The translations under genes were made by a program, and so were the position numbers. A stretch of 64,000 nt of DNA from Deltaproteobacteria bacterium (GTDB lineage: Bacteria; Desulfobacterota; Syntrophia; Syntrophales; JAFGHS01), in NCBI GenBank assembly GCA_016928025.1, contig JAFGLN010000117.1, forward strand, positions 1 to 64,000, given 5' to 3'. The notes beneath the pieces are model-generated. The model searched no databases and was not told where the DNA came from. It was given only the letters and a program-made list of their open reading frames with translations. This document shows positions 1 to 64,000 of this stretch, in pieces. The first letter of the stretch is position 1, and each line of letters opens with the position of its first letter.

Positions 1-11
1 CTTGATTTTAA

Positions 12-87
12 TGGTGGGTCAGGGCAGAATTGAACTGCCGACACTCGGATTTTCAGTCCGATGCTCTACCGACTGAGCTACCGACCC
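12..87 (-). tRNA. tRNA-Phe (GAA)
   Basis: Read on the minus strand, this folds as a complete cloverleaf of 76 nt. The 7-bp acceptor stem is GGGTCGG with CTGACCC (one G-U pair), the anticodon stem is TCGGA/TCCGA, and the loop CTGAAAA gives anticodon GAA (phenylalanine). The T-arm GTTCAATTC is present and the 3' CCA is encoded. Confidence 0.97.
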
Positions 88-121
88 ACGCTGATATCGT
101 CGGTAAAAAACACGATCATCT

Positions 122-148
122 TCTATAAAACATCCGTGTCTTTGTCAA
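122..148 (-). promoter_or_regulatory. candidate promoter for tRNA-Phe
   Basis: On the minus strand TTGACA (143-148) and TATAGA (122-127) are separated by 15 bp. This is shorter than the usual 17 bp. The site lies about 35 bp upstream of the mature tRNA end and overlaps the 3' end of the RDD gene. Assigned by motif only. Confidence 0.4.
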
Positions 149-671
149 GGTATTTTTCATCCGCTTCAGGTTCTGCGGGCGCTGTTGCGGCCTTTTGCCG
201 GGGCGGTTCATCGCGGGTTTGGACGACGACGGTGGCGGCGATCTTGTCATGCCAACCCTGTTTTCTCCCGTCGAAGGCCACCCACAGATAACCCAGATAG
301 ATGAAGACCGCAGAAACCAGATAGCCGACCCAACGGAGAAAAGCGATGCCGAAGGTCATGTCCCGGCCCGATGTCTGGATGACCCGAAGACCGAAGATCA
401 TCTTGCCCGGAGTCTGTCCCGATGCGCCGTGAAAATAGGTGAAATAGACCATGTCGACAAAAAAAGTCGCGCTGTAATAAACACCGACATAGACGCCGGA
501 CATATCCTTGAATCCGTCGATGATCATTTGAACCTGTCCCGGCGGAAGACTCAAGCGCATGGCGATCAAGGCGACTATGCCGAAGATCGTCAAGATGATG
601 TAGAGGATAATCTTATCGATGATCAATGCCCCGGTGCGGCGCCAGAAACCGCCGTATTGGTATGTTGTCAA
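123..671 (-). CDS. RDD family membrane protein
   Basis: This is a membrane protein of about 182 aa with the RDD-family pattern. It has an N-terminal RRTGALIID segment leading into the first hydrophobic helix, a central GQTPGKMIFGLRVI motif, and a closing DGRKQGWHDKIAATVVV motif. The C-terminus is a polar Ala/Pro/Glu tail. The family is poorly defined, and ion or solute exchange has been shown for a few members. I start it at TTG 671-669, where AAGGAGG sits 9 nt upstream and the start overlaps the rsmE stop (TTGA). The open frame runs further upstream to 812, but that part is antisense-like sequence inside rsmE. It is the last gene of the prmA-rsmE-RDD unit. The function in this organism is unknown. 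Confidence 0.85.
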   Translation of the reverse strand: MTTYQYGGFWRRTGALIIDKIILYIILTIFGIVALIAMRLSLPPGQVQMIIDGFKDMSGVYVGVYYSATFFVDMVYFTYFHGASGQTPGKMIFGLRVIQTSGRDMTFGIAFLRWVGYLVSAVFIYLGYLWVAFDGRKQGWHDKIAATVVVQTRDEPPRQKAATAPAEPEADEKYLDKDTDVL

Positions 672-1444
672 TGGTTTGGTCCTCCTTCGGGATCGCCGCT
701 GAAGATGCCCTTTTCGTACTGGATTACGGTTAATGCCGACATGAGCGCCGTATCGACTTTCAAGACCCGATCGCCCAGACTGACCGGCACGAATCCCTTC
801 TCCCGTGCGCAAGCAACTTCCTCCACCGTGAATCCGCCTTCCGGTCCGATGATAATGGAAAATGCTTTGGCCTGCCTTACTTTTTTATCCCGGAATATTT
901 GTTTCACTGTGGTCTTTTTTTCTTCTTCCCAGAAAATCAGCTTGATGTCATCTTTGGAGGGGATATTCAGACTCTCATCCAACGTCAGGATGCCTTCTAT
1001 TTCAGGTATGTCGGCCCGGCCGCACTTTCTTGCCGCTTCCCGGGCGATCTTTTGCCACCGGACGCATTTGGCGGAAATTTTGTCTTTCGGTATTTTAGCC
1101 ACCGATCTTACGGAGACAAAGGGAACAATCCGGGCGACGCCTAATTCCGTCGCCTTTTCGATGATGAAATCCATGACGCCCGCCTTGGCCAAGGATTGAA
1201 AAAGGGTGATTTCAATGGCGTCCGGCTGCATGCTGTTTGTTTCGATAATCTTAACGGTTGCCCCGTGAGAGGTGTAATGCTTAATAATACCCGTGCTTTC
1301 ATGGCCCCGGCCGTCAAAAAGAAACACCCGCTCACCGACCTTCATCCGGAGAACGGATTTTAAATACTTCAGATCGGCTCCGTTAAGCATGCATGTTGTG
1401 TCTTTTTGTAGGAACTGGGGCAGGTATAGCCTCGGTGTCGTCAC
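668..1444 (-). CDS. rsmE: 16S rRNA (uracil1498-N3)-methyltransferase RsmE
   Basis: This 258-aa protein is a SPOUT-class methyltransferase that methylates N3 of U1498 in 16S rRNA, using S-adenosylmethionine. Family motifs are clear: EKATELGV near residue 100, RWQKIAREAARKCGR, then the knot motifs IIGPEGGF and SLGDRVLKVDTA near the C-terminus. The length is normal. It starts with GTG overlapping the prmA stop (GTGA), and its own stop overlaps the TTG of the RDD gene, so the three genes are probably translationally coupled. prmA-rsmE adjacency is common in bacteria. Confidence 0.95.
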   Translation of the reverse strand: MTTPRLYLPQFLQKDTTCMLNGADLKYLKSVLRMKVGERVFLFDGRGHESTGIIKHYTSHGATVKIIETNSMQPDAIEITLFQSLAKAGVMDFIIEKATELGVARIVPFVSVRSVAKIPKDKISAKCVRWQKIAREAARKCGRADIPEIEGILTLDESLNIPSKDDIKLIFWEEEKKTTVKQIFRDKKVRQAKAFSIIIGPEGGFTVEEVACAREKGFVPVSLGDRVLKVDTALMSALTVIQYEKGIFSGDPEGGPNH

Positions 1445-2400
1445 TTTTTAGGCCCATTTTTTTTCAGGATGTAACAAACCCATTCTTTTTCGGTGATGAT
1501 CCGCTGGAGTTCGAGGGCTCCGGTGTAATAATGCTTTTCGATTTCCGGTTTGTCTTGCTCAATGATTCCCGAAAGGATCAGGTGCCCGTCTTGTTCCAGA
1601 AGTGAAATCAAATGTTTGTGCAGCTTGACCAACAGATTAGCTGTCAGATTCGCGATGATCAAATCAAAAGGTTCATCGACGGTGGCCACATCGCGATTGA
1701 TGAAGCGAATCCGTGTCTGGACCTCGTTGATCTTCGCGTTCTCACGGGCGATAGCGATGGCCTTTTTGTCGATATCCACGCAAATGACCCGGTCCGCGCC
1801 GAGTTTTGCACTGGCAATGCCCAGAATACCGGTTCCCGTGCCGACATCGAGGACATGACACTTTTTATCCTCCTTTTTTTTAACCATCAGCTCTTCCAGT
1901 GCTTCCAGACACATTCTTGTCGAAGGATGCTGGCCGGTGCCGAAGGCCATGCCGGGATCTATTTCGATGACAATATCGGAGCCCACAGGCTCACATCTTT
2001 CCCATGTCGGTTTGATCACGATGCTCTTGCTTACCCGCAGGGGTTTGAAGTACTTTTTCCATTCCTCACCCCAGTCCGAATCGGCAACGGTCTCCGTTTT
2101 ATAGCTCGGCGTTGCCTGATCGGGAAAAATATCGGATACGCTGTCGATATATCGGTCGAGGGAGGCCAGTTTTTCCTTGATGCGTTTGTCGTTGGGAAGA
2201 TAGGCCGTCAAGATATCCTTGGCCCGGGGATCGGGGAAATCGTCTTCCGATTGCGGGATCAATTCTTCCTGAGAGACGCCCTGGGCGCCGATTTCCGTTA
2301 AAAAATTGGATAACGCGTCGATGAGCAATGGTTCTGCCGTCAATTCAATCTTCAGCCATTGTTTTCTTTCGTTTTTCGTCATAGGGACATCGTCCGCCAT
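1441..2400 (-). CDS. prmA: ribosomal protein L11 methyltransferase PrmA
   Basis: This is a 319-aa class I SAM-dependent methyltransferase predicted to trimethylate ribosomal protein L11. The N-terminal substrate-recognition domain (about 1-120) is followed by a Rossmann domain with motif I VLDVGTGTGILGIASAKLGA, an acidic end of strand 2 (VICVDID), and motif IV IIANLTANLL. GMAFGTGQHPSTRMCLE just before motif I is typical of PrmA. The ATG at 2400 is supported by GAGAGGAG about 6 nt upstream. It is the first gene of the minus-strand unit. Confidence 0.95.
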   Translation of the reverse strand: MADDVPMTKNERKQWLKIELTAEPLLIDALSNFLTEIGAQGVSQEELIPQSEDDFPDPRAKDILTAYLPNDKRIKEKLASLDRYIDSVSDIFPDQATPSYKTETVADSDWGEEWKKYFKPLRVSKSIVIKPTWERCEPVGSDIVIEIDPGMAFGTGQHPSTRMCLEALEELMVKKKEDKKCHVLDVGTGTGILGIASAKLGADRVICVDIDKKAIAIARENAKINEVQTRIRFINRDVATVDEPFDLIIANLTANLLVKLHKHLISLLEQDGHLILSGIIEQDKPEIEKHYYTGALELQRIITEKEWVCYILKKNGPKK

Positions 2401-2436
2401 AAGTCTCCTCTCTGATTTAGAGTATAGGATTCAAAA

Positions 2437-2464
2437 CTCCTTTGACTTTGTACCTTGAACCTCG
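2437..2464 (-). repeat. degenerate CAAGGTN heptamer array
   Basis: The minus strand reads GAGGTTCAAGGTACAAAGTC, a degenerate run of the heptamer CAAGGTN. The same unit occurs five times in tandem at 16425-16459 on the other strand. It lies in the intergenic region between prmA and the siroheme synthase gene. Confidence 0.5.
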
Positions 2465-2475
2465 ATGCTTAAAAT

Positions 2476-2504
2476 CATATATCTTTTTTTGGTCGATATT
2501 TCAA
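2476..2504 (-). promoter_or_regulatory. candidate prmA promoter
   Basis: The minus strand carries TTGAAA (2499-2504), a 17-bp spacer, and TATATG (2476-2481), about 75 bp upstream of the prmA start. Spacing is ideal and the -35 is one base off consensus. Assigned by motif only. Confidence 0.35.
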
Positions 2505-2592
2505 GCGGCTTGAATTTTCAAACTCTTCATGTTAGCTTGTTTTCCAAAAGTTTTAGCTGAAATGGCTCATTGGGGGAAAGGGGAAAGGCGGC

Positions 2593-3240
2593 TTGAAATA
2601 CTATCCGATCGGTCTTGACATCGTTGATAAAAAATGCATTGTCGTTGGCGGGGGGGATGTGGCGGAAAGAAAGGCGATCAAACTTCTGGATTATGGGGCA
2701 AGGGTCGGTGTTGTCTCGAGAGATCTGACGCCATGCCTCCGGGACATGGCAAAGGAAGGAACGATTGTCCATATCGATTCCGATTATCAAAAGGAACATA
2801 TCAGCGGGGCTTTTCTGGTCATCGGCGCCACGAACCGGCCGGTTGTCAACACTCAACTCTCGATAGACGCCCGTGAGCAGGGTATCCTGATCAACGCCGT
2901 GGACAATCCGCCGGAATGTGATTTTATCCTGCCGGCCCTGTTGGAGCGGGGAGATCTAGTTATCGCTGTGTTTACAGGGGGGAACAGCCCCGCCCTGGCC
3001 AAGAAATTGCGGATACAATTAGAGGATCATTTCGGTCCGGAATATGAGATCTTTCTCAACATCATGGGTGAGGTGCGGCAAAAGGTTTTGGCGAAAGGTC
3101 TGCCGTCGGAGGAAAACAAAAGGATTTTTGAGTTGATCATTGATAGCGATATGCCGAAATTGATTAAATACAAGAGATGGGACGTCATTAGAAACTTTTT
3201 GAAGCGGACGACCGGCGAGGACATCGAGGTGAGCGATTGA
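2593..3240 (+). CDS. precorrin-2 dehydrogenase / sirohydrochlorin ferrochelatase (siroheme synthase, Met8/CysG N-terminal type)
   Basis: This 215-aa protein matches the N-terminal half of CysG, equivalent to stand-alone Met8 or SirC. It is predicted to oxidise precorrin-2 to sirohydrochlorin with NAD+, and possibly to insert iron. The Rossmann motif VVGGGDVAERKAIKLL is near residue 16. INAVDNPPECDFILPALLERG and FTGGNSPALAKKLR are conserved in the family. The start is TTG 2593 after the purine-rich GGGGAAAGG; the nearby ATG at 2562 is out of frame. It opens tetrapyrrole cluster 1 and would supply siroheme for the downstream Ahb route. Its stop overlaps the next start. Confidence 0.93.
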   Translation: MKYYPIGLDIVDKKCIVVGGGDVAERKAIKLLDYGARVGVVSRDLTPCLRDMAKEGTIVHIDSDYQKEHISGAFLVIGATNRPVVNTQLSIDAREQGILINAVDNPPECDFILPALLERGDLVIAVFTGGNSPALAKKLRIQLEDHFGPEYEIFLNIMGEVRQKVLAKGLPSEENKRIFELIIDSDMPKLIKYKRWDVIRNFLKRTTGEDIEVSD

Positions 3241-4055
3241 TGGATGTGACTTTCTTTTATACGGCCCTCGGCGTCTATCTGATAAGCGCCGTCGGCTATG
3301 TTGCTTCAATCCTGACGCGGCGGGTCTGGGTCGCGAAGCTGTCCACCTGGATCATGGGTGCGGCTTTCGGTGTTCACTTTATCTCTTTTGCTTTCCGCTA
3401 TCTCGCGACCGGCCACAATCCCGTGGTCAGTATTTACGATACCTTGTCATTACTGGCCTGGATTTTGTCTGGTGTCTATCTGGTCCTGCAGTTGAAAACG
3501 AAGACGCGGGTTCTGGGCGCCTTTGTTGCTCCGGTCACGTTCCTGCTGATGATTGCCGCTTCTTACCGTATGGCGGGTCCGGTGGCCATTCCCCCCATAT
3601 TGCGTGGGGGACTGGTGCCGTTTCATGTGATTCTGTCCGTCACGGGCGAGGCCCTTTTTGTCCTCGCTTCCCTGGCTGGTGCCATGTACCTGATGCAGGA
3701 TCACTTGATTAAAAATAAAAAAGTAACCAGCTTTACCAGGTTCCTGCCGTCTCTAAAAGAATTGGATCGGATCAACCATATATGCCTTCTCTGGGGATTT
3801 CCCCTGCTGACGCTGGGTGTTTTAGCCGGCTCCGTCTGGGCGAGAACGGCTTGGGGAAGCCACTGGCAATGGGACCCCAAACAGATATGGACGGTGCTCG
3901 TTTGGCTGATATACGCGGTTTTGCTCCATCAGCGGCTTGCTATCGGCTGGAAGGGTCATAAAGCGGCCCTTTATTCCATTCTGGCCTTTCTGGTTCTAAT
4001 GGTTTCCTTTTGCATCGAGGCTTTCTTCTTTGAGACGGTGCACAATTTTATATAA
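3240..4055 (+). CDS. CcsA/HemX-like cytochrome c assembly membrane protein
   Basis: This is a membrane protein of about 271 aa with roughly eight hydrophobic helices and a tryptophan-rich loop (WGSHWQWDPKQIW) like the heme-handling WWD loop of CcsA and HemX. CcsA proteins move heme across the membrane for cytochrome c ligation. HemX-like relatives beside hemA have been linked to control of glutamyl-tRNA reductase level. The ATG at 3240 overlaps the TGA of the upstream gene (ATGA-like coupling), and TTG 3237 is an alternative. The position between met8 and hemA fits the HemX-type arrangement, so the choice between heme export and HemA control stays open. Confidence 0.85.
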   Translation: MDVTFFYTALGVYLISAVGYVASILTRRVWVAKLSTWIMGAAFGVHFISFAFRYLATGHNPVVSIYDTLSLLAWILSGVYLVLQLKTKTRVLGAFVAPVTFLLMIAASYRMAGPVAIPPILRGGLVPFHVILSVTGEALFVLASLAGAMYLMQDHLIKNKKVTSFTRFLPSLKELDRINHICLLWGFPLLTLGVLAGSVWARTAWGSHWQWDPKQIWTVLVWLIYAVLLHQRLAIGWKGHKAALYSILAFLVLMVSFCIEAFFFETVHNFI

Positions 4056-4105
4056 TGGGTCAATTACGCAATTTCATAAAAAATCGTGAGGCGTGAGGTG
4101 AATCC

Positions 4106-4174
4106 GTGACGAGTAACGGTTCACAGGTCATCAATGAAAGATGCTGGTAAATAAACAAACTCGTTACATGTCAC
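4106..4174. repeat. short GTGAC...GTCAC inverted-repeat element
   Basis: GTGACGAGTAACG (4106-4118) is matched by CGTTACATGTCAC (4162-4174), giving an 11 of 13 inverted repeat around about 43 bp. The arms resemble the outer ends of the larger repeat at 46015, but the GC-rich hairpin core is missing. It lies between the ccsA-like gene and hemA. Confidence 0.55.
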
Positions 4175-4208
4175 TGGTTACCATTTACGGCTTTTGAAAT
4201 ACATTACA

Positions 4209-5483
4209 ATGAATATTATTCTTATCGGCATGAACCATAAAACGGCTCCCTTGGAGATCAGGGAGCGGCTTTCTTTGTCCTGCAGGGAAGAGGCCGATGC
4301 TCTATCGGAAATTATCCGGATATCGCAGATTGATGAGGCGCTCTATCTTGCCACCTGCAACCGGGTGGAGGTGCTGGCGAAAACCGCCGCTGCCGAAACG
4401 GCCGTCGATCGTCTGAAGGGCTTTATCTACCGTCAGGGGAATCTGTCGGCGGAAGAACTGGAGCAGTGCCTTTATATCTATACCGATCGTGACGCGGTTC
4501 GCCACCTGTTTCGGGTGACGTCGAGCCTTGATTCCCTGGTGATGGGCGAACCTCAGATCCTGGGCCAGGTGAAGGACGCCTTCCGGCAGGCGGTCGAGAA
4601 AAACACGACCGGGGTCATTTTAAACAAGATCCTCCATCATGCCTTCCGGACGGCCAAACGGGTCCGGACGGAGACCGACATCGCTGAAAACGCCGTATCC
4701 GTCAGTTATGCCGCGGTGGAACTGGCCAAAAAAATATTTGGGGATCTCAAAGGCAAGACGATCCTGCTCGTGGGGGCGGGTGAGATGTCCGAACTGGCGG
4801 CCCGGCATCTGGTCAACCAGGGTGTGGATCGCATCCTCGTGGCCAACCGCAGCTATGCAAGGGCCTTGAATATGGCCGAGGTATTTAAGGGCACGGCGGT
4901 CGATTTTGCGCAACTGGGGGAAAAACTTCAGGAAGCGGACATCGTCATCAGCTCCACGGGGGCGCCTCATTTCGTGATCACCGCCGACATGGTTGCGACG
5001 GCCCTGAGGCGGCGGAAAAACCGGCTGCTTTTCCTGATCGATATTGCCGTTCCCCGGGACATCGAGCCGCAGGCCGGTGAGATCGACAATGTCTATCTGT
5101 ATAATATTGACAACCTCCAGGAGATCGTGGACGAAAACCTGAAGGCCCGAAAACTGGCGGCCCGGAGGGCCGAGGCGATCATTGAGGAAGAGGTCTTGAA
5201 ATATGAGCAGTGGCGAAGCACCCTGGAGGTTGTTCCGACCATTGTCTCGTTGCGGGAAAAATTTGCGGCCATTGCGGAGCGGGAGCTGCGGAAATCCGAA
5301 GGATGGATGCAGAATTTAAGCAATGAAGACAAGCAGCACATTGAAATCATAATTCATTCCATCATCAATAAAATCACGCATGAACCCATTGCGGGATTGA
5401 AGGATGAAAGTCAAAACGGCGGCGCCAAGCCCTATGTAGCGGCGGTAAGAAGGCTTTTCCGTCTGGATGCGGACGATACTTAA
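4209..5483 (+). CDS. hemA: glutamyl-tRNA reductase
   Basis: This protein reduces glutamyl-tRNA(Glu) to glutamate-1-semialdehyde with NADPH, the first committed step of C5-pathway tetrapyrrole synthesis. It has about 424 aa. It begins with the family pattern GMNHKTAPLEIRERL and has the nucleophilic cysteine C50 in LATCNRVE. Next comes SSLDSLVMGEPQILGQVKDAF, then a Rossmann domain with VGAGEMSELAARHL and a C-terminal dimerisation helix region. ATG 4209 was preferred over the in-frame TTG at 4194 because family members start four or five residues before IGMNHKT. No clear ribosome site is visible. hemC follows after 11 nt. Confidence 0.96.
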   Translation: MNIILIGMNHKTAPLEIRERLSLSCREEADALSEIIRISQIDEALYLATCNRVEVLAKTAAAETAVDRLKGFIYRQGNLSAEELEQCLYIYTDRDAVRHLFRVTSSLDSLVMGEPQILGQVKDAFRQAVEKNTTGVILNKILHHAFRTAKRVRTETDIAENAVSVSYAAVELAKKIFGDLKGKTILLVGAGEMSELAARHLVNQGVDRILVANRSYARALNMAEVFKGTAVDFAQLGEKLQEADIVISSTGAPHFVITADMVATALRRRKNRLLFLIDIAVPRDIEPQAGEIDNVYLYNIDNLQEIVDENLKARKLAARRAEAIIEEEVLKYEQWRSTLEVVPTIVSLREKFAAIAERELRKSEGWMQNLSNEDKQHIEIIIHSIINKITHEPIAGLKDESQNGGAKPYVAAVRRLFRLDADDT

Positions 5484-5497
5484 GGAGGGTTGAAATT
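5484..5497 (+). promoter_or_regulatory. ribosome binding site and ATT start of hemC
   Basis: GGAGG at 5484-5488 lies 6 nt before ATT at 5495. This is the only codon at a usable distance that keeps the essential N-terminal KIGTRGS segment in frame. No in-frame ATG, GTG or TTG exists between the hemA stop and TTG 5534, which lies after that segment. Confidence 0.6.
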
Positions 5498-6427
5498 CAA
5501 AAGATACTGAAAATCGGAACCCGGGGAAGCGATTTGGCCCTGGCACAGACCCGCTGGGTCATGGACAGGATAAGGACATATTATTCCGATCTGATTATAG
5601 AAGATGTTGTCATTAGAACCAAAGCGGACATCATGCAGGACGTCTCATTGGCCGGTATCGGCGGGAAAGGACTGTTCGTCAAGGAAATCGAAGATGCCCT
5701 CTTGAACGGCGAAATCGACATGGCGGTTCACAGTATGAAGGATGTACCGGCTGAAATTCCCGATGGTCTGGAGATTGCGGCGACACCGGAAAGGGAGGAC
5801 CCGCGGGATGTCCTCATTGCGAAAGACCGCAGAAAATTGGAGGAATTGCCGCGGGGCGCCCGCCTGGGAACGGGATCTTTGCGCCGGGGCCTGCAGGTGC
5901 GCAATTTGCTGCCCGATGTCGAAATTGTTCCTCTGCGCGGCAATATCGGTACGCGGATCAAAAAAATCGAAACAGAAAACCTCGAAGGCGTAATTTTGGC
6001 CGCCGCAGGATTGCGGCGCATGGGGTGGATGCGGCAAATTACCCAGTTCATTCCTCCGGAAATTATGATGCCCGCCATTGGACAGGGGGCGCTCGGGGTT
6101 GAAATCCGCAGGGACGACACGAAGCTTAAAGAAATGATCACTGTTTTTCACCATCCCGCAACGTGGATCGAGGTGGGCGCTGAAAGGGCCTTTTTAAAGC
6201 GAATCGGCGGCGGCTGCCATCTGCCCATCGCAGCCTATGGGAAAATAGACAATGGTATCCTGAAATTGCGGGGTCTTATCGGTAGCCCGGACGGACGATT
6301 TATTATCCGGGAAGAGATAACGGGGCGGCCGGAAGACGGGGATGTTCTGGGATTCAACCTTGCAGAGCGGATACTGCTTCAGGGCGGGCAGGCGATTTTG
6401 AATGAAATCACCGAGGAGTCGGTCTAA
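5495..6427 (+). CDS. hemC: hydroxymethylbilane synthase (porphobilinogen deaminase)
   Basis: HemC condenses four porphobilinogen units into hydroxymethylbilane on a dipyrromethane cofactor. Starting at ATT 5495 the protein has 310 aa, the normal length, and cofactor cysteine C241 lies in RIGGGCHLPIAAYG, in line with C242 of E. coli. Conserved parts are KIGTRGSDLALAQT at the N-terminus, DMAVHSMKDVP, GTGSLRR and PLRGNIGTR. Beginning instead at the first standard start (TTG 5534) would remove the arginine and serine of the RGS motif that contact the cofactor. I therefore infer a non-canonical ATT start. It sits between hemA and cobA-hemD, and its stop abuts the next TTG. Confidence 0.93.
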   Translation: MQKILKIGTRGSDLALAQTRWVMDRIRTYYSDLIIEDVVIRTKADIMQDVSLAGIGGKGLFVKEIEDALLNGEIDMAVHSMKDVPAEIPDGLEIAATPEREDPRDVLIAKDRRKLEELPRGARLGTGSLRRGLQVRNLLPDVEIVPLRGNIGTRIKKIETENLEGVILAAAGLRRMGWMRQITQFIPPEIMMPAIGQGALGVEIRRDDTKLKEMITVFHHPATWIEVGAERAFLKRIGGGCHLPIAAYGKIDNGILKLRGLIGSPDGRFIIREEITGRPEDGDVLGFNLAERILLQGGQAILNEITEESV

Positions 6428-7942
6428 TTGAAAGGAAAAGTATACATTATCGGCGCGGGTCCCGGCGATCCCGGGCTGATTACGGTCAAAGGCACGCAGT
6501 GCCTGGAGAAGGCGGATGTCGTCATTTACGATCATCTGGTCAGTGAAGAAATCCTTCGGCATGTCACGGGCGCTGCTCGGTTCATTTATGCCGGTAAAGA
6601 GGGGGGAGCCCATACGCTCACACAGGACCAGATCAATGTGCGTCTTGTGGAGGAGGCGCAGAAGGGAAAGATCGTTGCCCGGCTGAAAGGCGGGGATCCT
6701 TTCATCTTCGGCCGTGGCGGCGAGGAAGCCGACGTTCTGGCCGAAGCCGGTATTCCTTTCGAAGTCATACCGGGCGTCACCTCCGCCATCGCCGTTCCGG
6801 CCTACGCGGGAATCCCGTTGACGCACCGGGGCTATACGTCGGCGGTAGCCTTTGTGACGGGTCATGAGCGTCCTGATAAAGACGAAAGCGCCATCGATTG
6901 GGAACGGCTGTCTGGCATCGGGACGCTGGTTTTCCTCATGGGGGTCAAGAACCTGCCCCGAATTACCGCCGAACTGATAAAACACGGTCGGAGCCCGGAT
7001 ACCCCCGCCGCCCTCATTCGCTGGGGCACGACGCCGGAGCAGCAGACGTTGACCGGGACGCTGCAGGATATTTGTCAAAAAGCCGAGGCAATACGTTTTT
7101 TGCCGCCCGCCATTCTCGTCGTCGGCGAGGTCACCTCTCTGAGGGACCGCCTGAACTGGTTCGAAAAAAAACCTCTTTTCGGCAAAGGCATTGTCATCAC
7201 AAGGCCGGGAGACCAGGCAGGGCCCTTTGCCGCTCTCTTGCGGGAGCAGGGGGCACGGGTGATCTTATTCCCGACCATTCGGATCGTTCCTGTCGAAGAT
7301 CAGCGGGGCATGGACAAGGCGATTGCCGGGATAGAGGCCTATCACTGGATCATTTTTACGTCCGCCAATGGGGTGCGCCACTTTTTCCAGCGGATCAAGG
7401 AATTGAAGCGCGACATCCGCGATTTGAAGAGTATCAGAATCTGCGCCATCGGTCCGGCCACGGCGGAAATGATTGAGGCGCTCGGTATTCGGGTGGATGT
7501 TGTGCCGGATGAGTTCATTTCCGAAGGGGTTGTCAAGGCGTTTGAAAAACTCGATATGGAGGGCAAAAACGTCTTGCTGCCCCGGGCGGAAAAGGCACGG
7601 GACGTCATCCCTGAAGGACTGGTGAAACTGGGGGCGAGAGTTGATGTTGTCGCTGTTTACAAAACCGTCGGTTCAGGTCGTCATAAAACGGAGCTCGAAG
7701 ATTTGATGAAGGAGGGCAGGGTCGATGTGATTACCTTCACGAGCCCATCGACGGTACATCATTTTATCGAGATTATGGGAGGCAGCGGCGCTGTGGAATC
7801 TTCCGTGAAGATTGCCTGCATCGGACCCGTCACCGCCGCCGCCGTGAAGCAGGCCGGTCTGAATATTAATATCATGCAGGAACGCTATACGATTCCGGGT
7901 CTGGTGGACGCCCTGATGGAATACTATTCCGATAATGGTTAG
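6428..7942 (+). CDS. cobA-hemD: fused uroporphyrinogen-III C-methyltransferase / uroporphyrinogen-III synthase
   Basis: This is a 504-aa bifunctional protein. Residues 1 to about 245 are SUMT (CobA/CysG-C type): IIGAGPGDPGLITVKG, RLKGGDPFIFGRGGEEA and PGVTSAIAVPAYAGIPLTHRG. It makes precorrin-2 by methylating uroporphyrinogen III at C2 and C7. Residues from about 255 to 500 are HemD, which cyclises hydroxymethylbilane with ring-D inversion (GIVITRPGDQAGPFAALLRE, IIFTSANGVRHFF, VLLPRAEKARDVIPEGL, VDVITFTSPSTV). The order in the protein is the reverse of the reaction order. The start is TTG 6428, directly after the hemC stop. The fusion channels product toward siroheme. Confidence 0.95.
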   Translation: MKGKVYIIGAGPGDPGLITVKGTQCLEKADVVIYDHLVSEEILRHVTGAARFIYAGKEGGAHTLTQDQINVRLVEEAQKGKIVARLKGGDPFIFGRGGEEADVLAEAGIPFEVIPGVTSAIAVPAYAGIPLTHRGYTSAVAFVTGHERPDKDESAIDWERLSGIGTLVFLMGVKNLPRITAELIKHGRSPDTPAALIRWGTTPEQQTLTGTLQDICQKAEAIRFLPPAILVVGEVTSLRDRLNWFEKKPLFGKGIVITRPGDQAGPFAALLREQGARVILFPTIRIVPVEDQRGMDKAIAGIEAYHWIIFTSANGVRHFFQRIKELKRDIRDLKSIRICAIGPATAEMIEALGIRVDVVPDEFISEGVVKAFEKLDMEGKNVLLPRAEKARDVIPEGLVKLGARVDVVAVYKTVGSGRHKTELEDLMKEGRVDVITFTSPSTVHHFIEIMGGSGAVESSVKIACIGPVTAAAVKQAGLNINIMQERYTIPGLVDALMEYYSDNG

Positions 7943-7988
7943 GGTGAATGAAGGCATCATAGCTGTTGGTGATGTCCCGATACCGCAG

Positions 7989-9755
7989 TTAGAGTTTCAT
8001 CTTGTCGTTCAGGTCATGGGCAAAGGAGGAATTGGGCGGCGAACCTTGAGGATGGTTGGTTTCGTCGTTTTCCTTCAAATGTCGCCAGAGGGTGCTGTTT
8101 CCCATGCCGAGAATGCGGGCGGCACGGGATTTGTTATAATTGGTCTGTTCAAGAACGTAGCTGATATATCTTTTTTCCAGTTCACTCCATGTCGGTAGAT
8201 CTGTTGCCAGAAGTTTTATGGGGTTGGCGAGACTCCTGTTCATATCGAGTGGCAGGTGGTCCGGTCTGATCCGTTCTTTTCCGGATAGGATCACGGCATA
8301 TTCCACCCAGTTTTCCAGTTCCCTGACGTTACCCGGCCAGTCGTATCCTTCCATGAGGCGGATGGTTTTCGGAAAAAATCCCGGATGATCCGAATTCATT
8401 CGGGTCAGAAAATGCCGGGCTAAAGGTAGAATATCCTCGCGGCGTTCCCGGAGGGGTGGGATCTCAATGGGGAATACGGATAAACGAAAAAACAGGTCGT
8501 CTCTAAAGCGCTCTTCCCCCACCATGGACTTTAATTCCCGGTTTGTGGCTCCGATAATGCGGGCCTGTACGGGAATTTCCTTAACGCCTCCCACTTGGCG
8601 CACGACCTTTTCCTGAATGGCCCGTAGTAGTTTCGCCTGGATTTCCAGGGGCATATCCCCGACCTCGTCGAGAAATATTGTGCCGCTTCCGGCTTCTATA
8701 AACAAACCCTTTTTATCCAGGTCGGCACCGGTGAAGGCTCCTTTGACATGGCCGAATAATTCCGACTCGAGAAGGTTTGCCGGCAATGCAGCGCAATTAA
8801 TGGCCAGAAACGGGTCTTTGGCCGATGAAGAATAGCGATGGATGAAGCGGGCAATCACTTCCTTGCCCGTGCCGCTTTCTCCCTGCAACAGGACTGTTGA
8901 GCGCGTCGGGGCAACCTTTTCCGCCAGATGAAGAATCTTTGCCATGGCCGGGCTGCGATAAATGATGTCGGGGTCCCCCGGCATTTTGAACCGCTGCTTC
9001 AGATCCGCTATCTCAGACTTCTGCCGTTCCATATCGTCCCAGGCTTGTCGTAGTTCCGTCCGCAGGCGTGTCATTTCATCTTCCAGATTTTCCAGAATGA
9101 GACCGGCCTGAAAATGCGAGACTTCAATGCCCCAGCCGCTTAACGGACGGCCTTCAAATGAGCAATAGCCCCGGTGACTTTGTGTTTCGCAGACCAGCTC
9201 TTCGACCAAAACCTCCTGCCCGAAGATGGCGCTGGTGTAACCGCTTAACATTCCGGAAAGAATGATACAGACCGGTCCCGAGTATTCCTTTTTGAACTGG
9301 GATTGCCATATATAGGCTTCCAAAGAATCCCGCCAGATACCGTTAAAACGAACCAATTTCCCTTGTTCGTCCAACTCCATGTTCTCGAATTCGACATGCG
9401 CGATGCCCGACATGGTCTTTAAGGTTTCGCAAATTTTGAGAAACTCGTCCGGACTTTTGAAATTATAATGCTCCATGACGACGAGGGCCTGAGCGATGCC
9501 GGCCTCATAACCATAGCGGAAGCAGATCGTCGAACCCTTTTCCAATCCCACGGTTCTGATAATGTCGCGAATCAGACCGGCCAGTGCCGTAATGCCGAAA
9601 GTAACGATCCGGCCGGATCCGAACATCGGGAAATTATTTTCATTACCTGTTGTGACCAAATCTTTTCGAATCTCTTCGAAAAACATATCCGACTCCTGAA
9701 ATTTGTGACGATTGTTTAGGATCGATTTTTCTTCCATCGACTGTACAGATTTCAT
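7989..9755 (-). CDS. sigma-54-dependent activator with XylR-N-like and V4R sensor domains
   Basis: This 588-aa regulator resembles the XylR/DmpR group. Residues about 45-135 look like the activator-of-aromatic-catabolism domain (RIVTFGITALAGLIRD). Residues about 150-215 look like V4R (SGYTSAIFGQEVLVEELVCETQ, then HRGYCSFEGRPLSGWG). A coiled linker runs from 220 to 255. The AAA+ domain has Walker A GESGTGKE (292-299), the sigma-54 contact loop GAFTGAD (339-345) and Walker B FLDE (361-364). The C-terminal Fis-type helix-turn-helix contains NKSRAARILGMGNSTLWRHLK. In relatives a small hydrophobic effector binds the N-terminal part; the ligand here is unknown. A perfect 14-bp inverted repeat lies 12 bp upstream. 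It converges with cobA-hemD. Confidence 0.88.
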   Translation of the reverse strand: MKSVQSMEEKSILNNRHKFQESDMFFEEIRKDLVTTGNENNFPMFGSGRIVTFGITALAGLIRDIIRTVGLEKGSTICFRYGYEAGIAQALVVMEHYNFKSPDEFLKICETLKTMSGIAHVEFENMELDEQGKLVRFNGIWRDSLEAYIWQSQFKKEYSGPVCIILSGMLSGYTSAIFGQEVLVEELVCETQSHRGYCSFEGRPLSGWGIEVSHFQAGLILENLEDEMTRLRTELRQAWDDMERQKSEIADLKQRFKMPGDPDIIYRSPAMAKILHLAEKVAPTRSTVLLQGESGTGKEVIARFIHRYSSSAKDPFLAINCAALPANLLESELFGHVKGAFTGADLDKKGLFIEAGSGTIFLDEVGDMPLEIQAKLLRAIQEKVVRQVGGVKEIPVQARIIGATNRELKSMVGEERFRDDLFFRLSVFPIEIPPLRERREDILPLARHFLTRMNSDHPGFFPKTIRLMEGYDWPGNVRELENWVEYAVILSGKERIRPDHLPLDMNRSLANPIKLLATDLPTWSELEKRYISYVLEQTNYNKSRAARILGMGNSTLWRHLKENDETNHPQGSPPNSSFAHDLNDKMKL

Positions 9756-9763
9756 CTACCATA

Positions 9764-10021
9764 ATGAAAAACATATTTCATTATGAAATATGTTTTTATC
9801 GTATTCCCTTTACATCTTTTTACGTAACGTATGATGATGATGGAGATATTCATTATTTGCCGGTCTTGGTGCGAATCCTGCTTGCCATATCCGGAAAATA
9901 TTTCGACCGGCGATATTATTTGAGGCGCAAAAATATGGATGCGGCAAGGATCGATGAAGTCGAGATAGACGAGACTAAAAAATGGTTCACAGAAAATAAA
10001 CCGTCAGGAGAAGAGGTGTGA
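9764..10021 (+). CDS. small hypothetical protein, divergent from the V4R regulator
   Basis: This 85-aa open frame is not recognised. The N-terminal third is aromatic-rich and overlaps the inverted repeat 9767-9797. A short hydrophobic stretch (LPVLVRILLAISG) is followed by a charged C-terminus (YYLRRKNMDAARIDEVEIDE). Its stop overlaps the GTG of the next gene (GTGTGA), which suggests coupled translation. A sigma-54-like promoter at 9867 lies inside it, so the true product may begin lower, for example at ATG 9934. Real coding is plausible because of the coupling, but the start is uncertain. Confidence 0.45.
   Translation: MKNIFHYEICFYRIPFTSFYVTYDDDGDIHYLPVLVRILLAISGKYFDRRYYLRRKNMDAARIDEVEIDETKKWFTENKPSGEEV
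9767..9797. promoter_or_regulatory. perfect 14-bp inverted repeat, candidate activator site
   Basis: AAAAACATATTTCA (9767-9780) and TGAAATATGTTTTT (9784-9797) are exact inverted copies separated by TTA. The repeat lies just upstream of the divergent V4R/sigma-54 regulator and about 70 bp upstream of a sigma-54-like promoter. This is the spacing expected of an upstream activating sequence, and the role is inferred from position. Confidence 0.6.
9867..9882 (+). promoter_or_regulatory. candidate sigma-54 promoter (-24/-12)
   Basis: TGGTGCGAATCCTGCT carries the invariant GG (9868-9869) and GC (9880-9881) exactly 10 nt apart. It matches TGGCACG-N4-TTGCW at most other positions. Transcription would start near 9893 and read into the small gene at 10018. 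It lies downstream of a sigma-54 activator gene and its candidate binding palindrome. Confidence 0.4.
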
Positions 10022-10293
10022 AGATCAGTAAATCCATGAAAACAAGATTGTCGATAGTTATATGCATCGTTGTTTTATGCGGTTGGGTGTTGGTTATCGG
10101 TTTGTCTCATGCGGCCAAAATTGGTGATCCCGACGAGATTTGGGGAAAGCCCGTTGAAATCGTCAAAATGCCTTCCGGCTCGGAAGAGAGATACTATACG
10201 CTTGAGAGCTGCAGCAATAGATACTATCGCGTATTTGAAGTCAGCGATGATGGTCAGATGATCGATAAGGGATTGAGCCCCGCCATGCCTTAA
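10018..10293 (+). CDS. small exported or membrane-anchored hypothetical protein
   Basis: This 91-aa protein has an N-terminal hydrophobic segment (LSIVICIVVLCGWVLVIGLS) ending in SHAAK, which reads as a signal peptide or anchor. A soluble domain of about 55 residues follows (DPDEIWGKPVEIVKMPSGSEERYY and RYYRVFEVSDDGQMIDKG). The IWGKP and RYYRVFEV pattern suggests a small beta domain of the sort found in periplasmic proteins. The GTG start overlaps the upstream stop, and ATG 10036 is an alternative. I do not recognise the family. Confidence 0.7.
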   Translation: MKISKSMKTRLSIVICIVVLCGWVLVIGLSHAAKIGDPDEIWGKPVEIVKMPSGSEERYYTLESCSNRYYRVFEVSDDGQMIDKGLSPAMP

Positions 10294-10340
10294 GAGCAGA
10301 CACACAATCCCGCGATTTCAATTCAACATTGAAGGTAATA

Positions 10341-10417
10341 GGGCTGTACCCCCAAAGGCGTAGCTCAGGACAGGGCATGTCCGTACATCGGATGTATAAA
10401 AGGGCTGTACCCCCAAA
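10341..10417 (+). repeat. direct repeat of 16 bp
   Basis: GGGCTGTACCCCCAAA occurs at 10341-10356 and again at 10402-10417, 61 bp apart. Each copy also contains a small GGG...CCC inverted pair. The role is unknown. Confidence 0.7.
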
Positions 10418-10637
10418 AGTGCAGTCCTTTTGTTTTACTTAAAAGACTCTATCCTGTTTTAAGGACATCTTTCCTGAAAACAGGACGGGAAAACGTTTTT
10501 TCCAGCCCATATTATTGCACTTCAGCATCATCTAAAACACATTGATTTCAAAAAGAATATATATTCCGGATATTTGCACTGATAGTGCCATCTTTTTATG
10601 ACCTTTCACGGAGTTGGCATAGTTATTGTTATTTTTT

Positions 10638-10804
10638 ACCGGTGACAGCCCCGTAAAAAGTCATATTCCCCTCCCTTGGTGGGAGGGGATAAAGGGGAGG
10701 GGGATTGATAATCAGTTGTCATAACGTTATTTCTCACCCTCACCCCAATCCTTTCCCCTCAAGGGAGAGGGTGATTTTCGACTTTTTACGAGTTCGTCAC
10801 CGGT
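10638..10804. repeat. MITE-like intergenic repeat, copy 1
   Basis: The element is bounded by perfect 9-bp inverted repeats, ACCGGTGAC (10638-10646) and GTCACCGGT (10796-10804), then CCGTAAAAAGTC and GACTTTTTACGAG a few bases inside. Within are two hairpins, CCCCTCCC-TTGGT-GGGAGGGG and a CTCTCCC..GGGAGAG-type hairpin near the right end. Close copies lie at 32385, 46015, 51791 and 55898 (inverted). It carries no open frame of its own and sits directly upstream of the chemotaxis receptor gene. Confidence 0.85.
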
Positions 10805-10836
10805 ATGGACAACAATTCCAAGAGGGGAAGGCAATA

Positions 10837-12738
10837 ATGAAGAAAAAAACATTGAAGTTCAAGCTGGTCGTAAGTGGTATCATTGTCGTTCTCGTGCCTC
10901 TTCTGGTTGTGGGGATATTTTCCGCCATGAAGGCATCGAGTGCATTGGAGAATGCTGCCCGACATGAAATGACGGAAATCGCCAAGGCCACGGCCGGCAT
11001 GGCGAATATGGTTCTGCAAGAGGAAATGAAGCTGACCGCAGCCTTGGCGGCGCAAAACAATATCATTGAGACGGCATCCAAAGTAAGCGGTACAGGTTTG
11101 GAAAGCGCGGCGGTGGAAATCGACCAGGTCGGTGCCGACCTGGCGCGCGCGGTCGGCAAAATGGGGAATGATTATGAATATATCCTTGTTGCCGACGCCA
11201 ACGGCAATAGTTTTATTGACAATGGCGGCGGCAAGAGTAAGGGGATCAATGTCTTTGACCGGGATTATTTCCAGGGGGCCAAACAAGGGAAGGTTTCTAT
11301 TGGCGAGCCTGTGAAATCAAGAATTTCCGGGAAACCGATCGTGGGGATCGCGGCACCGCTTCGTTCCGGTACTGGAGACTTTGTGGGGGCTGTTGTCGCT
11401 GTGATCAATATTGACTTTCTCAGTGAAAAGATTGCCGCCATCAAACTGGGAGAAACCGGTTATGCTTATTTGGTGAACAAAGCCGGTGTTCTTATTGCCC
11501 ATCCCCAACGAGAATATATCCTGGAGAAGGATCTTTCAAAAGAGGCCGGCATGAAGGATATCGTTTCAAACATGCTGGCTGCGAAAACCGGCGCACTGTC
11601 ATATGTATTTAACGATATTTATAAAATAGCCGGTTACGCACCGGTTCCGCTCAGCGGATGGAGTGTCGGTGTCACCCAGAATGCCGACGAATTTTTATCG
11701 TCCGCCCATATGATCAGAAATTTCATTATGATCGTCGGACTGATCTTTCTGGCGGCGACGGTTCTGTGTATCCTTTATTTTTCGCGATTCATCAGCAATC
11801 CCATTGCTCAGGCGGCGGATAATTTGAATGAAGGTGCGTTTCAAATCGCCGCCGCGGCGCAGCAGGTTTCGTCGGCCAGTCAGATGCTTGCGGAAGGATC
11901 CTCCGAGGCCGCTTCGTCCATTGAGGAGATCTCATCGTCTCTCGAGGAACTATCCGCCATGACCAAAACGAATGCCGATCATGCCAAAGAATCCAAAGGC
12001 CTGATGTTGGAGACGAAGCGGGTCGTGGAAAAGGTCGATCAGAATATGAAGAATATGGCCGATGCGATTCAAGAGGTCACATCCACGAGTGAACAGACCG
12101 GGAAGATTATCAAGACCATTGATGAGATTGCCTTCCAAACGAATTTGCTGGCCTTGAATGCCGCCGTGGAAGCCGCCCGGGCCGGCGAGGCGGGCGCCGG
12201 CTTTGCCGTGGTGGCCGATGAGGTCCGTAATCTGGCGATGCGGGCCGCCGAAGCGGCGAAGAGTACCAGCAGTCTCATTGAAAATACGATTAAAAGTGTA
12301 AAAAACAGCAATCAACTGACCCTCATGACCCAGGAAGCCTTTAAGGAAAATATGGAATTTTCCGAGAAGATGGGTATGCTGATCGATGAAATTACGGCGG
12401 CGTCCGAGGAACAGGCCCAGGGTATAGGGCAGATCAATACGGCCGTTGCCGAGTTGGAGAAGGTTACCCAGGGCAATGCCGCCAATGCGGAGGAAACGGC
12501 AAGTGCTTCCGAAGAGCTGAATGCCCAAGCGGAACAAATTAAACGGGTTTCCGTTGATTTGCATGATGTTGTCGGCGGATCTGCCGTAAATGATTTGAAT
12601 CGGGTTATCAGCCGACAAGAGAATGCCCGGGACGATAAGAGAGGGAAAGTACCCGTCATCGGTCTTGGGAAAGGCGGTTTTAAAACCTTGCCTTACAAAA
12701 CGGACGATAATGAAAAACAAGACGAGATGGATTGGTAG
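10837..12738 (+). CDS. methyl-accepting chemotaxis protein with periplasmic Cache-type sensor
   Basis: This is a chemoreceptor of 633 aa. It has TM1 at about residues 8-31 and a periplasmic domain of roughly 280 residues with Cache features ([35 protein letters not shown]). TM2 is around 305-327. The cytoplasmic signalling domain has the hallmark tip [21 protein letters not shown] and [12 protein letters not shown]. No obvious HAMP domain is seen after TM2. The C-terminal tail lacks an NWETF-type CheR tether. The ATG at 10837 follows AGAGGGGAAGG; the open frame upstream to 10705 is repeat sequence and is excluded. The ligand is unknown. Confidence 0.93.
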
Positions 12739-12802
12739 CGCCGGGCGGCACCCATCGCACCCCCCCCCATGTTCGTTGGGTTAACGCCGGGTTTTAATCA
12801 GG

Positions 12803-12836
12803 GCGCCGGATCATTGTGATCCGGCGCTTCTTATTT
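12803..12836 (+). terminator. intrinsic terminator-like hairpin after the chemoreceptor gene
   Basis: GCGCCGGATCA (12803-12813), loop TTG, then TGATCCGGCGC (12817-12827) form a perfect 11-bp stem followed by TTCTTATTT. It lies 65 bp past the receptor stop. Confidence 0.8.
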
Positions 12837-12889
12837 GACGGTGAGACGGAGAAGGTATGATTAATGAAGACCGAGATTGACAAAACGGG

Positions 12890-14266
12890 TCAACCGGAAA
12901 GGCCGTACTTATTCAAAAGAGCATAAAGACGGGAGCGGGACATTCCGGATATCCGGCAGGCCTCTTTGATGTCCTGGTCCGCTGTCGCCAATAATGTTCT
13001 CAAATAGTTTTCATCCGACCGGTCGCGGTACTCCTGTAAAGTAAGCAGTTCCTCGGCGCCATCTCTTGAGCTTTTGTTATGGTCGGGGGGCAGGGACGCT
13101 TGGGCTAATTTTATGCGGATATTGTCCGGTAAATGACGGCTGAACAAGGTCGACTCACGATTGGCGACGGTAAAAGTCCGCTCGAGGGTGTTGAAAAGTT
13201 CGCGGACATTTCCCGGCCAGTCGTAATTCATTAAGGCTTCCAGTAAATCCGTTGAAATCCCTTTGCTTTCAACGCCGTAGCGTTCGCATATTCGTCCCAT
13301 GTAGTAGAGAGTCAGAACACTAATGTCGGACCGCCGCTCCCTGAGGGGCGGCAACTCGATGCTGAATCCATCAATACGGTAGAGAAGATCCTTGCGAAAG
13401 TCGCCGTTTGCAACCATCGCGTTCAGGTCGCGGTTGGTTGCCGCAATCACCCGAAAATCACTCCGATATTCCTTTTTGCTCCCCAGAGGTCGAAACCTGT
13501 GTTCCTGAAGCACCCGAAGAAAATTTTTCTGAACGGTCGGCGGCAGTTCCCCGATTTCATCGAGAAAAAGCGTGCCCTGATCCGCCAGCCGAATCAGTCC
13601 TTCTCTCGCTCGCTCAGCGCCGGTGAAGGCCCCTTTCTCATGGCCGAAAAGAATACTTTCCGCCAGTGTTTGCGTCAAACCGGCGCAGTCGACAACGATG
13701 AACGGACCGTCAGCCCGAACGCTGTTCCGATGGATGGCCGAGGCAAAAAGTTCCTTGCCGGTGCCGGTTTCTCCCACGATCAAGACACCGGTCTCGCTGT
13801 GGGCGGCTTTTGCCATCAGGTCGATGCAGTCCCTCATCCGGCGGCTGTTACCGGCGATGCCGTGATGATCAAAGGATAGTCTGGGCCCCTGCGCTTTGTT
13901 TGCTTCCCTGAATTGCAACGCCCGGACGAGGGGGAGCATAATCGTATGAAGCGACGACGGCTTTACGATATAATCCCAGGCGTTGTTTTTGATGGCCAGT
14001 TCCGCGCCATCCGGATCACCCATGCCGGTCATAATGATAATTTCCGGACAGGATTTGGTTTCCCTGATCTTCGGCAGGGCCTCCAGACCGTTGCCGTCAG
14101 GTAAAACGACATCCAGATAGACCACATCGAAGTTCCCATGGGCCGCAGCCTTTAAGCCGTCTTTGATTGTATGGGCGATTTTAACCTGATGCCCCATCTC
14201 TTCAACCAATTTACGAAGCATTATGCAAAGTGTCTTCTCATCGTCGATAATCAGGACTTCAGCCAT
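12890..14266 (-). CDS. NtrC-family sigma-54 response regulator
   Basis: This 458-aa regulator has a receiver domain (residues 1-120; acidic D8/D9, phosphorylation site D52 in YLDVVLPDGNG, switch residues MTG and KPS). The AAA+ ATPase domain (about 140-380) has Walker A GETGTGKE, sigma-54 loop GAFTGAE, Walker B TLFLDEIG and an arginine-finger region. The C-terminal Fis-like helix-turn-helix has IKEACRISGMSRSRLYALLNKYG. Its start overlaps the end of the upstream hybrid kinase gene by 8 nt, so the pair is surely co-expressed. Targets are not evident from the sequence. It converges on the chemoreceptor gene. Confidence 0.92.
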   Translation of the reverse strand: MAEVLIIDDEKTLCIMLRKLVEEMGHQVKIAHTIKDGLKAAAHGNFDVVYLDVVLPDGNGLEALPKIRETKSCPEIIIMTGMGDPDGAELAIKNNAWDYIVKPSSLHTIMLPLVRALQFREANKAQGPRLSFDHHGIAGNSRRMRDCIDLMAKAAHSETGVLIVGETGTGKELFASAIHRNSVRADGPFIVVDCAGLTQTLAESILFGHEKGAFTGAERAREGLIRLADQGTLFLDEIGELPPTVQKNFLRVLQEHRFRPLGSKKEYRSDFRVIAATNRDLNAMVANGDFRKDLLYRIDGFSIELPPLRERRSDISVLTLYYMGRICERYGVESKGISTDLLEALMNYDWPGNVRELFNTLERTFTVANRESTLFSRHLPDNIRIKLAQASLPPDHNKSSRDGAEELLTLQEYRDRSDENYLRTLLATADQDIKEACRISGMSRSRLYALLNKYGLSG

Positions 14267-16277
14267 TTTCCCCCGTTGTTTCCAATAGCTTGAGAATCAT
14301 TAAAGAAAGCTCCTCCATGGCCACCGGTTTCATGACAAATTCGCGGATTCCCAGCCTTTTAACCTCTTCCGGGCTAATAGCGTCGGTAAAACCGGTGCAA
14401 AGAACGATTGGTGTTTGGGGCCGGATACGCAGGATATGTTCCGCCAGCTGCGCGCCCGACATTTCCGGCATGGTCATGTCGGTCACCACTAAATCAAATC
14501 CATCCGGATCTTCCTGAAAGACCTTCAGGGCCTTTTGGCTGCTGGTCATGGCCATGACCCGGTAACCCAGGTACTGCAGCCTCTCCTTGTTCATTTCCAG
14601 GATGGCCGGTTCGTCATCCACGACCAGTATCCTTTCATTGGCTCTTGAAAAGGCGGATGATACGACAGGCTCCGAATCTTCCGAGCCTTCAAAGCAGGGC
14701 AAATAAATATCAACGGTGGTTCCCTGACCCTGTTTGCTTTGGATCAGGATTTTTCCCTGATATTCTTTAACGATTCCGTAGACCACCGACAGTCCCATGC
14801 CGGTTCCCTCCCCGGTCGGTTTGGTGGTGAAAAAGGGATCGAATATGCGCGGCATAATCCGGGGATCGATTCCCTCACCCGTATCAGCAACCGTCAGCTT
14901 TTGATATTTTCCCGGCTGCATATCGGCGGTCAGATGCGGATCGCCTCGCCGTAAATCAACGGCTTTTATGCTGACATCCAACCGCCCGTTATCGTTCCTC
15001 ATGGCGTGGGCGGCGTTTGTGCAAAGATTCATAATGATTTGGTGAATTTGAACGGGATCCGCCATGACCACGCCGGAGGCTGGACTGATTTCCGTATCAA
15101 TCTGAATATTAGAGGGGAGAGAGGCGCGAAGCAGTTTCAACGTTTCTTTAATGATGGAGGCCGTGGCAACGGGTTTGCGTTCCCGTTTCGTCTGACGGCT
15201 GAATTCCAAAATCTGCTTGACCAGGTCTTTCGCTCGGTTTCCGGCCTTCAAGACCTGTTCGAGGTATTTCTTGGCCGTGTCTCTGGGCAGATCCTTCCAG
15301 ATCATCATTTCCGTGAAACCGTTGATAGACGCCAGGATATTGTTGAAATCATGGGCGATACCGCCCGCCAACGTCCCGATGGCTTCCATTTTTTGGGCCT
15401 GCAAAAGCTGTAATTCCAGGGTCCTCTGTCTGGTTAAATCGCGATAAGCACTCAGTGTGGCGGGCTGCCCCTGCCACATAATGGTGACGACGTTGATTTC
15501 ACCCCATATCTCAGCGCCGCGACGGTCGATCAGCCTGAAAGAATAAACGTTATCGATATCTTCGCCACGCTGTCTCCGAAAATGACGATCGGTGACCATG
15601 GCCAGATCGTCCGGATGGATGAATTTATCAAAGGGTGCATTTTTTACTTCTTCGGTCGTGTATCCTAATAATTCTTCTGCTTTTGGGTTATGAAAGACCA
15701 CCCTTCCGTCTTGAGCTATAAAGATGATATCGTTTGCATGATTCACCAGCAGGCGATACTTTTCTTCCGATTCCTGCAGCGCCCGTTGCGCTTCCTTGTA
15801 GTCTGATATATCCCGCCAAACCGTATAGAAGATGTTTTTACCCTTGACGGGAATGACCGTCAGAAGGACTTCGATGGGAAACTCCCTGTTATTGAAGGTG
15901 CGGCGGATCCATTCAAACTTGAGACTGCCCTCCTGCAATGCCTCTGCCATGAGCTCTTCAGCCAGTTCGGAGGATCGTCGCCCGCAGGGCTGGAACTCCG
16001 GCGAGATATCCGCCGGATGCAGACCGATCAGCTGTTCTTTGCCGGAACAACCCATCAGCTTTAGGGCGGCCTTGTTACAGTCTATGTATTTTCCCCCGTC
16101 AAGAAGCAGCATGCAGTCAGGAGAGTTTTCAAACAAAACGTGAAATGTTTCATCGATCTCGGGGCGCAATGGATCAGGATATGTATCTTTCTGCAGGTTC
16201 TTGTTTCCGGATATTTCCTCAGCTTCCCGTATATCCAATTCCAGCGGGGGCTGTTTATATTTCTTTGGTACGTTCAT
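14259..16277 (-). CDS. PAS-domain hybrid sensor histidine kinase
   Basis: This is a 672-aa soluble hybrid kinase. PAS domain 1 spans about 43-165 and PAS domain 2 about 170-290 (EEKYRLLVNHANDIIF, HNPKAEELLGYT). HisKA has H309 in GTLAGGIAHDFNNILAS, and the HATPase region at about 405-525 has the N box NLCTNAAHAM and G boxes DTGEGI and GTGMGLSVVYGIV. A C-terminal receiver spans about 548-668 with D600 in VVTDMTMPEMSG. No membrane segment is seen, so the signal is probably cytoplasmic. The NtrC-type partner is encoded downstream with an 8-nt overlap. Confidence 0.93.
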   Translation of the reverse strand: MNVPKKYKQPPLELDIREAEEISGNKNLQKDTYPDPLRPEIDETFHVLFENSPDCMLLLDGGKYIDCNKAALKLMGCSGKEQLIGLHPADISPEFQPCGRRSSELAEELMAEALQEGSLKFEWIRRTFNNREFPIEVLLTVIPVKGKNIFYTVWRDISDYKEAQRALQESEEKYRLLVNHANDIIFIAQDGRVVFHNPKAEELLGYTTEEVKNAPFDKFIHPDDLAMVTDRHFRRQRGEDIDNVYSFRLIDRRGAEIWGEINVVTIMWQGQPATLSAYRDLTRQRTLELQLLQAQKMEAIGTLAGGIAHDFNNILASINGFTEMMIWKDLPRDTAKKYLEQVLKAGNRAKDLVKQILEFSRQTKRERKPVATASIIKETLKLLRASLPSNIQIDTEISPASGVVMADPVQIHQIIMNLCTNAAHAMRNDNGRLDVSIKAVDLRRGDPHLTADMQPGKYQKLTVADTGEGIDPRIMPRIFDPFFTTKPTGEGTGMGLSVVYGIVKEYQGKILIQSKQGQGTTVDIYLPCFEGSEDSEPVVSSAFSRANERILVVDDEPAILEMNKERLQYLGYRVMAMTSSQKALKVFQEDPDGFDLVVTDMTMPEMSGAQLAEHILRIRPQTPIVLCTGFTDAISPEEVKRLGIREFVMKPVAMEELSLMILKLLETTGENG

Positions 16278-16302
16278 AATCTTTCAACTTCTTACCAGCA
16301 TG

Positions 16303-16329
16303 ATTATAACGAAATGGAGTCCATGTCAA
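16303..16329 (-). promoter_or_regulatory. candidate promoter for the hybrid kinase operon
   Basis: The minus strand has consensus hexamers TTGACA (16324-16329) and TATAAT (16303-16308) with a 15-bp spacer. Both boxes are perfect, but the spacing is short. The kinase start is about 26 bp from the -10 box. Confidence 0.5.
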
Positions 16330-16388
16330 TTTGAATCCGCACCCCTTCATTTCAGGGATATGATTGTCGGTTCTTGTTGCTTATCCAT

Positions 16389-16417
16389 TTGACAAATAAG
16401 CCGAATAACGGTAGCTA
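16389..16417 (+). promoter_or_regulatory. candidate promoter for the ahbC-hemB-ahbD cluster
   Basis: TTGACA (16389-16394), a 17-bp spacer and TAGCTA (16412-16417) lie about 95 bp upstream of ahbC. The -10 box is weak. Confidence 0.3.
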
Positions 16418-16424
16418 ACAATAA

Positions 16425-16459
16425 CAAGGTTCAAGGTTCAAGGTACAAGGTGGAAGGTC
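16425..16459 (+). repeat. tandem heptamer array CAAGGTN x5
   Basis: There are five consecutive heptamers: CAAGGTT, CAAGGTT, CAAGGTA, CAAGGTG and GAAGGTC. The same unit in degenerate form occurs in inverse orientation at 2437-2464. Confidence 0.8.
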
Positions 16460-16512
16460 TATTTTTTAGTAAAGGTCGTTGACGGTTCCAGTTCCGGGAA
16501 TGGAATAAATAT

Positions 16513-17691
16513 ATGATAGGAATTTCTAAATTATACTGCGGGGCGGTGGAGCCGGGAGACGTGTTGCGTTACAACCGCGAATCGGGGAAGCTCCCCTCCC
16601 ACCTGCTGCAGTTTTCCAAAGATAAAAAACCTGTCGTTGTCTGGAACATGACACGGCGCTGTAATCTGAAATGCGTCCACTGCTATTCGAGTTCGCAGAA
16701 TATCAAATACGAAGACGAACTGACGACGGCGGAGGCCAAAGCCATGATCGCCGATCTGGCCGCCTTCGGCTCGCCGGTGATCCTTTTTTCCGGCGGTGAG
16801 CCCCTGATGCGAAAAGACCTGCCGGAACTGGCACAGTTTGCCGTTGATCACGGAATGCGGGCCGTCATTTCCACCAACGGGGTCCTGCTGACAAAAAAAA
16901 GAGTGGAGCAATTCAAGCGGATCGGCCTTTCCTATGTCGGCGTCAGCCTCGACGGCATGCGCGAAACCCACGATCTGTTCCGGGGCCGAAAAGGGGCCTT
17001 CGCTGCTTCGCTGCAGGGAATCCGCACCTGCCGGGACGCCGGGATCAAGGTGGGTGTCCGCTTCACCATGAATCGCAGGAACGCCGCCGATATCGGCGCC
17101 ATCTTCGATCTTTTGGAGAAGGAGGATATCCCGCGGGTCTGCTTCTATCACCTCGTCTATGCCGGACGCGGTTCGAAGCTCATGGAAGAGGACCTTTCCC
17201 ATGAGGAAACCCGGCGGGTCCTTGATCTCATCATGGACCGGACGAAGGATCTCTTCGACCGGGGGATCGAAAAGGAGGTCCTCACCGTGGACAATCACGC
17301 CGACGGCCCTTATCTGTATCTGCGGCTTCTCAAAGAAAATCCCCAACGGGCGGCGGAGGTCATGGAGCTTCTGCAAATGAACGAGGGGAACAGTTCCGGA
17401 AACGGCTTCGGCTGCATCAGTTGGGACGGCGAAGTACACGCCGATCAGTTCTGGCGTAATATTTCCTTTGGAAACGTGAGGCAAAGGCCCTTCAGTGAAA
17501 TCTGGTCGGACAAGTCGAATGACCTGATGGCCGGATTGAAGGATAAAAAACTTTATGTTACCGGTAAATGCAAAACCTGTCGCTGGCTTGAGGTTTGCGG
17601 CGGCAATTTCCGGGCGCGGGCGGAGGCCGCGACGGGCGATATCTGGGCGCCCGATCCGGCCTGCTATCTGACGGACGACGAAATAAAATAA
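16513..17691 (+). CDS. ahbC: 12,18-didecarboxysiroheme deacetylase AhbC (radical SAM)
   Basis: AhbC removes the two acetate side chains of 12,18-didecarboxysiroheme to yield Fe-coproporphyrin III, in the siroheme-dependent heme route of sulfate reducers, related anaerobes and archaea. The 392-aa protein starts with the AhbC-typical [10 protein letters not shown]. It has the radical SAM cluster motif C50-x3-C54-x2-C57 ([14 protein letters not shown]), the SAM-binding FSGGEPL, and a C-terminal SPASM-type cysteine region ([28 protein letters not shown]). Heme d1 enzyme NirJ is the closest alternative, but the hemB-ahbD-ahbA/B context supports AhbC. hemB starts 13 nt downstream. Confidence 0.93.
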
Positions 17692-17704
17692 CAGGGAGGG
17701 GATA

Positions 17705-18679
17705 ATGTATTTTCCGGATTACCGGCCGAGGCGGCTCAGGAGGAACGAAAATTTTCGCAGGATGATCAGAGAAACGAAACTGTCCGTCGATGATCTCGTA
17801 TATCCGCTGTTCTGCGTACCGGGCAAAGGCGTCAAAAAGCCCATTAACTCCATGACCGGCCATTTTCAGCTGTCGAACGATCATCTCGTGGCGGAAGTCC
17901 GCAAAGCGAAGGATCTGGGCATCCCGGCCGTTCTGCTTTTCGGCATCCCGGACAAGAAGGATGAAATGGCCACCGGCGCCTTCGCCAAAGACGGCGTCAT
18001 TCAGAAAGCCGTTCAAGCCCTTAAGGACAAGGTGCCCGATATCCTGGTGATCACCGATGTCTGCCTCTGCGAGTATACGAGCCACGGACACTGCGGCATG
18101 ATTGCCGGGGGCGATGTGGACAACGATACCACCCTCGAAGTACTGGCCGAAACGGCCGTTTCCCACGCCCGGGCGGGCGCCGATATGGTGGCGCCGTCGG
18201 CCATGATGGACGGTCAGGTCGGGGCCATTCGGGAGGGTCTTGATGAGGCCGATTTTGCAAACATCCCGATTATGGCCTACGCAGCGAAATATGCCTCGTC
18301 CTTTTACGGCCCTTTCCGTGAGGCCGCCGAAAGCGCACCCCAATACGGCGACCGGAAGTCCTATCAGATGGACCCGGCCAACAGCGACGAGGCCATCCGG
18401 GAGATCAATCTTGATGTGGAGGAAGGTGCCGACATCATCATGGTGAAGCCCGCTCTGCCCTATCTGGACATTATCCGCCGGGCGAAGGAGGAGTTCGATC
18501 TGCCGCTGGCGGCCTATAACGTGAGCGGCGAGTTTGCCATGATCAAGGCGGCGGCAAACCTGGGGTGGCTGGACGGCGAAAAGGCCATGATGGAATCCCT
18601 GACGGCGATCAAACGCGCCGGCGCGGATATTATTATTACCTATTTTGCTGTTGAGGCAGCGAGAGTACTTCAAAAATGA
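17705..18679 (+). CDS. hemB: porphobilinogen synthase (delta-aminolevulinate dehydratase)
   Basis: HemB condenses two 5-aminolevulinate molecules to porphobilinogen. The 324-aa protein has the cysteine-rich zinc site C120, C122 and C130 in [14 protein letters not shown], so it is the zinc-type enzyme. The Schiff-base lysines are K195 ([16 protein letters not shown]) and K248 ([11 protein letters not shown]). The ATG follows GGGAGGGG. The stop overlaps the ATG of ahbD (ATGA). hemB lies inside the ahb cluster rather than with hemA and hemC. Confidence 0.97.
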
Positions 18680-19770
18680 AGAATTCATTGGTATTGCCCG
18701 CAACATTAAGAATGGTGGCCTGGGAGGTCACGCGGAGCTGCAACCTGTCCTGTCTCCACTGCCGGGCGTCTTCTCAGCATGGCCCCTATGCGGGTGAACT
18801 CGATACGGCACAGTGCTTCCGGCTCCTCGATCAGATTGCCGAGTTTGCCGACCCCGTTATCATCCTGACCGGTGGAGAGCCCATGCTTCGCGGTGATATT
18901 TATGACATCGCGGCCTACGGGACGAAAAAAGGGCTTCGCATGGTTCTGGCCACCAACGGGACGATGGTTGCGGAAGAGATCGCCCGCAAGATGATGGCGT
19001 CGGGCATTCAGCGGGTGAGTGTCAGCATCGACGGAAAAGACGCGAAAAGCCACGACGCCTTCCGGGGCGTGCCGGGGGCTTTTGACGGATCGTTTAACGG
19101 GATCGATGCCATGAAAAAAGCGGGACTGGAGTTCCAGATCAACACCACCGTAACGCGCCTGAATCTGGAGCAGCTGCCGGATATTCTGGAAATGGCCGTC
19201 GTCTCGGGGGCGGCGGCGCATCACATCTTTCTCTTGGTCCCGACGGGCCGGGGGCGGGAGATGGCGGAGCAGGCCATATCGGCCCAGGATTATGAAGATA
19301 CCCTGAACTGGTTTTATGATGTCAGCATGGATTGCCCCATTCAGCTGAAAGCGACCTGCGCGCCCCACTTTATGCGGATCTTTCATCAGCGTGGGGGCGC
19401 CAGAGCCGCCAAAGCGGCCGCTCATCCGCACGGTGAAGGCGGACCGCTCCATGCCATGACGCGCGGATGCCTGGGCGGCAGTTCTTTCTGCTTCATTTCC
19501 CATACGGGACAGGTTCAGCCCTGCGGCTATCTGGAAATCGATTGCGGACAGATCAAGGAAAAGGATTTCCGGGAAATCTGGGAGCAATCGCCCGATTTCC
19601 TGAAACTGCGGGACCTCAAAAACTACGGCGGTAAATGCGGCGTCTGTGAATTCCTGAAAGTCTGCGGCGGATGCCGCGCCCGGGCCTATGAGGCGACGGG
19701 TGATTATCTGGCGGAAGAACCGCTTTGCATTTACGAACCGAAGCGGAAAGTTCGCGAACAGGCGAAGTAA
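18676..19770 (+). CDS. ahbD: heme synthase AhbD (Fe-coproporphyrin III decarboxylase, radical SAM)
   Basis: AhbD oxidatively decarboxylates two propionates of Fe-coproporphyrin III to the vinyl groups of heme b, the last step of the alternative route. The 364-aa protein has VAWEVTRSC22NLSC26LHC29RA, the TGGEPML SAM motif, SVSIDG, and an auxiliary-cluster SPASM region with cysteines ([45 protein letters not shown]). A histidine- and alanine-rich insert near 245-260 ([14 protein letters not shown]) is typical of this family. It is translationally coupled to hemB and followed after 4 nt by the AhbA/B-type gene. Confidence 0.93.
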
Positions 19771-19774
19771 AATC

Positions 19775-20221
19775 ATGGACGCCATCGATAAGAAAATTCT
19801 CAACCTCATCCAGAAAGAATTTCCTGTTGTTCCGGAACCTTTCAAGCTTTTGGCGGAAAAAATCAGTGTCACAGAGGATGAAGTGCTGGAGCGCGTCAAA
19901 AAACTCAAAGAGGAAGGCATTATCCGCCGAATCGGCGCCGTCTTCGATCCGAAGACGCTGGGCTTTTCCAGTACCCTTTGCGCGGCCCGGGTGCCCGAGG
20001 CCGCCATGAAGCAGTTTGTGGAGACTGTTAACGCCTGTCCCGGTGTTACCCATAACTATCGAAGAAATCACGCCTACAATGTCTGGTTCACGTTTATTGC
20101 GCCCTCGGAAGACGCGATTAAACAAGCGATCGAAGATATCAAGCGCCGAACCGGCATTAAGGATATTATGACCATGAAGGCCCGGCGGACGTTCAAGATC
20201 AACGCCCGTTTCCGATTTTGA
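19775..20221 (+). CDS. siroheme decarboxylase subunit (AhbA/AhbB, Lrp/AsnC-like)
   Basis: This 148-aa protein is of the AhbA/AhbB/NirDLGH family. It has an N-terminal winged helix (MDAIDKKILNLIQKEFPV, EDEVLERVKKLKEEGIIRRIGAVFD) and a C-terminal ligand-binding domain with the family motif HNYRRNHAYNVWFTF. The family decarboxylates siroheme at C12 and C18. It normally acts as an AhbA-AhbB heterodimer, but only one paralogue is in this cluster. I start at ATG 19775, 4 nt after ahbD; the frame is open upstream but that part overlaps ahbD. Which paralogue it is cannot be decided by eye. Confidence 0.88.
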   Translation: MDAIDKKILNLIQKEFPVVPEPFKLLAEKISVTEDEVLERVKKLKEEGIIRRIGAVFDPKTLGFSSTLCAARVPEAAMKQFVETVNACPGVTHNYRRNHAYNVWFTFIAPSEDAIKQAIEDIKRRTGIKDIMTMKARRTFKINARFRF

Positions 20222-20271
20222 TTGCGTTTTGAATGAAACGTTGACGTCCCGGATATTAAAGGAGGCAAAAA

Positions 20272-21207
20272 ATGAAAAATATTGAAAAAATCCTGGTGGC
20301 AACTGATTTTACCGAGGCTTCCGAACAAGCTATCAAGTTGGCGGTGCTTCTGGCGAAAAAGAATGTGTCACATGTTCATCTTCTCCATGTCATTCCCCGA
20401 CGAAGTGGGTGGCCTGTCGATTATTCTTCAATTGTTAGAGATGTGAATAAAATCATACAGGGGAATGTCGAAGTAATCCGCCGCGGTGGTTTGTCCGAAC
20501 CACATGTATCCGTTTTGTTCGGAAACCCCGTTGAGGAGATTATCGACCAGGCAGAATCGTTGGATGTGAATGTGGTCATGATCGGCTCCGGAGAAAAAGA
20601 GACGGGCGACCGGTTTCCTCTCGGCGTTAAGGCTGAGAACATTCTTCGTGGTTCTTCACGGCCGGTCTGGGTCGTCAAAAAAGGTGCCTCGGAGGAAATA
20701 AAAAAAATTCTCTGTCCGGTCGATTTTTCCGAACATTCCCGACGAGCCCTCGTCAATGCTATAAGTCTATCAACCATGCTCGGGGCGGAATTGCAGGTGC
20801 TGACGGTGGCGGAAACAATCTCCAACGTCTATTACCGTGTGGGTAACATGCAGGCGGACTGGAAGAAGTACACGCAGAAAGAATTCACCAAATTTCTTGG
20901 AGACTTCGATTTTGGAAGCCTCTCATGGAATAAGATGGTCCGATCCGGTGAACCGCATGAAGAGATTCTGAACGCGGCCTCCGAAGTCGGCGCGGATCTG
21001 ATGGTCATGGGGTCTCTTGGGAAAACGGGATTGCTCCGGTTCTTAATGGGCAGTGTGGCCGAGAAAGTCGCCCGCGAACTTCCCTGCTCACTGATCATGA
21101 TGAAAGCCCACGGTATGATCGAAGAGGACGTGCCGGACAGGAAGAAAAGCGGAAAATTAAGGAAAAGATACGAGCCTCTCGAAAAAATGCCCAGAAAGGG
21201 TAATTAA
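20272..21207 (+). CDS. tandem-domain universal stress protein
   Basis: This 311-aa protein has two UspA domains, about 1-145 (KNIEKILVATDFTEASEQAIKLAVLLA) and about 145-285 (KKILCPVDFSEHSRRALVNAISLS). The second ends in MVMGSLGKTGLLRFLMGSVAEKV, matching the ATP-binding G-x2-G-x9-G(S/T) signature. The first domain has MIGSGEKETGDRFPLGVKAENI at the same place, a less regular site. A basic tail follows. AAAGGAGG lies 6 nt before the ATG. The gene follows the heme cluster after 50 nt and may belong to the same transcript. Confidence 0.92.
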   Translation: MKNIEKILVATDFTEASEQAIKLAVLLAKKNVSHVHLLHVIPRRSGWPVDYSSIVRDVNKIIQGNVEVIRRGGLSEPHVSVLFGNPVEEIIDQAESLDVNVVMIGSGEKETGDRFPLGVKAENILRGSSRPVWVVKKGASEEIKKILCPVDFSEHSRRALVNAISLSTMLGAELQVLTVAETISNVYYRVGNMQADWKKYTQKEFTKFLGDFDFGSLSWNKMVRSGEPHEEILNAASEVGADLMVMGSLGKTGLLRFLMGSVAEKVARELPCSLIMMKAHGMIEEDVPDRKKSGKLRKRYEPLEKMPRKGN

Positions 21208-21711
21208 ACGGAGGGATGCGGGCTGTTCGATGGCAGCCGGCAAAAGTTAAGTCACGCTGGTGAAAACGAGTAAATGAAAGGAAGACGTCAAGGCCGATCT
21301 GAAGGCCTTGGGAAACAACCTGGCAAAGATATTAAGGCAGGAGCAGATCATTCGTGCCGTCGATCCGGAATTGGATTTTTCACCGCCGTCCGAGAGTGAG
21401 CTTGTTCCGGCAGATGAAGATAGTTTTGTCATGCAGCAGAATTTACGACAGATGCCGGACGAAGGATCATAGAAATAATATTGGTTGCAATTTTTATTTA
21501 CTGTGGTAAAGGGAGTAAGTCCATTACCCAGCGCCAATTACCCAGCTCCGATTACAATTGAATAGAATGATCGCAAAAAAGCAGTAACCTGCGGTACGCC
21601 ACTGAATATAGATATAAAAATAGGACGAAGGCTTTAGCTTAGCGAAGCCGTTTCATAAACCCGAAAAATACTATGCTGTTTTTATAGTCTTCATCAGGAT
21701 GAGGTATTCCC
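21208..21711. other. 504-bp stretch without an intact gene
   Basis: It contains a coding-like fragment without a good start (21278-21472, listed separately). Between that fragment and livM there is no gene and no convincing promoter. Confidence 0.5.
21278..21472 (+). pseudogene. possible gene remnant
   Basis: After a stop at 21275-21277 the frame stays open for 64 codons and reads like a real charged protein tail (DVKADLKALGNNLAKILRQE, DPELDFSPPSESELVPADED), ending at TAG. There is no proper start; TTG within it is possible. It may be the 3' end of a decayed gene, and no family is recognised. Confidence 0.25.
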
Positions 21712-22782
21712 ATGGATATGAAGCGCGATTATTACGAGGATATTGAACTCTTCAAAAGCGGGACCATTCTTTTCTGGTCCATCCTCTTCGTCGCCGCCCT
21801 GTTTGTCGCCCCCCTTTTTCTGTCAAATTATCATCTCTACTTGTTTAACCTTGTGATGGTTCACGTTATCGTTGCCGTCGGCCTCAATATACTGGTTGGC
21901 TCGACGGGCCAGATCGCTCTCGGCCACGCGGGTTTCTTCGCCATCGGTGCTTACGGGACGGTTCTGCTGATGACCAAGCTCGGGCTGCCTTTCTTCCCGG
22001 CGATCGTCATCGCTGCCTTTATCTCGGCCTTCTTCGGTTTCATCCTGGGGCTTCCCGCTCTTCGCCTCGAAGGCCCTTATCTGGCCATTGCCACCCTGGC
22101 CTTCGGTCTGGCCATCATGCACATCATCGGTCATACAGAACTCTTCGGAGGGCGTCAGGGGCTTACGGCGCCGGTGTTGAATATCGGGATATCCCAATGG
22201 GGCCTGAACTGGGTCATCAAAACGGAGTTGGGCAAATACTACCTTATTCTGATTTTCACCATTATCATGGTGCTTTTGGCGATCAATATTTTAAAAACGC
22301 GCGCCGGCCGCGCCTTTGTGGCCATTCGTGACAGCGACATCGCCGCTGAGGTGATTGGCATCAACCTGACCATGTACAAAACGCTGGCGTTCGCCGTGAG
22401 CTCCTTTTTTGCCGGTATTGCGGGCGGGTTATTTGCGTTCGTCCTGGGTTTTTTTGATCCCTTTACTTTCAACCTGATTCTCTCCATTATCTTTCTGGTT
22501 ATGGTTGTTGTGGGTGGGCTGGGTTCGGTCATGGGTTCCATTGCGGGGGCCACTCTCATCACTTATCTTATGTACGATCTGTTAAAAAACGTGGATGAGG
22601 TTCCCATTGTCGGCAACCTTCTGGTGGCCTTTTCGGGTAAGTTCCTGACGACGACGGGCATAGATAATTTTAACCTCGTAGCCCTGGGCCTGGTGATGAT
22701 CGGGATCATCATTTTCGAGCCCCTGGGCATGTTCGGAGCGTGGATACGGATAAAAAAATACTGGAAGACATGGCCCTTCTGA
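21712..22782 (+). CDS. livM: branched-chain amino acid-type ABC transporter permease LivM
   Basis: This 356-aa inner-membrane permease has about nine to ten helices. LivM-family marks are VHVIVAVGLNILVGSTGQIALGHAGF, LGLPALRLEGPYLAIATLAFG and the transport loop region RDSDIAAEVIGINLTMYKTLAFAVSSFFAGIAGGL. In E. coli, LivM pairs with LivH in a high-affinity leucine, isoleucine and valine importer. Substrates of such systems in anaerobic degraders are often other carboxylates. GATGAGG precedes the ATG. Here livM comes before livH, the reverse of the E. coli order. Confidence 0.92.
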   Translation: MDMKRDYYEDIELFKSGTILFWSILFVAALFVAPLFLSNYHLYLFNLVMVHVIVAVGLNILVGSTGQIALGHAGFFAIGAYGTVLLMTKLGLPFFPAIVIAAFISAFFGFILGLPALRLEGPYLAIATLAFGLAIMHIIGHTELFGGRQGLTAPVLNIGISQWGLNWVIKTELGKYYLILIFTIIMVLLAINILKTRAGRAFVAIRDSDIAAEVIGINLTMYKTLAFAVSSFFAGIAGGLFAFVLGFFDPFTFNLILSIIFLVMVVVGGLGSVMGSIAGATLITYLMYDLLKNVDEVPIVGNLLVAFSGKFLTTTGIDNFNLVALGLVMIGIIIFEPLGMFGAWIRIKKYWKTWPF

Positions 22783-22844
22783 TGACGATGATTCATAAAA
22801 GGGATTGCCATGGGACAGCGGTTTTATTGAATGGGGACTTCATT

Positions 22845-22858
22845 ATGACATGTGTCAT
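22845..22858. promoter_or_regulatory. short palindrome upstream of livH
   Basis: ATGACA-TG-TGTCAT forms 6-bp arms 41 bp before the livH start. It could be a regulator site, but this is weak evidence. Confidence 0.2.
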
Positions 22859-22898
22859 GGCAGATAAAAGGGAAAGTCGACGATTGTAAGGGGGAACT

Positions 22899-23774
22899 AT
22901 GCCGTTCAAACAGCTACTGATTGAAGGATTGGCCATGGGCGCCTGCTACGGTCTTTTTGGGCTGGCGGTGGTCATCATTTACAAAACATCTGAAGTCGTG
23001 AACTTTGCCGCGGGAACCATGGCTATGTTTTCCACCTATGTCGCCTTTCACGTCATTACCTTATACGGATTTCCCTTCTGGCTGGCTTTCCTTGTCTCGC
23101 TGTTCTTCGCGGCCGTATTGGGGGTTTTTGTGGAATTCTTTTTCATCAAACCCGCCAAGAACCCGACCCTCCTGGGGCTGATCGTCATCACCATCGGCGC
23201 CCAGCTGCTGCTGGGAGGCCTAGCAGGTTGGAAGTGGACGGCCGACCAGCAGGCCTTTTCCATTCCCTTCTCCTACAAGGTGATCTACGAACCGATTCCG
23301 GGCTTCCATATTAGCCAGTGGGCCATTGCCGTTTTCGTTATAGCCTTTATCATCGTGACCTTTCTTTTTCTGTTTTTCAAATTTACAAAGCTGGGAAGGG
23401 CCATGCGCGCAACGCAGCAGAACAAGCACGCAGCGAAAATCATGGGCATCAAGACCGACCGCGTATTCGCCTTTTCCTGGGCCTTCAGCTCCGTCATCGG
23501 CGTGACGGCAGCCATGCTCATCTCCGCCCGGACGATCCTTGACCCTGATTTCATGATGGAGCCCTTTTTGCGCGCATTCGCCGCGGCGGTGCTGGGCGGT
23601 CTAATGAGCATTCCCGGTGTCCTCATCGGGGGCGGCATAATGGGATTGCTGGAAAATTTCTTCGGTTATGCGTTTCCGTCGTGGAAGCCCATAACCGCTT
23701 TTGTCGTCATCGTGCTCGTTCTCTGTGTTCGGCCCAGCGGCCTGTTCGCCAAGCATTATGTCAAGAAGGTGTAA
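22899..23774 (+). CDS. livH: branched-chain amino acid-type ABC transporter permease LivH
   Basis: This 291-aa permease has about eight helices. LivH marks are GLAMGACYGLFGLAVVIIYKTSEVVNFAAG at the N-terminus and the loop KLGRAMRATQQNKHAAKIMGIKTDRVFAFSW. It ends in PSGLFAKHYVKKV, typical of the family. AAGGGGG precedes the ATG. The stop overlaps the start of the next small gene (TAATG). Confidence 0.92.
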   Translation: MPFKQLLIEGLAMGACYGLFGLAVVIIYKTSEVVNFAAGTMAMFSTYVAFHVITLYGFPFWLAFLVSLFFAAVLGVFVEFFFIKPAKNPTLLGLIVITIGAQLLLGGLAGWKWTADQQAFSIPFSYKVIYEPIPGFHISQWAIAVFVIAFIIVTFLFLFFKFTKLGRAMRATQQNKHAAKIMGIKTDRVFAFSWAFSSVIGVTAAMLISARTILDPDFMMEPFLRAFAAAVLGGLMSIPGVLIGGGIMGLLENFFGYAFPSWKPITAFVVIVLVLCVRPSGLFAKHYVKKV

Positions 23775-24262
23775 TGATGATTGACCGGGTCGCGCGCATG
23801 GGAAAGAAGAAGCCGCCGATCAGGCTGCCGGCCGTTGCAGCGGTGATCCTGCTGACACTGGCCTGCCTTCCTGCGGTTTCCAATGCCGACGGCGGGACGG
23901 CAAACAAAGCCGAGAAGGCAGCCGTCCTTCAGGCGGCTCGAGAGTTTCTGGATGCGGAAAAAACGGGTGATCATGCCAGAGTGTATGCCTGCTTCGCCCC
24001 CTCTTCACCTTATGCCCGAAGCCACACTTATGAGGACTATCTGCGCCAGGTAAAGTCATCGGAGGATCGCGTCGCGTCGTACACCATCATGGAGGTCTCT
24101 TATATACAGAACAACGAAGACCTGAAGACCTGGCCATCGATTCAGAAAATTGCTCAGGTTGAAGTGGTAGTGGTGTTCGTTCATATACCGACTAAAAAGC
24201 GCTCTGAGCTTAATATTGGCTTTATTTTCTTGAAGGAAGGCGGAAGATGGTACAAAAGCTAA
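23774..24262 (+). CDS. secreted NTF2-like small protein within the liv operon
   Basis: This protein of about 162 aa has a signal peptide (PAVAAVILLTLACLPAVSNADG). A soluble domain follows (AAREFLDAEKTGDHARVYACFAPSSPYARSHTYEDYLRQ ... GFIFLKEGGRWYKS) whose pattern fits a cystatin/NTF2-like cone fold, as in DUF4878-type proteins. Two adjacent ATGs at 23774 and 23777 are possible starts, and the first overlaps the livH stop. A place between livH and livK suggests a periplasmic accessory to the transporter, but no function is known. Confidence 0.75.
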   Translation: MMIDRVARMGKKKPPIRLPAVAAVILLTLACLPAVSNADGGTANKAEKAAVLQAAREFLDAEKTGDHARVYACFAPSSPYARSHTYEDYLRQVKSSEDRVASYTIMEVSYIQNNEDLKTWPSIQKIAQVEVVVVFVHIPTKKRSELNIGFIFLKEGGRWYKS

Positions 24263-24365
24263 CCGTTGAAAACGGGTCAAAAGCTCCTGTTCGTCTTCGT
24301 CCGGGTTTTTAAAGTTGGCGACAAATCCATTGGTGATCATTTACGTTTAAAAAAGGAGGCATGTT

Positions 24366-25556
24366 ATGAATATCAAAAAAATGCTAACGATTCTGTTCGT
24401 ACCCGTTTTCGCGATGATCTTTTCGATCGACCTGGGCTATGCCAGGGATGTGGGTTTTGATGACGAGGAAATCCGGGTTGGTCAATGGGGTCCCCAAACG
24501 GGTCCAGCGGCCCCCTGGGGCGCCGTTGCCCGCGGCACCAAACTGCTGTTCGACTTAATCAATGAGGAAGGGGGCATTCACGGGCGTAAGATCAACTATT
24601 TTATTCGTGATGATCAGTACAACCCCTCCCAGACCATGGCGGCGGTCAGGGATCTGGTCGATCGGCGCGGTGTGTTTGCCTTCGTCGGCGGCGTTGGCAC
24701 GGCGCCCGGCCTGGCTGTCCAGAGTTTTTTGCGGCAGAATGAAATTGTCTGGGTCGGCGTCTGTACCGGTGCCCGGGCTTTTCAGAACAACCCCTGGCTC
24801 TGGCAGATATGGCCCGATTATTTTGACGAAGGCGCCATTCTGGCCATTCATGCCGCTGAAAACCTGAAGTTCAAAAAAATTGCCTACATGTACCAGAACG
24901 ACGACTGGGGGGCAGATGCTCGGGTGGGTATTGAAGCCGTTCTGAAGCGCAACAACATCAAGCTGCTTGCCGCCATTCCCGTGGAGCCCACCGAGCGCGA
25001 CCTGTCATCCCAGATTGCCCGTCTCCAGGCAACAGGTGCGGATGCGGTCATCGGCATCATGGCGCCCACGCAGGCGGCCATCGCACTCCGGACGTCCGTT
25101 TCAGTGGGTTTCAAGACTCAATGGCTGCATTCCTATAACCTGTGTGATTTTCCTCTCATGAACCATATTACCGAGGGTCTTTGGGCTCGCGAAGGCGTTA
25201 TGACGGCGGCCTTTACCGACAACATCGATGCGGATACCCCCATCATGAACCGCTATCGCGAAGCGGCGAAGCGACTGGCTCCAAAAGAGCGGTGGGGCTT
25301 GTTCTACACCGCGGGAATCGCCGCAGCGGAGCCGCTGGTATGGGCCCTGCAGGCCGCGGGAAAGGATTTAAGCAAGGAAAAGGTGAGAGACGCGCTCAAT
25401 TCCATCACCAAGCGGCAGGGGATTGGCCCCGTCATCACGTGGACGAAAGACAGCCATCTGCCTCCCCGGCAGCTCCGCATCTGGAAGTGCGGTCCCAAGG
25501 GGGAGACCATTGTGGTTCAGGACTGGAAGACCATCACGCTTGAAAGCGGTAAATAA
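24366..25556 (+). CDS. ABC transporter substrate-binding protein, LivK type
   Basis: This 396-aa periplasmic binding protein (Peripla_BP_6 family) has a signal peptide (MNIKKMLTILFVPVFAMIFS..GYAR). Next comes the family start EEIRVGQWGPQTGPAAPWG, then GIHGRKINYFIRDDQYNPSQTMAAVRDLV. The hinge and C-lobe elements are KKIAYMYQNDDWGADARVGIEAVLKR and a long C-terminal helix region. AAAGGAGG precedes the ATG. Ligand specificity cannot be read from sequence. The neighbouring acyl-CoA ligase suggests a carboxylic acid as one option beside branched-chain amino acids. Confidence 0.9.
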   Translation: MNIKKMLTILFVPVFAMIFSIDLGYARDVGFDDEEIRVGQWGPQTGPAAPWGAVARGTKLLFDLINEEGGIHGRKINYFIRDDQYNPSQTMAAVRDLVDRRGVFAFVGGVGTAPGLAVQSFLRQNEIVWVGVCTGARAFQNNPWLWQIWPDYFDEGAILAIHAAENLKFKKIAYMYQNDDWGADARVGIEAVLKRNNIKLLAAIPVEPTERDLSSQIARLQATGADAVIGIMAPTQAAIALRTSVSVGFKTQWLHSYNLCDFPLMNHITEGLWAREGVMTAAFTDNIDADTPIMNRYREAAKRLAPKERWGLFYTAGIAAAEPLVWALQAAGKDLSKEKVRDALNSITKRQGIGPVITWTKDSHLPPRQLRIWKCGPKGETIVVQDWKTITLESGK

Positions 25557-25751
25557 ACCATAAACCGCAGGGTGCGGCGCTGGCGGCATCGGATTACCGG
25601 TTCGCCGGCGCCCGGCCTCTGCATCAAAAAAAGACTGTATTGTTCCGCGGAAGTGATGTCCTGCCCCGTTCCGGCTGGGTAGGACATCGGATAAAAAAAC
25701 CGGCGCCGGAAGGTGTGCAGGCGGAATTCGAAAAAGAGAGACTGATATTCC

Positions 25752-26531
25752 ATGGCCTATTTCAGTGTCGAAAATTTGAGCATCAGTTTCGGTGGCTTAA
25801 AGGCGGTCAACGACATCAGCTTCGGTGTCGAACAGAATGAAATATTTTCCATTATCGGTCCCAACGGATCCGGGAAAACGACCATCTTTAATCTCATCAG
25901 TGGTATCTACCGGCCCGACGCGGGAGCCGTCATTTTGGACGGCAAAAACCTGGTGGGCAAAACACCGGACCGCATCGCCAAAACAGGCATTGCCCGGACT
26001 TTTCAGAACATTGAGCTGTTCGCCAATGCGACGGTCATGGATAATCTCATGCTCGGCCGGCATATCAACATGAAGACGGGCATTTTCGGCGGCGCCTTCA
26101 TGTTTGGCAAGCGATCGCCTGCCGCCCGCGAGGAGATACACCATCGGGAGAAGGTGGAACAGATCATTGATTTTCTCGAACTGCAGTCTGTTCGTGACCA
26201 GTTCGTGGGCAGCCTCGCCTACGGCAAGCGCAAGCTGGTCGAGGTGGGCCGGGCCCTGGCGCTGGAGCCGAAAATCATGCTTCTGGACGAACCTTCGGCG
26301 GGGATGAATACCGAAGAAAAGGACGATCTGACCATCTGGATCAAGGATATCCGGGAAGATTACAAAGTAACCATTCTCCTGATCGAGCATGACATGAATA
26401 TGATCATGGGGATTTCGGACCGCGTGTTCGCCATGAACCAGGGCCAGAAAATCACCATGGGTGCGCCTCAAGAGGTTCAGAGACATCCCGAAGTGATCAA
26501 GGCCTATCTTGGAGAGGAGGCGATCAACTGA
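25752..26531 (+). CDS. livG: ABC transporter ATP-binding protein LivG
   Basis: This 259-aa ATPase has Walker A GPNGSGKTT (about 36-44), a signature region SLAYGKRKLVEVGRALALEP in which the usual LSGGQ is replaced by LAYGK as in other LivG proteins, Walker B IMLLDEPSAGMN, and the switch histidine LLIEHDM. The C-terminal tail GEEAIN is typical of LivG. The stop overlaps the livF start by one base. It is preceded by 195 bp with no gene. Confidence 0.93.
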   Translation: MAYFSVENLSISFGGLKAVNDISFGVEQNEIFSIIGPNGSGKTTIFNLISGIYRPDAGAVILDGKNLVGKTPDRIAKTGIARTFQNIELFANATVMDNLMLGRHINMKTGIFGGAFMFGKRSPAAREEIHHREKVEQIIDFLELQSVRDQFVGSLAYGKRKLVEVGRALALEPKIMLLDEPSAGMNTEEKDDLTIWIKDIREDYKVTILLIEHDMNMIMGISDRVFAMNQGQKITMGAPQEVQRHPEVIKAYLGEEAIN

Positions 26532-27313
26532 TGCTCAAAGTGAACAACATTGAAACCTGGTACGACCTGATTCGGGCGCTCCACGGCATTTCCTTCGAAA
26601 TCAACAAGGGCGATGTGGTGGCCCTTCTGGGATCAAACGGTGCAGGGAAAACAACGACGCTCAAGACGATCATGCGCCTTTTTTATGACCTGAAAGAAGA
26701 GCAGCCGGAAAAAGGGACCATCGAGTTCCTCGGTGAGAGAATCGACCGGAAAGCCACCGACGAGATCGTGAAGATGGGCATCGGATATGTGCCGGAAGGA
26801 CGCGAGGTATTCCCTGAACTGACGGTGCTGGAGAATATCACCATCGGCGCGTACACAAGGAAAGACAGAAGCGGCGTTAAGAGCGACTTGGAGAACGTGT
26901 TTCATCACTTTCCCATTCTCAAGGAGCGCAACAGCCAGCAGGCCGGATTGATGAGCGGCGGCGAGCAGCAGATGCTTGCCATTGGCCGGGCGCTTATGAG
27001 CCGGCCCAAGCTCCTCATGCTCGATGAACCGTCGTTGGGGCTGTCGCCCATCCTGACCCAGGAGATTTTCGGCATCATAAAGAACATCAATGAAAAGGAC
27101 GGTGTGACCGTGTTACTGGTGGAGCAGAACGTCAACATGGCCCTGAAGTATTCCCACTTTGCCTACCTGCTGGAAAACGGCAGAATCGTTCGAGCCGACA
27201 AGCCCGACGTGCTGCGGGAGGATGAAGACATCAAAGAATTTTATCTGGGAATCGCCACCGAAGAGTCGGTGAAAGGCTATAAGCGTTACCGGCGAAAGGT
27301 CCGGTTCAGGTAA
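26531..27313 (+). CDS. livF: ABC transporter ATP-binding protein LivF
   Basis: This 260-aa ATPase has Walker A GSNGAGKTTTLKTI, the family motif GIGYVPEGREVFPELTVLENI, signature LMSGGEQQMLAIGRALMSRP, Walker B LLMLDEPSLGLSP, and the switch region LLVEQNV. The C-terminus (SVKGYKRYRRKVRFR) is basic. The ATG overlaps the livG stop, so the two ATPases are coupled. Confidence 0.93.
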   Translation: MLKVNNIETWYDLIRALHGISFEINKGDVVALLGSNGAGKTTTLKTIMRLFYDLKEEQPEKGTIEFLGERIDRKATDEIVKMGIGYVPEGREVFPELTVLENITIGAYTRKDRSGVKSDLENVFHHFPILKERNSQQAGLMSGGEQQMLAIGRALMSRPKLLMLDEPSLGLSPILTQEIFGIIKNINEKDGVTVLLVEQNVNMALKYSHFAYLLENGRIVRADKPDVLREDEDIKEFYLGIATEESVKGYKRYRRKVRFR

Positions 27314-27540
27314 TCCAATCCCTCGAAATACGCTGTCCATAAAAAACGTTTGCCGAAGAAGACCGCGCTCATAAACGGTTTGTGCAGATCGTCTTTCGAT
27401 AGTATTGTGAAACCATGATGGACCGGGCGTTCCATTTTGAACAAATGAAGCCCTGTTAAGCCCGCGCCACAAGGATGGGCAAGACTGTGCGATGTGCAGC
27501 GCGGGGGGTAAAAACGTCAGAGATCATAAGGGGGGAGATA

Positions 27541-29349
27541 ATGGACATCAACACGCTGCCCAAAGCGCTACTCAGCATCGCTCAGAAACAGCCCAACCGG
27601 GTCGCCATGCGCAACAAAGAATTCGGTATTTGGCGAGATATTACCTGGGCCGAGTACCTGCAGAACGTGAAGCATGTCGCCCTCGGCCTGCATGTGCTGG
27701 GCGTTAAATACCGGGAGCACGTGTCTATCATTGGCGAAAACCGGCCGGAGTGGCTCTATTCGGCGCTGGGCATTGTCTGCGCCGGGGGGGCCTGGGTGGG
27801 TATTTATACAACCAACCCCGCAACGGAATGTGAATACGTGGTGGGTCATTCCGACGCCGTGATTTATTTCTGCGAGGATGAGGAACAGTTGGACAAGGCC
27901 CTTGTCTTCAGGGAAAAAACACCCAATCTGCGGAAACTGATCGTCTGGGACATGGAAGGGCTCAAACACTTCAAGGACCCCATGCTGATGAGCTTCAATG
28001 AACTCCTCGACCTGGGGAAGGAAACGGATCAGCGCAATCCGGATCTCTTCAAGCAGCTCTGTGAGCAGGTGCAGCCCGAAGACATTGCCGGCATCATCTA
28101 TACATCGGGAACGACCGGCCCGCCAAAAGGCGCCCTGCTGGCCCACGAAGGGTACCTCTGGATCGGGCAGGCGGCCCGCGAAAGCATGGACACCAATATA
28201 GACGACGAGACCATCTCGTTTCTCCCCCTCAACCACGTCTACGAACAGATATTCGACATCATGTTTCATCTGACCGTGGGGCATATCGTCAATTTCACGG
28301 AAAACACGGATACGGTCATGGCTGATATGATGGAGGTGTCACCGACGGTTTTTCATGCCGTGCCGCGGATCTGGGAAAAATACTATTCCGCCATTGTCCT
28401 CAAGATGGCGGACGCCACTTGGCTGAAGCGGACCCTCTACGATATGGCCATCCGTATCGGCACACGCTACAACAACAAGGCCCTGTCCGGCGATAAAATG
28501 CCGCCGCTACTGGCCCTGCAGTATCAGATCGCCTACTTTGTTATTTTCCGGAAGCTCAAAAAGCGGCTCGGGTTCGACAGGGTCCGCTTCGGCTCTTCCG
28601 GCGCTGCCCCTATTTCGCAGGAAGTGCTGAAGTTTTTTCTCAGCATCGGCATCCCCATTCGCGAGGGTTACGGTATGACGGAGACTACCGGCGTGACGCA
28701 CATTTCAAACGAAAAGGAATTCAAGGTTGGAACCGTTGGCAAGCCCCTGCCGGGTACCGAAGTGCGCATCGCCGAGGACGGCGAGATCGTCGTCAAACAC
28801 AAGGCGATATTCAAGGGATATTACAAGGACGAGGCCCAGACCAGGGAGGTTCTGCGTGATGGTTGGATGTACACAGGTGACGTAGGAGAAATCGATGCAG
28901 ATGGATTTCTCAAGCTCACAGACCGCAAAAAAGACCTGATCATCACGGCCGGTGGCAAGAACATCGCGCCCCAGTATCTGGAAAATCTACTGAAGTTCTC
29001 GCCCTATATCAACGATGCCGTTGTCATCGGCGACGGCCGGAAATACCTGACGGCGATTATCGTGATCGACGATGAAAACGTTATCAAGTACGCCCAGGAT
29101 CATAAGGTTCAGTATACCACATTCGCGAGCATGACGAAAACGCCGGAGGTGATTGAACTTATTCAACAGGAGGTGGACAAGGTGAACCGCCAGGTGGCCC
29201 GGGTGGAGAACATCCGGAAGTTCCGAATCCTCGATAAAAAGCTCTACACCGAAGACGGTGAAGTGACGCCGACCATGAAAGTGAAACGCAAAGCCATCAA
29301 CCAGCAGTTTGCCGATTTGATTGAGTCCATGTACAGAGAGAGCGATTAA
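27541..29349 (+). CDS. AMP-forming long-chain acyl-CoA ligase (FadD15/FAA1-like)
   Basis: This 602-aa adenylate-forming enzyme activates a carboxylic acid to its CoA thioester with ATP. The P-loop-like A3 motif is YTSGTTGPPKGALLAHEG and the A5 motif is GYGMTETTG. A7/A8 reads YTGDVGEIDADGFLKLTDRKKDLIITAGGKNIAP, with a conserved lysine near the C-terminus (MKVKRKAINQQFADLIESMY). The length and the LNHVYEQ motif match the long-chain group with a C-terminal extension. I use ATG 27541, preceded by GGGGGGAG; the frame is open upstream to 27475. Position after livF suggests activation of an imported acid. Confidence 0.9.
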   Translation: MDINTLPKALLSIAQKQPNRVAMRNKEFGIWRDITWAEYLQNVKHVALGLHVLGVKYREHVSIIGENRPEWLYSALGIVCAGGAWVGIYTTNPATECEYVVGHSDAVIYFCEDEEQLDKALVFREKTPNLRKLIVWDMEGLKHFKDPMLMSFNELLDLGKETDQRNPDLFKQLCEQVQPEDIAGIIYTSGTTGPPKGALLAHEGYLWIGQAARESMDTNIDDETISFLPLNHVYEQIFDIMFHLTVGHIVNFTENTDTVMADMMEVSPTVFHAVPRIWEKYYSAIVLKMADATWLKRTLYDMAIRIGTRYNNKALSGDKMPPLLALQYQIAYFVIFRKLKKRLGFDRVRFGSSGAAPISQEVLKFFLSIGIPIREGYGMTETTGVTHISNEKEFKVGTVGKPLPGTEVRIAEDGEIVVKHKAIFKGYYKDEAQTREVLRDGWMYTGDVGEIDADGFLKLTDRKKDLIITAGGKNIAPQYLENLLKFSPYINDAVVIGDGRKYLTAIIVIDDENVIKYAQDHKVQYTTFASMTKTPEVIELIQQEVDKVNRQVARVENIRKFRILDKKLYTEDGEVTPTMKVKRKAINQQFADLIESMYRESD

Positions 29350-29358
29350 AACGTCAAC

Positions 29359-30420
29359 ATGAAAACCCATCGCATCGCCGTTATCCCCGGAGACGGTATC
29401 GGCAGGGAAGTCGTGCCGGAAGGCGTCCGCGTCCTGGATGCGGCGGCCCGTAAATTCGGTATCGGACTGGCGTTTGATCATTTCGATTTTGCGTCGTGTG
29501 AATATTACGAGAAGCATGGCCGGATGATGCCGGATCACTGGAAAGACCTGATCGGCTCTCACGACGCGATCTTTTTTGGGGCCGTGGGCTGGCCCGCCAC
29601 CGTGCCCGATCACATCTCCCTTTGGGGTTCTCTCCTGAAATTCCGTCGTGAATTTAACCAGTACATCAATTTACGGCCCGTGCGTCTCATGCCGGGGGTG
29701 CCGTCACCGCTGGCGAACCGCAAGCCCGGCGATATCGATTTTTATATTGTGCGGGAGAATACGGAAGGCGAATACTCTTCCGTCGGCGGCCGCATGTTTG
29801 AAGGCACGGAGCGGGAACTGGTCGTGCAGGAAACCGTCATGACCCGCATCGGTGTCGATCGGGTGCTCAAATTCGCTTTTGAACTGGCCCGCAGGCGGCC
29901 GGAAAAGCATCTGACCTCGGCCACGAAGTCCAACGGCATCTCCATCACCATGCCCTACTGGGATGAGCGGGTTGAAACCATGGCGAAGGCCTATCCCGAT
30001 GTGCGAGTCGACAAGTTTCATATTGACATTCTGGCGGCCAATTTTGTGCAGCATCCGGACTGGTTTGATGTGGTCGTGGCGAGCAACCTCTTCGGCGACA
30101 TTCTGTCCGATTTGGGGCCTGCCTGTACGGGGACGATCGGCATCGCGCCGTCGGCCAACCTGAATCCGGAGCGTGAATTTCCGTCCCTGTTTGAACCCGT
30201 CCACGGTTCGGCGCCCGACATCGCCGGCAAAGGCATTGCCAATCCTATCGGCCAGATCTGGTGCGGGGCCATGATGCTGGAGTTTCTCGGTTATCCGGAA
30301 GCAGCAGGAGCGGTTCTGCGCGCCATCGAAACCGTCCTGGCGGAAGGGCCGCGGACGCCCGATGTGGGCGGCAAGGCCACGACGGGGGATGTGGGCAAGG
30401 CTGTCGCTGATATTTTATAA
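29359..30420 (+). CDS. beta-decarboxylating dehydrogenase (tartrate/D-malate dehydrogenase type)
   Basis: This 353-aa NAD-dependent enzyme is of the isocitrate/isopropylmalate dehydrogenase family. It starts IAVIPGDGIGREVVPEGVRVLD and has the substrate-loop arginines (LRPVRLMPG). VRENTEGEYSSVGGRMFEGTERE matches the tartrate/D-malate branch. The metal-binding aspartates lie in VVASNLFGDILSDLGPACTG, and EPVHGSAPDIAGKGIANPIG closes the site. Substrate assignment among tartrate, D-malate and 3-isopropylmalate is by motif only. It lies 9 nt after the acyl-CoA ligase, so it is probably co-transcribed. Confidence 0.88.
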   Translation: MKTHRIAVIPGDGIGREVVPEGVRVLDAAARKFGIGLAFDHFDFASCEYYEKHGRMMPDHWKDLIGSHDAIFFGAVGWPATVPDHISLWGSLLKFRREFNQYINLRPVRLMPGVPSPLANRKPGDIDFYIVRENTEGEYSSVGGRMFEGTERELVVQETVMTRIGVDRVLKFAFELARRRPEKHLTSATKSNGISITMPYWDERVETMAKAYPDVRVDKFHIDILAANFVQHPDWFDVVVASNLFGDILSDLGPACTGTIGIAPSANLNPEREFPSLFEPVHGSAPDIAGKGIANPIGQIWCGAMMLEFLGYPEAAGAVLRAIETVLAEGPRTPDVGGKATTGDVGKAVADIL

Positions 30421-30470
30421 ACGGATTTAGGCCATTTTGATTCTAAAATATTGCCTTCAGGAGCAGCCAT

Positions 30471-31151
30471 TTGGAACCCTGGTTCGGTCTTTCTCCGGCA
30501 ACGATGATCTACAATGAGGCGATTGCGGGCGGTTGGTTGAAACAGCCGGCCAACGCTTGGACGAACGTCTTTTATCTCCTGAACGCCTTGGCCCTTTTTG
30601 TTTTTTATATCAAAGACCGAAAAAGACAATTGGCGCTGACATTTGGCGTAATCTCCTTTCTGATCGGCCTTTCTTCCTTTCTTTATCACGCGTCAAACAC
30701 GTTTTTCTTCCAATATTTCGATCTGGCTTCCATGTATCTGCTGTCCGGACTTTTAGCGGCCCTCGTCCTCGTCCGTCTCGGTTTTGTTCAGCCTCGCCGT
30801 TGGTTGATTGTTTTTCTGTCCGTTTTCGCTGGATCATCGGTCCTCCTTTTTATCATCCGGGGAAAATCGGGGGCGATTATTTTCGGTATCGAGGTCATCC
30901 TCATCTTGTTGCTGGAAGGGCGGACCCGGATGAAAAGCCGGAGAAAAACCCTTTATCGCAATCTTCTTTATGCCCTGGCTTTGTTTGTGGTTTCCTTTGT
31001 TTTCTGGGTTCTGGATTACAACGGACTGATATTTTCTCCGGGGAATCACTTGATACAGGGGCATGGGCTGTGGCATATCTTGAATTCCTTCTGCTTTGTT
31101 TTTCTCTATCTGTTTTACCGGCAGTTCGATAAGAAGGAGATTGGGCTTTAG
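30471..31151 (+). CDS. ceramidase-like (CREST superfamily) membrane protein
   Basis: This 226-aa protein has about seven hydrophobic helices and a conserved metal-site pattern. N-terminal QPANAWTNVFYLLNA is followed by SSFLYHAS (S69, H73), then D84 in QYFDLASMYLL, then H198 and H202 in GHGLWHILN. This S/H, D, H-x3-H arrangement is characteristic of alkaline ceramidases and relatives in the CREST group. A bacterial role in hydrolysing an amide or ester in a membrane lipid is inferred. The start is TTG 30471 with AGGAG 7 nt upstream. Confidence 0.75.
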   Translation: MEPWFGLSPATMIYNEAIAGGWLKQPANAWTNVFYLLNALALFVFYIKDRKRQLALTFGVISFLIGLSSFLYHASNTFFFQYFDLASMYLLSGLLAALVLVRLGFVQPRRWLIVFLSVFAGSSVLLFIIRGKSGAIIFGIEVILILLLEGRTRMKSRRKTLYRNLLYALALFVVSFVFWVLDYNGLIFSPGNHLIQGHGLWHILNSFCFVFLYLFYRQFDKKEIGL

Positions 31152-31153
31152 AA

Positions 31154-31315
31154 TAATTTTCATGACACGTGGTGTCTTAAATGATCATGGGAGTGAATTT
31201 GAAAACAGTTTTTCCCCCTCACCCAAATCTCTCCCCCCAGGGACGAGGGGAATCTCCCGATAACCCCCCTCCCTTGATGGGAGGGGCGGGGGGAGGGTGA
31301 ACTAATTTTCATGAC
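31154..31315. repeat. GC-rich insertion-like element flanked by 13-bp direct repeats
   Basis: TAATTTTCATGAC occurs at 31154-31166 and 31303-31315. The 136 bp between carries CCCCCTCACCC and CCCTCCCTTGATGGGAGGG stretches like those inside the MITE-like family, but lacks the GTAAAAAGTC ends. It looks like a diverged relative or insertion with a duplicated target. Confidence 0.55.
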
Positions 31316-31346
31316 TAACGGCATCACACGATCATATGGTAATGAG

Positions 31347-31427
31347 ATGAATAATGAAAAACATAAGACAGCCCTGATCGTTGAAGGCGGGGGCATGCGG
31401 TGCCTGTTTGCCTCCGGTGTTTTATAG
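31347..31427 (+). pseudogene. truncated patatin-like phospholipase (N-terminal stub)
   Basis: ATG 31347 opens a frame of 26 codons reading KTALIVEGGGMRCLFASGVL and then stops at TAG. GGGMR-x4-GVL is the oxyanion-hole start of patatin-like phospholipases, where it is normally followed by more than 200 residues including GxSxG. None of the rest is visible in the following AT-rich DNA, so the gene is cut off at its start. Confidence 0.65.
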
Positions 31428-31455
31428 ATGAAATTCCACTTTGATAATAATTGTC

Positions 31456-31483
31456 TTGACATATTTACACGCTATGTTATCAA
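31456..31483 (+). promoter_or_regulatory. candidate promoter of the HEPN/MNT pair
   Basis: TTGACA (31456-31461), a 16-bp spacer and TATCAA (31478-31483) lie about 30 bp before the HEPN gene. Confidence 0.5.
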
Positions 31484-31513
31484 AATATAAAGAATATTTT
31501 GATCAGGGTTTTT

Positions 31514-31900
31514 ATGGATAAACAAATTGCATACTGGATTGAAGAATCAGAAAAAGATTTACCGGTGGCAGAAATACTGTTGGAAAAAGGTCATTATACT
31601 TGGTGCTTATTTGTTGGCCATCTGGTTTTGGAAAAAATATTAAAAGCTATATATGTAAAAGAGCACCGTAAATTAGCGCCGAGAATTCATGACTTGGTTA
31701 AACTTGCAAAGTCAACGAAATTAGAACTTACTGATGATCAGTTATTGTTTTTGAGTGAGGTTTCAGACTTCAGCATGGAAGGCCGCTATCCTGACGAAAA
31801 AAGTCAGTTTGCTGCTAAATGCAATGAAGAATTTGCCGACGGCTATTTAAAGAAAATAAGGGAGATGCACTGTTGGCTAAAACAGCAAGTAGAGAAATAG
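31514..31900 (+). CDS. HEPN-domain protein (likely toxin of HEPN/MNT pair)
   Basis: This 128-aa all-helical protein matches the HEPN family (YWIEESEKDLPVAEILLEKGHYTWCLFVGHLVLEKILKA). A candidate RNase motif R52-x6-H59 lies in HRKLAPRIHDL. HEPN proteins paired with a minimal nucleotidyltransferase act as toxin-antitoxin modules in which the MNT protein neutralises the HEPN RNase, in some cases by adenylylation. ATG 31514 is chosen over TTG 31499. The base composition is clearly more AT-rich than the neighbours, suggesting acquisition. It overlaps the MNT gene by 28 nt. Confidence 0.85.
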   Translation: MDKQIAYWIEESEKDLPVAEILLEKGHYTWCLFVGHLVLEKILKAIYVKEHRKLAPRIHDLVKLAKSTKLELTDDQLLFLSEVSDFSMEGRYPDEKSQFAAKCNEEFADGYLKKIREMHCWLKQQVEK

Positions 31901-32193
31901 AAAAAACGATCAGATCATATATTAATGACTTGGAAAAAATCGGCATTCATGTTGAGCAGGCTGTATTATATGGTTCTTATGCCAATGGGAAACATGATGA
32001 ATGGAGCGATATTGACTTGGCTATTGTATCTGAGAATTTTACCGGTAACAGATTCGAGGACCGAAACAGAGTTCGTAAAGTAACCTTACAGGTCAATAGT
32101 GATATTTCACCCATGCCCTTTCGACCGGAAGATTTCAATGACAGTAATTATTTTGTCAAAGAAATATTGGAAACGGGGATTCGCATAATATAA
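31873..32193 (+). CDS. MNT-type nucleotidyltransferase (likely antitoxin)
   Basis: This 106-aa protein has the minimal nucleotidyltransferase core LYGSYANGKHDEWSDIDLAIV, with G34-S35 and metal-binding D46 and D48 (GS-x10-D-x-D). All catalytic residues are intact, so it could transfer AMP to the HEPN partner. The start TTG 31873 lies inside the HEPN gene, giving tight coupling. The pair sits between a patatin stub and repeat copy 2 in AT-rich DNA. Confidence 0.85.
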   Translation: MAKTASREIEKTIRSYINDLEKIGIHVEQAVLYGSYANGKHDEWSDIDLAIVSENFTGNRFEDRNRVRKVTLQVNSDISPMPFRPEDFNDSNYFVKEILETGIRII

Positions 32194-32384
32194 AAGCGTA
32201 TGTAATATCGATTGGTTGAGATTGTAAAAATCGGGGAAAAGACGAATCCCTTTTTGAGGTAGCGTATCGGAAAAGAGAGCATCCATCTTTGGTAAGGTAC
32301 CGGTTCGTTCGACATAGAAAGTCAATATGCGTTAATGCTTTGTATTGCCCAAATCGGTGAACTTTTAAATAAAATTAAATCGCC

Positions 32385-32548
32385 AAATTTAACGGCCCCG
32401 TAAAAAGTCATATTCCCCTCCCCTGGTGGGCGGGGATGAAGGGGATGGGGATTTATAATCACTTGTAATAAAGTTATTGCTCACCCTCACCCCAACCCTC
32501 TCCCCTCAAGGGAGAGGGTGATTTACGGCTTTTTACGAGTACAAATTT
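32385..32548. repeat. MITE-like intergenic repeat, copy 2
   Basis: Outer AAATTT pairs (32385-32390, 32543-32548) enclose CCGTAAAAAGTC and GGCTTTTTACGAG. The same two hairpins as copy 1 are present with a few substitutions. It lies in a 416-bp gap between the MNT gene and the convergent nitronate-monooxygenase-like gene; no gene is seen in the rest of the gap. Confidence 0.85.
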
Positions 32549-32609
32549 AAAATCCACCTTGCCGATTAAAGATGCGGTTGCTTTTAGAAATGTCATTGTC
32601 CATACGGGG

Positions 32610-33623
32610 CTAAGCCCACGGATCGAGGCGCTTGTAGAGGGTCTGGGCTTCGGTGATGATCTGCCGGACGATCTCGCCGGCGGGCAGGATTTCGTGGATC
32701 AGTCCGGCGCCCTGGCCGGAGGTAACGCTGTTGTACCCCGGCTCCTGTGTTTTCTTTTTCTTGCGCAACTCCAGGATGCGAGCGCGGGTTTCCTCCGGGG
32801 ACAGGCCGTCTTTCATGGCCTTGAGGAGGCTGTTGAGCCTGGGACTCGATATGACCCTGACCGGTTTGCCTGTGAAGATTTCCGTCACCACGGTGTCTTC
32901 CTCCCCGGCCTCCACGATCCTCTGTTTTTCTTCCGGCAATGCGGCGGATTCTTCCGCCGCCATAAACCGCGTTCCCATCTGCACGCCGCAGGCCCCCAAC
33001 GCCAGAGCCGCCAGAAAGCCCCGGGCATCCATGATGCCCCCGGCGGCCACGACCGGAATCTTGACAGCATCCACGACCTGCGGAATCAGCGGCATGGTTG
33101 ATACTTTTCCAACATGTCCCCCCGCCTCACAGCCGGAAGCCACCAGGGCGTCCACACCTTCCGCCTCCAGGCGCAGGGCGTGCCGGACCGTCGGCACGAC
33201 ACCCAGGACCTTGATGCCGTGTGATTTGAGCAATTTGATGATCGGCGCCCTTGGATCACCCCGGCCCGTTGTCACGATTTCTATCCCTTCTTCGATAGCC
33301 AGTTCCGTCCGGGATTGGGTGAAGGGACGGTTGACGGGCATAATGTTCAGGGCAAACGGTTTGGATGTCAGGTCCCGCGTCTGCCGGATGGCTACCCTCA
33401 GTTTATCCATGGACAGGCCCCAGGCGGCTAAAACACCAAGACCGCCGGCATTGGAGACGGCCGCCGTCAGGTCGGCACCGCTGACGCCGCCCCCCAGGGC
33501 GCCCTGGATGATGGGATATTCGATGTTCAGTAAATCGCATAGTTTGGTGTGGAAAGGATGTTTGTGGGATTTTTCATCATTGATGTTCGATACTTTAATT
33601 GTTCCTTTCTCTTTTTTGGGCAT
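32610..33623 (-). CDS. nitronate monooxygenase-like FMN protein (first copy)
   Basis: This 337-aa TIM-barrel flavoprotein belongs to the 2-nitropropane dioxygenase/nitronate monooxygenase family. It starts YPIIQGALGGGVSGADLTAAVSNAGGLGVLA. The central VDALVASGCEAGGHVGK carries the histidine that acts as base in characterised members. The FMN phosphate site is VVAAGGIMDARGFLAALALGACGVQMGTRF. FabK-type enoyl reductases share this fold, and in acyl-CoA-rich contexts the real substrate may not be a nitronate. The start is not backed by a clear ribosome site. Confidence 0.85.
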   Translation of the reverse strand: MPKKEKGTIKVSNINDEKSHKHPFHTKLCDLLNIEYPIIQGALGGGVSGADLTAAVSNAGGLGVLAAWGLSMDKLRVAIRQTRDLTSKPFALNIMPVNRPFTQSRTELAIEEGIEIVTTGRGDPRAPIIKLLKSHGIKVLGVVPTVRHALRLEAEGVDALVASGCEAGGHVGKVSTMPLIPQVVDAVKIPVVAAGGIMDARGFLAALALGACGVQMGTRFMAAEESAALPEEKQRIVEAGEEDTVVTEIFTGKPVRVISSPRLNSLLKAMKDGLSPEETRARILELRKKKKTQEPGYNSVTSGQGAGLIHEILPAGEIVRQIITEAQTLYKRLDPWA

Positions 33624-33677
33624 ATCAGACCACGCTTTTTCCTTTTGTTTTAATTTTCACATTCAGGCCAAGAAATG

Positions 33678-33712
33678 CTCAAAGCCGCCTTAAGTTTCAC
33701 GGCGGCTTTGAG
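33678..33712 (-). terminator. terminator-like hairpin between two minus-strand genes
   Basis: CTCAAAGCCGCC (33678-33689) and GGCGGCTTTGAG (33701-33712) form a perfect 12-bp stem with an 11-nt loop, 40 bp after the acyl-CoA synthetase stop. The following T run is weak (CATTTCTT). Confidence 0.6.
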
Positions 33713-33751
33713 ATTATCGGTTCAGATGGATGTCAATATCGGAGACGTATT

Positions 33752-35467
33752 TTATACTTTGCGTACCTGTTTGGCCTTGGCTTTGAATTCCTCGATCTTT
33801 TTCCGGATGGCGATCTTATCGTACTTGCCGACACTGGTCTTCGGCACATCATCGACAAAGGCGACATAAACGGGCAGCATCCACTTGGTGATCTTCCCCG
33901 AATCCACGCCTTCCTTCTGGAGGAACGTCAGGATATCTTCCTCTTTTACGTCCATGCCGGGAAGTTTTTTGATGAGGGCCATCGGTATTTCGCCCCACTT
34001 TTCATCCGGGATGCCGACATAGGTGGCCTCCAGAACGAAATCGGCGTTGCTGGTCAGGTTCTCCAACAGGACCGTGGGTACCATTTCGGAGCCGCTTCGG
34101 ATCACGTCGGTGATGCGATCCGCGATGATGATATAGCCGTCCTGATCGATTTTGGCCGCGTCGCCGGTATGGAACCATCCGCCCCGCCAGGCGGTGGCTG
34201 TCTTCTCCGGATCCTTGTAGTACTGCTCCGTGATCCAATGCCCCCGGAGGATGATCTCGCCAATGGTTTCGTTATCGTGCGGCACATCGTTTCCTTTCTC
34301 ATCGACCACACGGGCATCGATGGCGGGAAGCATCGGCAGACCCGTCTTGACGAAGACTTTGTCGATTTCCTCTTTCGGCCAGTTCTCCATGTCCCTTTTC
34401 AAGACGGCGCCGATCACGCCGGCCATCGTTTCCGACATGCCGTAGCCGGACGCGGCCCTCATATGGGGGAAGAGTTTTTCCGCTTTGCTTTTCAAACCCA
34501 GCGGCAGAGCGCCGCCGCCGATAGCAATGGTCGTCAGGCTGCTCAGGTCCCACTTGTCGACTTCCGGATATTCCAGGAGCATGGCCAGCATGGTCGGCAC
34601 CATGACGGCGGAGTTTACTTTTTCATTTTGAATGAGTTCGCAGAAGCTTTCCGGCTCATATTTGCTGGAAAAAACCATCTTGGCGGCCCCATAAACCATC
34701 ATGAAAGGCGTACCCCAAGCGTGGATGTGGAAAAAGGGAATGACCGCGAAAAAAACTAACCGATTGGGCCTCTCTGGATCGTCGGGGAGTCTGACGGAAT
34801 TACCCGCCCTTTCGAGGCTGTGGATACATTGCAGATAGACCTGTCGATGGGTGTACAGTGCCCCCTTCGGGAGCCCCGTCGTCCCGGTGGTGTAGTAAAG
34901 CGTCGCCAGTGAGTTTTCATCCAGTAACGGCCAATCGTATGTCTTCGGTTGTTCCTTCAACAGAGCTTCGTATTCGTAGAGGGGTTCTATCTTGGTTTGC
35001 GGCAGGCCCGGTTTGTCCGACATATAGACGAATTTTTTCACGGACCCTTTGATTTGATCATAAAGCAGCTCAACGAAAGGCATCAGTATCTCATCAAAAA
35101 AGATGACGGAGTCCTCGGCATGGTTGATGACGTAAGTCATATGTTCCAGCGACAGCCTGACATTGATGGGGTGGGAAATGGCCCCGATGCAGCACGTGGC
35201 AAAAATGTTCTCCAAATGACGGTGGTGATTGAGCGCCATGGTACCGACCCGATCGCCCTCTTTCACACCCAATGCCTTGAGTAAATGGGCGTGCTGACAA
35301 GTTCGCTCATACCATTCCCGCCAGGTTAACCGGAAGTATTGACCATCGTCGTTTCTATAGACGATTGCTTCATCATCCGGATACATGCCCATGGGTTTTT
35401 TTATGAAGTTCGTAATCAGAAGCGGATATCGACTACTGTACTCGGGATAAAAGGTCTTTTCACTCAT
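33752..35467 (-). CDS. acyl-CoA synthetase (AMP-forming, medium/short-chain type)
   Basis: This 571-aa adenylate-forming enzyme has A3 TLYYTTGTTGLPKGALYTHRQ, A5 GYGMSETMAG and A7/A8 WFHTGDAAKIDQDGYIIIADRITDVI, with catalytic-lysine region KTSVGKYDKIAIRK near the C-terminus. The overall layout matches medium-chain or DmdB-like fatty acyl-CoA ligases. The ATG follows AAGGAGGAAC, a strong ribosome site. It lies upstream of the nitronate-monooxygenase-like gene on the same strand, but a hairpin separates them. Confidence 0.9.
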   Translation of the reverse strand: MSEKTFYPEYSSRYPLLITNFIKKPMGMYPDDEAIVYRNDDGQYFRLTWREWYERTCQHAHLLKALGVKEGDRVGTMALNHHRHLENIFATCCIGAISHPINVRLSLEHMTYVINHAEDSVIFFDEILMPFVELLYDQIKGSVKKFVYMSDKPGLPQTKIEPLYEYEALLKEQPKTYDWPLLDENSLATLYYTTGTTGLPKGALYTHRQVYLQCIHSLERAGNSVRLPDDPERPNRLVFFAVIPFFHIHAWGTPFMMVYGAAKMVFSSKYEPESFCELIQNEKVNSAVMVPTMLAMLLEYPEVDKWDLSSLTTIAIGGGALPLGLKSKAEKLFPHMRAASGYGMSETMAGVIGAVLKRDMENWPKEEIDKVFVKTGLPMLPAIDARVVDEKGNDVPHDNETIGEIILRGHWITEQYYKDPEKTATAWRGGWFHTGDAAKIDQDGYIIIADRITDVIRSGSEMVPTVLLENLTSNADFVLEATYVGIPDEKWGEIPMALIKKLPGMDVKEEDILTFLQKEGVDSGKITKWMLPVYVAFVDDVPKTSVGKYDKIAIRKKIEEFKAKAKQVRKV

Positions 35468-36037
35468 ATTGTTCCTCCTTATATTATCGTTATGCCTCCT
35501 TACGAATAAATATCATAATTTGAGGCTACCTATCATCCTGTGGAACTTTTTTTATTTTTCCCTTCGCATCGCCCCATCGAACCTGTTCACTTAACAGATT
35601 CAGGCAATAAGATACCGGTTCGGCGGAAATTATTTTCTGCAATGATATGACATATGAGCTTTAACCAGCCCCCTGGCTTCAGAATGTTTATTCTTTGTTA
35701 CTTCAATAAAATGATAATGCTTTGTAAGCGTGTGTGAGGGGGAATATTCATTTAAAAATTCTGTTTCTTTTTTTTAGGAATTAATATCTTTATATCGCTG
35801 TGCTTTTTGATGGTTACAGATTGCGCTTCGTTATTCGATGCGTTGCGAACAACCTGCACTAACAATGAACTGCAATCAAGATGTGGAGACGTTAAATCAT
35901 TATGTATTTTTTTTCAAGTTAATTAAATCAGATTTGGTGATTTTGCCCCATGGAAGAATTTGCTGTTTTGTTGATTCCTGCGTTTGCCGGACATTGATCA
36001 GAAATCGGCGCGTTGTGCTTTGCAAGATTTTCCTGAT
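35468..36037. other. AT-rich non-coding stretch of about 570 bp
   Basis: No convincing gene is seen. Short open frames here lack ribosome sites and protein-like composition. The stretch separates divergent genes and ends in the promoter at 36038. Confidence 0.5.
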
Positions 36038-36066
36038 TGACACGTTGGTGTTACCCTGTTATGAAA
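36038..36066 (+). promoter_or_regulatory. promoter of the 4-hydroxybutyryl-CoA dehydratase-like gene
   Basis: TTGACA (36038-36043), a 17-bp spacer and TATGAA (36061-36066) stand 48 bp before the start. The spacing is consensus and the -35 is perfect. Confidence 0.65.
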
Positions 36067-36114
36067 AACTTCTAATTGTAAAATCATTTCAAAACGATAA
36101 GGAGAAAACCTGTT

Positions 36115-37542
36115 ATGAGAACAACCGAACAGTATATTGAGAAACTCCGTTCCATGAGACCCAACGTCTATATGGGCGGCGAGCTGGTTAAACGAGACGA
36201 TCCCCGTTTTGGACCCGGTTTGAAAACCATCGGACTGACGTTTGATTATGTGAATAAACCGGACTATGAGCCGTTGCTGACGGCCACCTCCCATCTGACG
36301 GGGAAGAAAATCAACCGCTTTTGCCATATTCACCAGAATCCCGACGATCTGTTGGCCAAACAGGAGATCGTCCGGCTCATGTGCCATAAATGCGGCCGCT
36401 GCATTCAGCGCTGCATGGGCGTGGATGCTCTCAATGGCGTGTCCGTCGTCACGAAGGACGCAGATCTGCAATATGGTACGAATTATCATGACCGCTTTTT
36501 AAAATTCCTCCATTATTTTCAGGAAAATGATTTGGTGGCCTGCTGCGCCCAGACGGACATCAAAGGGGACCGGAGCTTGAGGCCGCACCAGCAGAGCGAC
36601 CCGGATCTCTATTTGCGCATCGTCGAAAAAAGAGACGACGGTATCATCGTGCGTGGTGCCAAGGCCCACATCACCATCGCTTCCTATTCCGATGAAATCA
36701 TCGCCGTACCGACCCGGGCCATGACGCCGAAAGACAAGGACTACGCCGTTTCGTTCTCCATTCCGGCCGATACGGAAGGCGTAAAGCTGGTCACGGTCGC
36801 TCACATTCAACGCCCCCGGAAACATCTGCGGGCGCCCTTCGAAGACTGCGGGAATGCCCATTCCATGGTTTTATTCGAAGATGTCTTCGTCCCCTGGGAA
36901 CGCGTATTCTTATGCGGCGAAACGGACCAGGCCGGCAAGCTGGCGGCCCTGTTCGCCACCTTCCACCGCCACAGCTACACGGGGTGCAAACCAGCCTATA
37001 CGGACATTATTATGGGGGCGACGGCCCTGATCGCCGAGTACAGCGGCATCGGAAGCGTTTCCCACATCCGGGACAAGCTGTCCCAACTGATCACCGTGGC
37101 AGAGCTGGTTTACGGTGCCGGGATTGCGGCGGCGGTCAAGGCGGAAAAACGCGCGTCCGGCACCATGGTGCCCAGCCCCTTATTCTGTAACGTGGGCCGC
37201 TATCACGCGGGCGTCAATATTTATCATGAATACGAGACGCTGGGCGATATCGGCGGCGGTTTGAGCGCCACGCTGCCCCGTGAAGAAGACTTCTATAATC
37301 CGGACACGGCGGAGCTGTTGAACAAGTATATCAAACGCAAGGACGGCGTATCGGCGGAGAATCTGCACCGGGCCTATCGACTGATTGAAAACCTGATTGT
37401 TTCCGCGCCCGGCGCCGCGGCCCAGGTCAGCGGTCTGCACGGCGGGGGATCTCCCATCATGGAAAAGATCGCCATCGCATCCACATACGATATGGAAGCC
37501 AAAAAGCAGATCGCCAAGGATCTGGCGGGCATCGTCGACTAA
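36115..37542 (+). CDS. 4-hydroxybutyryl-CoA dehydratase/vinylacetyl-CoA isomerase-type enzyme
   Basis: This 475-aa protein of the 4-hydroxyphenylacetate 3-hydroxylase/AbfD family shows the oxygen-sensitive cluster ligands of 4-hydroxybutyryl-CoA dehydratase. C96 and C100 (CGRCIQRC) and H284 with C291 (FHRHSYTGC) have the same spacing as C99, C103, H292 and C299 of the Clostridium aminobutyricum enzyme. FAD sites are expected in the acyl-CoA dehydrogenase-like core. The enzyme would dehydrate 4-hydroxybutyryl-CoA to crotonyl-CoA by a ketyl-radical route. AAGGAG precedes the ATG by about 10 nt. Simple flavin hydroxylases of the family lack these ligands. Confidence 0.88.
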   Translation: MRTTEQYIEKLRSMRPNVYMGGELVKRDDPRFGPGLKTIGLTFDYVNKPDYEPLLTATSHLTGKKINRFCHIHQNPDDLLAKQEIVRLMCHKCGRCIQRCMGVDALNGVSVVTKDADLQYGTNYHDRFLKFLHYFQENDLVACCAQTDIKGDRSLRPHQQSDPDLYLRIVEKRDDGIIVRGAKAHITIASYSDEIIAVPTRAMTPKDKDYAVSFSIPADTEGVKLVTVAHIQRPRKHLRAPFEDCGNAHSMVLFEDVFVPWERVFLCGETDQAGKLAALFATFHRHSYTGCKPAYTDIIMGATALIAEYSGIGSVSHIRDKLSQLITVAELVYGAGIAAAVKAEKRASGTMVPSPLFCNVGRYHAGVNIYHEYETLGDIGGGLSATLPREEDFYNPDTAELLNKYIKRKDGVSAENLHRAYRLIENLIVSAPGAAAQVSGLHGGGSPIMEKIAIASTYDMEAKKQIAKDLAGIVD

Positions 37543-37584
37543 AATGCGTTGACGGGATTCGATTCCTCGGTTTCAACAAAAAAG

Positions 37585-37613
37585 AGGGGCGGGCCGCAAG
37601 CTCGCCCCTTTTA
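37585..37613 (+). terminator. intrinsic terminator
   Basis: AGGGGCGGGC and the facing GCTCGCCCCT form a 10-bp stem with one G-U pair and loop CGCAA, followed by TTTTA. It is 42 bp past the dehydratase-like gene. Confidence 0.85.
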
Positions 37614-37710
37614 TGTTGTCTCATTATTAGCTGTTGTGCCATAAAGCATACGCGTTGGATCTCCCCAAATCCATTCTCTCTGCCTTCTATAAACCCCATT
37701 GCCAAATAGG

Positions 37711-37739
37711 TTGACATACCATACGCCTCAACCTATACT
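37711..37739 (+). promoter_or_regulatory. promoter of the GNAT-rmuC pair
   Basis: TTGACA (37711-37716), a 17-bp spacer and TATACT (37734-37739) lie about 55 bp upstream of the chosen start. Confidence 0.65.
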
Positions 37740-37800
37740 GCCGAAAAAAGAGGCTTTCCGTGCGGGGTTGTTGGTAAGACCGCGGAGGGGAATGTTATTT

Positions 37801-38244
37801 ATGGAAGAAAAGGTAAGACCGGCAAGAGCCGATGAACTGGATAAACTGATCGACCTCTACCGGCATCTCAACCCCGAGGACGAGTTTGCGGATAAAGACC
37901 GTTTCGAGGCGATCTGGAAAAGGATTCAGACCGACAAAGACATCTATTATTTTGTCATTGAACAGGAAGCTCGTTTCATCGCGTCCTGCTATCTGGCGGT
38001 TATCCCAAATCTGACTCGGGGCGGGAGCCCCATCGGGTTTGTGGAAAACGTCATCACCCATCCCGACTACCGGCGGAAAGGCTATGCCGCGGCGGTCTTG
38101 AACGAAGCCATCCAAACCTCCTGGAGTCATGGCTGCTATAAGGTTATACTCCAGAGCGGCCGGAAGCGGACCGAGGGCCATAAACTTTATGAAAAAATGG
38201 GTTTCAACAAAGACTCCAAATACGGCTACGAATTGAGGCGATGA
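37801..38244 (+). CDS. GNAT family N-acetyltransferase
   Basis: This is a 147-aa acetyltransferase of the GNAT fold. The acetyl-CoA-binding motif A is FVENVITHPDYRRKGYAAAVLNEAI (RRKGYA is the R/Q-x2-G-x-A signature). Motif B lies near GCYKVILQSGRKRTEGHKLYEKMGF. The substrate is unknown. ATG 37801 follows GGAGGGG by about 10 nt; ATG 37792 is an alternative. Earlier starts in the same open frame are ruled out by the promoter at 37711. rmuC follows after 23 nt. Confidence 0.88.
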   Translation: MEEKVRPARADELDKLIDLYRHLNPEDEFADKDRFEAIWKRIQTDKDIYYFVIEQEARFIASCYLAVIPNLTRGGSPIGFVENVITHPDYRRKGYAAAVLNEAIQTSWSHGCYKVILQSGRKRTEGHKLYEKMGFNKDSKYGYELRR

Positions 38245-38267
38245 CGGTACGAGGAGTTTAAGAACAT

Positions 38268-39308
38268 ATGGAACCGGTAACCATTGGAATATTAATTGCC
38301 CTGGCGGTGCTGTTCATCCTGATCGTTGTCCTGTTGGTCAAGGGGCAGTCCGCCGGCCGCTTCGATGCCGCCATCCGGGAGCAGCTGCTTGCCTTCCGTG
38401 CGGATATCCATCAGGATCTGGATGTCGCACGGGATGAAGTCATCCGTTCCAAAGACCTCATTTCGGACCATACGGTCATGACGATTGATGTGATCCGGCA
38501 CATGGGCGAAACGCTCCAACAGATCATCCGGCAGCAGGAAGACACCCAGAAACTGGGGCATTCCCTGAAGGACATCCTGCAGGTTCCGAAGCTGCGCGGC
38601 AGCTACGGTGAAGTGGTTCTGGAGGAAATGCTCGAAAAAATTCTGCCCCGGGGCATCTGGGAGAGGCAGTATCCCATTGCGGGCCGCGAGCAGGTGGATG
38701 CCGTTGTCAAAGTTAAGGACGTCGTTATTCCCATCGACGCGAAGTTTCCCCGGGAAGACTATCTTCGCTATATCGAGGCCGAATCAGGGGCGGAAAAGGG
38801 AAAATGCTGGAAAAGCCACGAAGCGGCCGTGAGGAATCAGATCAGAAGCATCCGGGAGAAATATATCAAACCCGAAAGAGGAACGGCGGAGTTTGCCCTG
38901 ATGTTTGTGCCGTCCGAGGCGATCTACTATGAAACGATTGCGGAGAAGAATTCTCTGGGCGAACCGTCAAGGCTTTACGAATACGCCCAGGCGAACCATG
39001 TCATCCCCGTCAGCCCCAATACGTTTTACGCTTTTCTGCAGGTCGTCATGATGGGTGTCCGCAATATCGAGATCATCAAAAGCGCCAAACAGCTCCAGGA
39101 AGGGTTGGCCGGTTTAGAGCGGTCCTTCGACCTTTTCTACCGGAAATATGAAGAGATGGGGCGCCAGATTGAGAAGGCCCAGGAGGCATACCGTCTCGGT
39201 GGCGGCCATATCGAACGCTACAAGCGCCGTCTGGACGATACCCTGCAACTCGATGTATTGAAAACGGATGAAGAAGAATCGCTGCCGGATACAGCGGAAT
39301 GTGAATAA
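38268..39308 (+). CDS. rmuC: RmuC-like DNA recombination protein
   Basis: This 346-aa protein has an N-terminal membrane anchor (IGILIALAVLFILIVVLLV), a helical coiled region to about 110, and the RmuC nuclease-like domain (LRGSYGEVVLEEMLEKILP, VIPIDAKFPREDYLRY, FALMFVPSEAIYYE, VIPVSPNTFYAFLQVV). IDAKFP belongs to a PD-(D/E)XK-like core. RmuC in E. coli limits DNA inversions, but its biochemical activity is not established. The length is typical of shorter RmuC proteins. Confidence 0.9.
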   Translation: MEPVTIGILIALAVLFILIVVLLVKGQSAGRFDAAIREQLLAFRADIHQDLDVARDEVIRSKDLISDHTVMTIDVIRHMGETLQQIIRQQEDTQKLGHSLKDILQVPKLRGSYGEVVLEEMLEKILPRGIWERQYPIAGREQVDAVVKVKDVVIPIDAKFPREDYLRYIEAESGAEKGKCWKSHEAAVRNQIRSIREKYIKPERGTAEFALMFVPSEAIYYETIAEKNSLGEPSRLYEYAQANHVIPVSPNTFYAFLQVVMMGVRNIEIIKSAKQLQEGLAGLERSFDLFYRKYEEMGRQIEKAQEAYRLGGGHIERYKRRLDDTLQLDVLKTDEEESLPDTAECE

Positions 39309-39334
39309 ATGATTCGCCCGCTTTTTGCTTCGGA

Positions 39335-42300
39335 TCATTTAACGATGTCCACACTAACCCAACAATTCCTCATTTCATTGGCTGGTACGCCGTTTGCCGT
39401 GTAGGTCGCTTCAGTCGCCGATTTAATATGCTCGGACAATATTGAGTTCGGCCCAGCCGCAACGAAATCGATGCCATTAATACCATCCGGACAATACAAC
39501 GCTTGTGCCTGAACAAAAACAGTCCGATGATCAGCCGGTGTCCAGCTATACACAAGATGATTATTAAAGTAGTAGTCATTCCATTCATTCAGTGGAATCT
39601 TTGCGCCGTCAATATATGCCTGTAATACGCCATAATAACTTTGATTATCCCCTTGATAAGTGACCTGGGGGTTATTAACAGGGTCGGCCAGTGCCGCGAA
39701 CGTAAGGGGTACAAAGTGATACATGGTAACATCCGCAATGGCATAATGGCCGTACTTGCCGTCCAGGCTGCTGCCGAACCAATTCCTGTTGCCGATCCAT
39801 TCTCTCATTTCCGTCCAGGCCACCGGCTCACCTTTCATGCCCCAACTCGACCAGGTGTGATGCTGCCATGGAGGGATAAAATAACGGTCATAACGAAACC
39901 ATGGTGTCAAGCAATCCCCGGAAGAATTGAATACCAGATCGCCATGGGAGAGTGATTTCGTTTCTTCAAAATCACTCTCATCACCCGTCATTTCGCCGAG
40001 CGCCCCGAAAAATTTATATTTTTTACTTATCTCCATGTCCTCTGTCATGTCCATCTTGCCGCGAAAGAAATAACTCAACACTTGAGAGGAATAACCGATG
40101 GCGCGGGAGATGAGAAATCGTGAATAGTCATAAAAAATATTTATATCCAAACAAGGCGTAACTGGATATTCATTTTCCGGAAGGGCATTGATTTGCCGCC
40201 AGTAGTCGAAATAGTCAACAGCGGCCAGTAAATATCCCTGGTAGTCCTTGTCGGGATTTGTTTCGCAATAATTTTCACTGCAACTTTTTAGGTAATATTC
40301 ACGATCATCATCAGTACCTGATGGACCTTTGTGCTGCTTGTAATGTCTATTATTGCTGTTAATCTGGGGATAAGTAAAATTTGCGTAAATAATCGTATCA
40401 TCACTGAAAAAGTTTGCGTTTGTATATTCCGCAAGACCAATGTTGTTAGATGTTGTCGTGATCTCAGGATTCGTGCCGACATATTGGCCGGTGTCGAAAA
40501 GGTCGGAAATCAGAAACGTTATGCCGCTTGGTGAAAAGTACTTGGGAGTATTTTTTACGTCATCTAACTTATCGGTAGTACACCATTTCTCATAACCATC
40601 ACCAAGAAGATGCGAATCGTTCCGGACATGAGCCGGCACGGACATATCCTGCAGCAGATGCATCAGTTGGCCCACGCCTCTGAATGTTTCAGCAAAATAT
40701 TTCTCCCTAGTCGTTTTGTCTTCCGCCGTCAATGCCTGAAAATAATAGTCGCGGACGTCGTTCCAGGAGTAATGACCGGTAGCCGGGAATGTTGTTTGTG
40801 TTCCGCAAGGGGCAGCGCCCGCTCCAGCGCTGATGAATTACCGAAAAGGCCGTTATTGGTCAGAGGATTGAGAAAATGTGCCAACATGCGGGGAATTTGA
40901 TCCTCGTACTCGCCGCCGTCACGAATCCATTTAAAAACCTGTTGGTCAAGTCCGCCATTTTTAAAGTAAGTTTCTGTTCCTTCTTTCATACCCAATTGTG
41001 TTTTCAAATATTCATTAAGAGAAAAACCACCAAGACTTTGTTGCGCGATATATTCGTTTAGAGCCTTATGTGTTTTAGTATTCAATGCGAAACTAATGGT
41101 AGTTAAATCAAATAATATTAAGCATGAGATAATTAAAATTAAAAATACTACGGTAATGACCGAATTGATAATGGAAAAAGATCCATTAATTCTCAAGGTG
41201 ATCTCCAACGGAGCCACGCCGGATTCCGGATAGGCGGAAAGCTTAATGAAACTGCTCAAAATTTCCGCATTCATGGTGATGGATTTAGTTGCCACAGCTC
41301 CATTGGCATCTGTGGCGATAGCCGCAATAATATTTTGACCTTCCTGCAGTGGAACATTGTTTGCCGCGAATTGATTGCCGTAAAGATTAGCTATAATACC
41401 GTTGACAACCACACCGGTCTCTGCGTCAGTGGTATTGGCGATTGTTCCCTGTACGATTACATAAGGTTCAGATAGCGTTGTCCCCTCGATTGGAGACAGA
41501 ATTTCCAATGTAATAGGAGATACAACCGCAATACTGACTATAGCGGAATCAATGCCACCATTGCCGTCGCTTACCGTGTAGCTGAAACAGTCTTTGCCGT
41601 GAAAACCTGTGTTGGGGGTATAAGTAAAGATTCCGCTACTCGTATCCAACGTCACGATCCCACGGATGAGCTGACCGGGAGCAAGCTCCCGGCCAGCTCA
41701 TCCGCCGCCGATTGGTTGACTGAAGGTTGATATGGTCAGGATATCGCCGTCAGTGTCCGTGTCATTGGCCAAGACATTGATTTCAACAGGCTTGCCCATG
41801 TCCGTGGTTGCCTCATCCTGATTTGCCGCAGGTGAATTGTTGGGAATGGTAACGGTGACAATTGCCGTTTTCGTCGTCGCACCTCCGGGACCGCAGGCGA
41901 CGAGAGTGTATATTGTCGTTTCTGACGGCGATACGCTGTGTGTGCCGTTTAGAGATACATTCCCTATTGCCGGTTCGATATTGACCGTTTCGGCATGGGT
42001 GGTGCTCCAAGACAGTGTAGAGGTTTCACCGGCAGTGATTGTGGAGGGCTCGGCGGAGAAGGTTGCTTCGGGAGGGACTGTGTCGGTCTTCTTTTTAACA
42101 GCCAATGTTATGGAGGCGCCTGGAGTTCCCCGCAAAAAAATCATCATGCGTGTCGTGAATTTTAAAGAAACTGTTTTTTCAAATGATATGTCGCTTCCGA
42201 GGAAGAAATTGCTGAGCAGGATAATTTTATTGTTAAAAACAATGAATCTGCCTCTGATTTCCTTATCAGGCGTGTTTTTGGTTATGTTCAGTGTTCCCTC

Positions 42301-42474
42301 TGCTGAATCTTCAATCATGAAATCGTGGTAGGATAGATGGAAATGGAGAAAATTGATTTTTAGTACCTCGGGTCCGAATAAAATACCATTGTCTGCATAA
42401 GCGCTAAAAGAGATAAATGTAACCCCCCATAGAACAGCTATAAAATAGAGAATTTTTTTGAAGATGTCTGCCAT
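39335..42474 (-). pseudogene. broken large secreted protein: Ig/cadherin-like domains fused to a zinc phospholipase C-like domain
   Basis: Three minus-strand frames form one former gene of about 1045 codons. Part 1 (41698-42474) has a signal peptide (ILYFIAVLWGVTFISFSAYA), an Ig-like segment (ATFSAEPSTITAGETSTLSWSTT) and half of a cadherin-like repeat (VLANDTDTDGDILTIS). It stops at an in-frame TGA inside a palindrome. Part 2 (40729-41655), in the same frame, completes that repeat (GIFTYTPNTGFHGKDCFSYTVSDGNGG), has a PKD-like piece (LSAYPESGVAPLEITL), then an internal signal-like segment and TKTHKALNEY. Part 3 (39335-40732) is shifted one frame near 40800 and contains GQLMHLLQDMSVPAHVRNDSH, like zinc-dependent phospholipase C. 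Domain names are by pattern only. Confidence 0.75.
41664..41703. repeat. near-perfect palindrome inserted in the surface-protein gene
   Basis: Two 19-nt arms (41664-41682 and 41685-41703) pair at 18 of 19 positions around AA. The left arm begins GGATGAGCTG. The element supplies the in-frame TGA at 41698-41700 and an extra run of about 14 codons in the middle of a cadherin-like repeat, so it looks like an insertion. Confidence 0.85.
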
Positions 42475-42857
42475 GCTTGGTTTCCTCCCTGCTTATCGGT
42501 TACAATAAATAAAACAAAAAGTGATATTTTTACTGATATTGTATTTCAGAAAAATTTTTACAGAATCGGAACATATACATCATATGACAATCAGTCAAAG
42601 ATAAATTATAAAATAATATTATTTTAATCTATAAAGTAATAAAATATTTTTTATAAAACTAATAATATACTATGCGTATTATTTTTTAATTAATTATGCT
42701 CAAGTATTTACAAGCTCTATTTGAGGTTTTAAATTACTACCTGCATAGATTGGACACTGTTGCCATATTTATGTTCCGCCATATTTATTGACATCAAACA
42801 ATCCTGACTCTATACTGCCAAATCATTTAGTTAACGAAATAGAAGAAAGGTGTAGCC
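42475..42857. other. AT-rich non-coding stretch
   Basis: These 383 bp are rich in A and T (ATAAAATAATATTATTTTAA-like runs), with no gene seen. They separate the broken surface gene from polA and hold the polA promoter at the right end. Confidence 0.5.
42788..42816 (+). promoter_or_regulatory. polA promoter
   Basis: TTGACA (42788-42793), a 17-bp spacer and TATACT (42811-42816) lie 42 bp before the TTG start. Both boxes are near consensus. Confidence 0.7.
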
Positions 42858-45704
42858 TTGACTTCCGAAACTCAAAATTCAGAAATCCCCAAACCGACCT
42901 TCGTTCTCGTCGACGGCAGCAACTATATGTACCGGGCCTTTTATGCCATCCGGGAGCTTTCCAATTCCAAAGGGTTTCCGACGAATGCCATCTACGGCTT
43001 CACGACCATGCTGATGAAGCTTCTGCGCGATACGAAGCCCGATTATATCGCCATCGTCTTTGACCTCAAGGGGCCGACATTTCGCCACGAATCGTTTGAC
43101 CAGTACAAGGCCACGCGAAAGGCCACGCCTGATGACCTGGTGGCCCAGATCCCCTACATCAAGGATGTCGTCCGGGGATTTTCCATTCCCGTTCTGGAAC
43201 AGCAGGGGATCGAAGCGGATGACATCATCGGCGCCCTGGCCAAACGGTATGCCGAGAAAGGCATGAAGATCGTCATTGTATCGGGAGACAAGGACCTGAT
43301 GCAGCTCATCTCGGAGGATGTCGTCATGGTCGATTCCATGAAGGACAAGACCTACGATGTGGCCGCCGTCAAGGAGCGTTTCGGTGTCGGACCGGAGAAG
43401 GTGGTGGAAGTGCTCGGGCTTATGGGCGATGCATCGGACAACATCCCCGGCGTACCCGGTATCGGGCCGAAGAATGCCCAGCGGTTGGTGGAGGAATACG
43501 GTTCCGTCGAAGAGATCATCAAAAATGTGGATAAACTGAGAAACGCCAAGGCGAAAAACAGTATCCGGGAGTTTGTCGATCAGGCGAGACTCAGTCGCGA
43601 ACTGGCCCTGATCCGGACGGATGTGGAATTTGACTTTGACCTGGAAAGCTGCCGCTACACAGGGCCGAACAACAATGCGTTGATGGAATTGTTCCGGGAA
43701 TTCGAATTTTCGTCCCTTATGCAGGAGTTGAAAATCAAGGAAGACCCGGGGCCGGGGAATTACCGATTGGTCCGCACCAGGGAGGATCTGGCGGCTCTGA
43801 GGGAAAGATTGAAATCGGCAAAAGAAATCGCCGTCGATTGTGTTCTGTCCACGGATGTTCCCATGAGCGCCGATATCCTGGGGATTGCCGTTTGTCCCGG
43901 CCCGGGCGAGGCGTTCTATATTCCCCTGGCCTTGGATGATGAGTCATCATCGAAGGGGCAAGACGAAAAGGGCACCGAGGCAAAAGCCGATCAGAATAGC
44001 AATGTCCCTGCTTCCGGAATAAAAACGCCTCCCCAAAACACCGCTCTGCCGGGGATGGAAGATCTGTTCACGGCGACACCGGTTTCTTCAAAATCGTCGA
44101 AAGATCAATCCGGGGGCGATAAACTGACCGTCCTGAAAAAACTATTGGCCGATGACAAAATCAAGAAGCACGGACATGACCTGAAAAATATCCTCATCGC
44201 CTTGGCGCAACACGGCATGGAACTGGCAAATCCGGGCTGCGACACCATGGTTGCGTCTTATGTTTTAAATCCGGCGAAACACAATTTCAATTTAGCGGAG
44301 GTGGCCAGGGACCATCTGCGTGTTCAGATCGTTGACGCCAAAAATCTCGTCGGGTCGGGCGCCAAGGCCATTCCGTTTTCTTCGGTGCCGCCGGATGAAC
44401 TGGCGGACTATGCCTGCCGGCGGGCCGATGCCGTTTCGGGGCTGGCTTCAATGTTATCGGAAAAAATTATTCAGGAAGGTTTTCAGCAGCTTTTCTTCCG
44501 GGTGGAAATGCCCCTGGTTGCTGTCCTGGCGGCTATGGAGCAGAAGGGTGTTCTTCTCGATGTCGCACTGCTCAAGGATATGTCGACGGAGCTTGCCGGA
44601 TTGATGGCCCTGTCGGAAGAAAAGATTTACCAACTGGCGGGTGAGAAGTTTAACGTCAATTCGCCCAAGCAGCTTCAGGTCATCCTTTTTGAAAAAATGA
44701 GACTGCCGAAGGGCAAAAAGACCAAGGAAGGGTATTCGACGGATGTGGACGTTCTGACCAAACTGGCCGAGACCCATGAGCTTCCGGCGGAAATCCTCGC
44801 CTACCGGAGTCTGGCGAAGCTTAAATCGACGTATATCGATACGCTACCCGTTCTTATCAACAACAAAACAGGACGGGTGCATACTTCCTATAACCAGACC
44901 GTCACGGCGACGGGCCGGCTCTCCAGCAGCAACCCTAATTTGCAGAACATCCCCATCCGGACGTTGGAGGGCAAAAGAATCCGCCAGGCTTTTATCGCTC
45001 CCGAGGGCTGGGAGATCGTCTCGGCGGATTATTCGCAGATCGAGCTCAGGGTGCTCGCGCATCTGTCGGGGGATAAGACCCTGGTCGCCGCATTTGAGTC
45101 GGGCGAGGACATCCACAGCCGGACGGCCTCCGACATCTTCGGCGTCTTTCCCGAGATGGTCAACGCCGAGATGAGGCGGCAGGCCAAGGTCATCAACTTC
45201 GGCATCCTGTATGGCATGAGCGCCTTCGGTCTGGCGCGGGAACTGGGGCTTAACCAGAAGCTCGCCCAGATTTATATCGATGAATATTTCAAGAAATACG
45301 ACGGCGTGAAAACCTATCTTGACGGGATTCTGGAGGCGGCCAGGCGCGACGGCTTTGTGACCACTCTGTTCAACCGGCGACGCTATCTTCCGGAGCTGCA
45401 AAGCCAAAACAATGTCGTCCGGCAGTTCGCGGAACGCATGGCCGTGAACACCCCTATCCAGGGGACGGCGGCGGATCTCATCAAGATCGCCATGATCAAT
45501 ATCGCCGGTAAGCTTAAAGAACGCAGGCTGAAATCCGCCATGATCATGCAGGTCCATGACGAACTGGTCTTAGAGGTCCCCGCGGCGGAGAAAGAAAACG
45601 TCATGGCCCTCGTCCGTGATGAAATGGAGGGTGTCGTCGCCCTCCGGGTGCCCCTCAAGGTCGACTGCGCCTCCGGGAAGAACTGGGACGAGGCGCACGG
45701 TTAA
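42858..45704 (+). CDS. polA: DNA polymerase I
   Basis: This 948-aa family A polymerase fills gaps and removes primers. The 5'-3' exonuclease domain (1 to about 290) is intact (VDGSNYMYRAFYA, EADDIIGALAKR, VSGDKDLMQL, GDASDNIPGVPGIGPKNA). The 3'-5' exonuclease-like domain (about 300-530) has lost its catalytic residues (D327-C-V in place of D-x-E, I445 and R522 at the other two aspartates) and carries a low-complexity insert at 360-420. The polymerase domain has D724 (DYSQIELR), the O-helix RRQAKVINFGILYG (773-786) and D901 (QVHDELVLE). The start is TTG 42858 after GAAAGG. Confidence 0.96.
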   Translation: MTSETQNSEIPKPTFVLVDGSNYMYRAFYAIRELSNSKGFPTNAIYGFTTMLMKLLRDTKPDYIAIVFDLKGPTFRHESFDQYKATRKATPDDLVAQIPYIKDVVRGFSIPVLEQQGIEADDIIGALAKRYAEKGMKIVIVSGDKDLMQLISEDVVMVDSMKDKTYDVAAVKERFGVGPEKVVEVLGLMGDASDNIPGVPGIGPKNAQRLVEEYGSVEEIIKNVDKLRNAKAKNSIREFVDQARLSRELALIRTDVEFDFDLESCRYTGPNNNALMELFREFEFSSLMQELKIKEDPGPGNYRLVRTREDLAALRERLKSAKEIAVDCVLSTDVPMSADILGIAVCPGPGEAFYIPLALDDESSSKGQDEKGTEAKADQNSNVPASGIKTPPQNTALPGMEDLFTATPVSSKSSKDQSGGDKLTVLKKLLADDKIKKHGHDLKNILIALAQHGMELANPGCDTMVASYVLNPAKHNFNLAEVARDHLRVQIVDAKNLVGSGAKAIPFSSVPPDELADYACRRADAVSGLASMLSEKIIQEGFQQLFFRVEMPLVAVLAAMEQKGVLLDVALLKDMSTELAGLMALSEEKIYQLAGEKFNVNSPKQLQVILFEKMRLPKGKKTKEGYSTDVDVLTKLAETHELPAEILAYRSLAKLKSTYIDTLPVLINNKTGRVHTSYNQTVTATGRLSSSNPNLQNIPIRTLEGKRIRQAFIAPEGWEIVSADYSQIELRVLAHLSGDKTLVAAFESGEDIHSRTASDIFGVFPEMVNAEMRRQAKVINFGILYGMSAFGLARELGLNQKLAQIYIDEYFKKYDGVKTYLDGILEAARRDGFVTTLFNRRRYLPELQSQNNVVRQFAERMAVNTPIQGTAADLIKIAMINIAGKLKERRLKSAMIMQVHDELVLEVPAAEKENVMALVRDEMEGVVALRVPLKVDCASGKNWDEAHG

Positions 45705-45720
45705 AAAAGACGACAGTGAC

Positions 45721-45936
45721 TTATATGTCATCCTCTTCGTCGAATTCATCGAATTCATCCAATCCATAATCCATGAGGTTGCTGGCCAGCTCCAGAAACA
45801 CACCCAGGGATTCGGACAGATTCTTGACGATCTGGCTGTAGGCCGCTTTTTCCTCGACAGTTTTAGCCTTTGACATGGTTTTTAACGCGCTTCCCAATTC
45901 TTTTGACAAGTTTTCCATGATTTTGGCAGGATCCAT
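45721..45936 (-). CDS. small acidic hypothetical protein
   Basis: This 71-aa helical protein (MDPAKIMENLSKELGSALKTMSKAKTVEEKAAYSQIVKNLSESL) has a strongly acidic tail (GLDEFDEFDEEDDI). AAGGAGG stands 7 nt before the ATG, a strong ribosome site, so it is very likely real. No family is recognised. It converges with polA, leaving 16 bp between. Confidence 0.75.
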   Translation of the reverse strand: MDPAKIMENLSKELGSALKTMSKAKTVEEKAAYSQIVKNLSESLGVFLELASNLMDYGLDEFDEFDEEDDI

Positions 45937-46014
45937 TTGATGCCCTCCTTTTTAAATGTTTTGTATATGCTTATGTATATGAAAAATGAGTTTGAAAATC
46001 CTAAACCGTGACAG

Positions 46015-46187
46015 GTGACAAGTAACGGATTCGTAAAAAGTCATATTCCCCTCCCTTGGTGGGAGGGGATGAAGGGGAGGGGGAATTATAATAAGTTGTA
46101 ATAACGTTATTTCTCACCCTCACCCCAACCCTCTCCCCTCAAGGGAGAGGGTGACACTCGACTTTTTACGAGACCGTTATAAGTCAC
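46015..46187. repeat. MITE-like intergenic repeat, copy 3
   Basis: Outer ends GTGACAAGTAACGG and CCGTTATAAGTCAC form an imperfect inverted repeat, then TCGTAAAAAGTC and GACTTTTTACGAG inside. The two GC-rich hairpins are as in copy 1. It lies between the small acidic gene and the 2-hydroxyacid dehydrogenase gene, both on the minus strand. Confidence 0.85.
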
Positions 46188-46245
46188 GAGTGACAAGTCT
46201 TACTCCCTTGTTATCTGCTGCGAGATATACCCATTACAGGCCCTA

Positions 46246-47241
46246 TCAGTATCCCAATTTTTTATCAACCACATTCATCAGCGGTTCATTCTCCTGGTAG
46301 CGCCGCAGGTTCTCCAGGAAGATATCTATGACGCGGTCGAAATAGAACGGCGTGAATCCGGCGTAGTGGCCGGTGATAATGACATTCTTCATATCCCAGA
46401 GCGGCGAATCTTCGGGCAGGGGCTCCGTCTCGAAGACATCCAGGCCGGCGCCGGCGATTCGGCCTTCCTGCAGGGCTTTGATCAAATCCTGTTCGCGGAT
46501 GACGGCGCCGCGGGCAATGTTGATGATGTAGGCTGATTTTTTCATCAGCTTCAGTTCGTTTTCACCGATGAGGCTGTTCGTCTCCGGTGTCATGGCCGCC
46601 GTGACCACGACCCAGTCGGATTGGGACAGCACTTCGGCCAGGCCGTCCGGTCCGTACATTTGATCGACATAAAGTGACGGACGCTCCGGGTTCCGCCGTG
46701 TCGCCAAGACGCGCATGTTTACCCCCTTGGCTTTTTCCGCCGTCTTTTCGCCGATTTTTCCAAGGCCGATGATGCCCATAGTCGAGCCGTCGATCTCGAC
46801 GACTTTCCCGCGGCGCTTCCACTGACGTTCGTGCTGTTTGGTGATGCTGTAAGGGATGTCGCGGGCCAGAGCGAACATGAGGGCCAAAATATGCTCGGAG
46901 ATGGGAATGGCATGGACGCCCGATGCCGTGGTCAGGGTAAAATCCTTTTCAATGACGACGGGATAATTAAAGATCCAGTCGGCCCCAGCAAAGGTCTGCT
47001 GCATCCAGCGCAGGTTGGGGAGTTCCGAGTAACGGGCAATGGGCAGGAGTCCGAAGGACACCTCGACCTGTGCGGCGAGGTCTTTCACCTTACGTTCCCA
47101 GTCTTCCTTGTTTTTGACGACGATGACATTCGCCTGCGGCGCGGCCTGCCGGATTCTTTCCAGGTTCTGCCGGGTTAAGGTAAAGTCATTGATGGCGATA
47201 TCGTACATCACGAGAATGGTGCTGGGGCTTTTACCCGGCAT
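46246..47241 (-). CDS. D-2-hydroxyacid dehydrogenase family protein
   Basis: This is a 331-aa NAD(P)-dependent dehydrogenase. The cofactor motif is MGIIGLGKIGEKTAEKAKG. The catalytic arginine is in IINIARGAVIREQDL, the glutamate in GAGLDVFETEPLPEDSPLW, and the histidine in ITGHYAGFTPFY in place of the common SPH. The substrate is unknown; glyoxylate/hydroxypyruvate-type relatives are possible. It is probably the only gene on its transcript, since a repeat copy precedes the next gene on this strand. Confidence 0.9.
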   Translation of the reverse strand: MPGKSPSTILVMYDIAINDFTLTRQNLERIRQAAPQANVIVVKNKEDWERKVKDLAAQVEVSFGLLPIARYSELPNLRWMQQTFAGADWIFNYPVVIEKDFTLTTASGVHAIPISEHILALMFALARDIPYSITKQHERQWKRRGKVVEIDGSTMGIIGLGKIGEKTAEKAKGVNMRVLATRRNPERPSLYVDQMYGPDGLAEVLSQSDWVVVTAAMTPETNSLIGENELKLMKKSAYIINIARGAVIREQDLIKALQEGRIAGAGLDVFETEPLPEDSPLWDMKNVIITGHYAGFTPFYFDRVIDIFLENLRRYQENEPLMNVVDKKLGY

Positions 47242-47382
47242 GGTGCGCTCCTGAGTTGATTTTCCGTGTGAGTATCGTTTATCGGCCTTGATAAAACCAA
47301 ACGTGCTGAAAAACCATTACGAGATCAATATAAGAAAAGGCAACCCCATGTCAAATGAATATCAAATGGATTCAAAGAATTC

Positions 47383-47411
47383 TTGACTTCCCTGGGCTTT
47401 AAGAATATTTT
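47383..47411 (+). promoter_or_regulatory. candidate promoter for the second nitronate-monooxygenase-like operon
   Basis: TTGACT (47383-47388), a 17-bp spacer and TATTTT (47406-47411) lie in the 312-bp gap before the gene at 47554. This implies a leader of about 135 nt. No other feature is seen in the gap. Confidence 0.45.
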
Positions 47412-47553
47412 TCAAACAGCCGTAATCTTTGAAAACCGCGGACAGCCGCGTCACACAGCTTTCAATTTGGAATTTTCAAAGACGAGATAATTTTTTCTGA
47501 GGTCCTCATCTTCGGAAAAATAATAGCATCGAAAATAATATCAGGAGGCAGCA

Positions 47554-48609
47554 ATGTTTAAGACAAAAATGACGGAGCTGTTCGGAATTAAGCACCCGAT
47601 CATGCTCGCCGGGATGAACTGGATCACGGACCCTAACCTCGTCGCCACGGTCTGTAACGCCGGCGGCCTGGGCATTTTGGCGACGGCCCGCTACACACCC
47701 GATGAACTGAGAAAATGCATCAGGGAAATCAAATCACTGACCGACAAACCCTTCGGCATCAATCAGATGCTGCTGATGCCCGGGGCACAGGAAGCCATCA
47801 AGATAGCCATTGAAGAGAAAGTGCCGGTTCTCAATTACACCCTGGGGAAGCCCTGGTTTATCGATCAGGTCCACGCTTACGGCGGCAAAGTGCTGGGAAC
47901 GACCGCCCTGGCCAAACATGCCGTCAAGGCCGAACAGTTGGGTTGTGACGCCATCGTCATTACCGGGCATGAAGCGGCGGCCCACGGCGCCGATGCCACA
48001 TCCCTGGTTTTGATCCCCACTGTGGCCAGTCAGGTCAAAATCCCGATTATTGCCGCCGGCGGTTTTTACGACGGCCGGGGATTGGCGGCGGCCCTGTCGC
48101 TGGGTGCCGACGGCATTTCCATGGGGACGCGGTTCATGCTGACCAGGGAAAGCCTCCTGCATGAGAATTTCAAGCAGCTCTGCCTCGAGGCGTCGGAGCA
48201 GGATACGCTCTATGATACGGTTTTTGACGGCATGCCGGGCCGGGCCCTCAAATCAAAAGGCGCCATTGTTCTGACGAAAAGGGGATTTCCGGTCATTGAC
48301 GCCTTTAAAGGGGCCATGCAGATCAAAAATATGCTGAAACTTTCGATGGCGCAGTTCGTCGGCCTTAGCTTCAAGATGATGAGTGCCGACGATGAGTCAT
48401 CGCCCCTGTGGGTGCAGGCCCGCCAGGCGGCCGGCGTCCCGAAGCACCTGAAAGGCATGTATGAAGGTGATAAGGAGGAGGGCGTTTTGTTCGCCGGCCA
48501 GTGCATCGGCGATATTCACGACCTCCCGACATGCGTGGAGTTGATCGATCGGGTTATCAAAGAAGCCCAAGAGGCCGTTAAGAATACGTCGGCGAAAATG
48601 CAGGCGTGA
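47554..48609 (+). CDS. nitronate monooxygenase-like FMN protein (second copy)
   Basis: This 351-aa protein is of the same family as the one at 32610 but only distantly similar. It starts MLAGMNWITDPNLVATVCNAGGLGILATARYT. The catalytic-histidine region is VITGHEAAAHGADATSLVLIPTVA and the FMN phosphate site PIIAAGGFYDGRGLAAALSLGADGISMGTRF. The C-terminal part (SPLWVQARQAAGVPKHLKGMYEGDKEEGVLFAGQCIG) matches a group found next to acyl-CoA genes. CAGGAGGC precedes the ATG. It is followed at 19 nt by the dienoyl-CoA isomerase-like gene, suggesting a role in CoA-ester oxidation rather than nitronate removal. Confidence 0.88.
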   Translation: MFKTKMTELFGIKHPIMLAGMNWITDPNLVATVCNAGGLGILATARYTPDELRKCIREIKSLTDKPFGINQMLLMPGAQEAIKIAIEEKVPVLNYTLGKPWFIDQVHAYGGKVLGTTALAKHAVKAEQLGCDAIVITGHEAAAHGADATSLVLIPTVASQVKIPIIAAGGFYDGRGLAAALSLGADGISMGTRFMLTRESLLHENFKQLCLEASEQDTLYDTVFDGMPGRALKSKGAIVLTKRGFPVIDAFKGAMQIKNMLKLSMAQFVGLSFKMMSADDESSPLWVQARQAAGVPKHLKGMYEGDKEEGVLFAGQCIGDIHDLPTCVELIDRVIKEAQEAVKNTSAKMQA

Positions 48610-48628
48610 CAAAGGAAGGAGAGGTGTT

Positions 48629-49429
48629 ATGGAATTCAAACTGGTTAAAACCAATATGGAAGAGAATGTTGCTTATGTTTCTCTGGCGCGGGTGGACCGC
48701 TTAAACGCCGTTAATCGAGATTTGGCCGTGGAAATTATCGAGACCTTTAACATGCTGGATGCCGATATCGAGGCACGGGTCATTGTTCTGAAGAGCGACG
48801 CCAGGATTTTTTGCGCGGGGATCGACCTGAAATATGCCATGGCCGGCGTTACGGCTGATGCAGGCAGTGGGAGTGATGATGTCGAAGGAGGACATCCGCT
48901 TCTGGAGTGCTGCAACGTCATCGAACGGTGCCGGAAGCCGGTCATTGCCGCTGTTCACGGTGTCTGCGTGGGCGCGGGTCTCGATCTGATATCGGCCTGT
49001 GATATTCGTCTTTGTACGGAAGATGCCACGTTTTCCATCCGGGAGTCCGGCATCGGTCTCGTGGCTGATATGGGCTCGATCCAGCGGTTGCCTCTGGTGA
49101 TCGGGCAGGGTTTCACCCGCGAGATGGCCTTTACGGCCCGGTTCTTCACGGCCGGGGAAGTGGAGAAGATGCGCCTGGTCAACGGCATTTATCCCGACCG
49201 GGAAAGCCTCTATGAAGCGGCGGCCAAGCTGGCCCGCCAGATCGCCGATAATCCGCCCCTGGGCGTTCAGTGCGCGAAGGAGTTGCTCAATGAAAGCCGT
49301 TACCTGCGGGTCGAAGAAGCCATGTTGAAGGGCGGAGAGATGAATCGAAGACTGTTTGCAACAGAGGACTTCAAAGAAGCGGCTACCGCTTTTCTGGAAA
49401 AAAGAAAACCTGTCTTCAAGGGACGATAA
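48629..49429 (+). CDS. enoyl-CoA hydratase/isomerase family protein, dienoyl-CoA isomerase-like
   Basis: This is a 266-aa crotonase-fold protein. Oxyanion-hole segments are FCAGIDLKYAM and GVCVGAGLDLISACDIRLCTEDATF. The active-site stretch RE139SGIGLVAD147MGSIQRLP has Glu and Asp eight residues apart, as in delta(3,5)-delta(2,4)-dienoyl-CoA isomerase (E196/D204 in the rat enzyme), rather than the two glutamates of a hydratase. Isomerisation of dienoyl-CoA during oxidation of unsaturated acids is therefore the better guess. AAGGAGAGG precedes the ATG. Confidence 0.88.
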   Translation: MEFKLVKTNMEENVAYVSLARVDRLNAVNRDLAVEIIETFNMLDADIEARVIVLKSDARIFCAGIDLKYAMAGVTADAGSGSDDVEGGHPLLECCNVIERCRKPVIAAVHGVCVGAGLDLISACDIRLCTEDATFSIRESGIGLVADMGSIQRLPLVIGQGFTREMAFTARFFTAGEVEKMRLVNGIYPDRESLYEAAAKLARQIADNPPLGVQCAKELLNESRYLRVEEAMLKGGEMNRRLFATEDFKEAATAFLEKRKPVFKGR

Positions 49430-49441
49430 GTTTGATAAACG

Positions 49442-49792
49442 ATGACGAATCCCAATATAGAACAACGCCCCTGGGGCTACTATGAAGTGCTTTCCGAGCA
49501 ACCGGACCATAAGGTGAAAAGGATCACCGTCTTTTCGGGCAAGCGTTTAAGCCTGCAGCGTCATCGAAAGCGGGATGAACACTGGTATATGATATCGGGC
49601 CGGGCACTGGTGACGCTGGACGGAGAGGAGCTGCATCTTGTGGAAGGGCAGTCCGTCAATATTCCCCGCGGCACGGCCCATCGCGTGGAGAACCGGGGAA
49701 CCGATAACGTCGCATTCATTGAGGTGCAGACGGGCCAGTATTTCGGCGAGGACGATATCGAACGGCTGGAGGATGATTACGGCAGGGTGTAG
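49442..49792 (+). CDS. cupin protein, mannose-6-phosphate isomerase type II-like
   Basis: This 116-aa single-domain cupin matches the C-terminal isomerase domain of GMP-PMI (ManC/AlgA) proteins: RPWGYYEVLSEQPDHKVKRITV, LSLQRHRKRDEHWYMISGRALVTLDGE, VNIPRGTAHRVENRGTDNVAFIEVQTGQYFGEDDIERLEDDYGR. Metal ligands would be the histidines in QRHRKRDEHW and AHRV. A stand-alone form with no pyrophosphorylase partner nearby is common. It starts 12 nt after the previous stop and probably shares that transcript. Confidence 0.9.
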   Translation: MTNPNIEQRPWGYYEVLSEQPDHKVKRITVFSGKRLSLQRHRKRDEHWYMISGRALVTLDGEELHLVEGQSVNIPRGTAHRVENRGTDNVAFIEVQTGQYFGEDDIERLEDDYGRV

Positions 49793-49892
49793 GCGGCGCC
49801 TTGCCTTCAGCCTTTTGACAAAGTCATACACCCAGCGTGCTTTTCAAATGTTTTATAAGACAAGGGCGCTTGTTTATTGAGAAGAGTTGCTG

Positions 49893-50291
49893 TTACAGGA
49901 TTCCCGCATGGATTAGACCGGTTATGGCGGCGGCAGGCAAAAGTAATGCCATGGCCCGTCCGAGCCATCGGTGAGACGCTCTGATTTTTTGGGTTTTAGC
50001 CTTCCATGTAAACTGTAAAAATCCCAACGCAAGCGTAGCGGTCATCCCCAATACCGTTAAAATGCCCAGCCAGGCATGGGGAACACGGACGTGTTGCCCC
50101 ATGCCGATGGAAACCATGACCACGGCCGTTGCTAATCCGAGATACACGCAGACGGTTCCGGCAATACCCGCGATTCTGTGATACGGGAAATAACGGCGTT
50201 TCAACGCCGGCGTCTTCACGATGGTGATGCCTGCGGCAACGCACAACATGCTGATGGCCATGAAACCGGCGTGAAAAAGGAAAAGCTGCAT
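49893..50291 (-). CDS. four-helix membrane protein with cytochrome b561-like histidine pattern
   Basis: This 132-aa protein has four hydrophobic helices and histidines at matching places in each: H7 (FLFHAGF), H38 (FPYHRIAG), H72 (VPHAWLG) and H107 (ASHRWLGR). The layout resembles the heme-binding core of cytochrome b561-type proteins, so two b hemes are possible, but I cannot confirm heme binding. The start follows directly on the stop of the upstream gene (TAAATG), so translation is probably coupled to the secreted partner. Confidence 0.65.
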   Translation of the reverse strand: MQLFLFHAGFMAISMLCVAAGITIVKTPALKRRYFPYHRIAGIAGTVCVYLGLATAVVMVSIGMGQHVRVPHAWLGILTVLGMTATLALGFLQFTWKAKTQKIRASHRWLGRAMALLLPAAAITGLIHAGIL

Positions 50292-50696
50292 TTATTTACT
50301 TCCTTCGTCCGGGCCGATTGTTAGTTTCGTTGTTTTGGAGCCGAAAATGTTACAGGACGCTTTGACTTCTATCACGTCCCCCGCCTCCGTGGGAACGTTG
50401 TATTCGTATGAGAAGATATCCTTTGTCGGCTGCGAATCGTATTCCCTGGTTAACATGACGACCCCGTTCTTAACGACTTCAACTTTACTGATGTAATGCT
50501 TGCTCGTTGATTTCGACGTATGCGTGATGGTGACCTTCAACGTTTCGGTGGCACTCTCATAGGAGACGGTAAGATCGCCTGGACCGTGGGCGAATGCTGA
50601 TCCGGAATGGACGATGAAACAGATTAAAACGGCGGCAAGCAGAACAGAAAGGACTGATAATTTTTGGGAGATCCTGTTGATGGGTTTGCTTTTCAT
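50292..50696 (-). CDS. secreted beta-sandwich hypothetical protein
   Basis: This 134-aa protein has a signal peptide (LSVLSVLLAAVLICFIVHSGSAFAHG). The mature domain is of about 95 residues rich in beta strands (DLTVSYESATETLKVTITH, YISKVEVVKNGVVMLTREYDSQ, EAGDVIEVKASCNIFGSKTTKL) and has an Ig-like feel, as in SoxZ or periplasmic copper proteins. It has one cysteine and no recognised metal motif beyond the N-terminal AHG. It is directly followed by the b561-like gene, suggesting a periplasmic partner for that protein. Confidence 0.7.
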   Translation of the reverse strand: MKSKPINRISQKLSVLSVLLAAVLICFIVHSGSAFAHGPGDLTVSYESATETLKVTITHTSKSTSKHYISKVEVVKNGVVMLTREYDSQPTKDIFSYEYNVPTEAGDVIEVKASCNIFGSKTTKLTIGPDEGSK

Positions 50697-50778
50697 AAAG
50701 CCACCTCCTCATGCTGATGAATGGTTTCTGATTAAGATTACCCCTATGCCAACCTTTGACAACGCTGTCATGCGCTTT

Positions 50779-51618
50779 CTATAATCTTATTTCCATGTCC
50801 TGATAAACGGCAAAACATTCCAGGGAGGAGGCGTGTTGGGCAATGATGCTATTACAGTTTCCGACCATTTCATCGATGGCGCTGTCTGTCCGGTCCTGAT
50901 TGTGATGATAGAGTCCCAGCTTTTTTACCTTTGCATCAAGGGCCAGCCGTAACGTGTCTTTATAGACGGAATGTCCCCATGTTCTGGCTTTTTTATAATC
51001 CTGCTCAATGAATTCCGCATCATGGATCAAAAGATCGGCGCCCTTCGAAAAGGCCACATAATCCTGATAATCGAGGCCTCCGGGGTGTTTGAAATTCAGT
51101 TCGTTGTCCGTGATAAAAACCAGCTCTTTACCGTTTTCAATAAACTTGTATCCGACGCCCTGATTGGGGTGGCTGATGGGGATGGATTGAATCCGGATCG
51201 AATCGATGGAAAAATCCGTGCCGCAGGATTCATTGTAAATGATGTCGGCATGGATGTCATTAAAGTCAACAGGAAAATTGGGTGCCGACATGATGCGGGA
51301 AATCATGTGCTTGACGGATTCCTCCGAATAGGGGCAGCCGTACATAGTGATTTTGGATTTTTTAGAGTAGATCGGTTTGAAGAAGGGAAAGCCGATGAGG
51401 TGGTCCCAGTGGGCGTGGGTAAAGAGCATCGAAACGGCGTATCGCTTTTCCGCCATCAGACGGTTGCCCAACCGCCTGATGCCGGAGCCGGCATCAACAA
51501 CGATGATTTCATCATTCTTGCTTCTTATTTCAACACAGGGTGTGTCGCCGCCGTACTTCAGATATTCCTTGCCGGAAACGGGCACGGACCCTCTGGCGCC
51601 CCAACATCGAATAATCAT
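50779..51618 (-). CDS. metallo-beta-lactamase-fold hydrolase
   Basis: This 279-aa protein has the full di-metal set: H68-x-H70-x-D72-H73 (FTHAHWDHLIG), later histidines and aspartates in SIPISHPNQGVGY, FITDNEL, LLIHDAEF and LYHHNQDRTD. The N-terminus (IIRCWGARGSVPVSGKEYLKYGGDTPCVEI) is typical of the RNase Z/PhnP-like phosphodiesterase branch. The substrate, probably a phosphodiester, is unknown. The gene stands alone on the minus strand. Confidence 0.85.
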   Translation of the reverse strand: MIIRCWGARGSVPVSGKEYLKYGGDTPCVEIRSKNDEIIVVDAGSGIRRLGNRLMAEKRYAVSMLFTHAHWDHLIGFPFFKPIYSKKSKITMYGCPYSEESVKHMISRIMSAPNFPVDFNDIHADIIYNESCGTDFSIDSIRIQSIPISHPNQGVGYKFIENGKELVFITDNELNFKHPGGLDYQDYVAFSKGADLLIHDAEFIEQDYKKARTWGHSVYKDTLRLALDAKVKKLGLYHHNQDRTDSAIDEMVGNCNSIIAQHASSLECFAVYQDMEIRL

Positions 51619-51790
51619 CTAAACATCCTCCGTTCGGAAAGATCATATGACTGCTGTAAATGCTTCGCTCGCTATGATCAAGCAAATAGCGCCTCATTTA
51701 GATGAACTGGTATTTTGCGCGATAATAGACGGTTTTTTCGTGATTTTCAACTATTAATACGAAAATAAATCATCGTGAACGGTGAATCGG

Positions 51791-51945
51791 GACAGTCCTG
51801 TAAAAAGTCATATTCCCCTCCCTTGGTGGGAGGGGATGAAGGGGAGGAGGATTCATAAGCATTTGTAATAAAGTTATTTCTCACCATCACCCCAACCCTC
51901 TCCCCTCAAGGGAGAGGGTGATTTTCGGGTTTTTAAGAGATCGTC
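51791..51945. repeat. MITE-like intergenic repeat, copy 4
   Basis: CTGTAAAAAGTC on the left and GGGTTTTTAAGAG on the right are more diverged ends than in other copies. The two hairpins are well preserved. It lies in the 538-bp gap between nagB and the metallo-beta-lactamase-fold gene, which holds no gene. Confidence 0.8.
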
Positions 51946-52084
51946 ATTAGTGAATGGTGACGAGTTTTCTTAAGTGGGTAGGAATAGTTCGATACCTCGA
52001 TACATAACCCGTGAGGAGGCATGGAAATTAAGATGGAGTCGTAATAGGGTAGGGATATATCCGGCTGCGGAAAGGATCACGAGC

Positions 52085-52137
52085 GAATCGTGACGAGTTG
52101 ACCCTCTGTTGGAACTGGTCACGATTCTTGAGGTATA
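52085..52137. repeat. short perfect inverted repeat with GTGAC ends
   Basis: GAATCGTGAC (52085-52094) and GTCACGATTC (52128-52137) are exact inverted copies around 33 bp. Like the element at 4106 it carries the GTGAC/GTCAC ends but no hairpin core. It stands 20 bp past the nagB stop. Confidence 0.6.
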
Positions 52138-52156
52138 TGTCTATAATTCAAAAAAT

Positions 52157-53116
52157 TCAGCCGATATCTTTGATTTCGATTCCCTGTTGCCTGATCGCCT
52201 CGGCATTCTGAAGGACTTTTTCCGCTGCGGCCCTGTCCAGAACATAGATCATTTGCCCGCCCTGTTTGGCGTACATCTTGCCGTAGGAGATGGGGACCAG
52301 GGGGGTCGGATCGTTCAAGAGCGATTCGGCGATCGGCTCTGTTTTCCGCGCGCCGTTTGCCAGCAGCACGACCGTTCGGGCCTTATACACCAGTTCCGCT
52401 CCCATGGAGACGGCGTAGGAGGGACTTTCCTGTCGGCTGGCAAAATGACCGTCCGTTACGGCGTTTTCAACCGTGTTTTCATCAAGCTTGACGAGAAGCA
52501 TCCCGTTGCCTTCAAAAGGGATGCCGGATTCATGAAAGGCCACATGACCGCGGCCGCCCACACCGATGATATGAAGATCGATTCCGCCGTTTTTCAATAT
52601 CTTTTCTTCATAGGCGTCCAGGATGGCTTGGCGGACCCATTTCAAGTAGTCCGATTTCGCCTGCGGATTAATAACGACAGCCTTTCCCTTATCGGCACCC
52701 TGCTCCTGCCAATCGGCGGGATTGGCCCGCAACGCCTCGATCAGTTTCTCCTGATCGATCAGGGTGCCCCAGGGGACGTTGGTTTCTTTAAACTTTTTGT
52801 TCAGAAGTCCGAATAACTCCTGGATCATAAAAAAGCTGTAGCTTTCCGGATGGAGCGCCCGTTGCTGGGCGTTTTCACCGGGAAGGCCGACATACTCATC
52901 CAGATTGAAACTCCGGATTTTAGTGCTGTCAAAGCTCCCTTCGTTGGCCGCTTTGGCCAGATACTTATAGAGGCCCGTCGGTGAGTTGCCCGTCGCCAAT
53001 CCCAAAGTGAAGCTGTCTTTTGCCTTTAAGACCCGTTGAATATTTTCCGTGACAAGATCGGCGGCGACCTTGCTCATCTGTTCAAAATCCCGCGTGATGA
53101 TGACTTGAAACGACAT
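52157..53116 (-). CDS. nagB: glucosamine-6-phosphate deaminase
   Basis: NagB converts glucosamine-6-phosphate to fructose-6-phosphate and ammonia. Motifs are LGLATGNSPTGLYKYL, the catalytic FNLDEYVGLP, IHIIGVGGRGHVAFHE-type GVGGRGHVAFHESGIPFEG, and YAVSMGAELVYKARTVVLLANGARK. At 319 aa it is about 55 residues longer than E. coli NagB, with most of the extra near 115-170 (QEKLIEALRANPADWQEQGADKG). This longer type occurs in other bacteria. It follows glmM by 28 nt, so the two genes, which act in opposite directions on amino-sugar phosphates, are probably co-transcribed. Confidence 0.92.
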   Translation of the reverse strand: MSFQVIITRDFEQMSKVAADLVTENIQRVLKAKDSFTLGLATGNSPTGLYKYLAKAANEGSFDSTKIRSFNLDEYVGLPGENAQQRALHPESYSFFMIQELFGLLNKKFKETNVPWGTLIDQEKLIEALRANPADWQEQGADKGKAVVINPQAKSDYLKWVRQAILDAYEEKILKNGGIDLHIIGVGGRGHVAFHESGIPFEGNGMLLVKLDENTVENAVTDGHFASRQESPSYAVSMGAELVYKARTVVLLANGARKTEPIAESLLNDPTPLVPISYGKMYAKQGGQMIYVLDRAAAEKVLQNAEAIRQQGIEIKDIG

Positions 53117-53144
53117 ATCTGCCTCCTGTTATTTGATCGTGGAA

Positions 53145-54494
53145 TCAGCCGAGCTTTTCCTTCACCACATCGGCAATCTGTTGACAGTACTTTAGGGTTT
53201 CTTCCTGCGTCGGGCCTTCCACCATCACGCGGCACATATTCTGTGTCCCCGAATACCGGACCAGGACCCGTCCGCTGGTTCCCAAATTCTCTTCCACCGA
53301 TTTGATCACGGCGACCAGTTCCGGCACCGTCGATATCTCGGGCCGGGATTTAGTGTCCACGTTGATGAGGGACTGGGGAAAGACGTCCATCACCTTGGCA
53401 AGTTCGGACAGGGGCGTTCCTTCCTTTTTCATGGCGGCGATGACCTGGAGGGCCGTCAGGATGCCGTCTCCGGTCGTATGATGCTGCAAAAAGATGACGT
53501 GGCCCGACTCCTCGCCGCCGATGGCGCTTCCTTTGGCCTGCATTTCTTCAAGGACATAGCGGTCGCCGACCTTGGTCATGATTGAGTCGATTTTCAGTTT
53601 GTCGAGGGCGACGGAAAGGCCGATGTTGCTCATGACTGTCCGGACGACGAGATTATTGGACAGGGCCCCCTCTTTTTTCATGAGGGCGGCGCAGACGGCA
53701 ATGACCTGGTCTCCCGTCAGGATTTTGCCTTTTTCATCAACGGCAATTAGACGGTCGCCGTCGCCGTCGAAGGCGAAGCCCACGTCGGCGCCCTGTTTCA
53801 CGACAACTTCGGCCAGGGCTTCCGGATGCTGGGAGCCGCATTTGACATTGATGTTTCTTCCGTCCGGATCGTCGAACAGGGTCGTGACGTCTGCGCCCAA
53901 CTCCGAGAAGGTTTCCGGCGCCACCCGGTAGGTCGCGCCGTTGGCGCAGTCCAGAACGACCTTTGATCCTTCGAGGGTGTATTCCCGGGGGAAGGTGTGT
54001 TTTAAGAAGACGACATAACGACCCCTGGCATCATCCATACGGGTGGCTTTGCCCAGATCGCTCGGTGCCGGCATGATTTTGTCCATTCTATTGTTTAGGA
54101 TCATGTCTTCGATGGCCAGCTCCGTGTCGTCGGGCAGCTTAAAACCGTTGCCGGAGAAGATCTTGATGCCGTTGTCCTGGAAGGGGTTATGGGAAGCGGA
54201 TATCACGATGCCGGCGTCGGCCCTCATGCTGCTCGTCAGATAGGCGATACCGGGCGTCGGAATGACCCCCACGAGAATGGCGTTGACGCCCATGGAGCAG
54301 ATGCCGGATACCAGGGCATTTTCCAGCATGTATCCGGAAAGACGCGTATCCTTTCCGATAAGGATTTTGGGATTATGGCCCTGGCGCTTGAACATGTGAG
54401 CGGTGGCCCGGCCGATGTTCAAGGCCATCTCCGCCGTCATGGGGTATTCATTGGCCACGCCTCTGACGCCGTCGGTTCCGAATAATTTTCCCAT
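53145..54494 (-). CDS. glmM: phosphoglucosamine mutase
   Basis: GlmM interconverts glucosamine-6-phosphate and glucosamine-1-phosphate for UDP-GlcNAc and cell-wall synthesis. The 449-aa protein starts MGKLFGTDGVRGVANEYPMT. It has phosphoserine S101 in ISASHNPFQDNGIK, the metal loop FDGDGDR, the sugar loop GGEESGH and the phosphate-binding RYSGTQNMCRVMVEG. I start at ATG 54494, preceded by AAAGGAG; the frame is open a further 24 codons upstream but without family similarity. Confidence 0.96.
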   Translation of the reverse strand: MGKLFGTDGVRGVANEYPMTAEMALNIGRATAHMFKRQGHNPKILIGKDTRLSGYMLENALVSGICSMGVNAILVGVIPTPGIAYLTSSMRADAGIVISASHNPFQDNGIKIFSGNGFKLPDDTELAIEDMILNNRMDKIMPAPSDLGKATRMDDARGRYVVFLKHTFPREYTLEGSKVVLDCANGATYRVAPETFSELGADVTTLFDDPDGRNINVKCGSQHPEALAEVVVKQGADVGFAFDGDGDRLIAVDEKGKILTGDQVIAVCAALMKKEGALSNNLVVRTVMSNIGLSVALDKLKIDSIMTKVGDRYVLEEMQAKGSAIGGEESGHVIFLQHHTTGDGILTALQVIAAMKKEGTPLSELAKVMDVFPQSLINVDTKSRPEISTVPELVAVIKSVEENLGTSGRVLVRYSGTQNMCRVMVEGPTQEETLKYCQQIADVVKEKLG

Positions 54495-54680
54495 AAGAAT
54501 CTCCTTTAAATTTAAAGTATTTTCAATACAGCGTTGATTTCTACTATAGGCAGGTTGGTTTTGCAATACGGAAAGTTTTGCCGTTCGTTACGGAAGGGGG
54601 GGCAGGAGGGGGATCGATTTTTTATCCTTGAATCTTGGTCTTTGTTCCTTGACCCTTCTTCTTTTCGGCATCGGCGGTCG

Positions 54681-55658
54681 TCAGGAAATCATTTGGCGAA
54701 TGAGGACGGCAAGTTTTTTCGAATCATGTCGGATAATGCCGCCCGCCATGTTCAGCAGATGGGCGGAATAAATTTTTCGATGTTCCCAAAACGCTTCATC
54801 GCCGTCTATTTCAACAAAATCCGCCTGTTCCTCCTCTTTATAGCGTTCGAGTATTTTCCGTTTCGGTTTTTGGGTATTATAGATGATTCCGTCGACGGTA
54901 CGGCCGATGAAGTATTCGATGCTTTTGACAAAGTCGCATCCCGTAAAATTATTGGTTTCACCATACTTGGTCATGATGTTGACGACGTAAAAGATGTTTG
55001 CCTTCGTTTCCATAATGGCTTCCTTAACGCCCGGGACCAGGAGGTTCGGAATGATGCTGGTAAACAAATCGCCGGGACCGATGATGATATAATCGGCCTG
55101 ACCGATGGCATCAATGACGGGCGGATAGGCCGATATTTCATCATGATGGTGCGGTACGAGATAAATGTCCTTGATTTGTTCCCGCTGTGTTTCCCGGGGG
55201 ATGTTAATCGCTCTTTGTCCGTAGATGCGGCAACCGTCCGTCAATTCGGCAACCAGGGTGGCCTTGTCGACCGTCACCGGCAGGATGACGCCCCGGGCGT
55301 CGAGGATTTCCGACAGGGCGTTGACCCCTGTCGCGAAGTTGCCCGTATATTCGGCCAGCATCGTCAACAGCATATTGCCGGCATTGTGCCCCTGCAGACG
55401 GCTGTCGACGGTCAACCTTTTTAATAAAATGGTACGGATGACGTCTCGTTGCGGAGAAAGGGCCAGGACGCATTTCAAAACGTCCCCGGGCGGCAGGATG
55501 CCCAACTCGTCGCGAAGTCTTCCCGTGCTGCCCCCGCTGTCCGCCATGGACACAATGGCCGTTATATCAATGTCTTCAATATCGCGCAGACCTGACAGTA
55601 AAGCGAATTGACCGCTCCCTCCCCCGATGGTGACGATCTTTTGCTTCTCTTTTTTCAT
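54681..55658 (-). CDS. yvcK: gluconeogenesis factor YvcK (CofD-like)
   Basis: This 325-aa protein of the CofD/YvcK family is predicted to bind UDP-sugars and influence peptidoglycan synthesis and carbon use. Motifs are IVTIGGGSGQFALLSGLR, VSMADSGGSTGRLRDELGILPPGDVLKCVLAL, GHNAGNMLLTMLAEYTGN and DYIIIGPGDLFTSIIPNLLVPGVKEAI. It lies upstream of glmM and nagB on the same strand. It shares a cell-wall precursor theme with them and with the diadenylate cyclase gene 4 kb away. Confidence 0.93.
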   Translation of the reverse strand: MKKEKQKIVTIGGGSGQFALLSGLRDIEDIDITAIVSMADSGGSTGRLRDELGILPPGDVLKCVLALSPQRDVIRTILLKRLTVDSRLQGHNAGNMLLTMLAEYTGNFATGVNALSEILDARGVILPVTVDKATLVAELTDGCRIYGQRAINIPRETQREQIKDIYLVPHHHDEISAYPPVIDAIGQADYIIIGPGDLFTSIIPNLLVPGVKEAIMETKANIFYVVNIMTKYGETNNFTGCDFVKSIEYFIGRTVDGIIYNTQKPKRKILERYKEEEQADFVEIDGDEAFWEHRKIYSAHLLNMAGGIIRHDSKKLAVLIRQMIS

Positions 55659-55897
55659 TCAAATTGCCTCTGCCAACAAGATTTTTATGTCATGAATGGA
55701 TTGCTTTTATGAATCGTTTTTGGGACACGGTCGACTATATCAAAATCATGTCAGGATTCAAAGTCATAATCATCATGCCGGGTGTTCTGCACAAAGGCAT
55801 GACCTATTCTCCCTTAAAGGTTAAATAGATCATGATTGACGTTATTTACAATCTCTTTACCTCTCATGACCCGTCATCCCCTATTGACCATTCACAA

Positions 55898-56064
55898 GTG
55901 ACAGTCTCGTAAAAAAGTCGAAAATTACCCTCTCCCTTGCGGGGAGAGGGTTGGGGTAAGGGTGAAAAATAACGTTGTTGCAAATGATTATAAATCACTC
56001 TTCCCTTCATCCCCTCCCACCAAGGAAGGAGAATATGACTTTTTACGAACTCATTACAAGTCAC
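55898..56064. repeat. MITE-like intergenic repeat, copy 5 (inverted)
   Basis: This copy is reversed relative to the others. GTGAC (55898-55902) and GTCAC (56060-56064) bound CTCGTAAAAAAGTCG and GACTTTTTACGAA, with the two hairpins between. It lies in the 530-bp gap between divergent yvcK and the DUF748 gene, so a pure terminator role is unlikely. Confidence 0.85.
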
Positions 56065-56188
56065 GATTCCATTGATGTGCATGTTACGGAAGTCCGGGCC
56101 CGATGTTTCCCGTTGCTTTCTACTTGATATTTAAATATAGTTAAATACAGGATTTCAAGGGGAAATAGCCGGATGAGGAGAAGGCGCT

Positions 56189-59104
56189 ATGAAACGGTCC
56201 GTTAAGATAACCGCGTTTATCATCGCGGTTGTTTTTGTTGTCGTTGTCGCAGGCAGTCTGATTCTGCCGCCTCTGTTAAAAAATTATCTTGCGGAAAAAC
56301 TGACCTCCACCCTCCACCGCCAGGTGACAATTGATGATATCAACATTAATCCGTGGATGGTATCGGCAAGGGTTAAAGGAGTTTCGATCAAAGATGCCTC
56401 AAGGAATGCTCCGTTTGTGTCTTTTGACGAGCTTTATGTCAATGCCGAGGTGATCTCTTCGCTGATTCAAAGGTCCGTCGTTCTGAAGGATATTTGCCTT
56501 AGTCGTCCGAACATTACGATTGACCGTTATGCAGACGGTACCTTCAATTTTTCCGACCTCATTCCCGGTCGGGATAAACCGTCTGATACCAAAGAGGTCA
56601 AGCCCCTTTATTACACCCTCCGCAATATAAAAATCACTGACGGGCAAATCGTATTCAAGGATGAGAGGATTCATCAAAGCCATAACATCCGGGACATGGA
56701 TCTTTCCATTCCCTTCCTGTCCAACCGAGATAAAGATATTGATGTCTCTATAGAGCCGAAATTTGCGGCAAAAGTGAACGGCAGTTCTCTCAAGGTCGGG
56801 GGGAAGACGAAACCTTTTCATCCTTCCCGTGAGGTGTCCGCAGATGTCACGGTTCAGCATCTGAACTTAACCCATTATTTGTCTTACAATCCCTTAAAGC
56901 TGAACGGCAGACTTGTGTCGGCTTTGTTTGATACAAAATTAAAAATCAATTTTATGACGCGCAAAGAGTCGACGCCGCATCTCATGGTGACGGGAATCGC
57001 CGGTCTGAGGGATGTTGCCTTTGATGATACGGAAGGCAACCGGATACTGAAATTGCCCGCCCTCGATTTGGTCTTGAAATCCGCATTGCCGCTCGATCAG
57101 GATTTCCATCTTTCCCGGGTAGCCTTTGATCGGCCTGAAATCGTCGTTCAAAGAGATAAGGACGGCCGGGTTAATCTGCTGGATATCATGCCTCCGTCCA
57201 AGAGTGAAAAGAAGTCGGCCCTTAAAATGAGGATCGACGAGTTGGTTGTGGATGCAGCCTCCATAAGTTTCCTTGATGCCGTGCCTGCAACACCGGTTAA
57301 GATTGTTATCCATCCGCTGGATTTCGAATGGCTCGATTTTTCGACGGAAAGGGATGCCATCGGGGAGTTGGATCTATCGTTGATCCTGGCGGACAAGAAA
57401 GGGGCTGTGTCGGCGAGCGGTACGATGGTTCTTGATCCGCTGAAGGCGGATATTGCGATGGATGTGAAAAACATTGCCATCCGCCTGTTTCAGCCCTATT
57501 TCCATGAAAAGGTCAGGATTAATATAACCGGCGGTGCCCTGTCATCAAAGGGAGAGATATCTCTGGTAATGGACGAACAGGGCAAACCAAAAGCGGACTT
57601 CAAAGGCGTTTTGTCCGTTTCCGATTTTGCCTCCGTGGACAAAGGGCATGCCAATACGTTCCTGAATTGGAAGGAACTTTATTTTGAGGGCATTAAGGGA
57701 GGATATAATCCCTTCTCCGTTGATATTAAAGGAATTTCAGTGGCGGATTTTTTTGCCCGGGTCATTGTTAATCCCGACGGCACATTAAATATCCAAAACA
57801 TCTTGATGACGGCGGAAGGAGAACAAATAAAATCGGACGCGAAGGAAAACGGTGCCGGCGCACCGGCAGAAAAGGGGGCGGAGGCTGAAGCAACCGGCGG
57901 GGCCGTCCGGAATGTGAAAATCGGTGAAGTGATATTGCAGGGGGGAACGATTGATTTCTCCGACGGATTCATCACGCCGAACTATCGGGCCAAAATGTTT
58001 AATCTGGCCGGAAGCGTCAAGGGTTTGTCCTCGGAGGAATCCTCAAAAGCGCAAGTCGATCTCAAGGGAAATCTGGGAAGCGGATCACCGATTGTTATCA
58101 CCGGGGAAATCAATCCCCTTGTTAAAGATCTTTTTGCCGATATGGAGCTGAGTTTCAAGAATATCGAACTGAGCCCCATGACGCCTTACGCCAGCAAATA
58201 TCTCGGACATCCGATCCTGAAGGGCAAACTCACCTATGATGCCCAATATCATATCGACAAAAGAAAATTAAAGGCCGACAATAATATTTTCTTCGATCAG
58301 CTTACCCTGGGGGATCGGGTCGAAAGTCCGGATGCCCTGAAGGCGCCCGTAAAGCTTGCCGTCGCCTTGCTTGCCGATCGCAATGGACAGATCAATCTTG
58401 ATATTCCCGTGACCGGCAGCCTTGACGATCCTCAATTCAGCGTCTGGTCCCTGGTCTGGAAAGTGATCGGCAATCTCATCATCAAGGCCGCGACGTCTCC
58501 CTTTGCCCTGCTTTCGGCCCTCACCGGCGGCGGCGAGGAGATGAGTTACATTGAATTTGAATACGGCAGCGCCCGGGTGACGGACCAAAACATGGAAAAA
58601 ATTAAATCTCTGGTCAAGGTGTTAAAAGAAAAACCGGCCCTCAAAATGGATATTCGGGGGCATGTCGATCAAAAAAATGATGTTGAGGGATGGAAAGCCG
58701 CCGAACTGATGAGAAAAATTAAAGCGCAAAAGTTGAACGATCTCATCAAAAAAGGCGAACCGGTCAAGCCGCTCGATCGGATTGAGGTGGAACCGCCGGA
58801 ATATGAAAAATATCTGACGTTGGCTTATCAGGCAGCGCCGTTTCCCAAGCCGAGAACAGACAAAGGGGAACTAAAAATCCTGACGAGGAGCGATATGGAA
58901 AAACTCATGACGACCCATATCGAGATGACGGACAGCGACTTGCGGCAGCTTGCCACCCAAAGGGCGCAGAGGGTTAGGGACCTTATTATCGGTACGGACG
59001 GTGTTGCACCTGAGCGCCTATTTATCATCGAAGCCGCCGGAGGGGAGGTAGAGGTGAAGGATAAGGTCAAAGACAGCCGGGTGGATATTAAACTCAAGTT
59101 ATAA
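56189..59104 (+). CDS. DUF748/AsmA-like protein with OmpA-like C-terminal region
   Basis: This 971-aa protein has one N-terminal membrane helix (AFIIAVVFVVVVAGSLILPPLL). The long periplasmic beta-rich region is typical of DUF748 and AsmA-like proteins (VTIDDININPWMVSARVKGVSI, SRPNITIDRYADGTFNFSDLI, and ATGGAVRNVKIGEVILQGGTIDFSD near 570-600). Such proteins are thought to bridge the periplasm and carry lipids to the outer membrane. From about 790, YIEFEYGSARVTDQNMEKI and MDIRGHVDQKNDVEGW look like an OmpA-type peptidoglycan-binding domain. GATGAGGAG precedes the ATG. The gene faces thioredoxin with 3 bp between stops. Confidence 0.85.
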   Translation: MKRSVKITAFIIAVVFVVVVAGSLILPPLLKNYLAEKLTSTLHRQVTIDDININPWMVSARVKGVSIKDASRNAPFVSFDELYVNAEVISSLIQRSVVLKDICLSRPNITIDRYADGTFNFSDLIPGRDKPSDTKEVKPLYYTLRNIKITDGQIVFKDERIHQSHNIRDMDLSIPFLSNRDKDIDVSIEPKFAAKVNGSSLKVGGKTKPFHPSREVSADVTVQHLNLTHYLSYNPLKLNGRLVSALFDTKLKINFMTRKESTPHLMVTGIAGLRDVAFDDTEGNRILKLPALDLVLKSALPLDQDFHLSRVAFDRPEIVVQRDKDGRVNLLDIMPPSKSEKKSALKMRIDELVVDAASISFLDAVPATPVKIVIHPLDFEWLDFSTERDAIGELDLSLILADKKGAVSASGTMVLDPLKADIAMDVKNIAIRLFQPYFHEKVRINITGGALSSKGEISLVMDEQGKPKADFKGVLSVSDFASVDKGHANTFLNWKELYFEGIKGGYNPFSVDIKGISVADFFARVIVNPDGTLNIQNILMTAEGEQIKSDAKENGAGAPAEKGAEAEATGGAVRNVKIGEVILQGGTIDFSDGFITPNYRAKMFNLAGSVKGLSSEESSKAQVDLKGNLGSGSPIVITGEINPLVKDLFADMELSFKNIELSPMTPYASKYLGHPILKGKLTYDAQYHIDKRKLKADNNIFFDQLTLGDRVESPDALKAPVKLAVALLADRNGQINLDIPVTGSLDDPQFSVWSLVWKVIGNLIIKAATSPFALLSALTGGGEEMSYIEFEYGSARVTDQNMEKIKSLVKVLKEKPALKMDIRGHVDQKNDVEGWKAAELMRKIKAQKLNDLIKKGEPVKPLDRIEVEPPEYEKYLTLAYQAAPFPKPRTDKGELKILTRSDMEKLMTTHIEMTDSDLRQLATQRAQRVRDLIIGTDGVAPERLFIIEAAGGEVEVKDKVKDSRVDIKLKL

Positions 59105-59107
59105 CCA

Positions 59108-59674
59108 TCATTGGCTACTAATCAGGGCCAGGAGGTGCTTTTCGATTTCTTGTTTCGGCTGGGCGCCGACGAGTTTATTGACAACCTTGCCGTCCTTAAA
59201 AAGTAGCATGGTCGGGATGCTGCGGATCTCGTAGCGTGATGCGGTCATGACATTTTCATCAACATTGAGCTTGGCGATTTTTACCGTCCCGGCATATTGA
59301 GCGGCAAGCTCTTCCATGATGGGGGCCACCAGGCGGCAGGGTCCGCACCAGGGCGCCCAGCAGTCTACAAGGACAGGCCCGGGAAAGGACAGAATCTCAC
59401 CGGCAAAGTTATCATCCGTGACATTGACGGGTTTGGTCGATGGCTTATCTTCTTTGACGACCAGGGGTGCCTTGCATCTGCCGCATAACGGCCGGTCGTT
59501 CAGCCGCTCTTCGGGCATCCGGTTTTTGGCGCCGCAATTCAGGCATCTGATAATGATCTCATCCAAAAGGGCGTGGCATTTGCCGCATGTCGGCTTCTCC
59601 TGGAGTTTATTGCGGGGAATCCGGTTTTTTGTGCCGCAGTTTAGACACCTGATGATGATTTGATCGTCCTGCAT
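59108..59674 (-). CDS. thioredoxin with two N-terminal zinc-ribbon repeats
   Basis: This 188-aa thiol reductase has the thioredoxin fold from about residue 80, with active site W-C110-G-P-C113 (VDCWAPWCGPCRLVAPIMEELA) and the cis-proline IRSIPTMLLFKDGK. In front stand two near-identical zinc-ribbon units of about 34 residues: C10, C13, C30, C33 and C44, C47, C64, C67 (IIIRCLNCG then TCGKC/LCGRC). Thioredoxin 2 (TrxC) has one such unit, so this is a TrxC-like protein with an internal duplication. It probably reduces disulfides in the cytosol. Confidence 0.92.
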   Translation of the reverse strand: MQDDQIIIRCLNCGTKNRIPRNKLQEKPTCGKCHALLDEIIIRCLNCGAKNRMPEERLNDRPLCGRCKAPLVVKEDKPSTKPVNVTDDNFAGEILSFPGPVLVDCWAPWCGPCRLVAPIMEELAAQYAGTVKIAKLNVDENVMTASRYEIRSIPTMLLFKDGKVVNKLVGAQPKQEIEKHLLALISSQ

Positions 59675-59812
59675 GGCCTTACCTCAACGTCGAAATATTT
59701 TCACTGATACCAAAATGAAAGTCAATGGATTTTGATAACGTTTCCCTGTTTGCGCACTTTCAATTTCTTATGACAAAATACATCAATAAAGGCCAGAAAA
59801 AAGGTTATCTTC

Positions 59813-59842
59813 TTGACACGGTGTTTTCATTTTCTGTATAGA
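59813..59842 (+). promoter_or_regulatory. promoter of the diadenylate cyclase gene
   Basis: TTGACA (59813-59818), an 18-bp spacer and TATAGA (59837-59842) lie 60 bp before ATG 59903. This rules out the earlier in-frame start at 59813. Confidence 0.6.
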
Positions 59843-59902
59843 TGTCAATCAAGCTTGTCTCAGTTCCAGATTCCGAATCCATTAGGCGAAAGACAAAATC
59901 CC

Positions 59903-61372
59903 ATGACCGATCAGATTCTTGGCGTGTTGCAGAGCATAAGAATCCAGGATGTTTTTGATGTAGCCATTATCGCCGGCATGATTTTTGTGCTGTTGACCTG
60001 GTTTAAAGATCGGGCGTCGCGTTTTGTCCTTGTCGGCATCAGCCTGCTCGGCGTCGTTTATCTTATTGCCCGTTTTTTCCAGTTGTATCTTACAACCATT
60101 GCCCTCCAGGGTTTTTTCGCCATCCTCCTGTTCGTCCTCGTGGTTATATTTCAGGAAGACCTGCGGCGATTTTTTGAACGTCTGGCCGTATGGGGCGTGT
60201 TTCGCAAACGGAAATATGATTCATCGCCGCGGCATGCTTATGTCAATATCATTGCCGATACGGTGGATAGTTTATCGAGAAGGCGCACCGGCGCCCTCAT
60301 CGTCATCCAGGGCCACGATCCTCTGGGGCGGCATCTGACGGGCGGAACGGAATTAGACGGCGTCATCAGCCAACCTCTGCTGGAGAGCATTTTTGATCCC
60401 CATTCCGCCGGTCATGACGGCGCTGTGCTGATTCTGGGGCATCGGATTACCCGATTCGGTTGCCATTTGCCCCTCTCCATCGATTCGAGCCGTTATCCCA
60501 ATGTCGGTCTTCGCCATACGGCCGCCCTTGGTCTTGCGGAAAGATCGGATGCCATGTGCATTGTCGTGTCGGAGGAACGGGGCAGTGTTTCCATTGCCCG
60601 GCGGGAAAGACTTCATCCGGTACAGAGTATCACTGAGCTGAAATCCGCCATTGAATCCTTCTATGAAGAAAAAGCACCCGAGGCAAAACAGAAATTTTTA
60701 ACCCGCTGGTTAAAAGATAATCCGCGTGAGAAGATTATGGCCGTCTTGCTGGCCTGCATCCTCTGGTTTTTCTTCGGCTATCAAAAAGAATCCATCAGCC
60801 GGGACTTTGTCGTGCCCATCGAATATATAAACGTGTCAAAAGATTGGGTCATTCAAGAATCGAAAACCACCCGAGCCAAGGTTGTTTTAACGGGTTCTTA
60901 TCAGGGGTTTCAGCTTCTGAATGATGAAAGCCTTAAATTTTCCATTGATCTGTCAAACCTAAAAAACGGTTGGCAGGAATTTATCCTGACCAAAGAAATG
61001 ATTAATGTACCGTCCAATTTGTCTGTGGACACCATATCACCCCGCTATGTACAGGTTCGTGCCTCCCGTTTAATATCCGTTTCCTATCCGGTAGATGTTA
61101 TCACGAAAAACGAGCCGCTAAAGGGTTTGAAAGTGGAGCAGATAACGGTGACGCCTTTAACCGTCAAGATTCTGTTGCCGGCCAATGTCCAGCATAAAAA
61201 TATTAAAATAAAAACGGAACCGATCGATCTCAAGTTGATGCAAACGTCGACGATCATAGAGCCCAGAATTCTGTATCCGCCGGAAGCACAGTTCCCGGGA
61301 GGCAAACCGCCGTCCGTTAAGGTCTATATAAAAATTGAGGAGGCAGCGGCGAATAAGAATACTAATGATTGA
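59903..61372 (+). CDS. cdaA: diadenylate cyclase CdaA fused to YbbR (CdaR-like) domains
   Basis: This 489-aa protein joins a c-di-AMP synthase to its usual regulator. There are three N-terminal helices (about 18-33, 40-58 and 65-83). The DAC domain follows (about 100-255) with D172-G-A (HSAGHDGAVLI) and R204-H-T (VGLRHTAALGL), the catalytic and ATP-binding motifs. A fourth helix (KIMAVLLACILWFFFGY, about 278-293) precedes an extracytoplasmic part with two YbbR-like repeats (RDFVVPIEYINVSKDW; LISVSYPVDVITKNEP). In Firmicutes cdaA and cdaR are separate genes beside glmM. Product c-di-AMP usually controls potassium, osmolyte balance and cell wall. Confidence 0.88.
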   Translation: MTDQILGVLQSIRIQDVFDVAIIAGMIFVLLTWFKDRASRFVLVGISLLGVVYLIARFFQLYLTTIALQGFFAILLFVLVVIFQEDLRRFFERLAVWGVFRKRKYDSSPRHAYVNIIADTVDSLSRRRTGALIVIQGHDPLGRHLTGGTELDGVISQPLLESIFDPHSAGHDGAVLILGHRITRFGCHLPLSIDSSRYPNVGLRHTAALGLAERSDAMCIVVSEERGSVSIARRERLHPVQSITELKSAIESFYEEKAPEAKQKFLTRWLKDNPREKIMAVLLACILWFFFGYQKESISRDFVVPIEYINVSKDWVIQESKTTRAKVVLTGSYQGFQLLNDESLKFSIDLSNLKNGWQEFILTKEMINVPSNLSVDTISPRYVQVRASRLISVSYPVDVITKNEPLKGLKVEQITVTPLTVKILLPANVQHKNIKIKTEPIDLKLMQTSTIIEPRILYPPEAQFPGGKPPSVKVYIKIEEAAANKNTND

Positions 61373-61555
61373 AAAGACAATGCGTTTTGAATATAGTAAT
61401 CAAAAGATTATTGGTTGGGACTGGGGTTTCATAAAAACAATCATTCCAGAGTCCCTTTGTTTACGTTTATTTTCTATACGGTTGTCGTTTTTCCAGGTTC
61501 ATGGGGGAAGTCCTGGACCGTAGTGATCGGCAACACCAAAACAGGAGGATTTAAT

Positions 61556-62032
61556 ATGAGTTCATTTGAGGCGACGGATATTCTGGAATTTGCCATTAGA
61601 ATCGAAGAGAACGGGGCAAATTTCTATCGTTTTGCCGTCCAGATTGTCAAAGGTGAAGATGCAAAAAAATTGTTCACCCGTTTGGCTGACGAGGAAGACA
61701 ATCATAAAAGAACGTTTGAGAAGATCTATGCCGCTATGGAAAAAACCAATATTCCGGAGAGTTACGATGGCGAGTACCGGGCGTATCTTCATGATTATGT
61801 CGATAACAGCATTGTTTTTTCCAAGGAGGCCATGACGGAGGAGTTAAAGAAAGTGACGGACACCCTTTCGGCGATCGATTTTGCCATCCGTCGCGAGATG
61901 GATTCCATCTTATATTACAGTGAGATTAAAAGGTTTGTTCCGGCGAATCAGCATGACATGATCGATAAAATCATTGAAGAGGAGAGACGGCATTTTTCCG
62001 TCTTGTCGGAGATTAGGAAAAAATACTGCTAA
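61556..62032 (+). CDS. ferritin-like/rubrerythrin-type diiron protein
   Basis: This 158-aa four-helix protein has carboxylate and histidine ligands of a diiron site: E in IRIEENGANFYRFA, E and H in LADEEDNHKRTF, and E plus E/H in IRREMDSILYYSE and EEERRHFSVL. It lacks the rubredoxin-like C-terminal cysteines of classical rubrerythrin, though it ends in a lone cysteine. A role in peroxide or oxygen defence or iron handling is likely. ACAGGAGG lies 6 nt before ATG 61556; the frame upstream is not used. Confidence 0.88.
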   Translation: MSSFEATDILEFAIRIEENGANFYRFAVQIVKGEDAKKLFTRLADEEDNHKRTFEKIYAAMEKTNIPESYDGEYRAYLHDYVDNSIVFSKEAMTEELKKVTDTLSAIDFAIRREMDSILYYSEIKRFVPANQHDMIDKIIEEERRHFSVLSEIRKKYC

Positions 62033-62052
62033 GGCAGATCTGAACATTCGAC

Positions 62053-62094
62053 AAAGGCGCTCCGTCTGTTATAAGACGGAGCGCCTTTGTGTTT
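62053..62094 (+). terminator. strong intrinsic terminator
   Basis: AAAGGCGCTCCGTCT (62053-62067), loop GTTATA and AGACGGAGCGCCTTT (62074-62088) form a perfect 15-bp stem followed by GTGTTT. It is 20 bp past the ferritin-like gene. Confidence 0.9.
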
Positions 62095-62133
62095 GATAAG
62101 ACGCCGAACAATAAAGAACAGATCAATATTTCA

Positions 62134-62256
62134 AAGGGCTTTGTAAAAAAACCTGCAGGTAAGGCGCGCGAATCACGAGGCGTGAGGCGTACTTTCACTT
62201 ACGCCGCCACAACGAGTGATGAAGCGCAACGTAGCATCCGGGCTTTTTACGAAGGC
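62134..62256. repeat. possible small repeat with GTAAAAA ends
   Basis: GGGCTTTGTAAAAAAACC on the left and GGGCTTTTTACGAAGGCC on the right are partial inverted copies, with CGAGGCGTGAGGCGTA inside. Similar CGTGAGGCGTGAGG lies at 4086. It is too diverged for a firm call and overlaps no gene. Confidence 0.3.
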
Positions 62257-62259
62257 CTG

Positions 62260-63627
62260 TCAATGTTTGAAGCCGTACTTCTTGAGCTTATATCTCAACA
62301 TCCGCTCACTGATCCCGAGGATATCCGCCGCCTTTGTCTGGTGATCGCCTGCCTTTTCCATGGCCTCGGCGATCAGTTTTTTCTCCAGATCTTCAATGGA
62401 ACCCCGCAGAAGCCCCTCACCCTTCGTCGCGTCTTCCGCCTGCATGAATGTCTCATCGCGAAAGGGCAGATCTTCTATGGAGATGACGGGCTCTCTGGAT
62501 ATGACGACGGCCCGCTCCAGAATGTTTTCCAGTTCCCGGACATTGCCCGGATAATCGTATTTTATGAGAAGATCTTGCGCCTCGCTGCTCAGGCCTTCAA
62601 TCGTCTTGCCGTTTTCTTCGGAAAATCGCTTCAAAAAATAGTCGATCAATGCGGGGATGTCTTCTTTCCTTTCCCGTAGCGGCGGGATCGACATAACGAC
62701 GACATTGAGTCGATAGTAAAGGTCTTCGCGAAAGAAACCCTCCCGGACCCGAACCTCAAGGTTCCGATTGGTGGCGCTGATGATTCTGACATCCGAGCGG
62801 ATAGTTTGATTACCCCCGAGGCGCTGGAATTCCCGCTCCTGTAAAAACCGCAGCAGCTTAACCTGGATGGCTGCCGACAGCTCACCGATTTCGTCCAGAA
62901 ATAAAGTGCCCCCGTCGGCCTCTTCAAAGCGGCCGATCCGCCTCGTCGCGGCTCCCGTGAACGCCCCCCGTTCATGGCCGAAGAGTTCGCTTTCCAAGAG
63001 ATTTTCGTGCAAAGCACCGCAATTCACAATCATAATGGGCTTTGATGATCGCGGGCTCAAGTTGTGGATCAATCTGGCGAAAAGCTCCTTGCCCGTTCCG
63101 CTTTCACCCTGGAGAAGGACGGTCGCCCGGCTTGCGGCAATTCTACCGGCAATATTGATAAGATTGCTCATTTTTTGGCTTTGGTAAATGATCTTGCTGG
63201 TGGTAACGCCCTTTTCCTGGAGGATGCCGCGGAGCATCTCATTTTCACGGATCAGGTTTCGTCTGTCGGAGACGTGATCGACTAAAATAAGCAGTTCTTC
63301 AAATTCGATGGGTTTGGTGATGTAATCAATGGCTCCGGCCTTCATGGCCTCAACAGCCGTTTCAATCGTTCCATAGGCGGTAATGATGACAATATCGATT
63401 TCCGGGTTGATCGTTTTGACTTCCTGGAGTACCTGCATGCCGTCCATACCGGGCATTTTGTAGTCCAAAAGCAGCAGATCGAAATGGTCGCTGCGAACTT
63501 TCTGGACGGCTGTTTCTCCATTTTCCGCCTCATCGACCTTGTGCCCTTCTCTGATAAGAAACTCGCTCAGCATTTTTCTTTGGGACCGGCCATCCTCAAC
63601 GACAAGAATGTTTAACTTTTTCATCAT
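62260..63627 (-). CDS. NtrC-family sigma-54 response regulator
   Basis: This 455-aa protein has a receiver with D55 ([17 protein letters not shown]), T in IITAYG and K in ITKPIEF. The AAA+ domain has Walker A GESGTGKE, sigma-54 loop GAFTGAA, Walker B TLFLDEIG and arginine region DLYYRLNVV. The Fis-type helix-turn-helix is [24 protein letters not shown]. It resembles ZraR/AtoC-type regulators. A kinase gene lies just upstream on the same strand (36 nt apart), which makes a two-component pair. ATG 63627 or the adjacent ATG 63624 may be the start. Confidence 0.92.
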
Positions 63628-63663
63628 TTGCCCTTTTTATCATGATGTACTTTTGAGTTTTTT

Positions 63664-64000
63664 TCAGTTGCTTTTCGCCCGGGGGAGGGTCACTTTAAAC
63701 GTTGTACCGGACCCCTGTCGGCTTGTTACCTGAATGTCGCCGCCGTGACCGCGGATAATTTCATGGGCAAGAGAGAGCCCGAGGCCCAGTCCCTTCTCCT
63801 TGGTCGTATATTCGGGACTGAAAATACGCTCGATTTCGTCGGATGACATCCCGCAGCCCGTATCCGTTATTTTAATGCCCAGTCGATCCTTATCGGAATT
63901 CTCGATGGATAAAGTGATGGACCCTTCCCCGGAGATGGATTCCATGGCGTTTTTGATCAAATTGAAGAGGGCCTGCTGCAGTTTATCCATATCCATCGGG
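63664..64000 (-). CDS. sensor histidine kinase, C-terminal part (runs off the window)
   Basis: Only the HATPase domain is in the window: N box LQQALFNLIKNAMESI, G1 ITDTGCGMSSDEI, F box IFSPEYTTKEKGLGLGLSLAHEIIRGHGG, and G3-like GSGTTFKVTLPRAKSN at the end. The 5' part with the sensor and phospho-accepting histidine lies beyond 64000. It is probably the partner of the regulator at 62260. Confidence 0.9.
   Translation of the reverse strand, partial: PMDMDKLQQALFNLIKNAMESISGEGSITLSIENSDKDRLGIKITDTGCGMSSDEIERIFSPEYTTKEKGLGLGLSLAHEIIRGHGGDIQVTSRQGSGTTFKVTLPRAKSN

Follow-up and report, generated by a model that had tools for sequence, protein, structure and literature searches.

The window, that is, the whole 64,000-nucleotide stretch of DNA analyzed here, covers positions 1 to 64,000 of contig JAFGLN010000117.1 from a Deltaproteobacteria bacterium (Syntrophales, JAFGHS01; GCA_016928025.1), whose 3.68-Mb assembly comprises 126 contigs and is 89% complete. 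Its forward strand carries, at 59903..61372, one uninterrupted frame of 489 amino acids (ATG to TGA) in which CdaA is fused with its regulator CdaR. The nearest named records of the protein belong to uncultured Syntrophales (Syntrophus, Smithella and Syntrophaceae MAGs), and viral contigs contained no relatives. Since it was the only diadenylate cyclase (DAC) found in this 89%-complete assembly, it is predicted to be the likely source of c-di-AMP.

Downstream of the fused gene, positions 61415-63996 hold a rubrerythrin-like gene followed by a sigma-54 response regulator and a histidine kinase on the other strand, a set that also occurs near the fused gene in many relatives. At related loci (L062-L141, for example L064:2812-3885) the Mg2+/Co2+ transporter gene corA lies downstream of the fused cyclase, and in the window the rubrerythrin-like gene occupies that place. 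Upstream, an amino-sugar cluster on the reverse strand (52157-55658; about 4 kb from the cyclase, its genes lying 4-8 kb upstream) contains adjoining nagB-like, glmM and yvcK/glmR genes. The phosphoglucosamine mutase gene glmM (53145..54566, reverse strand; TIGR01455, 600 bits at 53157-54482) is about 5.4 kb upstream of the fused gene and on the opposite strand rather than directly downstream as in the known operon, and is accompanied by a gene for a YvcK/GlmR-like UDP-GlcNAc-binding protein (54681..55658, reverse strand; TIGR01826, 295 bits). A conserved operon with glmM/glmR was rejected because, in a neighbor search within the flanks covered, the same-genus locus was the only one with glmR close to the fused gene.

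Domain architecture of the fused protein

The initial annotation had described three N-terminal helices, a DAC domain, a further helix and two YbbR-like repeats in a single frame, and this layout was borne out by AF2 models, Foldseek and Pfam, with the CdaA_N, DAC and YbbR profiles each scoring above the curated cut-off. All features below lie on the forward strand. The CdaA_N transmembrane domain (residues 10-87, 59930..60163; PF19293, E=5.2e-6, 27.0 bits against a cut-off of 23.8) has the three helices typical of CdaA, placed at residues 14-37, 40-58 and 62-82 in the AF2 model. It is followed by the DAC domain (residues 120-236, 60260..60610; PF02457, E=3.5e-35, 120.6 bits). A Foldseek search with the full model matched solved CdaA/DacA domains (CdaA, 3e-15), with 35% identity over 140 columns to solved CdaA. 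A fourth transmembrane helix (residues 274-292, 60722..60778; AF2) is the counterpart of the N-terminal anchor of separate CdaR proteins, and many unfused YbbR ORFs matched an HMM of the YbbR part (residues 268-489) starting near its first position.

The annotation had made its reading depend on a YbbR match within residues 300-489, to be sought together with DAC by HMM search, and PF07949 indeed gave two stretches there. The best of them is YbbR domain 1 (residues 304-386, 60812..61060; E=2.8e-6, 28.0 bits against a cut-off of 22.3; Foldseek matches to 4QDY, 5HQH and 2KPU), and the second is YbbR domain 2 (residues ~388-480, 61064..61342), which also has a Foldseek match to 4QDY and the corresponding AF2 strands. 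Modeled alone, the C-terminal 200 residues reached a pLDDT of 89; this C-terminal half matched the two-domain YbbR-like protein 4QDY with E=4.3e-10 (205 columns for 200 residues), with weaker matches to single YbbR domains from Listeria (lmo2119) and Desulfitobacterium. Among 27 homologs, Pfam recognized DAC and CdaA_N in all 27 and YbbR in 26. The full-chain AF2 model contains three long N-terminal helices, a DAC fold, helix 274-292 and two beta-rich domains; their relative arrangement is left uncertain because the whole-chain pTM is 0.38. It should be noted that a PF07949 search of the whole genome missed even the fused YbbR part, so such a search could not show the genome to be without a separate CdaR.

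Compared with CdaR/YbbR proteins (Listeria lmo2119, domain 5HQH; Streptococcus pneumoniae SP_1560, 4QDY), the C-terminal half has the same single anchor helix and YbbR repeats, predicted here to be extracytoplasmic. It differs in having two YbbR repeats only and in not being a separate protein: there is a single frame with no conserved internal start.

Distribution and origin of the fusion

Sixty relatives were sampled, one from the same genus as the window and the others from the same order (Syntrophales); near-full-length homologs were identified in 42 of them, nearly all in an uninterrupted frame. Across the phylum, 297 genomes were drawn evenly; with all counts being lower bounds among the matches listed, at least 88 genomes (at least 30%) had a one-frame fusion, at least 66 of these fusions were matched over both YbbR domains, and at least 23 further genomes had cdaA and ybbR in frame with each other but divided by a stop. 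Thus, the earlier view of the layout as unusual was only partly right, as it is common in Syntrophales and reaches the above share of the phylum sample. Because of that share, the fused CdaA-CdaR is, on sequence comparison, a conserved variant in its own right rather than an isolated curiosity. Profile searches of six-frame ORFs revealed three layouts: fusions carrying two YbbR domains, fusions carrying a single one, and neighboring unfused genes that either overlap or are separated by one stop. Fused cyclases with one YbbR domain, of about 400-434 amino acids, were found at L165, L218, L220, L223, L225, L227 and L229 (one in a longer open frame), and one genome (G057) carried a one-YbbR and a two-YbbR fusion together. 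In the closest relative, of the same genus (G247; L033, contig C189), the DAC domain contains an in-frame TAA, which reflects either a pseudogene or a MAG error; intact fused copies are present elsewhere.

The sequence comes from a MAG, and the phylum has many unfused cdaA-ybbR pairs whose genes are separated by one stop. It could therefore be argued that an error in sequencing or assembly had merged two genes, or that an internal start yields two proteins from one frame. The annotation was correct that no internal stop exists, but its statement that there is no internal start did not hold: an in-frame ATG (60737..60739, forward strand) lies at residue 279, at the CdaR anchor where a CdaR start would be expected. 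This ATG is not conserved in homologs and is thus unlikely to serve as an internal start. Nor has a stop been lost by sequencing error, since 27 aligned homologs read through the junction, with E276, K277, A280, W288, F291, Y293 and Q294 invariant. The single frame and the conserved junction are common to many independent genomes, and the fused proteins branch deeply as a clade of their own; together these findings rule out joining by error. Overall, an artefact of either kind is extremely improbable, and on this sequence evidence the fusion is real and old.

Phylogenetic analysis, in which the loci were best hits within this phylum only, addressed the transmembrane and DAC part. In an unrooted tree of 130 proteins, all 51 unfused proteins fell behind a single branch labeled 100, so that one change between the fused and unfused states was needed. 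In a more careful tree of 84 rows with a small outgroup of two Gram-positive CdaA sequences, 50 fused proteins formed one clade (100/100, length 0.8) nested among the unfused ones. The window protein, with DAC and YbbR in one frame, was placed in this clade. Such nesting among unfused cdaA and ybbR pairs suggests that an operonic cdaA-cdaR pair fused once, long ago. The Firmicutes cdaA-cdaR-glmM operon and the unfused pairs of this phylum have the same two proteins adjoining, often overlapping or one stop apart; those are two genes, whereas the fused proteins are a separate clade that stands beside the pair in some genomes. Both forms were present in about ten genomes (G014, G025, G056, G092, G098, G142, G153, G202, G246 and G283), in which the fused protein is thus a lasting paralog.

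Active site and predicted function

Two motifs noted in the initial annotation, DGA at D172 and RHT at R204, were confirmed and align with D171GA and R203HR of Bacillus subtilis CdaA. The DGA motif (D172-G173-A174, 60416..60424, forward strand) is of the CdaA type and invariant in all fused proteins. In R204-H205-T206 (60512..60520, forward strand), which aligns with the RHR motif, the third Arg is replaced by Thr; RHR was present in all 51 unfused CdaA-type DACs sampled. The window protein also scored below the cut-off of the NCBIfam equivalog TIGR00159 (173.3 versus 188.8 bits). As a variant of CdaA/DacA (B. subtilis, Staphylococcus aureus and Listeria; TIGR00159, PF19293 plus PF02457), it therefore shares the three transmembrane helices, the DAC fold, DGA and the first two residues of RHR, but departs from the family in the third Arg and the TIGR00159 score, in having RHT together with G170/H188/L203, and in carrying a CdaR half at the C terminus of the same chain.

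Of 72 two-YbbR fusions, 43 have Thr at the third RHR position, in every case together with G170, H188 and L203 (in B. subtilis positions, L169G, Y187H, T202L and R205T); the complete signature G170/H188/L203/T206 was seen in none of the 51 unfused enzymes. The third Arg is kept in all 51 unfused proteins, the outgroup and early-branching fused lineages. This co-varying active-site signature of the window's sub-clade is a new observation. R126, a GlmM contact residue of B. subtilis CdaA, corresponds to R127 by alignment and does not discriminate fused from unfused proteins, because the position is mostly K/R in both. Replacement of RHR by AAA abolishes activity in DacA (DisA type) of Mycobacterium tuberculosis and CdaM of Mycobacterium bovis (PMC3328451, PMC13022847); a literature search found no activity test of a single change of the third Arg. 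A second DAC occurs in many other Syntrophales genomes (L237-L239); the three that were read have ~290-298 amino acids and an RHI motif, and a DacZ_P sensor domain was confirmed in one of them. The window's genome, which is 89% complete, yielded no such second, DacZ_P-type DAC.

It is conceivable that the cyclase is degenerate or strongly down-tuned, the YbbR and transmembrane parts serving a structural role in the envelope while c-di-AMP comes mainly from another DAC. The change from RHR to RHT with its three co-changes in the sub-clade, the DacZ_P-type DACs of several other Syntrophales and the TAA in the same-genus copy would fit such a loss. However, every fused row retains D172, G173, A174, R204, H205, S223 and E224, and all but one retain E225; this invariance of all other catalytic residues over divergent homologs is as expected under selection for catalysis. 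Furthermore, this protein is the only DAC found in the genome of the window, and DAC proteins do not universally have the third Arg, given the RHI of DacZ_P-type DACs. We thus consider degeneration unlikely. Counting against an active cyclase, alongside the Thr in place of the third Arg and the low TIGR00159 score, neither the c-di-AMP riboswitch RF00379 nor a PgpH-type phosphodiesterase (PgpH HDED) domain was found in the window's 89%-complete genome, where a 328-residue DHHA1 protein was only a candidate-level phosphodiesterase.

With a probability of roughly 80%, we favor a predicted active CdaA that would sense the periplasm and to which its regulator CdaR is tethered in cis, the two having fused once from an operonic pair and been kept as a separate lineage. 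In the predicted topology, a complete CdaA (three transmembrane helices and a cytoplasmic DAC domain) would be followed by a short basic linker, the fourth transmembrane helix and a complete CdaR part, whose two YbbR domains this helix would place in the periplasm. The DAC domains of two chains would pair head to head and convert ATP to c-di-AMP. Binding outside may alter DAC dimerization: the YbbR part near the envelope would change how the four helices of the membrane bundle pack, and hence the pairing, so that synthesis could be tuned to an envelope or osmotic cue. It is plausible, as had been proposed, that an outside signal reaches the cyclase directly. The fixed 1:1 stoichiometry claimed earlier follows from both parts being in one chain. 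CdaA, CdaR and GlmM of Firmicutes assemble into a complex, and CdaR is reported to activate or repress depending on conditions, acting via or contacting the CdaA transmembrane region (PMC8573169). In Porphyromonas gingivalis, loss of cdaR raises c-di-AMP (PMC9259658), and in Chlamydia it was suggested that YbbR limits c-di-AMP output and that the balance of DacA and YbbR matters (PMC12422730), which would be a reason to lock the ratio.

The gene neighborhood raises the question of whether the fusion instead ties the cyclase to cation (Mg2+) homeostasis, its c-di-AMP controlling CorA. In about 32 of 80 Syntrophales loci corA is directly downstream on the same strand, mostly at -13 to 93 bases, and Pfam and NCBIfam confirmed the CorA identity of one representative. 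Yet the window, whose corA is on another contig, and many relatives have no corA neighbor, and a literature search found no link between c-di-AMP and CorA; this explanation is accordingly given little weight. A more speculative extension of the tethered-regulator reading, possible but rather doubtful, is that the DAC of the window's sub-clade was re-tuned after the single fusion, with altered kinetics, regulation or even substrate/product, may depend on its own periplasmic YbbR and is linked in many relatives to CorA and Mg2+.

A search of titles, abstracts and a few full texts found no paper describing a CdaA-CdaR or DAC-YbbR fusion. The survey 'All DACs in a row' (Galperin 2023) reportedly classifies diadenylate cyclases into 22 families and may already list the fused layout as such. 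The way in which CdaR controls CdaA has yet to be settled (PMC8573169), and a natural one-chain version bears on it. In this covalent system the regulator cannot dissociate, which makes it suited to structural work and to testing whether the outside part of CdaR signals to the cyclase. The RHT variant, in turn, raises the question of whether a cyclase can work without the third Arg of the 'essential' RHR motif. The one-chain form is conserved across much of a Gram-negative phylum, alongside the two-gene form in some genomes.
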